The notes under the pieces: generated by a model
Seen by the model: the letters and a program-made list of their open reading frames with translations, nothing else
Told to the model about the DNA's origin: nothing
Database searches by the model: none
Part shown: positions 1-52,158 of the stretch, piece after piece
How the letters are laid out: each line of letters begins with the position of its first letter
Position numbering within the stretch: the stretch's first letter is position 1
Program-made: the position numbers and the translations under genes
NCBI GenBank assembly: GCA_947627995.1
Contig: CANQYE010000007.1
Location: 1-52,158 of the forward strand
DNA from: an uncultured Bacilli bacterium
GTDB lineage: Bacteria > Bacillota_I > Bacilli_A > RF39 > UBA660
Direction: 5' to 3'
Length of the DNA stretch: 52,158 nt

Positions 1-84
1 GCCTTAGGTAAGGACGTTTGGAAATTTTTAACAAGGTTAATTTCTATATACATTATACTACATATTTACATTTTTTTATTATAA
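1..84 (+). CDS. Possible 3' end of an upstream gene (partial)
   Basis: One frame is open from the first base to a TAA at 82-84; the other two forward frames stop within ten bases. The translated tail has a charged stretch (GKDVWKF) followed by a hydrophobic segment, like the C-terminal membrane segment of the protein at the right edge of the window. This could be chance in AT-rich sequence. No function can be given. Confidence 0.3.
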   Translation, partial: ALGKDVWKFLTRLISIYIILHIYIFLL

Positions 85-160
85 ACTTTTCTTTTTTATA
101 AAAAATCGAATAATTTATCTATAATTTATGGTAAACTTAATGTAGGAGGATATAATACAT

Positions 161-796
161 ATGATAATTGATATAAAACAAAATGATAAAACATTATTTG
201 AAGCTAATTTTGATATAGTATCTAATAAAAATATATTAGGAAACATTAATATTAAAGGAAAATTAGGTTCCATGGAAGGCTATTTAAATGGTGTTTATAA
301 CAATATTCCTTTTTCATTAAAATACAGCGGTAATACGCTAATAAAAAATAAAAATAATAGATTTCGCCCTTATCAAGTGATTGAATCTAACAATGTAGTT
401 GGAGAAATATATCAATCAAATAAAAAAACAGGTATATTTAGTGGGTATGAATATAAAACATTAATTTATAACAATAACATTTATAATCAATTCGGAATTG
501 GTTTAGGTAAAGAAACTAAATGCCCAATTTATTTAAATGATGAGCAAATTGCTGAAATTGAAAAAGAAAATACGGTATATAATGATTTACACAATTTTAA
601 ATTATATATAAAAAATGAAGAATATTCGTTTATATCGATATTATTTGCTTGTTATATGTATATTAATGCTTGTTTTAAACCAGGAACAAAAATTAAAGAA
701 TCAGTTACCAGATATTATAGTAAAACAACAAATAAAGAATTAAATTCAAAATATAATCCAGATTGGATTAAAAGTATTGGAGATGAAAAATTATGA
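161..796 (+). CDS. Uncharacterised small protein, family A copy 1
   Basis: The 211-residue protein has no signal peptide. It is rich in short alternating beta-type stretches, with a hydrophobic helix-like segment near residues 165-180 (ISILFACYMYINACF). Its C-terminus carries NKELNSKYNPDWI, nearly identical to NKELNSKYDPNFI in the next gene, so the two are paralogs. The layout (repeated beta hairpins, then one buried helix) resembles the tubby-C/LURP-one/scramblase fold, but this is inference only. The start is supported by AGGAGG at 144-149. The stop overlaps the next start as ATGA, so the two are co-translated. Confidence 0.75.
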   Translation: MIIDIKQNDKTLFEANFDIVSNKNILGNINIKGKLGSMEGYLNGVYNNIPFSLKYSGNTLIKNKNNRFRPYQVIESNNVVGEIYQSNKKTGIFSGYEYKTLIYNNNIYNQFGIGLGKETKCPIYLNDEQIAEIEKENTVYNDLHNFKLYIKNEEYSFISILFACYMYINACFKPGTKIKESVTRYYSKTTNKELNSKYNPDWIKSIGDEKL

Positions 797-1434
797 TTTT
801 AAAATTCAATCAAACAGGAAGACAACCCAATCCTACTTTTTCACTTACTTTAGCAGGAAAAGAACTAGCAAATGGAATTGGTGCAACTATGTCAAATTCA
901 GCAAATATAACAATAAATGGAAGCACTTATGAAATATCAGATAATATTCATAGAGATAAAGACAAAAATGGTAAAACTATTACTCAAGTTAAAGATATCA
1001 TAAAAGAAGGCGAAATAATTGGGCGTATTTACCCTGATATTGTTCCACAAAAGAAAATACTATTTATATCTGTTGGTTATGATTACTTTGTTATAGATTT
1101 ATATAACAAACAATATTTTGCTTATGAAGTTGGTTTAGGACAAAATCAGCATTATATATGCATTTACGAACAAGACAAAATAATAGCCATTATTCATAAA
1201 GATGATAATGTTGTAAATTTTAAAGATCAATATACTATGTATTTTAAAGATAAAGAATTATTAACAATGTTAAGTATATTTAATTTGTATTTTGATTGTA
1301 TAAATTCTCCAGATCATGGAGAAATATCTGGAGAACATACTGAAACAGGTGGATTTGTAACAATTAATAAAGAACTAAATTCAAAATATGATCCTAATTT
1401 TATAGAAGAAATAAAAAATAATGATTTACAATAG
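793..1434 (+). CDS. Uncharacterised small protein, family A copy 2
   Basis: This 213-residue protein is a paralog of the preceding gene and overlaps it by 4 bases (ATGA); GGAGATG just upstream serves as ribosome binding site. Shared features are a YEVGLGQ / FGIGLGK motif in mid-protein, a following I(Y/C)...IA.I segment, a hydrophobic segment near residues 160-172, and the C-terminal NKELNSKYDPNF signature. No signal peptide or catalytic motif is recognised. A third, diverged copy lies at the right edge (51486-52124). The function is unknown; a tubby-C-like fold is possible but unproven. Confidence 0.75.
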   Translation: MILKFNQTGRQPNPTFSLTLAGKELANGIGATMSNSANITINGSTYEISDNIHRDKDKNGKTITQVKDIIKEGEIIGRIYPDIVPQKKILFISVGYDYFVIDLYNKQYFAYEVGLGQNQHYICIYEQDKIIAIIHKDDNVVNFKDQYTMYFKDKELLTMLSIFNLYFDCINSPDHGEISGEHTETGGFVTINKELNSKYDPNFIEEIKNNDLQ

Positions 1435-1553
1435 AAAATAATAAAAATTTTTTTGAATATTTAACTAGATTATAAAAATATATTTCTATATAGCATTATA
1501 ATTTGTTAACATATATAATATAAGGGTTTCAAAAGGGATTTTTCTTTGCGCAC

Positions 1554-1610
1554 CGTTATTGGCTTTGCCAATAGCGTAGTGTGTTACTAAAATGGAATTT
1601 TAGTTTATTT
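1554..1610 (+). other. oriT: Candidate oriT of MobV type
   Basis: A 9-bp inverted repeat (1554-1562 with 1568-1576, one G-T pair, loop CTTTG) is followed directly by TAGTGTGTTA at 1577-1586. pMV158-like MobV plasmids have the same arrangement: a hairpin, then TAGTGTG/TTA with the nick after the last G, here between 1583 and 1584. A second perfect 7-bp hairpin (1587-1593 with 1597-1603) follows. The partner relaxase gene ends 30 bases further on, on the opposite strand. The nic motif is recalled from the family; cleavage here is inferred. Confidence 0.65.
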
Positions 1611-1612
1611 GG

Positions 1613-1633
1613 CGAGCTATTGCTCGTTTTTTT

Positions 1634-1634
<1 letters not shown>
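1613..1634 (+). terminator. Rho-independent terminator, rightward
   Basis: A CGAGC / GCTCG stem (1613-1617 with 1622-1626, loop TATT) is followed by eight or more T. It would stop transcription coming from the left (family A genes) before it enters the relaxase gene antisense. It lies directly beside the oriT hairpins and may also be part of that region. Confidence 0.65.
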
Positions 1635-4725
<3,091 letters not shown>

Positions 4726-4742
<17 letters not shown>

Positions 4743-4785
4743 TTAAATAAAAACTTATAAATTGCTTTTGTAATGTTCTAATCAT
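4726..4785 (-). CDS. Putative 19-residue leader peptide of the recombinase
   Basis: The small ORF reads MIRTLQKQFISFYLRSQRY and stops with TAG. A ribosome site (AGTAGG) lies about 8 bases upstream. Its last six codons overlap the 5' arm of the terminator hairpin just before the recombinase gene. That geometry is typical of translation-dependent attenuation: a ribosome stalled or finishing at the end of the leader would cover the arm and let transcription continue. There is no run of a single amino acid pointing to a specific signal, though Arg and Gln are frequent. Confidence 0.55.
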
Positions 4786-4869
4786 AGAAGTACCTACTTT
4801 CTAATAAAAGACTAGATACTGCTTGCTTTTATTGATTATTTATTCTATCATTTATTTTTTATTTGTCAA

Positions 4870-5160
4870 TCACTTATTTTTGGTATTAGCTTTATGAGAT
4901 TTAATATAATCTTCTAGTTTATTTAGTGGTATTGCTTTTTCTAAAGTATTAATATAAACATTTTCACATTCATTAAACAATAGATAAGTTATATTATTAA
5001 TTTCTAACTTATGAGGTTCTATATAAGCAAGATTAGTTTTTGGAATATTAATTATATTTCCTCTCTTTATTTTTGATTTGATATTTAGAAACTTTAACAT
5101 ATTTTTAATCTTTTTATTTAAAGATTCTTCAATATCTAGTTTTTCCTTTATTATCTGCAT
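4870..5160 (-). CDS. Small basic protein of unknown function, next to ssrA
   Basis: The 96-residue, Lys-rich, apparently soluble protein has no recognised motif. It begins at 5160 behind AAAGGAG. An N-terminal helical region (about 1-30) is followed by a segment of short beta-type stretches (IINIPKTNLAYIEPHKLEI) and a C-terminal charged helix. It lies between the tmRNA terminator and the recombinase leader, in the same direction as both. It may be an accessory gene of the mobile element or a host gene; the sequence does not decide. Confidence 0.6.
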   Translation of the reverse strand: MQIIKEKLDIEESLNKKIKNMLKFLNIKSKIKRGNIINIPKTNLAYIEPHKLEINNITYLLFNECENVYINTLEKAIPLNKLEDYIKSHKANTKNK

Positions 5161-5190
5161 AACTAATCAACTCCTTTCAAAGCATATAAA

Positions 5191-5214
5191 AAAGGTTAAC
5201 CGAAATTAACCTTT
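5191..5214 (-). terminator. Terminator of tmRNA
   Basis: A 9-bp perfect stem AAAGGTTAA / TTAACCTTT (5206-5214 with 5191-5199) has a six-base loop and runs into T residues on the minus strand. It lies about 40 bases past the mature 3' end of tmRNA. A second short palindrome (AGTCGA...TCGACT, 5224-5240) lies between the two. Confidence 0.75.
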
Positions 5215-5251
5215 CATATATTTAAGTCGATTAGTTCGACTAATTTCCCTA

Positions 5252-5605
5252 TGGTGGAGATGGCGAGAATCGAACTCGCGTCCAAAATATTTCAATATTA
5301 ACATCTACAAGTTTAGTTAGTTTTACATTTCATTAATAAAAACAGATCTAACAACTTATTTATTAACTAGTTTAGGTTTTATTCAATACAACAATCTAAA
5401 CAATTATTGCATTATAGCTCATATATATGAGCCTCTAAAAATATCCTATGAGCAAAAATATTAAAGAGGCATTAGCTGCCAACTATTAGGCGTATGCTAA
5501 TTCAGTATTATAAGATTTGTCAGTTATTTTAACTGTTGCTATTTAAGGCATAGTTACCACTTGCAATTAATATCAAATATATTCTGTCGAAACCATTACA
5601 TCCCC
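5252..5605 (-). ncRNA. ssrA: tmRNA (transfer-messenger RNA)
   Basis: The minus strand starts with GGGGATGTAATGGTTTCGAC, the canonical 5' half of tmRNA, and ends with a T-arm (GTTCGATTC), acceptor strand and encoded CCA at 5252. It rescues stalled ribosomes with SmpB. The tag frame is open only from 5542 to 5486. With GCA at 5537-5539 as resume codon the tag reads ATVKITDKSYNTELAYA, ending in AYA like several Mollicutes tags. It lies directly downstream of smpB and appears to have its own promoter. Confidence 0.95.
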
Positions 5606-5616
5606 AAGTAAAAAAA

Positions 5617-5645
5617 ATTATAACATAAAATAAGGTAAAATTAAA
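5617..5645 (-). promoter_or_regulatory. Probable ssrA promoter
   Basis: On the minus strand a perfect TATAAT (5617-5622) lies 12 bases before the mature tmRNA 5' end. A weak TTTAAT (5640-5645) sits 17 bp further upstream, overlapping the smpB stop codon. A short precursor leader would be processed off. Confidence 0.55.
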
Positions 5646-6066
5646 AATTTTTTTCTCTTTCTAAGTCTCTTTTTTTTATTTGTTCCCTTTTATCATATAA
5701 TTTTTTTCCACGTGCAACTCCAAGTAAAATTTTAGCTTTTCCTTTTTTTAAATATAATTTTAAAGGAATTAATGTCAACCCTTTTTCATTAATTTCACTT
5801 TTTAATTTTAATATTTCTCTTTTATGAAGTAATAATTTTCTGCTCCGACGCTCATCATGATTAAATCTGTTTGCTTCATCATATTTAGCAATATACATAT
5901 TAATTAAAAATACTTCATTTTGTTTAATACGTGCATAAGTATCTTTTAAGTTAGCTGAACCTTTTCGAATAGATTTTATTTCAGAGCCTAATAATGCTAT
6001 GCCACACTCAAGTTCTTTTTCTATATAATAATCAAAATATGCTTTTTTATTTTTTATTTCTATCAT
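5641..6066 (-). CDS. smpB: SsrA-binding protein SmpB
   Basis: This 141-residue OB-fold protein binds the tRNA-like part of tmRNA and brings it to stalled ribosomes. Family motifs are present: [29 protein letters not shown] at the N-terminal part, then [10 protein letters not shown] and the basic C-terminal tail ([15 protein letters not shown]), which enters the mRNA channel. It is slightly shorter than the usual 150-160 residues. The start overlaps the rnr stop by 20 bases, with AAAGGA upstream, and ssrA follows at once. The order rnr-smpB-ssrA is common in Bacillota. Confidence 0.97.
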
Positions 6067-8188
6067 CTTGATTTTCCTTTATTTCTTTTATTCTATCTTC
6101 AATAATCTCAAAATCTATTGTTGCTAATTTTTTGCTAGCCGCTACAACCTTTATATGCACTAAGTCTCCTATCTTATACATTTTTTTACTATTTTTACCA
6201 ATCATAGCAAGTAAATCTTCGTTATAAGAAAAATAATCATTTTTTAATGTATTTACTCTTACTAACCCTTCCACTAAATTATCGAGTTCAATATACATTC
6301 CATAATTAGTTAAAGAAGTTATCATTCCATCATATTCCTCACCAATATGTTTTTCCATATACTCAGCCATTTTCATGTCATCTGTTTCTCTTTCAGCAGT
6401 AACTGCTGCAATTTCCCTTTCGGAAGCTTGTTTAGCAAGTATAGCAACATTTTCTTCATAATAATTGAATTTTTCTTGATAATCATCTTTTGGATTTATG
6501 ACAAAGTTTTCTAACAAGCTATGTACTACTAAATCAGTCAATCGTCTAATTGGTGAAGTAAAATGGGTATAACATCTACTAGCCAATCCAAAATGGCCAA
6601 TATTATATTCACGATAATCGGCTTTTGCCATACTTCTTAAAAGCAATTTTGATAAAACATTGAATTTTGAAGATTTTTTTAATCTTTCAATTAACTTTTG
6701 TAATTCTTTTGGTTTATAACTTGATAGTTTCCCATCTAAATTGATTCCTAACTGTTTTATTAATAATAAAAATTTATCTATTTTTTCTGGATTAGGTTCA
6801 TCATGATTACGATAAATAGCTGGTAGATCCATATTAAATAAGGTAGATGCCACTGTCTCATTTGCAACAATCATAAAATCTTCAATTATAATTTCACCAA
6901 CTTCTCGATTTCTTTTTTGTATATCAACTGCAAATCCGTTTTCATCTTGAATTATTTTTGCCTCAGCAATTTCAAAATCTAGTTCACCTCTATCATGTTT
7001 CATTTTGCGAATTATTTTTGATAATTTTTCCATATTTTTCAAAACATCTACAAAAGGTTTGTAATCTTCATCAACTATATTTCTAACTAAAATATCATTA
7101 ACTTTTTTATAAGTCATTTTTTTAGCACTTTTAATATAACTATTAAATATTTCATAATTTACTACTTTTCCTTTTTCATCTATATCCATTACGCAAGATT
7201 TAGTTAAACGTATTACCCCTTCATTTAAAGAACAAATGCCATTAGATAATTTTCTAGGTAACATAGGAATAACAGTATCAGCTAAATAAGAAGATGTTCC
7301 TCTATTGACAGCCTCCTCATATAAAGAGGTTCCTACTTTAACATAATGTGAAACATCTGCAATATGAACACCAAGTCTATATAAACCATTTGAAGTTATT
7401 TCTAAGCTTATTGCATCATCAATATCCTTAGTATCATCGCCATCAATAGTAAAGATTAATTTATTAGTTAAATCAACACGATTAAGCAATTCTTTTTCAT
7501 TTACTTCCGTTTCAATATTATTGATTTCAGCAATTACCTCTTTTGGAAATTCGTCAAATATTCCATTTTTAGCAGCAATTGTTAATATATCCGCTTGTGG
7601 AGAGGTTCTATGAGCAATAATATTAACCACTTTGCCAATATATTGATTATTTTTTATACATTTATCTAAAATTACGGAGACAATATGTCCTTCAACACAA
7701 TTTTTAGCACTTTCTTTATCTATAATTATTTCTAATTTTATTCGATCATCATCAGGCTTTAAATACATTAAATTATTTTTTATAATAATCGTGCCAACTA
7801 TATTTGTTTTTTCTCTTTTTTTTATTTTAATAACTTTGCCTTCAAGTTTTCCTTCTCTAATAAATTTTTCACATAAAATTGTATCTCCATGAATAGCACC
7901 ATTTAAATTTTTTTGAAAAATGAATAAATCTTCTTTATCTAACAATAAAAAACCATTCCCACTTTTATTAATAGAAATTTTACCTACTATAAGATTTTCA
8001 AAAAAATTAAGCAATTGATATTTATCTTTTTTTGTTTTGAAAATAATGAAATCTTCTTCTAATTTTAATAACAATTTAGATAACTCGTTAACTTCATTTG
8101 CATCCTTTAAATTCATTGCATCTACTAATTCTTCAAATTTTAAAGGTTTTTTATTATTTTTTAATATATTAATAAGTTCTTCTTGCAT
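6047..8188 (-). CDS. rnr: Ribonuclease R (3'-5' exoribonuclease)
   Basis: This 713-residue RNase II/R-family enzyme degrades structured RNA and works with tmRNA on stalled mRNAs. It has an N-terminal winged-helix region, cold-shock-type OB domains, a catalytic RNB domain with the Asp cluster [11 protein letters not shown] near residue 250, and a C-terminal S1 domain (about 620-700, [16 protein letters not shown]). The ATG at 8188 is preferred because GGAGG lies 5 bases upstream of it, while the ATG at 8200 overlaps that site and has none of its own. It is somewhat shorter than the B. subtilis protein. Confidence 0.96.
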
Positions 8189-8223
8189 AATAGCCTCCAT
8201 TATTATTTTACCATTTATTACAT

Positions 8224-8252
8224 TAAAAAACCAACTTTTAATAAAGTTAGTT
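8224..8252 (-). terminator. Terminator after the prepilin gene
   Basis: On the minus strand AACTAACTTT (8243-8252) pairs with AAAGTTGGTT (8229-8238, one G-T pair) followed by T residues. It overlaps the prepilin stop codon and separates that operon from rnr. Confidence 0.65.
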
Positions 8253-8580
8253 ATTCACATTTACACTTTTTTTCGGTAGATAATACACCATTTTTAAAAG
8301 TACATCCTGCCATAGACTCATTATTAACTGGATTATCTAATTTATCATCCGCTAATAGACCATAATCTTTTAATTGTTGAACCGTAATATTGGGATTAAT
8401 ACATTTACTATCAGCCTCACAAGCAAGATAAGCTGCTTCAATTCTTCCAATCATTTTTTCACAATTTTTTTTGTTATTATTTTTTATAACTGATGACATA
8501 CCAACGGCCATCATAGTTCCAAGAAGACCTAAAAGACCAATTGTAACTATCATTTCAATTAAAGTGAACCCTTTTTTCAT
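8251..8580 (-). CDS. Type IV prepilin-like protein (ComGC/pseudopilin type)
   Basis: The 109-residue protein has the class III signal MKKGFTLIE: prepilin peptidase would cut after Gly4 and methylate the Phe. A 20-residue hydrophobic helix follows, and the soluble C-terminal domain has five cysteines (ACEADSKC, GCTF, KCKC), suggesting disulfides outside the cell. I choose the ATG at 8580, which overlaps the upstream stop (ATGA) and has GGGAG ahead of it. The longer TTG start at 8592 would spoil the short leader. No other pilus or competence gene is nearby, so it relies on machinery elsewhere. Confidence 0.85.
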   Translation of the reverse strand: MKKGFTLIEMIVTIGLLGLLGTMMAVGMSSVIKNNNKKNCEKMIGRIEAAYLACEADSKCINPNITVQQLKDYGLLADDKLDNPVNNESMAGCTFKNGVLSTEKKCKCE

Positions 8581-9491
8581 TTTTTCTCCCAAAGATTTGA
8601 TGGATACTTTTTCTCACTTATTAATTTTTTTAAAGTATTTTTAACAAAAGCACTATCTTCTTTATAGGTAACGCCATACCATTTAGCTATTGTTGGTAAT
8701 ATTTTAATACTTGATTTTTTTTGTTTAATTAAAATATCTAATACATCAGGCATTAAATATTCACATTCCTCATAGTTATCTTTATTTTTTTCTAGAAATT
8801 CTATTAAATTATCTTCTAAAAAATTAAAAATCGTTGGCGTAAATGCAAACATATTCACAGAAACTATGCTTTCATCAGTTAAAGAAAATGCCTCTTGCCC
8901 ATTTAAAGGTGTCGCTACAATTTTATTACCTACTTGTTCTACGCTGCTTTCAATAATTGTTTGCAAATAATTATCTTTTATTATTGTAACTCCTCGTTTT
9001 ACGATGCCATTTTCTGTTAATGTATTTTTTGCATTATAAACTACTAAAGCGTAATTAGTAGATTTTTCATCAATATTTCTTAAAAATTCAGCTGCAACTC
9101 TAAAAGCGTCTCTGCCATAAAAATCATCAGAATTTATTACTAAAAAATTACCTTTTACATAATTTTTAGCACATAAAATAGCAAAAGCAGTGCCAAGTGG
9201 CTTATTACGATATTTTATTTTATATTTATCATCGATTACATCATTCTTTTGAAAAACATATTCAATATTAATAAAATCTTTAATTCTACTGCCTATCGTG
9301 GCCTTAAAAATATCAAAATTTTCTTCCTTAATAATAAAAACAACCTTCTTAAATCCTGTTTGTATAGCATCATAAATAGAATAATCAATTAAAAACTCTT
9401 TATTCGGCCCAAAAGGTTCAATTTGTTTAAGTCCACCAAATCTACTTCCCATACCAGCAGCCATAATAACAAGTGTTAAATCTTTATTCAT
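8577..9491 (-). CDS. Sugar-phosphate nucleotidyltransferase family protein
   Basis: The 304-residue protein begins with the nucleotidyltransferase signature VIMAAGMGSRFGGLKQ (residues 8-23), which binds the NTP. The metal-binding Asp region is likely NSDDFYG near residue 120. The family transfers NMP to a sugar phosphate; members this size often act on sugars or phosphocholine-like groups, but the substrate cannot be read here. The gene is co-translated with the prepilin gene (ATGA overlap) and diverges from the glycosyltransferase pair on its right, so a role in glycan precursor supply is plausible. Confidence 0.85.
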   Translation of the reverse strand: MNKDLTLVIMAAGMGSRFGGLKQIEPFGPNKEFLIDYSIYDAIQTGFKKVVFIIKEENFDIFKATIGSRIKDFINIEYVFQKNDVIDDKYKIKYRNKPLGTAFAILCAKNYVKGNFLVINSDDFYGRDAFRVAAEFLRNIDEKSTNYALVVYNAKNTLTENGIVKRGVTIIKDNYLQTIIESSVEQVGNKIVATPLNGQEAFSLTDESIVSVNMFAFTPTIFNFLEDNLIEFLEKNKDNYEECEYLMPDVLDILIKQKKSSIKILPTIAKWYGVTYKEDSAFVKNTLKKLISEKKYPSNLWEKK

Positions 9492-9583
9492 AAAACTCTC
9501 CTTATCTTAAAAATATTATATCAAAATCAGTCTTAATTTTAAAGATTCAAATTAATTTTAATCTATTATTATGATTATTATTT

Positions 9584-9592
9584 TGATACAAT
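9584..9592 (+). promoter_or_regulatory. Extended -10 promoter for the GT2-GT4 pair
   Basis: TGATACAAT (an extended -10 with TGn before TACAAT) lies 22 bases ahead of the chosen start at 9615. No good -35 is seen. The same TGATACAAT element occurs at 44080-44088. Confidence 0.45.
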
Positions 9593-9614
9593 ATTTGTAT
9601 AAGGAATGAGAATA

Positions 9615-10604
9615 ATGAAAAAAATTAGTGTTATAGTACCAGTTTATAATACAGGAAAATACATAGAAAAATGTTTGGATTCTTTAGTTAATCAAACACT
9701 TAAAGATATAGAAATTATTATAGTAAACGATGGATCAACTGATAATTCTGAAAAAATAATTAAAAATTATTTAAAAAATTATCCAGATATGATAATTTAT
9801 TTAAAAAAGAAAAATGGAGGTCAAGGGTCTGCTAGGAACTTAGCTTTTAAATATGTAACGGGCAAATACATTGGTTTTATTGATAGTGATGATTTTATTG
9901 ATAAAAATATGTATGAAAATATGTATAATACAGCTATTAAAACAAATTCTGATATAATCATTTGCGATGGATGTGATTATTATGAAGAAAATAATAGAGA
10001 AAAATATTTTAATTTAAATTTAAATGTGAGTCCAACAATACAAGAAGCTTTTATTAAATCAGTACCATCAGTTGTAAATAAAATATACAAAAAAGAATTA
10101 ATAATAAACAATAATTTAAAATTTGTTGAAAAAATCTGGTATGAAGATTTACCATTTAGTTTATTTTTAATCACAAAAGCAAAAAAAATATCATATATTA
10201 ATCAACCATTTTATTATTATTTTCACCGTAAACGTTCAACAATGCACAATAAAAACATCGAAAAGAACCTAGATATTATAAAAGCTTTTGAAATATTAAA
10301 AAAATATTTAATAAAAGAAAATAAATTTGATAAATTAAAAGAAGAATTTAATTATCTACTATTAACTGAAGTATTTATTGCTACTATTACCCGAATCATT
10401 CGAACAAGAACCCTAAAAAGCGATAAAAAAAATATCATTAACGAACTTAAAACTTATATTAAGAATAATAATATTTTAAACTTTAAAAATAATAAATATT
10501 TTAATAATTTGAGTAGAAATCAAAAAATAATATATAATTTAATAGCTAAAAAACATTATAATTTAATTTATCTTATTTTTAAAATTAAGGAGAAAATGAA
10601 ATAA
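9615..10604 (+). CDS. Glycosyltransferase family 2
   Basis: The 329-residue GT-A enzyme has an N-terminal VIVPVYNTGKYIEKCLDSL, NDGSTDNSE and the DXD-type IDSDDFID near residue 95, so it transfers a sugar from an activated donor. The C-terminal 120 residues are basic and helical. The ATG at 9615 has AAGGA nine bases upstream; the ATG at 9606 is too close to that site. The stop overlaps the next start (TAATG), so it pairs with a GT4 enzyme, probably for a cell-surface glycan. Confidence 0.9.
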   Translation: MKKISVIVPVYNTGKYIEKCLDSLVNQTLKDIEIIIVNDGSTDNSEKIIKNYLKNYPDMIIYLKKKNGGQGSARNLAFKYVTGKYIGFIDSDDFIDKNMYENMYNTAIKTNSDIIICDGCDYYEENNREKYFNLNLNVSPTIQEAFIKSVPSVVNKIYKKELIINNNLKFVEKIWYEDLPFSLFLITKAKKISYINQPFYYYFHRKRSTMHNKNIEKNLDIIKAFEILKKYLIKENKFDKLKEEFNYLLLTEVFIATITRIIRTRTLKSDKKNIINELKTYIKNNNILNFKNNKYFNNLSRNQKIIYNLIAKKHYNLIYLIFKIKEKMK

Positions 10605-11656
10605 TGAAAAAAATTGCAATTTTTCAAAATGATTTAAATGTTGGAGGAATACAAAAATCTTTAATAAATTTACTAAATAATATAAATTTAAATAAATACA
10701 CAATCGATTTGTATCTTTTTAATAAAAACAATTTTTTTAAAAATAGTATTCCAAGTGCGATTAATATTATTTATTTAAATCCAAAACCAAGCTTTACTAA
10801 AATAATATACTTTAATTTAGTAAAGAAAATTTTTAATTATGAAATTAAAAAAGATTATGACATAGCTATTGATTTTAATTCTTATCAACCATCTACAGCA
10901 TTAGCTGCTATTAATACTAAAGCAAAGAAAAAAATAATGTGGATTCATAATGATATTGAAAAAAAGCTTGAAGGCGAGATTAAATATAAAGTTCTTCACC
11001 ACTTTTTTAAAGGAAAATATAAGTATTTTGATACTTTTGTTGGAGTATCAAAAGGAGTAATAATGCCTTTTAAAAAAATTAATAAAATAAGTGGTAAAAA
11101 GTTTGTTGTTATTCCTAATTATATTGATACTAAGGAAATTATTAATAAAAGTAAAGAAAAAACAGATTTAAAGGTTAATGAAAAAAAATACAATTTAGTA
11201 ACACTTGGAAGACTAACTTATCAAAAGGGTTTTGATATTCTAATTAATTATATTAATGAATTAAAGAAAATTAAAAAGAATTTTCATTTATATATTATTG
11301 GAGATGGCGAAGAAAAAGAAAAATTAACTAACATGGTTAAAAATTTTAATTTAACAAATTATATAACTTTTCTTGGCGAAAAAGAAAACCCTTATAAATA
11401 CTTAAAACTAATGGATGGCTTTGTTTTGACATCCCGTTACGAAGGACAAGGAATGGTAATTTTAGAAGCAGCAACATTAGGATTAGAAATATTTATTACT
11501 AAAAATTTAGAAAAATATAATGAAGGAATTACAGGAACTAATAATATTGTTAAAGAAATTAGTTGCGCACGAAAAAAGAAAAAGAAAATTAATGATTTAA
11601 AAGAATACAATGAAAATATCTCTACTAAAATTGAAGAATTATTTGAAACTGAATAA
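10604..11656 (+). CDS. Glycosyltransferase family 4
   Basis: This 350-residue GT-B enzyme opens with IAIFQNDLNVGGIQKSL, a typical GT4 N-terminus with the glycine-rich acceptor loop. The C-terminal domain has LGRLTYQKGFDI, YIIGDGEEKEKL and the EX7E-type motif EGQGMVILEA near residue 285. It is coupled to the preceding GT2 gene by a one-base overlap. The C-terminal half of the fused protein at 35764-38055 starts with a very similar motif (GGIESALVNLL), so the two probably act on related acceptors. Confidence 0.9.
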   Translation: MKKIAIFQNDLNVGGIQKSLINLLNNINLNKYTIDLYLFNKNNFFKNSIPSAINIIYLNPKPSFTKIIYFNLVKKIFNYEIKKDYDIAIDFNSYQPSTALAAINTKAKKKIMWIHNDIEKKLEGEIKYKVLHHFFKGKYKYFDTFVGVSKGVIMPFKKINKISGKKFVVIPNYIDTKEIINKSKEKTDLKVNEKKYNLVTLGRLTYQKGFDILINYINELKKIKKNFHLYIIGDGEEKEKLTNMVKNFNLTNYITFLGEKENPYKYLKLMDGFVLTSRYEGQGMVILEAATLGLEIFITKNLEKYNEGITGTNNIVKEISCARKKKKKINDLKEYNENISTKIEELFETE

Positions 11657-11688
11657 AAAGCTACTTCTTTTAACATTTGTTTAATATT

Positions 11689-12168
11689 TTAATTATTATC
11701 AATAAAATCCTCAATTATTTTAGCAAACTTTTTAGTATTACTTCTATACTTTTTGGGGATGAATTTATTGATGTTTTTTAAATTTTTTTCTAGATCATTT
11801 AAATCTAAGCATCCCAATATATATCCTAAATCGGAAAAAGACTTAACAATTTCTAATTGGTGATTATTAGTATGTTCATTATAAAATTTAAGTCTCGGAA
11901 CAGCTATAACTTTTTTATTATTAACAATTCCTTCCATAATAGATCCCACTCCACCATGGGTTATTAACAAATTGCAATCTTTAATTAATTTAGTCAATTT
12001 AGTTTGTTCTATTAAATTAAAAATTGTCATATTTTCACTTTTATATGTAGTATATCCCGCTTGCACAATTACTTCTTCTTTTATTACTTTTTTTGAAACT
12101 AAATCATCTATTTTTTGTAATAATCTTACAAAAGACTTATCTTGTGTCCCTAATGTTACTAATATCAT
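11689..12168 (-). CDS. Alg13/PssE-like glycosyltransferase subunit (GT28 C-terminal domain)
   Basis: This 159-residue protein matches the donor-binding half of split GT28-type transferases (EpsF, Cps14G, PssE). MILVTLGTQDKSFVRLL is the family N-terminus, and LLITHGGVGSIMEG near residue 90 is the UDP-sugar binding loop. It needs its membrane partner, encoded 40 bases upstream, to add the second sugar to a lipid-linked acceptor at the inner membrane face. The gene ends close to the convergent GT4 gene. Confidence 0.92.
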   Translation of the reverse strand: MILVTLGTQDKSFVRLLQKIDDLVSKKVIKEEVIVQAGYTTYKSENMTIFNLIEQTKLTKLIKDCNLLITHGGVGSIMEGIVNNKKVIAVPRLKFYNEHTNNHQLEIVKSFSDLGYILGCLDLNDLEKNLKNINKFIPKKYRSNTKKFAKIIEDFIDNN

Positions 12169-12208
12169 TAATCCTCCTTTATATAAAGTATCGTTACTTA
12201 AAAATTCA

Positions 12209-12682
12209 TTAAAAAATTAAGCCAGCATAAACAGCTTTAGGATAAAGCTTTAACATGCTTTCCCACTGAACAATAAATAAACTTGCCATATGATAAACAA
12301 GTCGTCCTGTAATCGTTTTTTTTGTTATATTAGCCATCGTTTCAATATAAATTATTTTTGATCTAAAGATAAAACCTAAACAGCACATTGGTCCAGCAGT
12401 ATGAGCTCCAGTAGTAACAATATATTTTGGACGAAATTTTAAAAAATAATATAAACTTATAAAACAATTAGCTAATAATTTAAAAGGATAAGTTAACTTA
12501 TGATCTTTAGTTCCATATATCAAAAAACCACATTTATTTTTATATTTTTTTTTCAAAAAATCATTCGAACTAATTTTTTCTGTAATTATATACGAATCAT
12601 ACTTAGAAAACAAAGACTCAAGTTGCATAAGTTCTTTAAAATGTCCGCCAGTAGACGATATAAAAAGTACTTTTTTTTTCAT
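12209..12682 (-). CDS. Alg14/PssD-like glycosyltransferase subunit
   Basis: This 157-residue protein is the acceptor-binding membrane partner of the Alg13-like protein downstream (EpsE/Cps14F/PssD family). It has an N-terminal FISSTGGHFKELMQL, a hydrophobic stretch around 65-85 and TTGAHTAGPMC near residue 95. It ends AVYAGLIF, like the family's usual YxGxIF end, so it is complete. A TGGTAAAAT extended -10 and GAGGTATC precede the start. Together the pair probably forms one glycosyltransferase of the cell-surface polysaccharide pathway. Confidence 0.92.
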   Translation of the reverse strand: MKKKVLFISSTGGHFKELMQLESLFSKYDSYIITEKISSNDFLKKKYKNKCGFLIYGTKDHKLTYPFKLLANCFISLYYFLKFRPKYIVTTGAHTAGPMCCLGFIFRSKIIYIETMANITKKTITGRLVYHMASLFIVQWESMLKLYPKAVYAGLIF

Positions 12683-12720
12683 AATGATACCTCAAAATAA
12701 TTTTACCATATTAATAATTA

Positions 12721-12760
12721 AAAAAAAATAAAATTTATAGAAATAATTTTAATTTCTATA
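12721..12760 (-). terminator. Terminator of the AbiE/GH3 operon
   Basis: On the minus strand TATAGAAAT (12752-12760) pairs with ATTTCTATA (12736-12744), followed by a T-rich stretch with nine T in a row. It overlaps the GH3 stop codon. Confidence 0.7.
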
Positions 12761-14120
12761 CTAATAACTTTTTATAATATTTCCATGATAAAACTCTAAA
12801 TGCCATTTTATCAATTATTGATTCATTAATCTTTTGATTGTTAATCGCATCTTTAAGAGCATTTATTGTATCTAAATAATTTGTAGTTATCAACATATCA
12901 TTCCCTGATAAAATCGCCTTAATATAAATATCGGGAATTTTATTTACTGCTTGCATATATAAATCATCGGTAATAATAATTCCACTAAAATTTAATTTAT
13001 TTCGTAATAAATTATGAATACTTTTAGAAATAGAAGCAGGGTTATTATTATCTAAACTCATAATAATATTATGACTAATTAATACGATCTCTGCCCCAAC
13101 TTTAATACCGCTTTCAAATGGAGGCAAATTATTATTAATAATGTCATCATAAGTTCTTGAATCAACCGCTATACCTGTATGTGTATTTGAATTATTTCCA
13201 TATCCAGGAAAATGCTTAAGCGCATATGAAACATTATTTTTTTTACTAGCTGCAATAACTGTTTTGGCATAAATAGAAGTTTTGTGAACATCTTCACCCA
13301 ATGTTCTTTCATAAATATAATCTTGCTCATTTGTCGATACATCAACAACTGGTGCTAAATTTAAATTAATACCTAAATTATTTAAAATTTCACTTTTATA
13401 TAAAGTATCTTTTTTAATTAAGTTAAATCCCCCTTCTAAGTAAAGTTCGCGTGATGATTTAAATTTTTCAGCTACTAGATTTTTATTAGAGCTTACTCGA
13501 ACAACTTTACCTCCTTCTTCATCAACTGCTGTTAATATTGGGATTTTACTATTGCTTTGTAAAGTACTAATCATTTCTTTAACTTCTTTTTCTGTCTTGT
13601 CCTTTAAGTCTTTTTCATAAAATAAATAACCACCAAAGTTATAATGATTTAAAATCTCTTTTTGATTTTCATCGGGATATCTTACTAATAATATTTGTGC
13701 TATCTTTTCATCTAAAGTCATTTTTTTTAATAAATTATATGCTTTATTATAATATTTTTGAAATATACCATTGTCTTGAAAATTAGAAGGTAATTTACTA
13801 TTATTTTCATTATTTTGCTTAGTAATTTTCTTTATACTTATACTTTGTAATTCAGTATCTTTATTTAAATTTCCTAAATATTTTATTGATAGAGCATCAC
13901 CCAATTTGAAATTTGTTTCATATTTTAAAGTATATATAATATTTTTGTTATCTTGTATGGATAAATAAGAATCATTTTTTTCTATTACCACACCATTTAA
14001 TTTTAAATAATCTGATCCTTCTTTTTTATTTTTTTCTTCATTTATATTTTCTTTTTTTAATAAACAAATCGCCAAGATAAACATTATAATTAATCCTACA
14101 TATAAAATATTTTTTTTCAT
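12756..14120 (-). CDS. Membrane-anchored GH3 beta-N-acetylhexosaminidase-like protein
   Basis: The 454-residue protein starts with a signal anchor (about 4-24), then a short beta-rich domain (about 40-100) and a GH3 catalytic domain. GH3 landmarks are LTAVDEEGGKVVRV, LKHFPGYGNNSNTHTG (the KHFPG...DTH-type loop of NagZ enzymes) and IITDDL with the nucleophile Asp at about 385. NagZ-type enzymes release GlcNAc from peptidoglycan fragments or glycans; here it acts outside the membrane. The loop reads NTHTG where NagZ usually has DTH, so the catalytic dyad may be altered. It lies 9 bases after the AbiE-type toxin gene. Confidence 0.9.
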   Translation of the reverse strand: MKKNILYVGLIIMFILAICLLKKENINEEKNKKEGSDYLKLNGVVIEKNDSYLSIQDNKNIIYTLKYETNFKLGDALSIKYLGNLNKDTELQSISIKKITKQNNENNSKLPSNFQDNGIFQKYYNKAYNLLKKMTLDEKIAQILLVRYPDENQKEILNHYNFGGYLFYEKDLKDKTEKEVKEMISTLQSNSKIPILTAVDEEGGKVVRVSSNKNLVAEKFKSSRELYLEGGFNLIKKDTLYKSEILNNLGINLNLAPVVDVSTNEQDYIYERTLGEDVHKTSIYAKTVIAASKKNNVSYALKHFPGYGNNSNTHTGIAVDSRTYDDIINNNLPPFESGIKVGAEIVLISHNIIMSLDNNNPASISKSIHNLLRNKLNFSGIIITDDLYMQAVNKIPDIYIKAILSGNDMLITTNYLDTINALKDAINNQKINESIIDKMAFRVLSWKYYKKLLV

Positions 14121-14129
14121 ATTATCTCC

Positions 14130-15074
14130 TTAATATACTTGCAACTCAGTAAATATATTTTTGATTACTTCTAATGTTTCTTTTATTTCATTTATTGTAA
14201 ATTTTGAACTCTCGTCTAAAACATAAGTATCTTGCATTTGATTAAATGCTCTAATTAAACTTATATTAAATTCATTATTTAAATAATGAAAATCTTTTAT
14301 TTCAACATTACTTTTAATTCCTCCGTATCTTAAATTTTCTTCCTCTCTTTCATAAGCAATTATTTTTTCTAATTCTTGCTTATTATTTAAAAATTTCTTT
14401 ATTACTTCTTCTTTCATTAAAATATTTAAATCGTATATGTGTTTTGCAACATCATAATATTGATCTTTTAAATAATAATGCTCTGCTGCAAATATTTTAT
14501 CCATAAATATTCGTTCTAGTTTTACAATTTCTATTTCAAAATCAGATATATCATAAATATCTTTTAATATTTGCTTTTGTTCTTCTGAAGCATATTTATA
14601 AATTAATGGTTCAATAGTATATTTAGATATTGGTTCACTCACAGTAAAAGAAGTGGCTTCTATTTGAATCTTACCTGCCTTAAACAATGCTGATAAGCTA
14701 AATAAAGAATCATATTCAAAAAAAGAAATAATACTATCTTTATCTATTTTCCGTTGTTCCTCAATAAGGATTAAACCATCAATATTATACCCATAAGCAG
14801 CATCTTTTAGTCTTTTTCTATTAAAATTTTTAGATTCTTCTTTATCTACTCTTACAGTCAAATCAATATCTTCGGAAAAACGTACCATTTTATCAAGTAT
14901 CTTATATAAAGCTGTGCCCCCTTTAAAATATGCTGGTAAATTATTTTCTCTTTGTTTTCTAGAAAGATCTTTTAATATTAGACAAACATAATAATCTTTT
15001 TCTAAAATTTCTTCACTAATACCAGATATTTCACTTACTTCTATTATTAATTCTTCAAGTATTTCCCTGCTCAT
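14130..15074 (-). CDS. AbiEii/AbiGii-type nucleotidyltransferase toxin
   Basis: This 314-residue protein belongs to the AbiEii (COG2253) nucleotidyltransferases. YFKGGTALYK near residue 50 is the GGT-type motif, and SEDIDLTV near 70 gives the metal-binding DxD; charged motifs near 190-200 complete the fold. AbiEii toxins arrest growth, in studied cases by modifying tRNA 3' ends, and are neutralised by the AbiEi partner in phage defence. AGGAGG overlapping the antitoxin stop precedes its ATG, so the two are coupled. The target here is unknown. Confidence 0.9.
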   Translation of the reverse strand: MSREILEELIIEVSEISGISEEILEKDYYVCLILKDLSRKQRENNLPAYFKGGTALYKILDKMVRFSEDIDLTVRVDKEESKNFNRKRLKDAAYGYNIDGLILIEEQRKIDKDSIISFFEYDSLFSLSALFKAGKIQIEATSFTVSEPISKYTIEPLIYKYASEEQKQILKDIYDISDFEIEIVKLERIFMDKIFAAEHYYLKDQYYDVAKHIYDLNILMKEEVIKKFLNNKQELEKIIAYEREEENLRYGGIKSNVEIKDFHYLNNEFNISLIRAFNQMQDTYVLDESSKFTINEIKETLEVIKNIFTELQVY

Positions 15075-15082
15075 TTTTCCTC

Positions 15083-15718
15083 CTATATTAAATCATATAA
15101 TATATCCACTGCTTTTTTATTATTAGTTTCTTTAGCGTATTTAAATATTTTTTCATAATTTAGTTTGTTTTGTTTTATAAAATCTTTAATAATAACACTT
15201 GCTTTTCTTTTTTCAAATTTTATTTTTTCTTTATTCTCTAAAACATCTAATAATTGTAAATATAAGTAATTATTATTATTTATCTTTATTTTTGGTTTTT
15301 TAATACAAACATTAAGTTTGGCAATCCTACATTTATTCTTATTTGGACATGCATTTGTAATTATTAAAACATCTTTTGGCACTTGTGTCGTAAGACCAAG
15401 CTTATTATATAAATATGCTCCTGAATAATATCCATTTATTCTTTTATTATTATATAAATATTTTTTTCTAATTATTTTACTTTTATTTAATGACTTAGGA
15501 CCCAAAATACCAGTTTTAGGTTTATAATAAATTCCTTTTTCGTAATGTTTAATAATATTATTTTTTTCTAATCTGTTTATATATACATTTAAACTTTTCA
15601 AATTAACATTTTCATTCGTAGATTTTTTTTTAAAATACTCTTGAATTTCTTTAGTTGTTATAGGTTCACCATCAGGATATTTACTAATAAATTTAATTAA
15701 ATAATCTTTATAATTCAT
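15083..15718 (-). CDS. AbiEi-like antitoxin / transcriptional regulator (DUF6088 type)
   Basis: The 211-residue protein has an N-terminal winged helix (about 1-65, with an EPITTKEIQEYF helix and EKGIYYKP wing) followed by a C-terminal domain with GYYSGAYLYNKLGLTTQVP, the usual form of AbiEi/DUF6088 antitoxins. It precedes its toxin by 8 bases. AbiEi proteins repress their own operon through inverted repeats, and such a repeat lies in the promoter (15733-15779). Family membership is clear from order and motifs; the antitoxin activity is inferred. Confidence 0.87.
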   Translation of the reverse strand: MNYKDYLIKFISKYPDGEPITTKEIQEYFKKKSTNENVNLKSLNVYINRLEKNNIIKHYEKGIYYKPKTGILGPKSLNKSKIIRKKYLYNNKRINGYYSGAYLYNKLGLTTQVPKDVLIITNACPNKNKCRIAKLNVCIKKPKIKINNNNYLYLQLLDVLENKEKIKFEKRKASVIIKDFIKQNKLNYEKIFKYAKETNNKKAVDILYDLI

Positions 15719-15732
15719 TGTTTCACCCCATT

Positions 15733-15779
15733 GTTATTATAATATTATTATATCCGGTGTTTTTTCATAATATAATAAC
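15733..15779. promoter_or_regulatory. Inverted repeat operator/promoter of the AbiE operon
   Basis: GTTATTATAATATTAT (15733-15748) is mirrored by ATAATATAATAAC (15767-15779), an imperfect inverted repeat about 20 bp apart. It lies just upstream of the antitoxin start and contains TATAAT-like -10 sequences. AbiEi-type antitoxins bind such repeats for autoregulation, so this is the likely operator. Confidence 0.55.
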
Positions 15780-15806
15780 ATTATATATCTTATTCACATA
15801 AAAGTC

Positions 15807-15836
15807 AAAAAAAAGCCCATTTTGAGCTTTTTTTTT
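15807..15836 (-). terminator. Terminator of the Gtr operon
   Basis: On the minus strand AAGCTC pairs with GGGCTT across a five-base loop, followed by eight T. It lies 12 bases past the gtrA-like stop and separates that operon from the AbiE operator. Confidence 0.8.
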
Positions 15837-15847
15837 ACTACGTATAA

Positions 15848-16264
15848 TTATTTTTTAAAAACAAATAATTTACTAAAAATATAATTGGAAATAATAACAA
15901 TAACTTGTGCAATTAACTTAGCCAATTTATCATTCCAACCAAGAATAGTAACCAATAAAAACATTAAAAACATATCCATTAAAAGCGTTAAAACTCTAGC
16001 TCCAACAAAAGATGAAATTTCTTTCATATAATTTTTATTTTTACTTTTAAAGACAAAGATTCTATTTGTTATATAAGCAAAAGCTACAGAAATAGTCCAA
16101 GATAAAATATTAGCAATTTGCAATTGAATAGCATTTTGTGGGCTTAATATTGTAAAAACTAAACCATAATACACAATTAAAGATACTAAAGTTGTCAAAA
16201 CTCCAATTATTAAATAATTGATAATTTCTGAATATTTTTTAAATAAAATTCTTATATTTTTCAT
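15848..16264 (-). CDS. GtrA family membrane protein
   Basis: This 138-residue protein has four transmembrane helices (about 15-35, 45-65, 85-105, 112-132) and the family pattern YLIIGVLTTLVSLIVYYGL...SYAYITNR.FVF (here AFAYITNRIFVF). GtrA-like proteins are thought to help flip undecaprenyl-phosphate-linked sugars to the outer face for glycosylation of wall polymers. It is last in an operon with a GtrB-like GT2 and two polytopic proteins, the usual three-part Gtr system with one extra membrane protein. Confidence 0.9.
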   Translation of the reverse strand: MKNIRILFKKYSEIINYLIIGVLTTLVSLIVYYGLVFTILSPQNAIQLQIANILSWTISVAFAYITNRIFVFKSKNKNYMKEISSFVGARVLTLLMDMFLMFLLVTILGWNDKLAKLIAQVIVIISNYIFSKLFVFKK

Positions 16265-16266
16265 AA

Positions 16267-18051
16267 TTATTCTCCTATTAAATATTCATTTAAAACATTT
16301 TCATATAAATTTTTATATTTTTCTGATTCTTCTTTTAAAGCGTCCTTATATAATTTTATTTCGTTATTATCATAAGGAATTATTCTTTCATATATTAGCA
16401 GCTGATAATTATTTTTTAAATCAAATTTTTTAATTAATTTAAATTTATTTTCATTTACTAATCCATTAAATACTTCATTATATTTATATTCAATAGACGT
16501 TGCATCAAACGGAGTAGTAGTAATAACATATTTAGCTGTTAATAAATCGCCAGGGAACAAATGGACTCCAATAATAGACGAACCATAAGGCAAATAAGAG
16601 CTTATTGTGTTATCTGGTTTAAATATATTACGAAATTTATCAGGATTAATCATATTATTATGTGTTATCATATATGCTCTATTTTCAGAATTTAATTTAT
16701 CTTTTAGCCATTTAGCGATGTTTTTAATTTCTTTATAATTTTCATCATCACTAACTGATATTGGCACATTCGTAAAAATTTTAGTATCATTTATTCTATA
16801 AATCCCCATACTAAAGTTAATTAATAATGTAAGTATAATTATATAACAAAAAAATTCCATTTCATTTTTTATAAAATAATTTAATAAAATTATCTCAAAA
16901 TATATGTAAAAAATTATAAGCAATAACGAATGATGTAAACCCATATTTTGAATTCTAGTAAATAAATAAATTATAATAAAATAACCTACTATAGCTAATA
17001 CACTATTTAAACGAGTATTCTTATTTTTAATACCCATTACAATACCAAACATTATAATAATTAGATTTAAAATTCCAAGATGTAAAACTTGATTTTTAAG
17101 TTCGCCAATAAAGCCATTGCCCAAATAAAAACTATATGAAGATGAGTAATTATTAATTAAAATATTTTTAAACATTGGAAATAAAAGTATCCCAATAAAT
17201 AAAATTGAAATTATGGCAAATTTAAAACCATTTGTAATTATAATTTTAAAATCTTTTTTATTTTCTATTAAAATTTTAATAACATAAATTATGTAATAAG
17301 CTATAACAAAATACATATACCATCTTCTGGTAATTATTAATGCAAAAGTTAAAATAAGTAATAATAGCAATCGATCAAATTCTATCTTTTTAAAATTATA
17401 ATCAATAGTTAAAAATATTATCAAAAATACAAATACCATTCCAAATATATCTGGTTGCCCCATAATAAACGTTGAATGCAAAATCGGCATTAGTATAAAA
17501 ATTAATAATGACGGAATAAAAACTTTATTATTACACATTTTTTTTATTAATAACGAAAAAGATAAAATAATATATGGAATAAAAATTAATACACAACTAA
17601 TTAAATATGCATTAATTGTTTTACTAGAAAATTTATAAAATATTTCTACAAAAAAAGATAAAAAAGTTCCATATTCTCCAGACCAAGTTCCTCCACCAAA
17701 ATATCTAATTCCTCGGAAAAGACTGATACCAAATGCATCGGATAATTCATTTTGTAAATTATAATAGCAAGAAAAATCCATGTAGTAAATAAATTTACGA
17801 GTTAAAATGCTAATTATATAAAACGCATATAGTAAAATAATTAATAGTATAATAAATATTTTTTCTTTTGTTGAAAATTTAATATTAAATCTTTTAATTA
17901 AATATTTAAAAATCATTATCAAAAATAAATTGGATGCAATACTTAAAAATATTAAAACATTAAAACCTACTAACCCTAATACTAAAGATAAAACTAAAGC
18001 AACACTAAAAAAAGTAAATAATAATTTATCTAACTTATCAATTTTTTTCAT
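16267..18051 (-). CDS. Polytopic membrane protein, probable GT-C glycosyltransferase
   Basis: This 594-residue protein has about 11-12 hydrophobic helices in its first 420 residues and a soluble C-terminal domain of about 170 residues outside the membrane (starting near NDTKIFTNVPISVSDDENY). The topology fits the GT-C enzymes that use lipid-linked sugars, and its place between a GtrB/GT-C pair and GtrA suggests it is the specificity transferase of this Gtr cluster. The first large loop (after helix 3) holds FRGIRYFGGGTWSGEYG, a region that could carry catalytic acids. No family was recognised with certainty. Confidence 0.75.
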   Translation of the reverse strand: MKKIDKLDKLLFTFFSVALVLSLVLGLVGFNVLIFLSIASNLFLIMIFKYLIKRFNIKFSTKEKIFIILLIILLYAFYIISILTRKFIYYMDFSCYYNLQNELSDAFGISLFRGIRYFGGGTWSGEYGTFLSFFVEIFYKFSSKTINAYLISCVLIFIPYIILSFSLLIKKMCNNKVFIPSLLIFILMPILHSTFIMGQPDIFGMVFVFLIIFLTIDYNFKKIEFDRLLLLLILTFALIITRRWYMYFVIAYYIIYVIKILIENKKDFKIIITNGFKFAIISILFIGILLFPMFKNILINNYSSSYSFYLGNGFIGELKNQVLHLGILNLIIIMFGIVMGIKNKNTRLNSVLAIVGYFIIIYLFTRIQNMGLHHSLLLIIFYIYFEIILLNYFIKNEMEFFCYIIILTLLINFSMGIYRINDTKIFTNVPISVSDDENYKEIKNIAKWLKDKLNSENRAYMITHNNMINPDKFRNIFKPDNTISSYLPYGSSIIGVHLFPGDLLTAKYVITTTPFDATSIEYKYNEVFNGLVNENKFKLIKKFDLKNNYQLLIYERIIPYDNNEIKLYKDALKEESEKYKNLYENVLNEYLIGE

Positions 18052-18086
18052 TTTCTAAAGCTCACCTATTTCTATTTTGTTTTATA

Positions 18087-19244
18087 CTAATTGTTTTTTA
18101 AATCATATAAAATATTTTTAGCAAAATATATAATAGATATTCCATATATAATACTTAAAATTGGTATAAAAGTAATATCAAAATAATTTAAATACTTAGA
18201 ATACATAAGTAGTGCATTAATATTCAAAATTAATATAAACGAGAAATTCTTGCGATAACATAGTAAATAAATAAATGATAGTATTTCAGCTACATAAGCA
18301 TATCTATCATGCATACTTGGCAAAAAGTATGTTACCAAAACTATTATTAAAATTGATAAACCTAAAATTTTTTCTTTATTCCATTTAACTTTCTTTAAAA
18401 GTACATAAAATAATAATAATGCACATACTATAAAAGTAAAAATTATTCCGGCTTTATAATAATCTAAATTTGAATTACTTAAAATATTATATATATTAGG
18501 AAAATTATTTACTAAACTATCTTTATATGTTCCCGCTTGATTAAAATATACCATTAAACAATCTTTTATTGGTTTTCCAAAAATAATAGCTGGTAAGCAT
18601 AGTACAAAATTCATTATCGGAACCAACAAAAAATTAAGAATAGAAAATGATTTTTTAGAAAAATATAATATTAAATATAATGGCAATATAAATATAAATT
18701 GAAATTTAAATGCGAAAGATATCCCCAATAAAATAAATGATTTAGTATATTTTTCTTTCATAAGATATACAAGTGATAAAACAACAAATGTAGCATATAT
18801 AGAATCGCATTGTCCCCACATAGAACTATTCATTAATACTTGGGGTACAAATAACATAATAATATAGGTTAATACAAATATTAATTTTTTATTTTTAGAA
18901 ACACAGGTTGTTGCTAACCATCCACAAGCTAATGCTAAAAGGAAATCAAACCCTATTGATACTGCTTTTATTAAATATAAATCTTTTATTGGTAAATAGG
19001 TTAATAAAGCTAGTATAGTCATATATGGAGCATTATAATCTCCTGGATAATGTCTTAATGCATTTAATCCACCATTTTGTTTTAAATAGTCAAACCAATT
19101 ATGTAAAAAAATAGTGTAATCATCTGATTCAAATTTTAAAAATATAAATCTAATAAGAACAGCTAATATAGTTATTATAGCAACTAAAATTTTTATATAA
19201 TGTTTATGGAAAAAATTTAAAAAGTTTTTTTCGACATTTGTCAT
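18087..19244 (-). CDS. Polytopic mannosyltransferase-like GT-C protein (GT87/GT39 type)
   Basis: The 385-residue protein has about ten helices. The first outer loop has KFESDDYTIFLHNWFDYLKQNGG, an acidic pair typical of GT-C catalytic loops, and later MWGQCDSIYATFVVLSL, the W-G-Q-xD motif seen in GT87/PIG-M-like transferases. I choose the ATG at 19244 because AAGG lies 8 bases upstream; the ATG at 19259 lacks a site and overlaps the previous gene. It would use an undecaprenyl-phosphate sugar made by the GtrB-like protein. Confidence 0.82.
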   Translation of the reverse strand: MTNVEKNFLNFFHKHYIKILVAIITILAVLIRFIFLKFESDDYTIFLHNWFDYLKQNGGLNALRHYPGDYNAPYMTILALLTYLPIKDLYLIKAVSIGFDFLLALACGWLATTCVSKNKKLIFVLTYIIMLFVPQVLMNSSMWGQCDSIYATFVVLSLVYLMKEKYTKSFILLGISFAFKFQFIFILPLYLILYFSKKSFSILNFLLVPIMNFVLCLPAIIFGKPIKDCLMVYFNQAGTYKDSLVNNFPNIYNILSNSNLDYYKAGIIFTFIVCALLLFYVLLKKVKWNKEKILGLSILIIVLVTYFLPSMHDRYAYVAEILSFIYLLCYRKNFSFILILNINALLMYSKYLNYFDITFIPILSIIYGISIIYFAKNILYDLKNN

Positions 19245-19245
19245 G

Positions 19246-20205
19246 TTATTTACCTTCATTTAAATTTTTAGAAATTATAAATTTTGGTCTAGATTTAGTT
19301 TCATTATATATTTTGCCGATATATTCTCCAATGATTCCAATAGCTAGCATTTGAATTGCAGAAACAAGCCAAACTGAACAAACTATAAAAGTCCATCCTG
19401 CAACTGCTTTCCCTATACATTTTATAACTATACAATATATAAGTACCAATATACTAATTATAAACATTAATAATCCTAATCCTAAGACGAATCTTATAGG
19501 CTTTATACTAAATGATGTAATACCATCCCATGCAAAATTAAGCATTTTTTTCAGCGGATATTTTGACTTTCCAGCAAATCTTTCATTTCTTTCATAGTAA
19601 ACTACATCACTTTTAAAACCAATTAATGGAAAAATACCTCTTAAAAATAAATTTACTTCTTTATAATTTTCTAATTCATCTAAAACTCTTTTACTCGCTA
19701 ACCTATAATCAGCATGATTAAAAACAATATCAACGCCCATAAATTTCATGAATTTATAAAAACCTTCTGCTGTAGTTTTTTTAAACCATGTATCTTTTTT
19801 TCTAGAGCTTCGTACTCCATAAACTATTTCATTACCATTTTGATAGCTTTCAAGCATATCATCTATAGCATTAATATCATCTTGTAAATCTGCGTCCATG
19901 CTTATCACAACATCGGCATATTTTTTTGCAGTCATTAAACCAGCTAATAATGCATTTTGATGGCCTCTATTACGTGATAAACAAATCCCTGTAAATAATT
20001 CTTCATTTTTATGAATTTTCTCAATTAATTCCCATGTTTTATCTTTAGATCCATCATTAACATACATCACTTTGCTTTCTTGACTAATTATTTTTTTACT
20101 AATTAAATTATTCATTTTTTCTTTTAATCTTTTTGTAGTTTCATTTAAGACTTCTTCTTCGTTATAGCAAGGAATAACAACATATAAAATATTAATTTTT
20201 TTCAT
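19246..20205 (-). CDS. GtrB-like undecaprenyl-phosphate glycosyltransferase (GT2)
   Basis: The 319-residue protein has a cytosolic GT2 domain (VIPCYNEEEVLNE near residue 10, NDGSKDKTWE, and the DADLQDD metal motif near residue 105) and two C-terminal helices (about 235-255, 270-290). This is the dolichol-phosphate mannosyltransferase-like layout of GtrB, which loads a sugar on undecaprenyl phosphate. GGAGG precedes the start. It is first in a four-gene operon that ends with GtrA. Confidence 0.92.
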   Translation of the reverse strand: MKKINILYVVIPCYNEEEVLNETTKRLKEKMNNLISKKIISQESKVMYVNDGSKDKTWELIEKIHKNEELFTGICLSRNRGHQNALLAGLMTAKKYADVVISMDADLQDDINAIDDMLESYQNGNEIVYGVRSSRKKDTWFKKTTAEGFYKFMKFMGVDIVFNHADYRLASKRVLDELENYKEVNLFLRGIFPLIGFKSDVVYYERNERFAGKSKYPLKKMLNFAWDGITSFSIKPIRFVLGLGLLMFIISILVLIYCIVIKCIGKAVAGWTFIVCSVWLVSAIQMLAIGIIGEYIGKIYNETKSRPKFIISKNLNEGK

Positions 20206-20266
20206 ACTACCTCCAATAAAATTTTAACATATTATAATTAATAATAAAACCTTAAAACTTGTTTAA

Positions 20267-20295
20267 TTGGAAAAATTTTCAATCTATGGTATACT
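20267..20295 (+). promoter_or_regulatory. Promoter of the acyltransferase operon
   Basis: TTGGAA (20267-20272) and TATACT (20290-20295) are 17 bp apart. AGGAGG at 20306-20311 and the ATG at 20318 follow, giving a short leader. Confidence 0.75.
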
Positions 20296-20317
20296 TTTAA
20301 TAAATAGGAGGTTTTCT

Positions 20318-21424
20318 ATGAACGCTTTATATGGAATAAAATTTATAGGTTTTATTTTTATATTCTTTCATCATTTAGCATTTCCATATTCCTTGGGAAG
20401 CACTTTCACTACATTTTTCTTTGTATTTGCTGGATTTATAACAGGTTATAATTTTATTAAAAAAGACTTTCAACCAAATAAGAAAAATGTTTTAAATTTT
20501 TATTTAAATAAATTTATAAAGAATTGGCCAATTTATATTTTTACATTATTAATAAGTATTCCTTTTGTAACTAGAGTCTCTGGTTTTGATCTAACTATTA
20601 AAGATTTTTTTACTCATTTATTTATGTTACAAACAATAATCCCACAAGGAAATAAAACTTTTATGTTTAATGGGTTATCTTGGTTCTTAGTTGACTTGAT
20701 GATATTTTATTTATTAATTCCTTTATTATATAAATTAATTAAAAAATATAAATTAGACTCTGTTATAAAAAGTATTATATCTATTATTATTTTAATATCA
20801 TTAGAGATAATTTTTTCCTTAATATTTAAAGATGGCCCAATAGCGGCTTATAGTTTTAAATGGTGGATATTGTATATTTCTCCAATTTCCAGAATACTAA
20901 ATATCCTTATTGGTTTTATGGTAGGTATTATTTTTGAAAAAAATAAAGATTGGTTTAATAAAAAAATCAATAAAATTCCAAACTTTATAATTTTATTGAT
21001 TGAATTTCTTGCTTTAATATCTATCTATGTTAGATATAAAACGTCAAATTTATTACCTGGATCATTTATGACTAATGGTACGTATGATTTGCCTATGAGC
21101 TTAATTTTAATAATTGTTTTTGCTATTGGAAGAGGTAAAATTTCTAAAATATTAGGCAGTAAACCACTAGTTTATTTAGGAAAATTAAGCTTGCCATGTT
21201 ATATGCTTCATCAATTGATGATTAATTATTTAGTACTATGCTGTTTTTCAAATCCTTGGTATCGTCAGGAAATTTCATTTACAAGAAATTTATTTGATGG
21301 ATTATTTATATTAGTTTTAGTAATTTGTGTTAGTATAATTTTCTTCGAATATATATTAAATCCATGTACAAATATACTGATTAAAAAATTTGAAAGAGGA
21401 AAAAGGAAAAGATATGAAAAATAA
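20318..21424 (+). CDS. Acyltransferase family 3 membrane protein
   Basis: The 368-residue polytopic protein has the acyltransferase-3 N-terminus: helix 1 ends in IFIFFHHLAFPY, with the paired histidines placed as in the family's catalytic site, and about ten helices follow. Such enzymes O-acetylate surface polysaccharides or peptidoglycan, taking the acyl group across the membrane. The start at 20318 is set by AGGAGG seven bases upstream; an earlier in-frame start would lie inside the promoter. The basic C-terminus overlaps the next gene by 11 bases. Confidence 0.88.
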   Translation: MNALYGIKFIGFIFIFFHHLAFPYSLGSTFTTFFFVFAGFITGYNFIKKDFQPNKKNVLNFYLNKFIKNWPIYIFTLLISIPFVTRVSGFDLTIKDFFTHLFMLQTIIPQGNKTFMFNGLSWFLVDLMIFYLLIPLLYKLIKKYKLDSVIKSIISIIILISLEIIFSLIFKDGPIAAYSFKWWILYISPISRILNILIGFMVGIIFEKNKDWFNKKINKIPNFIILLIEFLALISIYVRYKTSNLLPGSFMTNGTYDLPMSLILIIVFAIGRGKISKILGSKPLVYLGKLSLPCYMLHQLMINYLVLCCFSNPWYRQEISFTRNLFDGLFILVLVICVSIIFFEYILNPCTNILIKKFERGKRKRYEK

Positions 21425-22886
21425 TAATTTTTTGAAAATATTATTAAAATGTATTGTAGCTATTTTTTTAATATGCTTTGGATTTATATTAATAAGTTTA
21501 ATATTTAATAAAATTATTATTTTTAAAAAATTTAATTGGATAATAATATTAATTGGCATTATTATATATAGCGGTTATTTGTTCTTAATATATAAAATTT
21601 TGACCAAAACAAATATTTCTGAAAAAAAATATGTTTATATATTCATGGCTATTTACGCTATTTTACAAATTTTAATAATAATCTTTTTACCCGTAGAACC
21701 TTCTTGGGACTTTAAAGTAGTATTTGATATAGTTACAAGTAATAATTCTTCTATTTCTGAATCAATTTATTTTTATCAATTTCAGAATAATGTACTATTT
21801 GCATATTTATTAAAATTGTTTTTAATTCCTTTTAAACTAATAAAAATTAAAAATTTATTAATTCCTGCTATGATTATTAATGCAATTGTCTTAGATTTAG
21901 GATTAATATTTGTATATCGTACTATTAATTTAATATTTAAATCTAAAAGTAAAAAAATACTAATATATTTATTATTTACTTGTTTGCCGATTCTATTATA
22001 TGTTCCGATAATTTATACTGATACAATAGCATTTACATTAATAAGTATCATTTGTTATTATAGTGTTTATTTTTTAAAGAGAACATATCCAATTAATAAC
22101 TTTGATAAAAAAGATTTATTAAAATCAATTTTTTTAGGTTTAATAATTGGAATAGGCATTAATATAAAATTCACAATAATTATTTTGTTTATTGCTTTTT
22201 TAATAATTGTTTTTTTTAAAAAGAATTGTTTAAGAACCTATAAATATGCTGCTTTTTCTATATTATCGATGATATTAATTATATTTTTAAATAAAACATT
22301 TATAACAGCTAAATTTAATAAAGATTTATTAAATGATGTCAAAGTACCAGCAACTCATTGGATAATGATGGGACTTCATAATTATGGAAATTATAATTAT
22401 GAAGATTATCAAAATACTTTTGATGCAGGAGATTATAAATTAAAAATAAAATATAATAAAAAGGAAATTTCTAATAGAATTAAAAAACTATTTAAAACTA
22501 AAAAAATATTAACGTTTTATATGAATAAAAATACTTACTTATGGGGAGATGGAACATTATACTCGCCTGAGTTATTGCGATTATCTACTAACAAAAATAT
22601 AATTCATGAATTTATTTTAAGTAATGGAAAATATTTTAATATATTTGCATATTATTTACAAGTTAAACATATTTTATTATTTATTTTAATGTTATTATCC
22701 CCAATTTTAAAAAAACGAAATAAAAATGATTTAATTTATTATTTTATTATATGTGCATTAATAGGATACTTTTTATTTTTTAACATATGGGAGGTTTCTT
22801 CAAGATATTTATTTCATATATTACCTATAATGTTAATAGCATGCTTTTATTCAATTAACGGAGTATTAATTAAAAAAAATGATTAA
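21414..22886 (+). CDS. Polytopic membrane protein, probable GT-C glycosyltransferase
   Basis: This 490-residue protein has about 12 hydrophobic helices. The first outer loop contains PVEPSWDFKVVFDIV, an acidic loop like that of GT39-type transferases, and a soluble stretch (about 310-395, with HWIMMGLHNYGNYNYEDYQ) lies between later helices. The ATG at 21414 has AAGGAAA upstream and overlaps the acyltransferase end. It ends in a terminator shared with the convergent wall-polysaccharide operon. The substrate is unknown. Confidence 0.75.
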   Translation: MKNNNFLKILLKCIVAIFLICFGFILISLIFNKIIIFKKFNWIIILIGIIIYSGYLFLIYKILTKTNISEKKYVYIFMAIYAILQILIIIFLPVEPSWDFKVVFDIVTSNNSSISESIYFYQFQNNVLFAYLLKLFLIPFKLIKIKNLLIPAMIINAIVLDLGLIFVYRTINLIFKSKSKKILIYLLFTCLPILLYVPIIYTDTIAFTLISIICYYSVYFLKRTYPINNFDKKDLLKSIFLGLIIGIGINIKFTIIILFIAFLIIVFFKKNCLRTYKYAAFSILSMILIIFLNKTFITAKFNKDLLNDVKVPATHWIMMGLHNYGNYNYEDYQNTFDAGDYKLKIKYNKKEISNRIKKLFKTKKILTFYMNKNTYLWGDGTLYSPELLRLSTNKNIIHEFILSNGKYFNIFAYYLQVKHILLFILMLLSPILKKRNKNDLIYYFIICALIGYFLFFNIWEVSSRYLFHILPIMLIACFYSINGVLIKKND

Positions 22887-22900
22887 CAAATCATTTTTTT
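22873..22900. terminator. Bidirectional terminator between convergent operons
   Basis: AAAAAAATGATT (22873-22884) pairs perfectly with AATCATTTTTTT (22889-22900) around the loop AACA. It overlaps the stop codons of both convergent genes, and the A and T runs serve both directions. Confidence 0.85.
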
Positions 22901-24906
22901 CTATTATCTATATTATATAATATCATCGCTGCAGTTATAATTTTGTAATTATTATTATTATTAATTGCATTAATAATAAATTCATATAACTGATTATTGA
23001 TTATTGCTTTATTTCTTTTAAAAATATACTCCTTTGTTTCTTCGTCAAATAAATTAATTATATCATTAACAAATTCATTATTTTTAAATAACAAATCACT
23101 AATTTCTTTGATATTTGCATAGTAATAATCAATAAACCTTTTCAATTCTTTTTTATCTAAATTATACAATTGATTAAAAAATAATTCTTCTAATCTCCAC
23201 CAATATACATAATTTATAAATTCAATATGACTAGTACTATTTAATAAAGATGCTTTTTTTATTCTATCATCTAATATTTTTAATATATCAATCATATCAA
23301 TACCAGCATTAGACCTCATAATTGATCCAGGACTTAACATATAACCATAATAACTTTTATTTATATACTTAATAGTTTGTGCTTTTAGCATAATAATAGG
23401 ATTTGCGCTTAAATCTTCATATTTCTTATTTTCAATAAATTTTACATTATTATATAAACTTTTTTTAACAATTTTATTACATGCCGAAGGCATTATTGTA
23501 GCGTATAATATTTTTTTATATTTAGAATCAAATGGCAACAGCGTATCCAATGCAGCTGTATCAAATTTTGAATTCGTAGTAATCGATAGCCAATCACAAA
23601 TAATTATATCTACATTTTCATCTAACGTAGCAAAAAATTCTTTATAAAAATTTTTGTGAATAATATCATCTGAATCAATTGAGGATATATACTTTCCTTG
23701 TGAAACTTTTAAACCAAAATTTCTTACATTCCCCAAACCTCTATTTTTTTGATTATAATATTTTATTAATTTTGGATATTTTTTTTCATACTTCATAGCA
23801 ATTTTACTTGAATTATCAGTTGATCCATCATTTATTAATAAAATTTCTGTGTTTATTCTAAATTTATTTGGCAATGCTTTTATTATAGATTTTAAACAAC
23901 CATCTAAATACTTTTCTGTATTATAAATAGGTACTATTATAGATAATATTTTTTTATAATCATTATGAACTTCTGTTTCTATTTTACATTCTAAAAATTT
24001 TTCAAGCTTTTCAATTACGTTTTTTGTGTAATTATCTCTAATTTTATTATATTCTTCAATAATTTTTTTTCTATTTTTTAAAGCATTTTCAATCTTTTCA
24101 GCAATTTCATCAACGCTATCATCACTTTTTACCACTAAATTATTTTTTAGATACTCATTTAATTCTAAATCATTATTACCAATTATACATGGTATTCCTT
24201 GATCCATACTTTCATAAAATAAACAATTATTATTATTTGTAAAATTAACATATACATTAACCAAATTATTCTTAATTAAATCAGAATAATTATTACACGA
24301 TAAAATTTTTATTTTAAATAATTTAGCAAAATTTTTAGTTTCTTTATTAGGTTTCATTATTTTAGCTATATGATTATTTAGTTTTATTGCGCTTAATGCA
24401 TTATAAAAACTATGTTTTGGATCGCCTTGATTAGATAAAATACCAATTGTTTGGCCAAAATTTTTAGTGATTCCCTTATTCTTCGGTATATCTAAATCAA
24501 TTTTATAAATGTTTTTATGCTTAACAGATAAAACTTCATATAAATTTTTATCAATTACCCCCAATGATTTAATTATATTGTTATCAAATAATCTCATAAT
24601 ATTTTTAAAAGTAGAATACTTCCCATTATCAGAAAATGCTCCTAATGGCTCAGTAATAATAAATTTTATTGTAAAATCTTGCCCATTATTGGTAATAAAC
24701 TCTTCATAATATGGAAGAAAATCTACAAAAATAATTTCTGTAAAATTATTGTATTTAATATTATTTAAACTATCTGGATCATTTTCGTAATCATAAATAA
24801 AAACGTTTTTAAAAGTATAATTAAAATATTTTATATAACTTGATTTATCTTTAGGGATTATTAACAAATATTTTTTATTAAATATTATATTTTTATCGAA
24901 AAACAT
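22891..24906 (-). CDS. Two-domain glycosyltransferase: GT-B-like N-terminus + GT2 C-terminus
   Basis: This 671-residue protein has a GT-B-like domain in its first 330 residues, including CLFYESMDQGIPCIIGNNDLEL near 230 (the donor-side ESM.QG.P pattern). From about 330 it has a full GT2 domain: SIIVPIYNTEKYLDGCL, INDGSTDNSS and IDSDDIIHK. The N-terminal module resembles the C-terminal module of the next gene upstream (PLESMENGVVCLTGNN). It probably adds two sugars in sequence to a wall-linked polymer. It is last in the exporter operon, behind AGGTGA. Confidence 0.87.
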   Translation of the reverse strand: MFFDKNIIFNKKYLLIIPKDKSSYIKYFNYTFKNVFIYDYENDPDSLNNIKYNNFTEIIFVDFLPYYEEFITNNGQDFTIKFIITEPLGAFSDNGKYSTFKNIMRLFDNNIIKSLGVIDKNLYEVLSVKHKNIYKIDLDIPKNKGITKNFGQTIGILSNQGDPKHSFYNALSAIKLNNHIAKIMKPNKETKNFAKLFKIKILSCNNYSDLIKNNLVNVYVNFTNNNNCLFYESMDQGIPCIIGNNDLELNEYLKNNLVVKSDDSVDEIAEKIENALKNRKKIIEEYNKIRDNYTKNVIEKLEKFLECKIETEVHNDYKKILSIIVPIYNTEKYLDGCLKSIIKALPNKFRINTEILLINDGSTDNSSKIAMKYEKKYPKLIKYYNQKNRGLGNVRNFGLKVSQGKYISSIDSDDIIHKNFYKEFFATLDENVDIIICDWLSITTNSKFDTAALDTLLPFDSKYKKILYATIMPSACNKIVKKSLYNNVKFIENKKYEDLSANPIIMLKAQTIKYINKSYYGYMLSPGSIMRSNAGIDMIDILKILDDRIKKASLLNSTSHIEFINYVYWWRLEELFFNQLYNLDKKELKRFIDYYYANIKEISDLLFKNNEFVNDIINLFDEETKEYIFKRNKAIINNQLYEFIINAINNNNNYKIITAAMILYNIDNRKK

Positions 24907-24914
24907 TGTATCAC

Positions 24915-26717
24915 CTACTTATTTAAAAATTGTTTAACTTTATCATTACTATCTTTTTCGTTTTTATTGCTGAAATCATTATATAATTTTAAAATTTTAT
25001 TAGTATTTTTAATACCACTTTCTATTTTATTTTTTATTTCTAAAACATCTTCTTCATTATCAACTACAATATAATTTCCAAGTTTATTATCTTTGAAATA
25101 ATGATGATTGTTACCAGTCAAGCAAACAACACCATTTTCCATACTTTCTAATGGTAGCATAGGAGCACATTCTGAATAAGTAATATATAAATTAAGGGTA
25201 TTATTTGCCATTCTTTCTATAAGTTGTTCTCTATTTAAAGGACTTTTACTCCCGGTTATTTTTACTCCTAAAATTTTAGAAAATTCTAAAGCTGTATCGT
25301 TTAAAGGTACCATATCAATGACTGCATTATCAATTAAAGACACAGCTGCTATTTGTGTAAACATATTTTTGCGCCAGTCATCACATTTAGCTGCATATAA
25401 CCCAATCTTAATTTCAGATAATTGAGATTTATTTACTTTATTATTTAGTACTACTTTATTAGACAAAAACATTATATCAAAATGTTCTTTTTTATAGAAA
25501 TTTATAAGACTTCCCTTACAACTTCCCATAACATCAATTACACCTTTTTTATGTAATTTTATTATCTCTTTATTTCTTGTCCACCCATAACTATCTAAAA
25601 TTTGTGAATGACTTCCATGCCAATATGTTTTTATTTTCAAATTCTTATTTTTCTTTTTCAAATATAAAGCTAAATCTTTCCAACCATAAGCAAAGGAGCT
25701 AAAAATAACTTGATTAATTTTATTTGAAATAATAGTATGGGCTATTTTTCTGATATCTTTTTTTCGATATATTTCTCCACAATCTATTGTATTATCAAAT
25801 AATTCTTTTGTTGCTGATGTAACACCTAGCCAATCACTGTTATAAAATACAATACTATTTTTATAGTTTAACTTATCTAAAATATTGATTGTATTATTAA
25901 TTCTGTTTATATAACGTTCATCTATTAAAGATTTATTAAATTTTCTTTTTTTATATAATACAATTGGAAATAATAATACTTTTAAACATTTTTTTATTTG
26001 TTGTTTTAAAATTCTATACGATTTTAATAATGCAAAAGTTTTCTTTCTACCTAATTTTCTAACCAAAAATATTTCAATTTTTTCCTTCAAAGATATCCAA
26101 CTTGCATCATAATAATGAATCATACAAGTATTATGAGTAAATTTATTATTTTGCCAGTTATATGAATAAGGGTAAAAATAATCACGTGGATATATATAGA
26201 TATTTGAATTTAAAATCTGTAATTGATTTTTACCTTTTTTAAATCCTATACTATCCAGTATTTTAGTTATTAATATAGGTATGCTATATTCACTAATTTT
26301 TTTAATATCAAAATGTTTAAAATTTTTATAAACTTTTAATAGTTCATTGGGTAAATAGTTATTTTTATGTTTTTCATACCATACCCCAACAGCTACACAA
26401 CCAGTATCTTCAACTCCCAAAAATGTTTCATTTTCTAACATTTTTGAAATATCTTTGGTAATCATCATATCAGTATCAAAATATATACCGCCCATTTCAT
26501 TTAAAGCTTTAGCTCTAGCATAATCAGCAACAAATGCCCATTTTTTGTTTTTATAAGCTTCTTCTATAAATTTGCATTCATTTAAATTTACGTTTTCCTC
26601 AGACCACTTAATTATTTTAAAATCTGGGAGATATTTTTCCCAACTTTTAATACATTTTTTAGCTAATTTAGGTAATGGTTTGTTACCAAACCAACAATAA
26701 TGAATATATTTGGGCAT
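24915..26717 (-). CDS. Two-domain glycosyltransferase: GT32-like N-terminus + GT-B-like C-terminus
   Basis: The first 240 residues match the capsular polysaccharide / Och1-like family with a DXD motif: PKYIHYCWFGNKPLP at the start, ADYARAKALNEMGGIYFDTDMMI near residue 65-88. The last 330 residues form a GT-B-like domain ending in PLESMENGVVCLTGNNHHYF, related to the N-terminal module of the downstream gene. This 600-residue protein therefore joins two transferases, like its neighbours. It lies between the pyruvyl transferase and the last gene of the operon, with GAGGTGA upstream. Confidence 0.86.
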   Translation of the reverse strand: MPKYIHYCWFGNKPLPKLAKKCIKSWEKYLPDFKIIKWSEENVNLNECKFIEEAYKNKKWAFVADYARAKALNEMGGIYFDTDMMITKDISKMLENETFLGVEDTGCVAVGVWYEKHKNNYLPNELLKVYKNFKHFDIKKISEYSIPILITKILDSIGFKKGKNQLQILNSNIYIYPRDYFYPYSYNWQNNKFTHNTCMIHYYDASWISLKEKIEIFLVRKLGRKKTFALLKSYRILKQQIKKCLKVLLFPIVLYKKRKFNKSLIDERYINRINNTINILDKLNYKNSIVFYNSDWLGVTSATKELFDNTIDCGEIYRKKDIRKIAHTIISNKINQVIFSSFAYGWKDLALYLKKKNKNLKIKTYWHGSHSQILDSYGWTRNKEIIKLHKKGVIDVMGSCKGSLINFYKKEHFDIMFLSNKVVLNNKVNKSQLSEIKIGLYAAKCDDWRKNMFTQIAAVSLIDNAVIDMVPLNDTALEFSKILGVKITGSKSPLNREQLIERMANNTLNLYITYSECAPMLPLESMENGVVCLTGNNHHYFKDNKLGNYIVVDNEEDVLEIKNKIESGIKNTNKILKLYNDFSNKNEKDSNDKVKQFLNK

Positions 26718-26731
26718 TCATAATCACCTCA

Positions 26732-27928
26732 TTATTTTTTATTATATCTATTTTTAATTAATAAAATTGGTTTAAAAATCTTTCTTATTTTTAAAGCAAT
26801 TTTATAAGTCCTACTATTTAAAATGTTTTTTAATCTTTTTTCTTGCTCATCAATTATATTATTTAAATTAGATATTTGTTTTGAATTATCATTTTTTAAT
26901 TTTTCAATTATAGAATCTCTTTCCTCTTTTAAACGAAAATAATTATCTGCTTCTTTTATATTATTAATTGATTGTTTCAAACAACTTTCATAAAGGGCAG
27001 CATAATAATTTCTATCGTCGACTAATATTTTATATTCATTTAATGGTGGAAGAATTTTTGAAACTTTTCTTTCTATAAATTTCTGACATTCAATTTCTAA
27101 TTTATTTGCAATTTCTTTAAATTTTGGATCAATTCTCTTAGGTTCACTAAGAATTTTTTTAATATCCATATTTATAAAATCATTTTTAATATAAGAATCA
27201 ACGAATTTAGTAAAAGTATCTAAACGATCCTTTTCGTAATTTTCTTCTTTAATATATATTACGGGTGTACCTAATGCAATAGAGGGTAGCATAGCATGCA
27301 ATCTTGTTGTTATTACCAAATGAGCTTTCTGATATACTTTTAATAAATTTTCAACATTATTCATCCTATCTTCTATTGTTTTTTGAGAATAAGATTTTGG
27401 CGCGACATTATGACTAATTATTTTTATCGGTAGGTCAGTTGATTTTTTCACTTTATCAACAATTTGATCACAAACATCAACCAAACAAATATAATTACTT
27501 TTTTTAATTTCATCAAAAGGTTTGATTGTCAAAGTAAGGCAGCCAGAAAAATAATTTTCAATTTTATTTTGACTTAATAGCCTTTGACTTTCTTTATCCC
27601 TACAGCCAATTGGACCATTTTCATTTAAGTACTTCCCCCCCCGGTCATTTAACCAAAAATAATTCCCATTTAATCTTTTATTAGTAGTAAAATGCATAGA
27701 AATTAATAAAGGATTAATATAAGGAGAGGGAGGCCAAGCTACTTTATTATGTAGATACCATCCATTCATAATTACAGAAACAAGTTCTTTTTTTTCAGGA
27801 ATAAACATCCCTATCTTTTCTCTATCAATTAAGTAATCTATTCTAGGTAAAAATCTTTTTTGGGCATAAGTTTGTATATCATCACCAATATTATCTGTAT
27901 CTTTATAATAAAGTAATCCGTATTTCAT
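26732..27928 (-). CDS. Polysaccharide pyruvyl transferase family protein
   Basis: The 398-residue protein starts GLLYYKDTDNIGDDIQTYAQKRFL, with the family's N-G-D-D type loop, and has TTRLHAMLPSIALGTPVIYI near residue 205, the conserved TxRxHxxxxxxxxG region. Such enzymes transfer pyruvate from PEP to sugars, making negatively charged ketals on wall polymers (CsaB, WcaK relatives). A C-terminal coiled coil (about 320-365) and basic tail may tether it to the membrane or partner GTs. Its ribosome site overlaps the stop of the upstream gene. Confidence 0.88.
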   Translation of the reverse strand: MKYGLLYYKDTDNIGDDIQTYAQKRFLPRIDYLIDREKIGMFIPEKKELVSVIMNGWYLHNKVAWPPSPYINPLLISMHFTTNKRLNGNYFWLNDRGGKYLNENGPIGCRDKESQRLLSQNKIENYFSGCLTLTIKPFDEIKKSNYICLVDVCDQIVDKVKKSTDLPIKIISHNVAPKSYSQKTIEDRMNNVENLLKVYQKAHLVITTRLHAMLPSIALGTPVIYIKEENYEKDRLDTFTKFVDSYIKNDFINMDIKKILSEPKRIDPKFKEIANKLEIECQKFIERKVSKILPPLNEYKILVDDRNYYAALYESCLKQSINNIKEADNYFRLKEERDSIIEKLKNDNSKQISNLNNIIDEQEKRLKNILNSRTYKIALKIRKIFKPILLIKNRYNKK

Positions 27929-27931
27929 ATT

Positions 27932-30271
27932 TTAGCTCCTTACAATTAGTTTTTTTATTATTCTAACTATTCTATAAATTATTTGTCCTATCAATTTTAA
28001 AATATAGAAAGGTACTAATATAATTCCCATTAAGTTTCTAAAAATTCGATATAAAATTACCGCTTCTTTATATATATGCATTTTTATTAACCAATTAATT
28101 AATAAATCCTTAATGTATTGTCTTCTAGTCCAATATATTATAGCATTTCCACCATTTTTATCATAATTAATAAAATATTTAAACTCTTCTTTTGACTCTA
28201 ATAAATATTGATTTAATAATTCTAAAGCAATATCATTATTTTCAAACTTTTTATTACTTTTATTTTTCAATAAATTAGCGATGATTTTATTCATGTTTTG
28301 ATTCATTTGTTTTATCGTAAAGCCATTTAATATTTTTTTTCGACAATTTACTTTATATTTATTATTATTTGCAAGAACTTGCTCTAAACATTTAACAAAT
28401 TTAAAAATTTCTTCCTTATCATAATTATAATCTCTAACATCTTCTTCTTTTTGGTTTGTATCAATAACATATCCAACAGATTTATCAATTATTTCATTTT
28501 GACCACCAACATTACTAGAAACTATTGGGACTCCCATAGATAAAGATTCATAAGTTGTCAGCGCTAAACCTTCTTTAATAGAACAATTTAATGTACAATC
28601 ACTTATAGCATAAATTTCTTTTGAATTTTTCACACTGCCAAGAAAATATACAAAATCATCAAGTTTAGCTTTTTTTATTTTTCCCATTAATATATTAAGT
28701 AAAGGACCATCACCGCAAATAACAAAAATAGAATCATTATGTTTTTGAGTAAAAGCCTTAATTATCTCAAAAAGCAAAAAAGGTCTTTTTTGATCAGCAA
28801 TTCTAGCAATAAATGATATTATTTTTTTATCTGATGGCAAATTATATTTATCTTTTATTGCCATTATTTGTTCTTGAGTATAATCATTAACGAATTTTTC
28901 TTCATCTACTCCAATGTATACCGTTGATACTTCTTTAGGATCTCTTTTAAAATAATCAATTAAAATATTTTCAGAATGCTTATTACAAACTAAGGTTTTA
29001 TCTATAACAGAAGATACAGCACTTGAATCTCTAGAGTATCCTCCATTTCGATTATACCATTCCTCCATATGAACATAATCTAATATTTTAATATCATTAA
29101 ATTTGCTTTTTATATATGGTAAAGACATATATCCATAAATGCTATTAGAATTAAAAATAAGTTCTGTATTATTCTTTTTTATTAAATACTCTAAAAATAA
29201 ATGCCAGTATTTTCTATCTATAAAAGAAGGTAAAATATAATAAGTATCAACATACTTTTTAATTTCATTTAACCAATCATTATCGCTAATATTAGTAAAT
29301 ATCGCTGTAACACAATATTTATTATTCAAGCCCTTTAAAAAATCTATATTAAATTTATCTGCTCCCCCAATAACTACATGTGGCATTATCATAATTATAT
29401 TTTTTTTCTTAGATTTTATTTTAGAAAAAACTTTAAAAGGATTAGCCACTCTAAATACATCGTCCCAATCATAATTATCTTTTGGGTATTCAATTGCTTG
29501 TAAATCAAAATCAACTTTATCTTTATATTTATTTAAAAGCGCATTTGTTGTTTGCCAATTTTTTTTAGATTCTGATTTTTTTAATTCTCCATTTTCCTTT
29601 CTTCTGTACCAAAAACCATAATAATTTAAGTGCAAAGGTATTTTTGACATAGAAAATAGTTTAAGCCAAAAAACCCAATCTTCATTTATTCCTTTTTCTT
29701 TTGTTCCATAACCACCTACAGCAAAAAAATCTTCTTTTCTAATCATTGCAGTAGCAACTAATATATTTTGATTAACCTCTTTTTTAATATCAAATTTTTG
29801 CTTCCATAAATATTCCATTTCACCAAAACCAACAGAGTCAGTATATGAAAAACAAGCATTAGGGTTAGTCTCTAATGAATAAAAAGCACATTCAATATAG
29901 TTTTGTTCAATTAAATCGTCATCATCTAAGAAAACCAAATATTTACTACTTTTACTAGCTTTAGAAGCACCAAAATCTCTAGTAATTGCTAGACCTTCGT
30001 TTTTTTTATGATAAACTTTTATTCTTTTATCTTTTTTTTCTAATTCATTTAATACATCTAAACTATATTTATCTTTGCTTCCATCATCAATGATAATCCA
30101 TTCAAACCATGGAAAAGATTGATTTAAAACTGATTTAGCAGTATCCTCTATATATTCACCTGAATTATAAAAGGGGGTAATAATAGATACTAATGGTTTA
30201 AATTTTTCAATTTCTTTAACATCATCTTTTATATTTTTATTTATCGGCGTAACTTTAAAATCAAAACTCAT
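27932..30271 (-). CDS. Two-domain glycosyltransferase: GT2 + GT4
   Basis: Residues about 25-260 form a GT2 domain (VSIITPFYNSGEYIEDTAKSVL, IIDDGSKD, FLDDDDLIE, with W-x-W/L at NEDWVFWLKL). Residues about 290-690 form a GT4 domain (MIMPHVVIGGADKFNIDFL, ISFIARIADQKRPFLL, CGDGPLL, EGLALTTYESLSMGVPIV). A basic hydrophobic tail of about 35 residues at the C-terminus probably holds it at the membrane. The fusion of two transferases suggests successive additions to one acceptor. GAAGG precedes its start; it follows the ABC ATPase gene. Confidence 0.9.
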   Translation of the reverse strand: MSFDFKVTPINKNIKDDVKEIEKFKPLVSIITPFYNSGEYIEDTAKSVLNQSFPWFEWIIIDDGSKDKYSLDVLNELEKKDKRIKVYHKKNEGLAITRDFGASKASKSSKYLVFLDDDDLIEQNYIECAFYSLETNPNACFSYTDSVGFGEMEYLWKQKFDIKKEVNQNILVATAMIRKEDFFAVGGYGTKEKGINEDWVFWLKLFSMSKIPLHLNYYGFWYRRKENGELKKSESKKNWQTTNALLNKYKDKVDFDLQAIEYPKDNYDWDDVFRVANPFKVFSKIKSKKKNIIMIMPHVVIGGADKFNIDFLKGLNNKYCVTAIFTNISDNDWLNEIKKYVDTYYILPSFIDRKYWHLFLEYLIKKNNTELIFNSNSIYGYMSLPYIKSKFNDIKILDYVHMEEWYNRNGGYSRDSSAVSSVIDKTLVCNKHSENILIDYFKRDPKEVSTVYIGVDEEKFVNDYTQEQIMAIKDKYNLPSDKKIISFIARIADQKRPFLLFEIIKAFTQKHNDSIFVICGDGPLLNILMGKIKKAKLDDFVYFLGSVKNSKEIYAISDCTLNCSIKEGLALTTYESLSMGVPIVSSNVGGQNEIIDKSVGYVIDTNQKEEDVRDYNYDKEEIFKFVKCLEQVLANNNKYKVNCRKKILNGFTIKQMNQNMNKIIANLLKNKSNKKFENNDIALELLNQYLLESKEEFKYFINYDKNGGNAIIYWTRRQYIKDLLINWLIKMHIYKEAVILYRIFRNLMGIILVPFYILKLIGQIIYRIVRIIKKLIVRS

Positions 30272-30284
30272 AATCTACTTCCTT

Positions 30285-31022
30285 CTATCCTAATTGTTTT
30301 TTATAATAAGCATCACATACTTCATTAGGTTTTCCAATCATTTGTATTTCTCCATGCTCTAGCCAAATTACTTTTGTGCATAATTCTCTAATTGAATCTA
30401 ATGTATGAGAAACATATAGCACAGTAGTCCCACCTTTTATCATATCCATCATTTTCTTTTTGCTTTTTTCTTGAAATTTAATATCACCAACTGACAAAAT
30501 TTCATCAACAATTAATATTTCTGGATTAACAATAGTTGCAATCGAAAAAGCAAGTTTTGCAGTCATACCTGATGAAAAATTTTTAACAGGTACTTCCATA
30601 AAATCTTTTAACTCTGAGAATTCAACTATTTCTTGATACTTTTCTTCAATAAACTTTTTTGAATAACCTAGTATTGCCCCATTTAAATAAACGTTTTCTC
30701 GCGCAGTTAACTCAGCATCAAAGCCAGCACCTAATTCAATCATGGGTGAAATTATCCCATTTACAGTTACTTTACCCTTAGTTGGTTTCATAACGCCACT
30801 AACTACTTTTAATAAAGTAGATTTTCCAGCACCATTTGATCCAATTAATCCAATAACCTCACCTTGTTGGACTTCGAAAGATACGTTTTTTAATGCCCAA
30901 AATTCATTATCATTTTTTTTAATTCTTTTTTTCTTATTAAATAAAGCAATAAAAGTTTCTTTAAAGGACGTAGCTTCTATTCCTAAATTAAATTTCATTG
31001 AAATATTTTCTAGTTTAATCAT
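30285..31022 (-). CDS. Polysaccharide/teichoic acid ABC exporter, ATP-binding subunit (TagH/Wzt type)
   Basis: This 245-residue ATPase has Walker A GSNGAGKSTLLK (near residue 60), signature NFSSGMTAKLAF, Walker B ILIVDEILSVGD and the H-loop YVSHTLDSI. The opening with a short beta strand and FKETFIALFNKKK insert is typical of polysaccharide exporters. It lacks the extra C-terminal carbohydrate-binding domain of some Wzt proteins, so it resembles short TagH forms. GGGAGG precedes the start and it follows its permease by 9 bases. It exports the finished lipid-linked polymer. Confidence 0.93.
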   Translation of the reverse strand: MIKLENISMKFNLGIEATSFKETFIALFNKKKRIKKNDNEFWALKNVSFEVQQGEVIGLIGSNGAGKSTLLKVVSGVMKPTKGKVTVNGIISPMIELGAGFDAELTARENVYLNGAILGYSKKFIEEKYQEIVEFSELKDFMEVPVKNFSSGMTAKLAFSIATIVNPEILIVDEILSVGDIKFQEKSKKKMMDMIKGGTTVLYVSHTLDSIRELCTKVIWLEHGEIQMIGKPNEVCDAYYKKQLG

Positions 31023-31031
31023 ATTTCCTCC

Positions 31032-31838
31032 CTAAACATAATAGATAAATTTATCTTGTTTTTTCTTAAAGACAAATAACCCAATTATCATAGTTATTAG
31101 GCCAACTATAAACATTGATCCTAATTGAACAAAAGAAGGCCTTTGGCCATATAGAACAATACTTCTTACCCCTGTAATAAATAAATAAAGTGGATTATAT
31201 TTAAATATTGTTTGCAAAGTCGGTGGTAAAATTTCTAAACTATAGAAAATTGGAGTTAAATAATTCCAGATTGTTAGAATAATACTATAAATATAAAACA
31301 TATCTCTTAGAAATACTGAAACACAAGAGACTATTAAACCAATTCCTAATGTAAACATAAAAAAGCATAATAAAATATAAGGTATTAAAATATACCATAA
31401 ATTAATTGGGCAAGCATATTCTCCTAATCCAATATAAGATAATAATATTATTGCAAACCAAGGAATTAAAGTTAACAAAAAATTTATTCCAACAAAAAGA
31501 CACTTTGCTATAGGAAATATATACTTTGGTATATATATCTTATTTATTAATGTAAAATTATAAACAACCGATGTCATTGCATTAGATGTAGCTTCACTAA
31601 AATAATTAAACATAATAAGCCCGGTCATTAGATAAACTAAATAGTTTACCCCTTCCACTTTAAACTTAAACATTTGTGAAAATACAATTGCCATAACTGT
31701 CATCATTAAAACAGGTTGTAAGATAGACCATAAAACTCCTAATATTGATCTTTTATATTTAACTTTAAAATCTCTTGAAATAAGTTGTTGCATTAAAAAT
31801 GAGTATTTTTTAAAATTATTTGCCATATTTTTTATCAT
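31032..31838 (-). CDS. Polysaccharide/teichoic acid ABC exporter, permease (TagG/Wzm type)
   Basis: This 268-residue protein has six helices and the ABC-2 polysaccharide signature: an amphipathic N-terminus with LISRDFKVKYKRSILGVLWSILQPVLMM, and the C-terminal YNPLYLFITGVRSIVLYG before the last helix. It forms the membrane channel with the ATPase encoded directly after it. It is the first gene of the six-gene operon reaching 22891, and a promoter lies just upstream. Confidence 0.93.
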   Translation of the reverse strand: MIKNMANNFKKYSFLMQQLISRDFKVKYKRSILGVLWSILQPVLMMTVMAIVFSQMFKFKVEGVNYLVYLMTGLIMFNYFSEATSNAMTSVVYNFTLINKIYIPKYIFPIAKCLFVGINFLLTLIPWFAIILLSYIGLGEYACPINLWYILIPYILLCFFMFTLGIGLIVSCVSVFLRDMFYIYSIILTIWNYLTPIFYSLEILPPTLQTIFKYNPLYLFITGVRSIVLYGQRPSFVQLGSMFIVGLITMIIGLFVFKKKQDKFIYYV

Positions 31839-31864
31839 AAGTTTTCCTCTTTTCGCTTTAATTA

Positions 31865-31894
31865 ATTATACCATATATTAATTTAATAATTCAA
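31865..31894 (-). promoter_or_regulatory. Promoter of the exporter operon
   Basis: On the minus strand TTGAAT (31889-31894) and TATAAT (31865-31870) are 18 bp apart, with TGG just ahead of TATAAT (extended -10). It lies between the glmS terminator and the permease start. Confidence 0.75.
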
Positions 31895-31907
31895 TTTAAA
31901 GATTATA

Positions 31908-31930
31908 TAAAAAAAATACGCCAAAGCGCA
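31908..31930 (-). terminator. glmS terminator
   Basis: On the minus strand a short GC-rich stem TGCGC / GCGTA (31926-31930 with 31917-31921, one G-U pair) is followed by a run of eight T. It lies immediately after the glmS stop. Confidence 0.65.
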
Positions 31931-33697
31931 TTATTCTACTGTAACAGACTTAGCTAAATTTCTTGGTTTATCAATATCACATTTTTTTAATTTTGCAATA
32001 TGATATGCAAGTAATTGCATTGAAATAATTGTTACTAATGGATTTAATATGTCATTATAATCTTCTAATAATATTTTTGTATCACTAAACTCATTTTTTT
32101 CATCATTAGTAATTGCTAATATTTTAGCTCCTCTTGAAGCAACTTCTTTAATATTACTTATTGTTTTTTCTTTAATTGTTTTATCAATAACAATAGCAAT
32201 TATCCCTGTATTCTTATCGATTAAAGAAATTGTTCCATGCTTTAATTCTCCAGCCGGATATGCCTCACTATGAATATATGAAATTTCTTTCAGTTTTAAA
32301 CTACCTTCCATAGCTAAGGAAAAATCTAGACCCCTACCTAAATAAAATATGTGTTCGTAGTTAACTAATTTTTTAGCTATTTTTTTATAATCATAATTAT
32401 TAATATATTGAGAGAGTAAATTAGGTAATAGTTTTAAACTATTTATTACTTCGCTTTGATCTTTTAAAGTATTTGCAGCAAGCATTAAAAGAACTAATAT
32501 TTGAGCTAGATAAGCTTTTGTCGTTGCTACAGCCACTTCAATTCCGGCTTCTGTATAAAAAACATATTTTGCTTCTCTAGCAATTGATGATTCAAAAACA
32601 TTAACAATAGCTAATGTATCTATTTTATTTTTCTTAGCTAATTTTAGTGCTGCTAAACTATCTGCTGTTTCTCCAGATTGTGAAATGATTATTACTAACG
32701 AATCTTTATCAAAGAAATTTTTTTGATAACGATATTCTGATGCATAGGTAACAGTGGTTTTAATATTTGCTAAATGTTCGATATAATATTTACCTATAAG
32801 CCCAGCATGATAAGCACTACCGCAAGCAACTATTTCAATACTTTTATATTTTGATATATCAAATACATTACTAAATTTATCCCCAATTGCATACTTTCTA
32901 AATAACTTTTTTATTAACTCCGGCTGTTCATTAATTTCTTTAAGCATAAAATGATCGTAACCTTTTTTTGAAGAAACCTCCAAGTCTCCTGTGTATACTT
33001 TTTCTTGTTTTTTTATTTGTTTTAAATTTTCGTCATAAAATTTTAAACCATTATTATCGATTTTAACAATATCATAATTATCCAATAAAAAATATTTATT
33101 CGTAACATGAAGTAAAGCCGGTATATCACTTGCTAATATATATTCTTGATTTCCATTGCCTACAATTAAAGGACTATCTTTTCTAACTGCATATAGTGTA
33201 TGTGGCTCATCACTACAAATAATATTTAATGCATAAGACCCATTCAATCTTTTTGCTAATAAATTGATAGCTTCTAACATATTTTTATTTTTTTCATATA
33301 TTTCATCAAGCAGGCATGCTACAACCTCTGTATCGGTTTCACTAATAAAAGTTTTGCCTTTTTTTATTAATTCTTTTTTTAAATTATCATAATTTTCAAT
33401 AATACCATTATGAACTATAGTGATTTTACCATATTTATGTGGATGAGCATTAATATCATTTGCTTTACCATGAGTTGCCCACCTGGTATGAGCAATTCCT
33501 AAATAAGTATCCTCTTTATAGTTTAAAACATTATCTAAATTTTTAATTTTACCAGCCTTTTTAATTATATTAACTTTATCATTTTTGATATAAGCAATTC
33601 CTGCTGAATCATATCCGCGATATTCCAGGCTTTTTAAGCCTTGCATTATAACTGGAATTGCTTTTTTATTTCCAAGGTATCCAACAATACCACACAT
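31931..33697 (-). CDS. glmS: Glutamine-fructose-6-phosphate aminotransferase
   Basis: The 588-residue enzyme makes glucosamine-6-phosphate, the entry to UDP-GlcNAc for peptidoglycan and wall polymers. Cys2 of MCGIVGYLG is the glutaminase nucleophile. TRWATHG and HNGIIENY follow in that domain, then two SIS domains (SQSGETADSLAAL, ATTKAYLAQ). The end KPRNLAKSVTVE is the conserved C-terminus. It is a single-gene unit with its own ribozyme leader and terminator, set inside the wall-polysaccharide locus whose precursor it supplies. AGGAGG precedes the start. Confidence 0.98.
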   Translation of the reverse strand: MCGIVGYLGNKKAIPVIMQGLKSLEYRGYDSAGIAYIKNDKVNIIKKAGKIKNLDNVLNYKEDTYLGIAHTRWATHGKANDINAHPHKYGKITIVHNGIIENYDNLKKELIKKGKTFISETDTEVVACLLDEIYEKNKNMLEAINLLAKRLNGSYALNIICSDEPHTLYAVRKDSPLIVGNGNQEYILASDIPALLHVTNKYFLLDNYDIVKIDNNGLKFYDENLKQIKKQEKVYTGDLEVSSKKGYDHFMLKEINEQPELIKKLFRKYAIGDKFSNVFDISKYKSIEIVACGSAYHAGLIGKYYIEHLANIKTTVTYASEYRYQKNFFDKDSLVIIISQSGETADSLAALKLAKKNKIDTLAIVNVFESSIAREAKYVFYTEAGIEVAVATTKAYLAQILVLLMLAANTLKDQSEVINSLKLLPNLLSQYINNYDYKKIAKKLVNYEHIFYLGRGLDFSLAMEGSLKLKEISYIHSEAYPAGELKHGTISLIDKNTGIIAIVIDKTIKEKTISNIKEVASRGAKILAITNDEKNEFSDTKILLEDYNDILNPLVTIISMQLLAYHIAKLKKCDIDKPRNLAKSVTVE

Positions 33698-33720
33698 AAA
33701 TTAACTTCCTCCTAATACAT

Positions 33721-33846
33721 GATTATTACTTTGTTACAATTTTAATTTTGCTTTTTAATAATAATCTAACGAACGTATAATCCGTAACAGCATCCGCTGA
33801 AATTTCGACAACTGTTAACCTCGTCAACCAAAATGGTTCAAGCGCT
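33721..33846 (-). promoter_or_regulatory. glmS ribozyme (GlcN6P-responsive riboswitch)
   Basis: The minus strand carries the glmS ribozyme core: AGCGC at the cleavage site (between 33846 and 33845), GGTTGACGAGG, and TTTCAGCGGATGCTGTTACG. P2.2 forms AACAG/CTGTT. P3 is ACGGA/TTCGT. P4 closes with GATTATTA (33759-33766) and TAATAATC (33721-33728). GlcN6P acts as cofactor for self-cleavage, which destabilises the mRNA and gives feedback control of glmS. The gene's AGGAGG follows within 15 bases of P4. Confidence 0.95.
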
Positions 33847-33919
33847 AGTTATAAATATTTCCTTTCTATTTTTATAACTATATAACTATTATATTATATT
33901 TTTTTATAAAAGTAAAAAT

Positions 33920-33946
33920 GAAAAAAATGAAAAAAATTTCATTTTT
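33920..33946 (-). terminator. Terminator of the TagO-DUF362 operon
   Basis: On the minus strand AAAAATGAAA (33937-33946) pairs with TTTCATTTTT (33923-33932) across four bases, followed by T residues. It overlaps the DUF362 stop codon. Confidence 0.7.
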
Positions 33947-34826
33947 AATCTACCACTATTAATTCATATTCTTTTGTACCGATACCAAGATTATTTGCTG
34001 CATCGATAGTATGACTGCCATTTCTTGAATTAATACGTTCAAGTAAATGATCCTTTCCTGGATCATTAGAGTTTTTTACTAAATCAATACAAGCTTTATC
34101 AATAGCTACAGGATCTAAAGAAGCTAATATGCCAATATCTTTCATGCAAGGATCTTCTGCATTGCTACAGCAATCACAATCAACAGACATATTACACATC
34201 AAATTAATATAAGCTATATTCCCTTTAAAATAATTAACTATTGATGATGCCGCATCTGCCATGGCTTCTAAAAATTTAATTTGATCTACATTAAACATAT
34301 CTTCATAACTACCATTTTCTTTTCCAACGCAATGAATATATCTTTTCCCTTTAGAAGAAGATACGCCAATAGATAATTGTTTTAACGCTCCACCATAACC
34401 ACCCATTGGATGTCCTTTAAAATGTGATAACACTAACATAGAATCATAGTTATCTATATTTTTTCCCACATAATTCTTTTTTATTACTTTTCCATTAGGA
34501 ATTTTTAAAACTTTATCAGGAGTTTTATTATCCATTATATCGACATTAAAGTATTTTGACCAACCATGAGTTTTCATTAATTTAATATGTTTTTCAGTTG
34601 TATTTCTTGCTCCTTCATAAGCTGTATTACATTCAACAATAGTCCCATTAATATAATCAACCATAGGTTTTAAAAATTCTGGTCTAAGATAATTTTGATT
34701 TCCTTCTTCACCAGAATGAACTTTCACAGCTACTTTACCAGGCAACTCCTTTCCTAATATCTTAAACATTTTAATTACACTTTCTGGTGTAATTTCTTTT
34801 GTAAAATATACTTTTGCTTTTTCCAT
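33945..34826 (-). CDS. DUF362 domain protein
   Basis: The 293-residue protein matches the DUF362 family by KVAVKVHSGEEGNQNYLRPEFLKP, LSHFKGHPMGGYGGALKQLSIG and ASLDPVAIDKACIDLV. A cysteine group, CNMSVDCDCCSNAEDPC (near residue 215), may bind a metal or Fe-S cluster. The family is of uncertain function. The gene lies 18 bases after a GT2 gene and closes the operon with the TagO-like enzyme. Its link to polysaccharide synthesis is only by position. AAGGAG precedes its start. Confidence 0.88.
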   Translation of the reverse strand: MEKAKVYFTKEITPESVIKMFKILGKELPGKVAVKVHSGEEGNQNYLRPEFLKPMVDYINGTIVECNTAYEGARNTTEKHIKLMKTHGWSKYFNVDIMDNKTPDKVLKIPNGKVIKKNYVGKNIDNYDSMLVLSHFKGHPMGGYGGALKQLSIGVSSSKGKRYIHCVGKENGSYEDMFNVDQIKFLEAMADAASSIVNYFKGNIAYINLMCNMSVDCDCCSNAEDPCMKDIGILASLDPVAIDKACIDLVKNSNDPGKDHLLERINSRNGSHTIDAANNLGIGTKEYELIVVD

Positions 34827-34844
34827 AATTATTCTCCTTTTTAA

Positions 34845-35771
34845 TTATTTTTTTAATTTTAAATAAAATTTTAAATTTAAATTAATAATAATTTTTTTTA
34901 ATTTTCTTACAATATTATTTGCTATAATATCATTTAAAATACCATTTTCTTTTAATATTTTTTGATATTTTTTAAAATCTTCTTTATTTAATACTCTGGC
35001 TTTCTCGATTGCACAATTAGCAATAAAACTTAAAAACAATTCTTTATTTTGAGGATTATAATTTAAAATTTCTTTTTTCATTCTAATTGTAGCATTTATA
35101 ACATCAAAGCACTTCTTTTTTTCTTTTTCATAATCCCCTTTACTCATAATACTACCTTTACGGATAGCATAATTATATCCTAAATAATCAATACTGCTTA
35201 CAGATTTTGCTTTCATTAAAATTAAAGGAGTTAATGCAAAATCTTCATGATAAATCCCTTTTGTAAATGCAAAGTTATTGTTAAGCCAAAATTTTCTGTT
35301 ATATACATAAGCCCAGCTATTTTCTACAAAATGATATTTACATATTATAGAAAAGGCATCATAACCTGTTAAATTATTAAATTCTTTTTCATGATATTCT
35401 ATTACATCATTATTATAAATTTCTTTTATTTGATAGCGTAGCACATCTATATCTTCTTTTAAATTTTTATCAATTACTTCCAAAAAATCTTGGTCAATAA
35501 AATCATCACTATCTACAAATATTAAAAATTTTCCAGTAGCATTAAGAACTCCTGTATTTCTTGCAGAACTTAAACCCTCATTTTTTTGATATATGTATTT
35601 TAACTTTTTAGTTAAATAACCTTTGATAATTTTCTCAGAATTATCAGTTGATCCATCATTAACAACAATTATTTCATAATCTTTTATCTTTTGTTTTAAA
35701 ATACTATCTAAACATTTTTTTAAATATTTTTCAGTATTATATACTGGCACTATAAAACTATATTTAATCAT
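34845..35771 (-). CDS. Glycosyltransferase family 2
   Basis: The 308-residue enzyme has SFIVPVYNTEKYLKKCLDSIL, VNDGSTDNSEKII and the metal motif FVDSDDFID near residue 90. I choose the ATG at 35771 because GAAGGAG precedes it; the longer start at 35798 adds nine basic residues and has no site. It overlaps the upstream polymerase-GT4 gene by 8 bases, so the two are coupled. It closely resembles the GT2 at 9615. It probably adds one sugar to the wall polymer repeat. Confidence 0.9.
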   Translation of the reverse strand: MIKYSFIVPVYNTEKYLKKCLDSILKQKIKDYEIIVVNDGSTDNSEKIIKGYLTKKLKYIYQKNEGLSSARNTGVLNATGKFLIFVDSDDFIDQDFLEVIDKNLKEDIDVLRYQIKEIYNNDVIEYHEKEFNNLTGYDAFSIICKYHFVENSWAYVYNRKFWLNNNFAFTKGIYHEDFALTPLILMKAKSVSSIDYLGYNYAIRKGSIMSKGDYEKEKKKCFDVINATIRMKKEILNYNPQNKELFLSFIANCAIEKARVLNKEDFKKYQKILKENGILNDIIANNIVRKLKKIIINLNLKFYLKLKK

Positions 35772-38055
35772 TTTTTTCTCCTTCAAAAATTTCTTCAAGA
35801 ACTTTAATTTTTTTTCTTTCTAAAAAATCAAAATCAACTGATTCATATTTTAAATTATCATGTTTAATTATTTTTTCAACATCAGTAAAAATTGTTTTTT
35901 CATTTACAATAAAACCAAAACGATTTTTTAAAGAAAAATAATCATCACTTATATCTAAAGTGGAAATAATTTTTTTTGACATAACAATAGCTTCTAAGAA
36001 AACAACTGGAAAACCTTCATTTTTAGACGTTAAAATAATATAATCTGCTTTTTTCATATATGGATAAGGATTAATCTTTGCCCCAACTAAAATTATTTTC
36101 TTTTCAAGTTTTTTACTTTTTATTAAAGAACGATAAAAATTTTTATCAATACCATCACCGATGATCCATAAACTTGAGTTTATTCCTTTTTTATTTAAAT
36201 AATCTATTAAATTAATTATTATTGATATTCTTTTTGTTTTTTCTTCTAGTCTACCAACAAAGACAAATAACTTTTCCTTAGATTTTTTCTTTAAATTTAT
36301 TTTTTTATTTGAATCATTAACAATTTTTTTATAATCAAAGAAATTGTTAATAACTATACTTGTTTTCTCTAGTTTTGGATAAATACTAATTAAACGCTTA
36401 CGTGATTCATTCGAAACAAAAATAACCTTTTTAAATTTTAAAATTGCTCGATGATTAAAAAAATCTTTAACTTTATCAATATCATTAAAATCCAATACAT
36501 AATCACCATGAATATATATAGAATTATTTTTAGAAGCTATTCTTGATATTTTACTACCTAAAAGAGAATAGGTTGCAAAGCAACATGAAAAATTATATTG
36601 ATTATAATTTACAATCGTAAAAATTATTCTTTTATATAAATTAATTAATTTTCTTATAAAAATATTTTTATTATGTGAAAGTTTATAATCAATAATTTTT
36701 ACATTATTATTTATTTTTTTAACTAAAGGCCCTTTTTTTTGTTCTAATAATAAAGTAACAGAATATTTATTATAATCAATCTTATCAAGCAAATTAACTA
36801 ATGCACTTTCAATACCACCAATACACATATCATTCGCAGTAAAAATTAATTTTTTCTTAGCGCATCTTTTTGGTTTAACAACAAATATCAAACAAACTAA
36901 TAATGATACAGAAGGAGCAACTAAAACATGCCCTACAACAAAACTAGTAAGAAAGCACATTATTATTGTTAAAATTATCGGTAAATTTAAATCATTTTTT
37001 TTAAAACCATACCTAAAAACAGTAATTATAGGTATTATAAATAATGTAAATCCTATAACTCCTAGATGATAAAAAACATCAAAGAAATCCATTTCTATAG
37101 TTTTATTTACAATAGAGTAACCTATACCAAATAGTTTATTTAAAAAACTACTATTATTAAAAACAATTGCTACATTAGATAAAAATTTCAATCTACTTCC
37201 TAAAAAGAAATGATCAATATTTTTAAATGTTAATAAATCCTTTAAATGTTTAATATGTAAATATTCTAAATGCACAATAGTATTTTTATAAATAGGGGTC
37301 TTAGGGATCATTAAAAAAGATACTAATATGGTAATAATTCCAAAACTTAAAATTAAAATTAAGGATAACTTTTTATTCCTTTTAAATAATTTTATTAAGT
37401 AAAATATGCCATAAGTTATAATAGTTAATCCCAAAGAAATTAGTGGTGTTTTTGTCCCGATGGAAAATATTGTAACGATGAATATTAATAATAATATTAT
37501 ATTAAAAACATTAATCTTCTTTAAAAAATAATAGAAAAGAAAAGGAATTAATATTGCTATGATACAACTTATTTCATTAGCAGCATTAAAAAAGCCCAAT
37601 TTTCCCAGTTTAGTTATTTCATAACTATTAAAAGCATGTCCGCTTAAATTACCAAATAATATTAAAAATATATATGTAAATACGTAAATTATTAAATATT
37701 TTTGATTCATTTTAATTGGATTATCTTTATTAATAAAAAATAAACTGATTAACATAATAGGAAAATAAAATATTTTTAAAACCCAACTTATTTCATAAAA
37801 TAAATTGTTTTTAAGGAGTAAAAGATATATTCCTAAATATATTGCTATCAAAAAAAGATACAAAATATAAAAATATTTATATTTAAAATTTTTAATAGTA
37901 TAAAAAATAACAAATATTAGAAAAATAAGTCTTGATATCATCCCAATAGTTATGCTTATATTTGCATGGACCATTAATGAAGTAAACAAATCAATAAATG
38001 GTGAAAGCAATAAAAAAATAATTAAAATTTTGTTAAAATCTATTTTATGTTTCAT
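35764..38055 (-). CDS. Fusion: O-antigen polymerase/ligase-like membrane domain + GT4 glycosyltransferase
   Basis: Residues 1 to about 394 hold 10-12 membrane helices, with an outer loop (about 250-325) containing GSRLKFLSN and GIGYS...DVFYHLGVIGF, in the style of Wzy/WaaL proteins. From about 400 a complete GT4 enzyme follows: KLIFTANDMCIGGIESALVNLL, FVFVGRLEEKTKRI, WIIGDG and SKNEGFPVVFLEA. Such proteins are usually separate. AAGGTGA just ahead of the ATG overlaps the stop of the TagO-like gene. The fusion would tie sugar addition on the inside to polymerisation or transfer on the outside. Confidence 0.88.
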   Translation of the reverse strand: MKHKIDFNKILIIFLLLSPFIDLFTSLMVHANISITIGMISRLIFLIFVIFYTIKNFKYKYFYILYLFLIAIYLGIYLLLLKNNLFYEISWVLKIFYFPIMLISLFFINKDNPIKMNQKYLIIYVFTYIFLILFGNLSGHAFNSYEITKLGKLGFFNAANEISCIIAILIPFLFYYFLKKINVFNIILLLIFIVTIFSIGTKTPLISLGLTIITYGIFYLIKLFKRNKKLSLILILSFGIITILVSFLMIPKTPIYKNTIVHLEYLHIKHLKDLLTFKNIDHFFLGSRLKFLSNVAIVFNNSSFLNKLFGIGYSIVNKTIEMDFFDVFYHLGVIGFTLFIIPIITVFRYGFKKNDLNLPIILTIIMCFLTSFVVGHVLVAPSVSLLVCLIFVVKPKRCAKKKLIFTANDMCIGGIESALVNLLDKIDYNKYSVTLLLEQKKGPLVKKINNNVKIIDYKLSHNKNIFIRKLINLYKRIIFTIVNYNQYNFSCCFATYSLLGSKISRIASKNNSIYIHGDYVLDFNDIDKVKDFFNHRAILKFKKVIFVSNESRKRLISIYPKLEKTSIVINNFFDYKKIVNDSNKKINLKKKSKEKLFVFVGRLEEKTKRISIIINLIDYLNKKGINSSLWIIGDGIDKNFYRSLIKSKKLEKKIILVGAKINPYPYMKKADYIILTSKNEGFPVVFLEAIVMSKKIISTLDISDDYFSLKNRFGFIVNEKTIFTDVEKIIKHDNLKYESVDFDFLERKKIKVLEEIFEGEKND

Positions 38056-38058
38056 ATC

Positions 38059-39108
38059 TCACCTTTTTTTCTTTTTATGTTCGAATAAGATATCAGTTTT
38101 TATTATAATAAATATTAAGGCAATTGTTATCAAAATATATAAAACAATAGCGACTTCTGCTGCTTTTAAAACATATAAAATTGAAATTAACGCAAAAATA
38201 CTATTCATTAAATATATAATTAAAACTGTTTTAGTCGTAGATTTATTAAGTTTTAATAATTGATGATGTAAATGTTCCTTATCAGGTTTGCCAATTGGTT
38301 CTCCTTTTAAAAGTCTTCTAAAGAAAGCAAGTAGTGCATCAGTTAAAGGAATAGCTAATAAGGCTAATGGTACAATTAATGATGTAAAAGTAACATTTTT
38401 AAATCCAAGCAAAGCTATAACTGAAATTATAAAACCTAAAAATAAACTACCTACATCCCCCATATATATACGAGCAGGTGGAAAATTATAAACTAAAAAA
38501 CCTAAAGTAGATCCAAGCATTATTAAGGATAAAATTGTATCTAATCCTTGAGCTTGATTTAAAATAAAAGATATAATTGCAATCGTTAAAAAATAAATAG
38601 AACTAATTCCTGATGAAAGTCCATCTAATCCATCAATTAAATTTATTGCATTAATTATTACTAACATAAATATAATTGTACATATATAATTTAGTGGTGT
38701 AATAAAATGAAGATTTATACCAAAAAAACTTAATTCATTGATATAAATTTGGCCATAAAATACAACTATCGCTGATGCTATTGCTTCAACTAATAATTTA
38801 TATTTAGCTTTAACTGGATTAATACCATCAACAATTCCTATAAAAATAATTAAAATACTTCCCATTAATATCGATAGCATTTGCGTTAAACTTTTAGCAT
38901 ATAGCATATATCCAAGTAAAAATGCGAAAAATATAGCCATACCGCCTAAAGTAGGCATATTTTTTTTGTTAAGTCTTCTTTTATTAGGCTTGTCAATTGA
39001 ACCAATATGAAAAGCAACTTTTCTGATAATTGGCACCATTAATGCTGATGCAATAAAAGTCACAATAACTATTAAAAATACATTATGCCCATTAACACTT
39101 ATATGCAT
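38059..39108 (-). CDS. Undecaprenyl-phosphate GlcNAc-1-phosphate transferase (TagO/WecA/MraY family)
   Basis: This 349-residue enzyme has about ten helices. It has KPNKRRLNKKNMPTLGGMAIF at the first cytosolic loop, NLIDGLDGLSSG (the catalytic DGLDG region), YMGDVGSLFLGF and the basic PIGKPDKEHLHHQLLKL loop of the WecA/TagO branch. It attaches GlcNAc-1-P from UDP-GlcNAc to undecaprenyl phosphate, starting wall polymer synthesis. It is the first gene of its operon, with TATAAT at 39129-39134 and AGGAG upstream. It is not MraY, given the HHxLL loop and the context. Confidence 0.93.
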   Translation of the reverse strand: MHISVNGHNVFLIVIVTFIASALMVPIIRKVAFHIGSIDKPNKRRLNKKNMPTLGGMAIFFAFLLGYMLYAKSLTQMLSILMGSILIIFIGIVDGINPVKAKYKLLVEAIASAIVVFYGQIYINELSFFGINLHFITPLNYICTIIFMLVIINAINLIDGLDGLSSGISSIYFLTIAIISFILNQAQGLDTILSLIMLGSTLGFLVYNFPPARIYMGDVGSLFLGFIISVIALLGFKNVTFTSLIVPLALLAIPLTDALLAFFRRLLKGEPIGKPDKEHLHHQLLKLNKSTTKTVLIIYLMNSIFALISILYVLKAAEVAIVLYILITIALIFIIIKTDILFEHKKKKR

Positions 39109-39128
39109 ATAAAAACACTCCTAAAAAC

Positions 39129-39134
39129 ATTATA
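39129..39134 (-). promoter_or_regulatory. -10 element of the TagO-like operon
   Basis: A perfect TATAAT on the minus strand lies about 20 bases before the start codon; no clear -35 was found 16-18 bp upstream. The surface-protein gene at 39222 ends upstream of it in a terminator. Confidence 0.5.
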
Positions 39135-39198
39135 CCCTATTATTCTTATAATTAAAAGTCTTTGTATTATATTTTATTTTTATTTGTTTTATAAATAA

Positions 39199-39221
39199 AA
39201 TGAAAAGTTTGTTACTTTTCA
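39199..39221 (-). terminator. Terminator of the surface-protein operon
   Basis: On the minus strand AATGAAAAG pairs with CTTTTCATT across seven bases, followed by a T-rich tract. It begins at the stop codon of the beta-sandwich protein. Confidence 0.6.
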
Positions 39222-40643
39222 TTATTTATCCCATTCTTTTAATTTTTTACTATTGCTTTTACTTTTTTTTGCTAATTTTTTAATCTCATCCTGTTTAATT
39301 TCTACAGTATCGTCCCCTTTACCTTTTGTTTCTTTTACTTCCACTTTCTTTCCTTCAACATTATTTTCATTACTTTGTTTTTTTCTATTACGTTTATCTT
39401 TTTTAGTGGCCATAATAAGAAATAATATAAATAATAATACACATCCACCAATAAGGATTTCAATCAAAAATTTAGAATCTTTTAATTTTTTATTTAAATT
39501 ATTTATTTCTTCATCATTATATCTTTGTAAAGTTTCTTCTACTTCATCATACATATACCAGTTTTTTTCGCCAGTTTCTAAATTAATTCCATAGATTAAA
39601 GAAAATTTTGATTTACTATTCATTTTATAAGCAGTAACATTTTTCTCACCTATTTTAATAGTTGTAGCAAAATATCCTTCTGGTGCATTTTTAATATTTG
39701 TTTCAACGATAGAAATATAATTTGATTTTACTTCTTTGTATTCATTAAATTCATCTTTTTTCGCATCATAAATATATAAACTAACTACACCTTTGTCATT
39801 TTTTAGACCAACTAAAGTAATATTTGCTTTTTTATTATATAATGCTGGTATATCTTGGTCACTCATTTTAATTGTTGTTTGTTCAAATCCATCTGGTGCA
39901 ACTAACATAGAAGCTTTTTTAACAATTGTAAGACTTTCCCCATTTAAATTCTTTTTAATTGGATTACTATCAATAATATTAACATTAATCATATATGTTT
40001 TTTTATTCCCACGTTGACTGATTACATCAATATTAATTTTACCATTTAATTCATTTAAATTAATTTCTCCAATTCCTGTAATTGAAGCGCGACCGTCTTC
40101 CTTTTCAGCGGTTACAACAATTTTTTCAACACTTTCTTCTACATTAACTGTATACTCTAAAGTATCCTTATTAAATTCCGGAGTCAAACTATAACCTTCA
40201 ACTCCTAAACTTTTTAAATAATTATTATCACTTAAAGATGCTAGTTGTTCTTCTTTAGTTATAACCTTAATAGTTTTAGAAGCAGTAGGATAAGCTCTAC
40301 TTTCATCATCTAATACAATATTGCTATTTTTAACTGTAATAGTAGCATTACCACTTGATTTTACTTTATAACTAAATGAATAAGAGTAAGATGATTTACC
40401 ATAGCATTTGTCATCTAACTGAATAGAAGAGCCTGGAACATTAAAATTACTTAACGCTACATCGAAAGTACAGATACCTAAAGTAGACCCACTTGCTCTT
40501 AAAGTTACAGTAAATTTAACAGTTTCGCCTACTACAGCTGATGATGGCCCGGAAATACTTGCAGATACATTACTCGCTTGAGCTGTTATTAAAAAGAGCA
40601 CACTTGTAAAAAAACCAAATAAAATATACTTTACTTTTTTCAT
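39222..40643 (-). CDS. Membrane-anchored surface protein with possible cohesin-like and cadherin-like beta-sandwich domains
   Basis: The 473-residue protein has a signal peptide (1-28) and a beta-rich domain (about 29-130) opening with SGPSSAVVGETVKFTVTL. A cadherin-like beta-sandwich (about 137-222, NNYLKSLGVEGYSLTPEFNKDTLEYTV) comes next, then an extracellular region, one helix (about 390-411) and a 60-residue Lys-rich cytosolic tail. The first domain has the look of a cohesin or a bacterial Ig-like fold; I cannot separate these by eye. It is 8 bases downstream of a dockerin-bearing glucosaminidase, which makes a cohesin worth testing. AGGTGA precedes the start. Confidence 0.85.
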   Translation of the reverse strand: MKKVKYILFGFFTSVLFLITAQASNVSASISGPSSAVVGETVKFTVTLRASGSTLGICTFDVALSNFNVPGSSIQLDDKCYGKSSYSYSFSYKVKSSGNATITVKNSNIVLDDESRAYPTASKTIKVITKEEQLASLSDNNYLKSLGVEGYSLTPEFNKDTLEYTVNVEESVEKIVVTAEKEDGRASITGIGEINLNELNGKINIDVISQRGNKKTYMINVNIIDSNPIKKNLNGESLTIVKKASMLVAPDGFEQTTIKMSDQDIPALYNKKANITLVGLKNDKGVVSLYIYDAKKDEFNEYKEVKSNYISIVETNIKNAPEGYFATTIKIGEKNVTAYKMNSKSKFSLIYGINLETGEKNWYMYDEVEETLQRYNDEEINNLNKKLKDSKFLIEILIGGCVLLFILFLIMATKKDKRNRKKQSNENNVEGKKVEVKETKGKGDDTVEIKQDEIKKLAKKSKSNSKKLKEWDK

Positions 40644-40651
40644 GTTATCAC

Positions 40652-42232
40652 CTAACTAATTGTTATGATTCCTAAGATATGTTTTTTTATTCTTAACATA
40701 TCAATTGAATCAACACTACCATCTTTATTAACATCTGCGGCAGTCAAATCATTTCCGCTAAGAACAGAAACACCTAAAATATGTTTTTTTACTCTTAACA
40801 TATCAATAGCATTTATTTCATTATCACCATTTAAATCGCCATATCTTATATTAGAATTTACATTATTTTGCGAGCTACTTTGACTATTTGCAGAACTTTG
40901 ACCGTTATCAGATACAGAATTATTAGTACCAGCATTGGTTGAAACACCAGCAAAAATAGATGCAAAATAAGTTTTAGATGGCATGTTATTATATACTGGT
41001 ATTTTAAATTTGTATGAAATATTTTTATAATTATTTATTTTTTTATAAGCATTATATGCTTTGCCGCCTTCAGTAGCTGCAGCTTGAACATTTTGCATAT
41101 ACTGATGGCTATAATATTTTGGCCCAACAATATCAAATTTTTGTGAATATATTATATCTTGTCCGACATTTATATATCCATCTGCTATCCATTCTGCTCC
41201 ACCATTAATAGCTTTATAAGGCGTATTCCAAGGTCTTCCATAAGAAGTGCTATTATTAGTATATCCTTGTGCATAATAAAGCCCATTTTGAACTGCAGTT
41301 CTACCATTAGAAGCTGTTGAATAAATATTATAATAATTGTAGTATCCTTCATAACCGGAAACTCTTCCACTAATGCTATTTCCAGTTCCATTTATTCCTT
41401 GTTCTTGAATAATGCGAGAAGCTAGATGATAAGGAGAAATTCCGTTATTTTTTCCAGCATAGAAGATAGCGTTTGCATAACTAACATCATTCCCATTATT
41501 ATCTTTAATATTTTGGTTATCCATAAATGATGAAGCAATCATATTTTTAACCCCGTCTTCAGTATGGGAAGAGCTATATGATAATTGTTCAAATTGAAAT
41601 ACATATTTTTCATTCAAAAAATTTCTAGGATCCATAAAATATTTAATCATATCTACATTAGCAGCATACCAATTAGGAGCTTCATAAATAGTATTTGGAT
41701 CAATAGGATTTTTCCAACCCTCTTTATTATTATCAGTTATTTGAATATAATTTTTTTTAAGATAAGATTCCTCTGTAATTGAGTTATTCCAATCTAAGCC
41801 TGTATTAAAAGCCTCAAAACTAGCATTAGGATAAACAGAATGCAAATATTTTATAAATGGCTTATAACTATCAGGGAATGCATTTAGTTGACTCGCAAAA
41901 CTAGCATCAGTTGAATAGTCAGATGATACCGAATATGTTGTTAAATTTTTTGAGCAAACATAACCAATTTTATTTTCTTCATAATAAACTTGATACCATC
42001 CTGAAGAACAACCATTAGTTCCATATTTATTTGTTGAAACTAATCTAACAGACGATGCAATTGGCAAACTTGCCACTTTATCCCCAGTTTTAGCGCTTCT
42101 ATTAATAGCTAAATTATCACTTTGATTGTTATACCCATAAATTGTTAAGCTTTCAGCCTTTACAGGGATTAAATTTACAAAATAAGTAGATACTAAAAGC
42201 ATAATTAAGCATACATTAATTATTTTCTTCAT
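40652..42232 (-). CDS. Secreted endo-beta-N-acetylglucosaminidase with SH3-like and dockerin domains
   Basis: This 526-residue exported protein has a signal peptide (1-27) and a bacterial SH3-like domain (about 30-100). A GH73/LytD-type glucosaminidase domain follows (about 190-390, PYHLASRIIQEQG carrying the likely catalytic Glu), then a Ser/Asn-rich linker. It ends in two dockerin repeats, DLNGDNEINAIDMLRVKKHI and DVNKDGSVDSIDMLRIKKHI, each a calcium loop plus helix. It cuts peptidoglycan glycan strands. The ATG at 42232 is chosen with GGGTGG ahead; the TTG at 42244 lies inside that site. It is co-transcribed with the beta-sandwich protein. Confidence 0.92.
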   Translation of the reverse strand: MKKIINVCLIMLLVSTYFVNLIPVKAESLTIYGYNNQSDNLAINRSAKTGDKVASLPIASSVRLVSTNKYGTNGCSSGWYQVYYEENKIGYVCSKNLTTYSVSSDYSTDASFASQLNAFPDSYKPFIKYLHSVYPNASFEAFNTGLDWNNSITEESYLKKNYIQITDNNKEGWKNPIDPNTIYEAPNWYAANVDMIKYFMDPRNFLNEKYVFQFEQLSYSSSHTEDGVKNMIASSFMDNQNIKDNNGNDVSYANAIFYAGKNNGISPYHLASRIIQEQGINGTGNSISGRVSGYEGYYNYYNIYSTASNGRTAVQNGLYYAQGYTNNSTSYGRPWNTPYKAINGGAEWIADGYINVGQDIIYSQKFDIVGPKYYSHQYMQNVQAAATEGGKAYNAYKKINNYKNISYKFKIPVYNNMPSKTYFASIFAGVSTNAGTNNSVSDNGQSSANSQSSSQNNVNSNIRYGDLNGDNEINAIDMLRVKKHILGVSVLSGNDLTAADVNKDGSVDSIDMLRIKKHILGIITIS

Positions 42233-42252
42233 ATTACCACCCAATTCTTAAA

Positions 42253-42264
42253 AAAATTATACCA
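42253..42264 (-). promoter_or_regulatory. Extended -10 promoter of the glucosaminidase operon
   Basis: On the minus strand TGGTATAAT (TATAAT at 42256-42261) lies 24 bases before the start codon. No strong -35 is visible. Confidence 0.5.
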
Positions 42265-42361
42265 TTAAGCTATCTAAATTTATATAAAAAAATAGAAAAA
42301 GTGGATGAAATTATTAAATTTTACATTTTTTTGTCAATATTAATTATTAAAACAGTTTTAA

Positions 42362-42390
42362 TTGTAAAAAAAAAAAATATAGTTTATAAT
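42362..42390 (+). promoter_or_regulatory. Promoter of the LCP gene
   Basis: TTGTAA (42362-42367) and a perfect TATAAT (42385-42390) are 17 bp apart across a 12-A tract. AGAGG and the ATG at 42418 follow. Confidence 0.78.
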
Positions 42391-42417
42391 TTATAATAAC
42401 GATAAGAGGTAGATAAA

Positions 42418-44019
42418 ATGATTCTTTTTAAAAAACTTAAAAAAACTAATAAATTATTATTAGTCTTATTTATAGTATTATCCTTAGCTTATATAGTGAG
42501 TTATGCTTTTTTAGCAAATAGTATTTTAAATTTAAATGGAATAGAAACTTTAATACGTGTAGTAAGTCTTATCAGTTTATTTATTATTTTTTTAGTTTAT
42601 ATTTTAGTAGGACTTATTTGTTTAATAACAAAGCATCACAAAATTATGATCTTTATTTTGTTATTTATTTCTATCATGATACCATTATTTATTTTTGCAA
42701 GCTATCACATTGATAAAACTCTTAGTAAACTTGATAAAGTTAGCAAAAATGAAATATTATATACTACCAATTTAATAGTTTTAAAAGGTAATAAAATTAA
42801 TAACACTTCAGATGAAAAAATTGCAATGATTAAAGATGAACAAGATATTGAAGGATATGTTATTGCCAAAAAACTTATCGAAAAAGAAAAATTAGATAAT
42901 ATACAAATTAAATACTATGATGATTATTTAGATATGATTGATGCATTATATACTAAAGAAGTTGATGGAATATTAGTTTCTAGTAATTATTCTATATTAT
43001 TTTCTAATGAAGAGGAATATGAAAATATTCAAAATGAAACATCTGTGTTATTTACTTATAGTGAAAAAAGAGAAAATGAAGATAAAAAAACAGTTAAAAA
43101 TTCGAAAAAACTTACTGAACCATTTACTATTTTGTTAATTGGAGTAGACTCCGAAAAAGAAACAATGAACGCTAATCAAGCTTTTAATGGAGATACTTTA
43201 ATGTTAATAACATTTAATCCTAAAACTTTAAATGCCGTTGTGTTTTCTATTCCAAGAGATACATATGTTCCTATTAGTTGTAGAAAAAATGCACAAAACA
43301 AAATTAATTCATCTGCATATGGAGGAACTTCTTGTGTAATAAATACTATTCAAAATTATACTGGTATTAATATAGATTATTATGTAAAGATAAATTTTAA
43401 AGGTGTTGTTAATCTAGTCGATGCATTAGGTGGAATTACAGTTGATGTTGGATTTAAGTTTTGTGAACAAGATTCAAATCGAGAATTTGGAGAACATGAA
43501 ATTTGCTTAAAAAAAGGTGTTCAAGAATTAAATGGAGAGCAAGCTTTAGCGTTTTCTAGGCATCGTAAAACTCTGCCTTTAGGCGATTTCCAAAGAGTAC
43601 AAAATCAACAATTAGTAGTAGAAGCAATTGCTAAAAAAGCAACTGAAATTAATTCCATTAATAAATTTTATGCAGTGTTGGATGCAATAGCAAATAACAT
43701 CGACACTAATATGGAAAAAAAGCAAATGTTAAGTTTTTATGAAGTTGCCAAAACTATGCTTAACAAAATTTCTAATAATGAAAATAATTTCTTTACTATT
43801 GAAAAAACATATCTAACAGGATCTGATAAATCAATTAATGGTGCTTATACATTTCAAGCCTCTAAAGAAAGTTTAAATGATATTGTTAATGCTTTGAAAG
43901 TTAACTTAGAAATTAAGAAACCAGAATTAATAAAAACATTTAATTTTTCTGGACAAAAAGAATACGAAAAAAGAGTTTATGGTAAAGATTTAATAAAATC
44001 TAATAAAACTTCTAAATAA
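42418..44019 (+). CDS. LytR-CpsA-Psr (LCP) family wall-polymer ligase
   Basis: The 533-residue protein has three N-terminal helices (about 13-33, 43-65, 75-95), an extracellular accessory region (about 105-225) and an LCP domain (about 235-440). LCP motifs include LLIGVD, NGDTLMLITFNPK, FSIPRDTYVPI, KINSSAYGG, NFKGVVNLVDALGGI and AFSRHRK with the catalytic/phosphate-binding arginines. LCP enzymes move undecaprenyl-linked polymers onto peptidoglycan, so this is the probable last step for the polymer made at 22891-39108. It is a single-gene unit with its own promoter and terminator. Confidence 0.94.
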   Translation: MILFKKLKKTNKLLLVLFIVLSLAYIVSYAFLANSILNLNGIETLIRVVSLISLFIIFLVYILVGLICLITKHHKIMIFILLFISIMIPLFIFASYHIDKTLSKLDKVSKNEILYTTNLIVLKGNKINNTSDEKIAMIKDEQDIEGYVIAKKLIEKEKLDNIQIKYYDDYLDMIDALYTKEVDGILVSSNYSILFSNEEEYENIQNETSVLFTYSEKRENEDKKTVKNSKKLTEPFTILLIGVDSEKETMNANQAFNGDTLMLITFNPKTLNAVVFSIPRDTYVPISCRKNAQNKINSSAYGGTSCVINTIQNYTGINIDYYVKINFKGVVNLVDALGGITVDVGFKFCEQDSNREFGEHEICLKKGVQELNGEQALAFSRHRKTLPLGDFQRVQNQQLVVEAIAKKATEINSINKFYAVLDAIANNIDTNMEKKQMLSFYEVAKTMLNKISNNENNFFTIEKTYLTGSDKSINGAYTFQASKESLNDIVNALKVNLEIKKPELIKTFNFSGQKEYEKRVYGKDLIKSNKTSK

Positions 44020-44020
44020 A

Positions 44021-44062
44021 ATAAACAACGTTTAAAATAAAATAACGTTGTTTATTTTATTT
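44021..44062 (+). terminator. LCP gene terminator
   Basis: ATAAACAACGTT (44021-44032) pairs perfectly with AACGTTGTTTAT (44044-44055), followed by a T-rich tract. Confidence 0.8.
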
Positions 44063-44079
44063 CTTAATAATTAATTATT

Positions 44080-44088
44080 TGATACAAT
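44080..44088 (+). promoter_or_regulatory. Extended -10 promoter placed to give a leaderless mRNA
   Basis: TGATACAAT (TGn plus TACAAT at 44083-44088) ends six bases before the ATG at 44095. Transcription would start at or next to the ATG. No Shine-Dalgarno sequence is present in between. Confidence 0.6.
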
Positions 44089-44094
44089 AACATT

Positions 44095-45021
44095 ATGAAA
44101 AAGTTTAAGTATAGTTTAGATAATAAAAGATATCACACATTAAATTATCATTTAAAAGAAAAATATGGAAAAAAAACATTTAAAGTTAGTTTAAATGCTA
44201 ATTTTTCATGTCCAAATAAAATTAATGGATATGGGTGTATTTTTTGTTCCAAATTAGGTAGTGGTGACTTTGCCGGGAACAAAAGCGAGGATTTAATTAC
44301 ACAATTTAACAATGTTAAAAACATGATGGAAAAAAAGTGGAAAGATGCATATTATATAGGTTATTTTCAAGCAAATACTAACACCTATGCTCCATTAAAT
44401 ATTTTAAAAGAAAAATATGAAAGTATTTTGAAAATACCTAATGTAGTTGGTTTAGATATTGCTACAAGATGCGATGCAATTTCTGATGAAGTTTTAGATT
44501 ATCTAGAACAACTAAATAAAAAAACAAATTTAGTTATTGAATTAGGTTTACAATCAATTCATGAAAAAACGCTTAAACTTATTAATCGTGGTCATAATCT
44601 TGAATGTTTTGATAACATGGTAAAAAAATTGAAAAAAAGAAATATTGAAGTAGTTGTTCATATAATTAATGGCCTTCCCTTTGAAACAAAAAAAATGATG
44701 GTTGATACGGTTAAACATTTAAATAGCCTCAATATCGATGGAATTAAAATTCATATGTTAAGCGTTTTAAAAAATACTCCACTTGCCAATTATTATGAAA
44801 AACATAAATTCAAAATACTAACTAAAGAAGAATATATTGATATAGTTTGTACGCAATTACAATATTTAAATGAAAAGATAATTATTCATAGAATTACTGG
44901 AGATCCAAAAATTGACGATTTGATCACCCCACACTGGTTAACAAAAAAATTTTGTGTATTAAATGATATTGATAAATATATGAAAATGCATAATATATAT
45001 CAAGGAGACAAAGCAGATTAA
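44095..45021 (+). CDS. Radical SAM protein, YhcC/TIGR01212 family
   Basis: The 308-residue protein has the radical SAM cluster region NFSCPNKINGYGCIFC near residue 38-53, in the spaced form used by the TIGR01212 (YhcC) family. GFxIGYFQANTNTYAP (here YYIGYFQANTNTYAP), DIATRCDAISDEVLDYL and ELGLQSIHEKTLKLINRGH follow. The family's reaction is not established. The start has no ribosome site and the likely -10 is six bases away, so translation is probably leaderless. Confidence 0.92.
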   Translation: MKKFKYSLDNKRYHTLNYHLKEKYGKKTFKVSLNANFSCPNKINGYGCIFCSKLGSGDFAGNKSEDLITQFNNVKNMMEKKWKDAYYIGYFQANTNTYAPLNILKEKYESILKIPNVVGLDIATRCDAISDEVLDYLEQLNKKTNLVIELGLQSIHEKTLKLINRGHNLECFDNMVKKLKKRNIEVVVHIINGLPFETKKMMVDTVKHLNSLNIDGIKIHMLSVLKNTPLANYYEKHKFKILTKEEYIDIVCTQLQYLNEKIIIHRITGDPKIDDLITPHWLTKKFCVLNDIDKYMKMHNIYQGDKAD

Positions 45022-45196
45022 ACAATAATTATAAAAATAAATCAAATTTCTACATTTTTTTTAAGTAATTTTAAAAATTAATTATTTTAACAAAAAAGAT
45101 ATATAAACATTAATATCTTTTTTAATTTATATATTTATATAGAATAAAACTATTTTTTTTGATAATCCATTTTAACTAAATCTTAAAAATTGGCAT

Positions 45197-45225
45197 TTGA
45201 ATTTCTCTTATGATTTTATTATATT
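45197..45225 (+). promoter_or_regulatory. Promoter of the adhesin gene
   Basis: TTGAAT (45197-45202) and TATATT (45220-45225) are 17 bp apart. AAAGGAG and the ATG at 45247 follow. CTCC at 45228-45231 can pair with GGAG of the ribosome site (45237-45240) across a five-base loop, a small hairpin that might weaken translation. The rest of the gap from 45022 holds nothing recognisable. Confidence 0.65.
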
Positions 45226-45246
45226 ACCTCCCGAAAGGAGAGAGAA

Positions 45247-47025
45247 ATGAAAAAATTATTAGTTGTTTTAGCATTAATATTTGCAATTTTTGTAGTCACA
45301 AAGGTAGAAGCAAAAGAAACTTTTAAAGAAGGAGACTGGATTTCAAATATCTATATAAAAAAAGAAAAAAATGGAAATTCTAAATATCAACAATCAAGAT
45401 TTATATTAAGAAATAGTGATAATCATTTTGTATATTGTATAGAACCATGGGTACAATTTGATAGAAATCAAGAATATGATAATTTTGAATATGTAACAGA
45501 AATATCTAGCGAACAAATCCAAAATATTTCTTTGATTGCATATTATGGATACGGCTATAAAAATCACACCGAAAATAAATGGTATTCAATTACCCAAGTT
45601 ATGATTCAAAGAGAAGCAGATAAGGATGGAGAAGTATATTTTACAGACAAACTTAATGGCCAAAGAGTTGAAAAATTTACTAAGGAAATAGAAGAAATTG
45701 AAAATTTAGTCAATACGCACAAAAAACAGATTAAATTTAATAGTAACAATATTCATTTAATTAAAGGAGGCAAAACAACTATAAATGATGAAAATGAAGT
45801 ATTAGAAAACTATGATTTGCAGTATGATTCTAACAATTTTAAAATAAGTAAAAATAATAACGAACTAAGTATTGAAGCACTAAATTCTGGAGAAGTAAAT
45901 ATCAATTTATTAAAAAAAGATACAATATATAATACTTCACCTATAGTTTATAAATTAGATAATTTTCAAAATCTTATTAGTGTTGGTAAATTTCCAGAAA
46001 TGAAAACCAGTATTAAAGTTAGTGCTACTCCAGGAGAAATAATTGTTAAAAAAGTTGATTCTGATACATTGTCATGCCAAACTACTGGCGAAGCAAGTTT
46101 ACATGATACTACTTTTGATTTATATAATAGTAATGATGAATTAATTGAAACTGCCAAAATTGATGAGAATTGCATAGTTAATTTTAAAGACTTAGGTTAC
46201 GGAAATTATTACATTAAAGAAAGTAAAAGTGGAAAAGGATATAAAATCGACAATAATAAATATGAGATTTCATTGACAAATAATACTATTTCAAAAGAAT
46301 TGACTATTAAAAACGAAGTATATAAATCCAAAATTATTATTCATAAAAAATATGGTAATAAAAAATTAAATAATTATACTGACGAGGAGGGAATTATTTT
46401 TAATATTATTAATAATAGTGGAAAAATAATTCAAACAATTACAACTGATAAAAATGGTGTGGCCTCAGTAACTTTACCATATGGAACATATTATATCGTT
46501 CAAGTTAATAGCAAAGATAATTATGAAAAAATAAAAGATTTTAAAATAGTAATAAATGAAAACACTTCAAAAACTATTGAATATGAATTAAATAATTATG
46601 AAAAAACAGGAAATATTAAAATTTTAAAATTAGATAAAAAAACTGGAAAACTAATTGTAAATAATCGAGCTACTTTTAAAATATTTAATTTAGATACAAA
46701 TGAATACGTTTTAAATGAAAATGGAACAAATATTTTTAAAACTAATAAATCTGGGTATATTGAAATAAATAATCTCAGTTTTGGCCATTATGAAATTATT
46801 GAAACATGTCCACCTAAAGGTTATAATGTTGCAAATGAAAAAATTTATTTTGAAATAAATAATGAAAACTATAACAATAATCAAGAAATTATTATAAAAA
46901 ATGAAAAAATTATTTTACCAAAAACTGGTACAGAAAAAAAAGATATGTCTAATTTTATTAAATTATTTATTCTAATAACTTTTATAATATCTACAATAAT
47001 ATTAATAAAATTTAAAAATATATAA
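45247..47025 (+). CDS. LPXTG surface adhesin with thioester domain and three SpaA/CnaB-type domains
   Basis: The 592-residue protein has a signal peptide (1-22) and a thioester (TQXA) domain with Cys64 in VYCIEPW and Gln116 in YSITQVMI, able to form a Cys-Gln thioester that binds host amines. Three SpaA/CnaB-like stalk domains follow (about 258-350, 353-445, 455-555), then LPKTG with a hydrophobic helix and short tail for sortase. Domains 1 and 3 keep the isopeptide Glu (YYIKES, YEIIET); domain 2 has Gln at that place (YYIVQV). No sortase gene is in the window. AAAGGAG marks the start. Confidence 0.93.
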   Translation: MKKLLVVLALIFAIFVVTKVEAKETFKEGDWISNIYIKKEKNGNSKYQQSRFILRNSDNHFVYCIEPWVQFDRNQEYDNFEYVTEISSEQIQNISLIAYYGYGYKNHTENKWYSITQVMIQREADKDGEVYFTDKLNGQRVEKFTKEIEEIENLVNTHKKQIKFNSNNIHLIKGGKTTINDENEVLENYDLQYDSNNFKISKNNNELSIEALNSGEVNINLLKKDTIYNTSPIVYKLDNFQNLISVGKFPEMKTSIKVSATPGEIIVKKVDSDTLSCQTTGEASLHDTTFDLYNSNDELIETAKIDENCIVNFKDLGYGNYYIKESKSGKGYKIDNNKYEISLTNNTISKELTIKNEVYKSKIIIHKKYGNKKLNNYTDEEGIIFNIINNSGKIIQTITTDKNGVASVTLPYGTYYIVQVNSKDNYEKIKDFKIVINENTSKTIEYELNNYEKTGNIKILKLDKKTGKLIVNNRATFKIFNLDTNEYVLNENGTNIFKTNKSGYIEINNLSFGHYEIIETCPPKGYNVANEKIYFEINNENYNNNQEIIIKNEKIILPKTGTEKKDMSNFIKLFILITFIISTIILIKFKNI

Positions 47026-47052
47026 AAGAGTGTAATTTTTACACTCTTTTAT
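47024..47052. terminator. Bidirectional terminator between adhesin and transglutaminase-like gene
   Basis: AAAAGAGTGTAA (47024-47035) pairs perfectly with TTACACTCTTTT (47039-47050), loop TTT. It lies between the two convergent stop codons and has A and T runs for both directions. Confidence 0.88.
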
Positions 47053-48394
47053 TATATAAATTTTTTTTCATTTCTTTTTTATCCGATAGTATACTTTTAA
47101 TTCTAAGTGAAACTATTCCAGAAAAAATCCCATATACTAACATGTTTAACTTAGGTGGTTTTTCTTTTTCAATATTTTTTTTCAATTCAATTAAGAAGTC
47201 TTTAAGCTGTTGTTTTGATTCTTTTTGTGTAAGACTATTTATATCTTCATATAAATTAAACTCAGTATGTGTATCATTTATATTTTCAAAAATGGAAGCT
47301 ATTAATAAATTATAATAATTCACTCCTAGACTACTATAATAAATATCTTTTAATTCACCATTATTAAATTTATATTTAATCCCATGCAAATAATTAGAAT
47401 AATTATTAATATTTCCTTCATTATCTGACCAAGTTAAATCAATATATTTTTTTTCATTATTGCCAAAATAAACTACATTCCAAAGATGTCCAATATTATT
47501 TTGATTTGTTCCTCCTATAATTCTTGTTTTAATATTCAATTTATAGGCTATAATATCAAAAAGCGAAGCATAATTTACACAAATTCCATCTACTTCTTCT
47601 TTATCACTATTTAAAATTGAAGATAAATCATTCTCATTATAGTAAATTTGTTTTTCAGTACCTAATTGCTTAGCTGCAAATGAAGCATTTTCCATAGAAT
47701 AATTTGCAACATCTGCATCATATTGTATTTTGTTCCATATATAATTTGCAATGATTAATATCTTATTTTTATCAGGAAAATTTTTATCTATATTTAAATC
47801 ATAAATAATTCTATTTATTTTATTATCTAAATTTTTATATTTATTGATATTAAATGAATCACTAAACATAGAATCTGTATAATTTTGTAAATAATTTATA
47901 AACACTAAATGATTTAATTCGGTTTGTCCATCTAAAAGATCTATCGTAATATTTGTTTTTTTAATTTTAGATATATCAAATTTATTATCCCGATTTTTTA
48001 AAAATCCCTTACTAAACAAAAGCGTTATTTTAGACGCATAAGAATTATTTATATATTTAATATCTTTTTCCGTTAATAACTCAGCATCATATATTTTAAC
48101 TTCTGATAAACTTGGGCATCTTTCAAGTATACTTAAATCATCATTTAATCGCATATTCAAATGTAAAATCTTTAATTTTTGCAAAACATTTTCAACATTA
48201 TCATCTTTAAGAATAGGCGAATCTAAACTATTAATATCATCTATTAAATATTGGCATATTATTTCATCTTTTAAATAATCAGGAACTAATTCCTTAATAA
48301 CACTTCTATGGTAGTATTCAGCCCCTGCTTTAGCCCCTATAATTCCTGCACCTAAGAATATTAAAGGTTTATATAATATATTCTTTTTTTTCAT
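47039..48394 (-). CDS. Transglutaminase-like (cysteine protease fold) membrane-associated protein
   Basis: This 451-residue protein has a short N-terminal hydrophobic segment (about 9-25). A middle part with leucine-rich, repeat-like strands (about 60-160) and a transglutaminase core follow. The triad is visible as DGICVNYASL (Cys), NIGHLWNVVY (His) and YIDLTWSD (Asp). A second hydrophobic stretch lies near the C-terminus. Such domains can crosslink, hydrolyse peptide bonds or only bind. I chose the ATG at 48394, with GTGAG ahead; a GTG at 48406 is possible. It converges on the adhesin gene. Confidence 0.87.
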   Translation of the reverse strand: MKKKNILYKPLIFLGAGIIGAKAGAEYYHRSVIKELVPDYLKDEIICQYLIDDINSLDSPILKDDNVENVLQKLKILHLNMRLNDDLSILERCPSLSEVKIYDAELLTEKDIKYINNSYASKITLLFSKGFLKNRDNKFDISKIKKTNITIDLLDGQTELNHLVFINYLQNYTDSMFSDSFNINKYKNLDNKINRIIYDLNIDKNFPDKNKILIIANYIWNKIQYDADVANYSMENASFAAKQLGTEKQIYYNENDLSSILNSDKEEVDGICVNYASLFDIIAYKLNIKTRIIGGTNQNNIGHLWNVVYFGNNEKKYIDLTWSDNEGNINNYSNYLHGIKYKFNNGELKDIYYSSLGVNYYNLLIASIFENINDTHTEFNLYEDINSLTQKESKQQLKDFLIELKKNIEKEKPPKLNMLVYGIFSGIVSLRIKSILSDKKEMKKNLYNKRV

Positions 48395-48469
48395 AATAAT
48401 GCTCACTGCCTTTTTACAAACAATAATTATTATATATTTTTTTTTATTTTTGTCAATTTTTTAACAATA

Positions 48470-48498
48470 TTGAATTAATTTATAGTTTATGCTAACAT
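48470..48498 (+). promoter_or_regulatory. Promoter of the gene at 48523
   Basis: TTGAAT (48470-48475) and TAACAT (48493-48498) are 17 bp apart, with TGC ahead of the -10 (extended form). GGAGG and a GTG start follow. Confidence 0.6.
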
Positions 48499-48522
48499 AT
48501 TAACTATTACGGAGGATTTATT

Positions 48523-49263
48523 GTGAAAAAATTAACAAGAGAAGAGCAACTGGCTGCTACAACTCAAATTACTTGGGAAATGTTAACAACTAAAAAGAAT
48601 TTATCTAAATATAATAATTCTTGGCAAGAAATTTATAAAAATGTTACTTTGCCTACAGATTTTTTAAAAAACTTCGATTTAGTCAAAGAGCAACTGGATG
48701 CTGAATATTTTAAAATTGATCGAACATCAATTACTGATAAATATCAAGGAGTTCCTTTAAAAAGAATTATCATTGGAAAAAAATACATCGGGAATGTCAA
48801 TATGATTATGTGGAAGAATATAGCTGGCATAGGAAATATTACTTTTGAAAATAATGGAAATATCACTTTTGCCCAAAAAGGACAAAAACAATATGAAAAT
48901 ATTCATTATATAATAACATACAACATTCTTTCAGACGATTTTACAATTTATTTCATTAATTCCAACTTTCCATCATTAATATCAATAAATTTAGCTGATA
49001 ACATTTTAACTAGCAAATATAAAAATTATAAAATCATAGAAAATATAGAAACAGGGGCTAAAGAAATAACAAATTATGGAATAATATCAAATTCAAATGA
49101 AGAAATAATGAATGAACATGTTATAAGCATAGTAGATGTATTAAAAAAGATTAGAGAAGATTCTCCCTTAAATAGCCTAATCGAAAAAATAGATAAAGTT
49201 TTAAAAACATTTATAAAATATGATAATTCTCACACTTTAGAAAAAATAAAATTGCCTAAATAA
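48523..49263 (+). CDS. Uncharacterised protein, GTG start
   Basis: The 246-residue protein starts at GTG with GGAGG nine bases upstream. It has a helical N-terminus (about 1-60) and a beta-rich middle with repeated ...GNITFENNGNITFAQKGQ... strands (about 105-130). The C-terminus is helical and charged. No signal peptide or known motif was seen. It is soluble and probably cytosolic. A broken gene follows 34 bases later, perhaps once in the same operon. Confidence 0.7.
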   Translation: MKKLTREEQLAATTQITWEMLTTKKNLSKYNNSWQEIYKNVTLPTDFLKNFDLVKEQLDAEYFKIDRTSITDKYQGVPLKRIIIGKKYIGNVNMIMWKNIAGIGNITFENNGNITFAQKGQKQYENIHYIITYNILSDDFTIYFINSNFPSLISINLADNILTSKYKNYKIIENIETGAKEITNYGIISNSNEEIMNEHVISIVDVLKKIREDSPLNSLIEKIDKVLKTFIKYDNSHTLEKIKLPK

Positions 49264-49297
49264 ATTTTATTAGATATAATATATAGGGAGGGGTATA

Positions 49298-50000
49298 ATG
49301 GAAAATATTAAAATGGACTTAGAGCTTAAAAATATATATAAAGAAATTTTATAAAGATATAGATATGTATTTTAAATTAGATTCTAATAATAGAAAAATT
49401 GAAGATAACGAAAGTGTAATTTATATTATTGGAAGCTCTAAAGTTTTAGAAAAACTTAATATTGAAATAAGCTACTCAGAAAGTGATATAAAAAATTTAA
49501 TAGAAAAATTATATAAAGGAAAAAAATCATTAATTATTGCATCCAGCGATGCAATTGAATATAATTTTTGCCATCAACTAGTTCTTATAAAGAAATAAAA
49601 GGTAATAATCCCATTTATTGCTATCTAAAAGATGATATTTTGAATACAATTGTAAATAATTTTTTTGCTTATTCATTAAGTAATGGCAATAATATTAATG
49701 ATATACCTGAAGATGAAATACAAAAAAAACATTTCAGTGGCTCCTAAGAAAAAGACTAAGAAAAAAAACTAATATAATTTAAGTGAATCAGTATCTTCAA
49801 TTGAAGAAGTTATGCGATATAATCAAATGTTTTATGATAAAATAATTAAAGAGAAGTTTTATGCTAAAATAGATGAAGATAAACAATATCCCGAAAAAAT
49901 CGAAAAAAAAGGAATGCATAGATAAAAAATTATTGTGATTGAAAAATATAATTTTTATTCTACCAATAGCATAGAATACAACTTCGAAAATGATATATAA
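49298..50000 (+). pseudogene. Degraded gene with at least three frameshifts and two in-frame stops
   Basis: GGGAGGGG precedes an ATG at 49298, which reads 18 codons (MENIKMDLELKNIYKEIL) to a stop at 49352. Reading continues in the next frame (to 49598, ...SDAIEYN), then back in the first from about 49570 (PSTSSYKEIKGNNPIYCYLK, to 49747), then again in the other (NISVAPKKKTKKK...). That last frame has stops at 49770-49772 and about 49924 before a final TAA at 49998-50000. The switch points lie at T or A runs (TTTTT near 49564, eight A near 49722). A terminator follows at once. The intact product was perhaps 220-230 residues, of unknown function. Confidence 0.7.
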
Positions 50001-50026
50001 AGTCAATTAAAATCTTTGACTTTTTT
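49999..50026 (+). terminator. Terminator after the degraded gene
   Basis: AAAGTCAA (49999-50006) pairs perfectly with TTGACTTT (50016-50023), followed by T residues. Its position supports a once functional gene ending at 50000. The stretch from here to 50280 shows no gene or RNA that I can recognise. Confidence 0.7.
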
Positions 50027-50305
50027 ATTTTTATAAAAAACAATATTTCTATTAGTATTTATTACTCTCCAAAATAAATTAATTCGAGCTTTCTATCAGA
50101 ACAAGTGGGAAATATATCTACAACTTTTCACTCAATTGTGATTATTGCTAACCATAAATGAATAATTATTGTAACTATTAAATAACGAGTAATAGTTAAT
50201 GATAAGAAATATTTAATAACACTTATTAGATAAAATTCATTAAAAAACATTTAATTTATAGTGTTTTTTATGATAAAATAATATACGCGAGAGGAGATTT
50301 TAACA

Positions 50306-51205
50306 ATGCTAAAGTTATATGAATTAAATCTTAATAATATTGAATATTGGAAGAAAGTAACAAATACGGACTCATCTAAAATCGTTTTTGTTAAAGATAA
50401 AACTGATTCTTTTACTTTATTTTTAGATAGACTTGATAATCCTAAATCAATGCCAAAAATTAATGGAAGTTATTTTATTGATTTAGTTAGTGGAAGACTT
50501 ATAAGTCTTTTAGAAGAAGAAGATTTTGTTGTAATAGAACCCAGTGGTATTAGAGTTGAAAAGACAAGTCTAACAAAAGATAATAAAACCCTTGATAAAG
50601 TAGCTAAAGTTTTAAATCAAAATCATGATCAATATGTATCTACTTCAGAAGATATTGAATATAACACTTATTTTTGTAACAGGATTGCATTAAGAGAAGC
50701 GATTGATGAAATTCCTTTAGAATTAATTAATCAAGAAATTATAAATGTTACAAAAGGTTATGAAGAATCTCAAAACCATATAGAAAAATTTTATGTATCA
50801 GAATTTTCTCCATACGATTTCATGTGTTTATTCACTGCAATTAATGTTTCACAAAAAAAACTTGTTTTTAATAGAGATAGGCTAGTAAAATTTATAAGAA
50901 GTTGTAAAAATAATAATCAATTCAGCCGACTTTTGAATGATATTTATCTTAAAAATAATGGCATTTTTGATTATTCGGATGATTTAGATGAAGCTATTCA
51001 AAAATTGAGATTAGCGGGCATTTTATATACCATTTCACCTGAATCCGATGCAACAATGTATATTTTTGAAAATACTCCAATGGCAAAATTAATTAAAGAT
51101 AGGCTTGATTATTTTGACGAAATGGCAAGTTTTATAGGGGATTATGAAAAATATATTTCAGATATTATTTTTCCAGCACATCAGCAACTTAACAAGAAAA
51201 AATAG
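50306..51205 (+). CDS. Uncharacterised protein, possibly shortened at its C-terminus
   Basis: The 299-residue soluble protein has GAGGAG ten bases before its ATG. The N-terminal part (about 1-90) is beta-rich and the C-terminal half (about 160-295) helical, with the look of a helical or winged-helix fold (RLAGILYTISPESDATMYIFE near 235). No family is recognised. Directly after the stop another frame continues as EKIDIADDYKILENF to a TAA at 51241-51243. A one-base slip in the A6 run near 51197-51202 may thus have removed about 13 residues. A strong terminator follows. Confidence 0.72.
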   Translation: MLKLYELNLNNIEYWKKVTNTDSSKIVFVKDKTDSFTLFLDRLDNPKSMPKINGSYFIDLVSGRLISLLEEEDFVVIEPSGIRVEKTSLTKDNKTLDKVAKVLNQNHDQYVSTSEDIEYNTYFCNRIALREAIDEIPLELINQEIINVTKGYEESQNHIEKFYVSEFSPYDFMCLFTAINVSQKKLVFNRDRLVKFIRSCKNNNQFSRLLNDIYLKNNGIFDYSDDLDEAIQKLRLAGILYTISPESDATMYIFENTPMAKLIKDRLDYFDEMASFIGDYEKYISDIIFPAHQQLNKKK

Positions 51206-51290
51206 ATATTGCAGATGATTATAAGATATTAGAAAATTTTTAAAGTTTATTGGTTATCATTATGCAAATGGTTTTCTAAATTGATAAAAT

Positions 51291-51326
51291 AAAACTACTC
51301 TCAACTTAAATTTGAGAGTAGTTTTT
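51291..51326 (+). terminator. Strong terminator
   Basis: AAAACTACTCTCAA (51291-51304) pairs perfectly over 14 bp with TTGAGAGTAGTTTT (51312-51325), loop of seven, then further T. It can act in both directions and lies between two convergent genes. The 150 bases after it show no further feature. Confidence 0.9.
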
Positions 51327-51485
51327 ATATACACTCGAAGAATTTTCCGAGTTTCCTATCAATCTGGAGCGTATAGAGAAGAAGTCGAATAACTTTTTCT
51401 CATTACTAAATAATAGGTAGTAATAACAGCTAACTGATTAAATTATACTACAAAATATAATTAATAGAAAGAATTTAAAAAAAGT

Positions 51486-52124
51486 TTAACTAGACAATAA
51501 TATTCTAATTAAAACAATTAATAAAACTATAAAGATTATTGCCCATGGTGCTATTAAAACAAATTGCAATAATTTTTTATTTTTTTCTGACATAGAATTC
51601 CATTGTTCTCCAAATGTCTTTAAAGGGTGTCTAAACTTTTCTTTAACTAATTTAACATTTTCATCTACTTTTTTATAAAACTCATCTCCAAAATTATTTT
51701 TAACCCATTCTTTATCATAAAATTTATTTGTTTTATTATATGAATACTTTTTTGATAAATTATAGGATTTATTAACTAAATATGATGAACTATATTCACT
51801 TCTGTCTAAATATAATAATAGCGCTACAATTCCATCACTTATACTTTCATAACCATTTTTTAAATAACAACAATATTCGTCTTTAGCATCTATAACTATA
51901 TTAGATTTTAGAGCTTCACCAATTTGTATCTCCCCATCATATATAGGAAAATGTCTAATATAGCCATCTTCTATTGAATAACAAAAATATTGTTTATCAT
52001 TTATTTCTATGACATATCTATTATCCCATATTGCTTTTTCTTCATAATAAATTTTAATTATATTTTCGTCTGAAGTAAATTGTAATTGATTAAATTTTTG
52101 ACTACCAGTTATTAAAAATTTCAT
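51486..52124 (-). CDS. Uncharacterised small protein, family A copy 3, with C-terminal membrane helix
   Basis: The 212-residue protein resembles the two genes at 161-1434. Its start (MKFLITGSQKFNQLQFT) lines up with MILKFNQTGRQPNPTFS, it has the mid-protein pattern QYFCYSIEDGYIRHFPIYDG, and a NKFYDKEWVKNNFGDEF end region matches NSKYNPDWIKSIGDE. It adds a C-terminal membrane helix (about 188-210, APWAIIFIVLLIVLIRILL). No clear ribosome site precedes the ATG, and the frame stays open upstream to the window edge, so a longer N-terminus cannot be excluded. Confidence 0.75.
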   Translation of the reverse strand: MKFLITGSQKFNQLQFTSDENIIKIYYEEKAIWDNRYVIEINDKQYFCYSIEDGYIRHFPIYDGEIQIGEALKSNIVIDAKDEYCCYLKNGYESISDGIVALLLYLDRSEYSSSYLVNKSYNLSKKYSYNKTNKFYDKEWVKNNFGDEFYKKVDENVKLVKEKFRHPLKTFGEQWNSMSEKNKKLLQFVLIAPWAIIFIVLLIVLIRILLSS

Positions 52125-52158
52125 TGGAATAAATTCTTCTTTAAAATTTTCAATATAT

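Follow-up and report, generated by a model that had tools for sequence, protein, structure and literature searches.

A candidate one-to-one cohesin-dockerin pair for tethering a secreted glucosaminidase to the membrane in small-genome Bacilli

Two adjacent genes of the window, the 52,158-nucleotide stretch of DNA analysed here, very probably form an operon whose products make a private, one-to-one cohesin-dockerin complex that holds a glucosaminidase at the membrane for peptidoglycan trimming. The arrangement and the domains of the two genes are far beyond chance, and the cohesin-dockerin pairing is strongly supported by sequence comparisons; beyond the pairing, we infer physical binding, its calcium dependence, the tethering geometry, the substrate, the localisation, the phenotype and an involvement in the growth or turnover of the wall. 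A preliminary description of the locus had suggested that such a pair tethers a peptidoglycan hydrolase to the membrane. This suggestion gains support from the cohesins of orthologous anchors, gene adjacency, covariation, class switches and co-loss of the two modules.

Domain structure of the enzyme and its anchor

The upstream gene (40652..42244; all features of the pair lie on the minus strand) encodes a secreted glucosaminidase with a C-terminal dockerin, 530 aa long when counted from the TTG at 42244; the likelier start is the ATG at 42232, the TTG lying four codons upstream. A signal peptide (42155..42232), read from the translation, is followed by an N-terminal SH3-like wall-binding domain (41942..42145), for which the SH3_3 match is weak in the window copy and above the cut-off in orthologues. 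The catalytic domain (41030..41680) is matched at residues 189-405 by the NCBIfam SagB model (E 1e-10, below the cut-off of that equivalog), and aligns with the SagB/Atl glucosaminidases PDB 6fxp, 6u0o and 6fxo (E 1e-7 to 1e-6). In the PDB alignment the general-acid Glu of SagB/Atl corresponds to Glu281 (ASRIIQEQG; codon 41402-41404), and the homologous domain together with this conserved Glu assigns the enzyme to the LYZ2/GH73 type (SagB/Atl group). Read from its translation, the enzyme itself has neither a membrane anchor nor a sortase motif.

A Ser/Asn linker connects the glucosaminidase domain to the type I dockerin (40673..40843). The two dockerin repeats noticed in the preliminary description were confirmed as complete calcium-binding repeats: residues 468-524 match Pfam Dockerin_1 (PF00404) over its full profile (1-57) with an E value of 3.5e-18, and the C-terminus matches solved dockerins in the PDB with E values down to 4e-10. 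Both calcium loops, read directly, are intact (D470-x-N-x-D...N478..D481 and D504-x-N-x-D...D512..D515). The recognition helices are INAIDMLRVKKHILG and VDSIDMLRIKKHILG, with positions 10, 11, 13, 14, 17, 18 and 21 occupied by A479, I480, M482, L483, K486, K487 and L490 in repeat 1, and by S513, I514, M516, L517, K520, K521 and L524 in repeat 2.

The anchor gene (39222..40643) starts 8 bases downstream of the glucosaminidase gene, and a search for a terminator-like site between the two found none. Its product is a single-pass membrane protein of 473 aa with a signal peptide (40572..40643), which in the DNA sits between dockerin and cohesin, and three outer domains. These are a divergent cohesin domain (residues 26-132; 40248..40568), recognised through orthologue profiles and models, a Cadherin-like beta-sandwich domain (PF12733; 39978..40217; E 9e-7), and a third domain of ~160 residues outside known families (39492..39968). 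A transmembrane helix (39411..39479), read from the translation and corresponding to a conserved hydrophobic block, leads to a basic cytoplasmic tail (39225..39410). A signalling or binding role had been suggested for this tail. Since its length varies from 0 to 173 residues across anchors and its sequence is not conserved either, a signalling role is unsupported. The third outer domain, which has no Pfam family, is conserved in three of the class's families (loci L346 and L348) and persists in anchors that have lost the cohesin, as an uncharacterised wall-related domain; the existence of such anchors, with this domain kept, means that the anchor must have a further job. A second small membrane protein of the genome (G000:C27:502-810, L152) has a domain of the Cadherin-like type and a C-terminal transmembrane helix, lacks a cohesin, and is encoded next to a secA-like gene.

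Pfam Cohesin (PF00963) does not match the N-terminal domain of the window anchor, and single-sequence Pfam and PDB searches with this domain found no cohesin. The same domain is matched by Pfam Cohesin in 40 of 82 orthologous anchors (best E 1.6e-8, another 1.1e-7), and a profile of 16 anchor sequences retrieved PDB structures of cellulosomal cohesins, the best at E 1.2e-4, its other weak matches being mostly antibody chains aligning at the signal-peptide end. The AlphaFold model of the window domain is a beta domain of ~105 residues (pLDDT 83, pTM 0.75), for which Foldseek gave an ambiguous result, ranking CARDB first and cohesins of Clostridium perfringens fourth and seventh. For the model of one orthologue (L089), built with its dockerin, ranks 1-11 were all cohesins. 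As domains of the relatives match cohesins by Pfam, profile and fold, we regard the cohesin identity as well supported; by homology and modelled fold, the first domain of the window anchor appears to be a shortened, divergent cohesin, whereas the window copy taken alone would only perhaps be called one.

The proposal in the preliminary description that this domain could be a cohesin gains its support from the orthologues and not from the window copy, which Pfam misses and for which CARDB ranks first; a plain Ig-like fold, the counter-reading named there, likewise remains relevant in part, to the window copy alone. Structure prediction of domain and complex, proposed at the same time, returned a cohesin-like orthologue domain and no pose for the complex. 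The fused dockerin-cohesin model of L089 folds well with a pTM of 0.57, a value at which the docking pose is not established; in its chain the stop that separates the dockerin from the anchor is read through, the frames matching there by chance, and reading stops as Gly is a modelling device that carries no biological claim.

We consider it very unlikely that the anchor begins with a simple Ig-like spacer as its first outer domain, with the dockerin binding some other partner or acting only as a stabilising calcium module and the two genes co-transcribed for other reasons. The Pfam and CARDB results for the window domain would fit a spacer, but in the orthologues both sequence and fold identify this domain as a cohesin.

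The genome of the window (969-kb assembly, 94% complete) contains exactly one dockerin, according to the search for other dockerin proteins that had been proposed beforehand, and no second cohesin was detected in this assembly by Pfam or by the anchor profile. With one dockerin and one recognisable cohesin, the genome encodes a private 1:1 pair and no cellulosome; the combination of a multi-cohesin scaffoldin with several dockerin enzymes that characterises cellulosomes was not found in this genome.

Conservation, covariation and exchange of the two modules

Patterns derived from the Cadherin-like region of the anchor were used to retrieve 80 loci from named genomes, a choice that is therefore blind to the upstream gene. 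In all 81 loci, including the window, a dockerin gene lies immediately upstream on the same strand, at a spacing of -31 to +25 bp. After addition of further loci from the family of the window, the dockerin gene is directly upstream in 229 of 232 sampled loci, all selected on the anchor. The anchor occurs at E <= 1e-40 in 242 of 386 genomes of the family, and the same arrangement is present in two other families of the class. The named relatives are uncultured gut Bacilli, termed 'Mollicutes/Tenericutes' in older titles, and the host of the window may belong to GTDB order RF39. The possibility that relatives would lend the pairing no support is clearly false, given this adjacency and the covariation and co-loss described below.

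The three exceptions (L253, L266 and L282) belong to one genus (g67), in which a glucosaminidase with many SH3 repeats and no dockerin adjoins a cohesin-like anchor. They represent a natural loss of the plug, the dockerin having perhaps been replaced by SH3 wall binding. A genus that keeps the gene pair without the dockerin would also be compatible with an Ig-like spacer; that reading is contradicted by the observations that dockerin change tracks only the first outer domain of the anchor, and that dockerin and first outer domain are lost together.

Covariation was analysed by partial Mantel tests on 204 non-redundant dockerin-anchor pairs. Corrected for the other two domains of the anchor and for the enzyme, dockerin and cohesin distances gave a partial r of 0.617, as compared to 0.134 for the largest of 999 permutations; the permutation p-values ignore the tree, and the argument lies in the contrast with the internal controls. 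In the same sample, partial r of the dockerin was 0.02 with the Cadherin-like domain, 0.04 with domain 3 and 0.11 with the enzyme carrying it, and r with the signal peptide of the anchor was 0.01-0.03 (0.014 in one test). Inside the dominant recognition class alone, dockerin and cohesin still correlated with r = 0.525.

Among the strongest 100 residue couplings between dockerin and anchor, 99 involve the cohesin, against an expectation of 30. On the dockerin side, coupling is strongest at 14 positions, namely 10, 11, 13, 14, 17, 18 and 21 of repeat 1 and the same seven of repeat 2; they include, as in cellulosomal dockerins, the classical positions 10-11, which are published specificity determinants (PMC8063739). 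Variation concentrated at the recognition helix positions is also what is seen in type I dockerins. That the coupling pattern is two-fold may point to dual binding, or to no more than the internal duplication. Published cohesin-dockerin complexes use the 8-3-6-5 sheet of the cohesin (PMC5429695). The cohesin-side couplings at C58, G56, F60, Y92 and V110 were not taken as contacts; by simple counting of strand alternation C58 would point into the core, so that the signal at this residue may reflect class switches.

The dockerin and cohesin segments are neighbours in the DNA, separated by ~80-150 bp with the signal peptide counted in, and recombination of one contiguous block could make them covary without any specificity code. 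This explanation appears extremely improbable: the signal peptide, lying between the two, does not covary with the dockerin, which argues against exchange of a block, the couplings cluster at the recognition positions in repeat 1 and repeat 2 alike, and GH25 dockerins coded elsewhere carry the glucosaminidase code of their genome.

A specificity code shared by dockerin and cohesin is further indicated by natural swaps. Dockerins with a DYV helix occur with 'AGKFSIT' cohesins at five PF01832-glucosaminidase loci and at L143, which has the enzyme type of the window; likewise, 'NSADLLxMRQHL' dockerins occur with 'AAWNI' cohesins at three loci and at L117, which has the other enzyme type, and 'KHIW/KHLW' dockerins pair with 'WDYAT/WSYTM' cohesins. 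At L109, DLLQ is changed to DLAQ in both dockerin repeats, and the facing cohesin segment from IGSW to PMISW. Judged from these sequences, the recognition code follows the cohesin and not the catalytic domain. In two distant genomes (G539 and G550) the anchor begins directly with the Cadherin-like domain, the genome contains no dockerin, and a glucosaminidase upstream of the anchor was not found; as read from these sequences, dockerin and cohesin have been lost together.

Two genomes of one genus (G521 and G610, family f13) encode, elsewhere, a second dockerin protein, a GH25 muramidase. Within each genome its dockerin helices match those of the glucosaminidase, with DYIRIKNYIMG in one case and VDYVRxRNYLD in the other, which is what a receptor shared by the two enzymes would lead one to expect. 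A second enzyme sharing the dockerin code was seen only in these two genomes. The idea of the anchor as a general receptor for many dockerins was rejected: where a genome of the family has several dockerins, the additional ones belong to TasA-like and other exported proteins and have unrelated recognition helices. In relatives, dockerin-like repeats are inserted within exported proteins resembling TasA/camelysin (L307-L312 in G044; L323, L324 and L325), and their recognition helices are unrelated to the glucosaminidase dockerin.

Proposed function, known systems and significance

In the proposed mechanism, glucosaminidase and anchor would be co-expressed and exported, the glucosaminidase being secreted free. 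Its dockerin would fold on calcium and then plug into the distal cohesin of the membrane anchor, so that the docked enzyme could swing freely in the space separating the membrane from the wall, the zone in which nascent strands emerge, and trim the glycan strands of peptidoglycan. Transpeptidases and Mur ligases are encoded in the genome, so there is a wall for the enzyme to cut.

The pair is flanked by a gene for a divergent LCP-family wall-glycopolymer ligase (42418..44019, plus strand), found in the flanks of 41 of 81 relatives' loci, and by a gene for a GT4/WecA-MraY-like sugar-phosphate transferase (38059..39108, minus strand), found in 23 of 81. The LCP and wall-polymer flank pointed out in the preliminary description is thus real but not universal, and it fits wall building. 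Elsewhere in the window, a surface protein (45247-47025, plus strand) that contains a thioester domain and three SpaA repeats besides an LPKTG sorting-type signal is likely to be a covalent adhesin or pilin; in one frame (35764-38055, minus strand) a GT1 glycosyltransferase domain is fused, unusually, to a membrane domain of O-antigen-ligase-like type; and an AbiEii-type nucleotidyltransferase gene adjoining a DUF6088 gene (14130-15718, minus strand) forms a probable type IV toxin-antitoxin or abortive infection pair.

A real pair might alternatively serve attack or scavenging, displaying a wall-cutting enzyme outward instead of remodelling the cell's own wall: display of the cellulosome type classically serves nutrition, and the hosts inhabit dense gut communities. 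We consider this alternative unlikely. The anchor is in the membrane rather than in the wall or S-layer, which puts the enzyme beneath the wall of its own cell; in half of the relatives, genes for LCP and glycopolymer proteins occur in the flanks; the nearest catalytic relatives are autolysins; and in the two examined genomes with a second such enzyme, that enzyme (GH25) is also a wall hydrolase. Trimming of the cell's own peptidoglycan thus remains the preferred reading.

Like cellulosomal pairs of type I and type III (C. thermocellum, R. flavefaciens), the window pair combines a dockerin of duplicated calcium loops with a probable cohesin beta-sandwich. In contrast to cellulosomes, it comprises one cohesin and one dockerin, with no scaffoldin, carbohydrate-binding module or plant-polysaccharide enzyme; it is anchored by a transmembrane helix instead of SLH domains or a sortase, and its cohesin is shorter and divergent. 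In R. flavefaciens, the NlpC/P60-X-dockerin protein RflaF_05439 is bound by the ScaE cohesin (PMC3573020). As proposed for the window pair, a putative wall-type hydrolase is carried there at the cell surface through its dockerin, which binds one anchored cohesin. However, RflaF_05439 has a dockerin of the X-dockerin type, is a peptidase of unproven substrate and does not belong to a dedicated operon pair, while ScaE is sortase-anchored and serves a whole cellulosome.

SagB of S. aureus has its own transmembrane helix and a polytopic partner. Its catalytic domain (with SpdC; PDB 6u0o) is homologous to that of the window glucosaminidase and is also held at the membrane, whereas the window enzyme would be tethered via dockerin and cohesin; by analogy of architecture, the window pair may be seen as the non-covalent equivalent of glucosaminidases that are tethered to the membrane, such as SagB. 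The cohesin folds closest to the models of the window and orthologue domains are the cohesin-like modules of C. perfringens (PDB 2jh2, 2w1n, 2vo8), whose use is non-cellulosomal, as here, but on secreted glycoside hydrolases and not on a membrane receptor. The modules and the enzyme families are thus known, and the nearest precedents are RflaF_05439 on ScaE and, functionally, SagB-SpdC. In the literature searched, which was mainly open-access, we found neither an earlier report of this glucosaminidase-anchor pair nor a single membrane-anchored cohesin that is dedicated to a wall hydrolase and conserved together with a private code that drifts.

The pair would move the best-known enzyme-docking module from fibre digestion into the bacterium's own wall biology, in hosts which, with genomes of ~1 Mb, keep little. 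It seems fairly likely that small-genome gut Bacilli and related families dock wall hydrolases on a dedicated membrane receptor by means of a fast-drifting, lineage-private cohesin-dockerin code, a wall-growth module predating or paralleling the cellulosome and comprising hundreds of natural orthogonal pairs. The few hundred single pairs, with co-diverged recognition surfaces, would provide a natural library that could help to read the cohesin-dockerin code and to engineer it, and they raise the testable question of whether tethering limits where, and how far, the glucosaminidase cuts.
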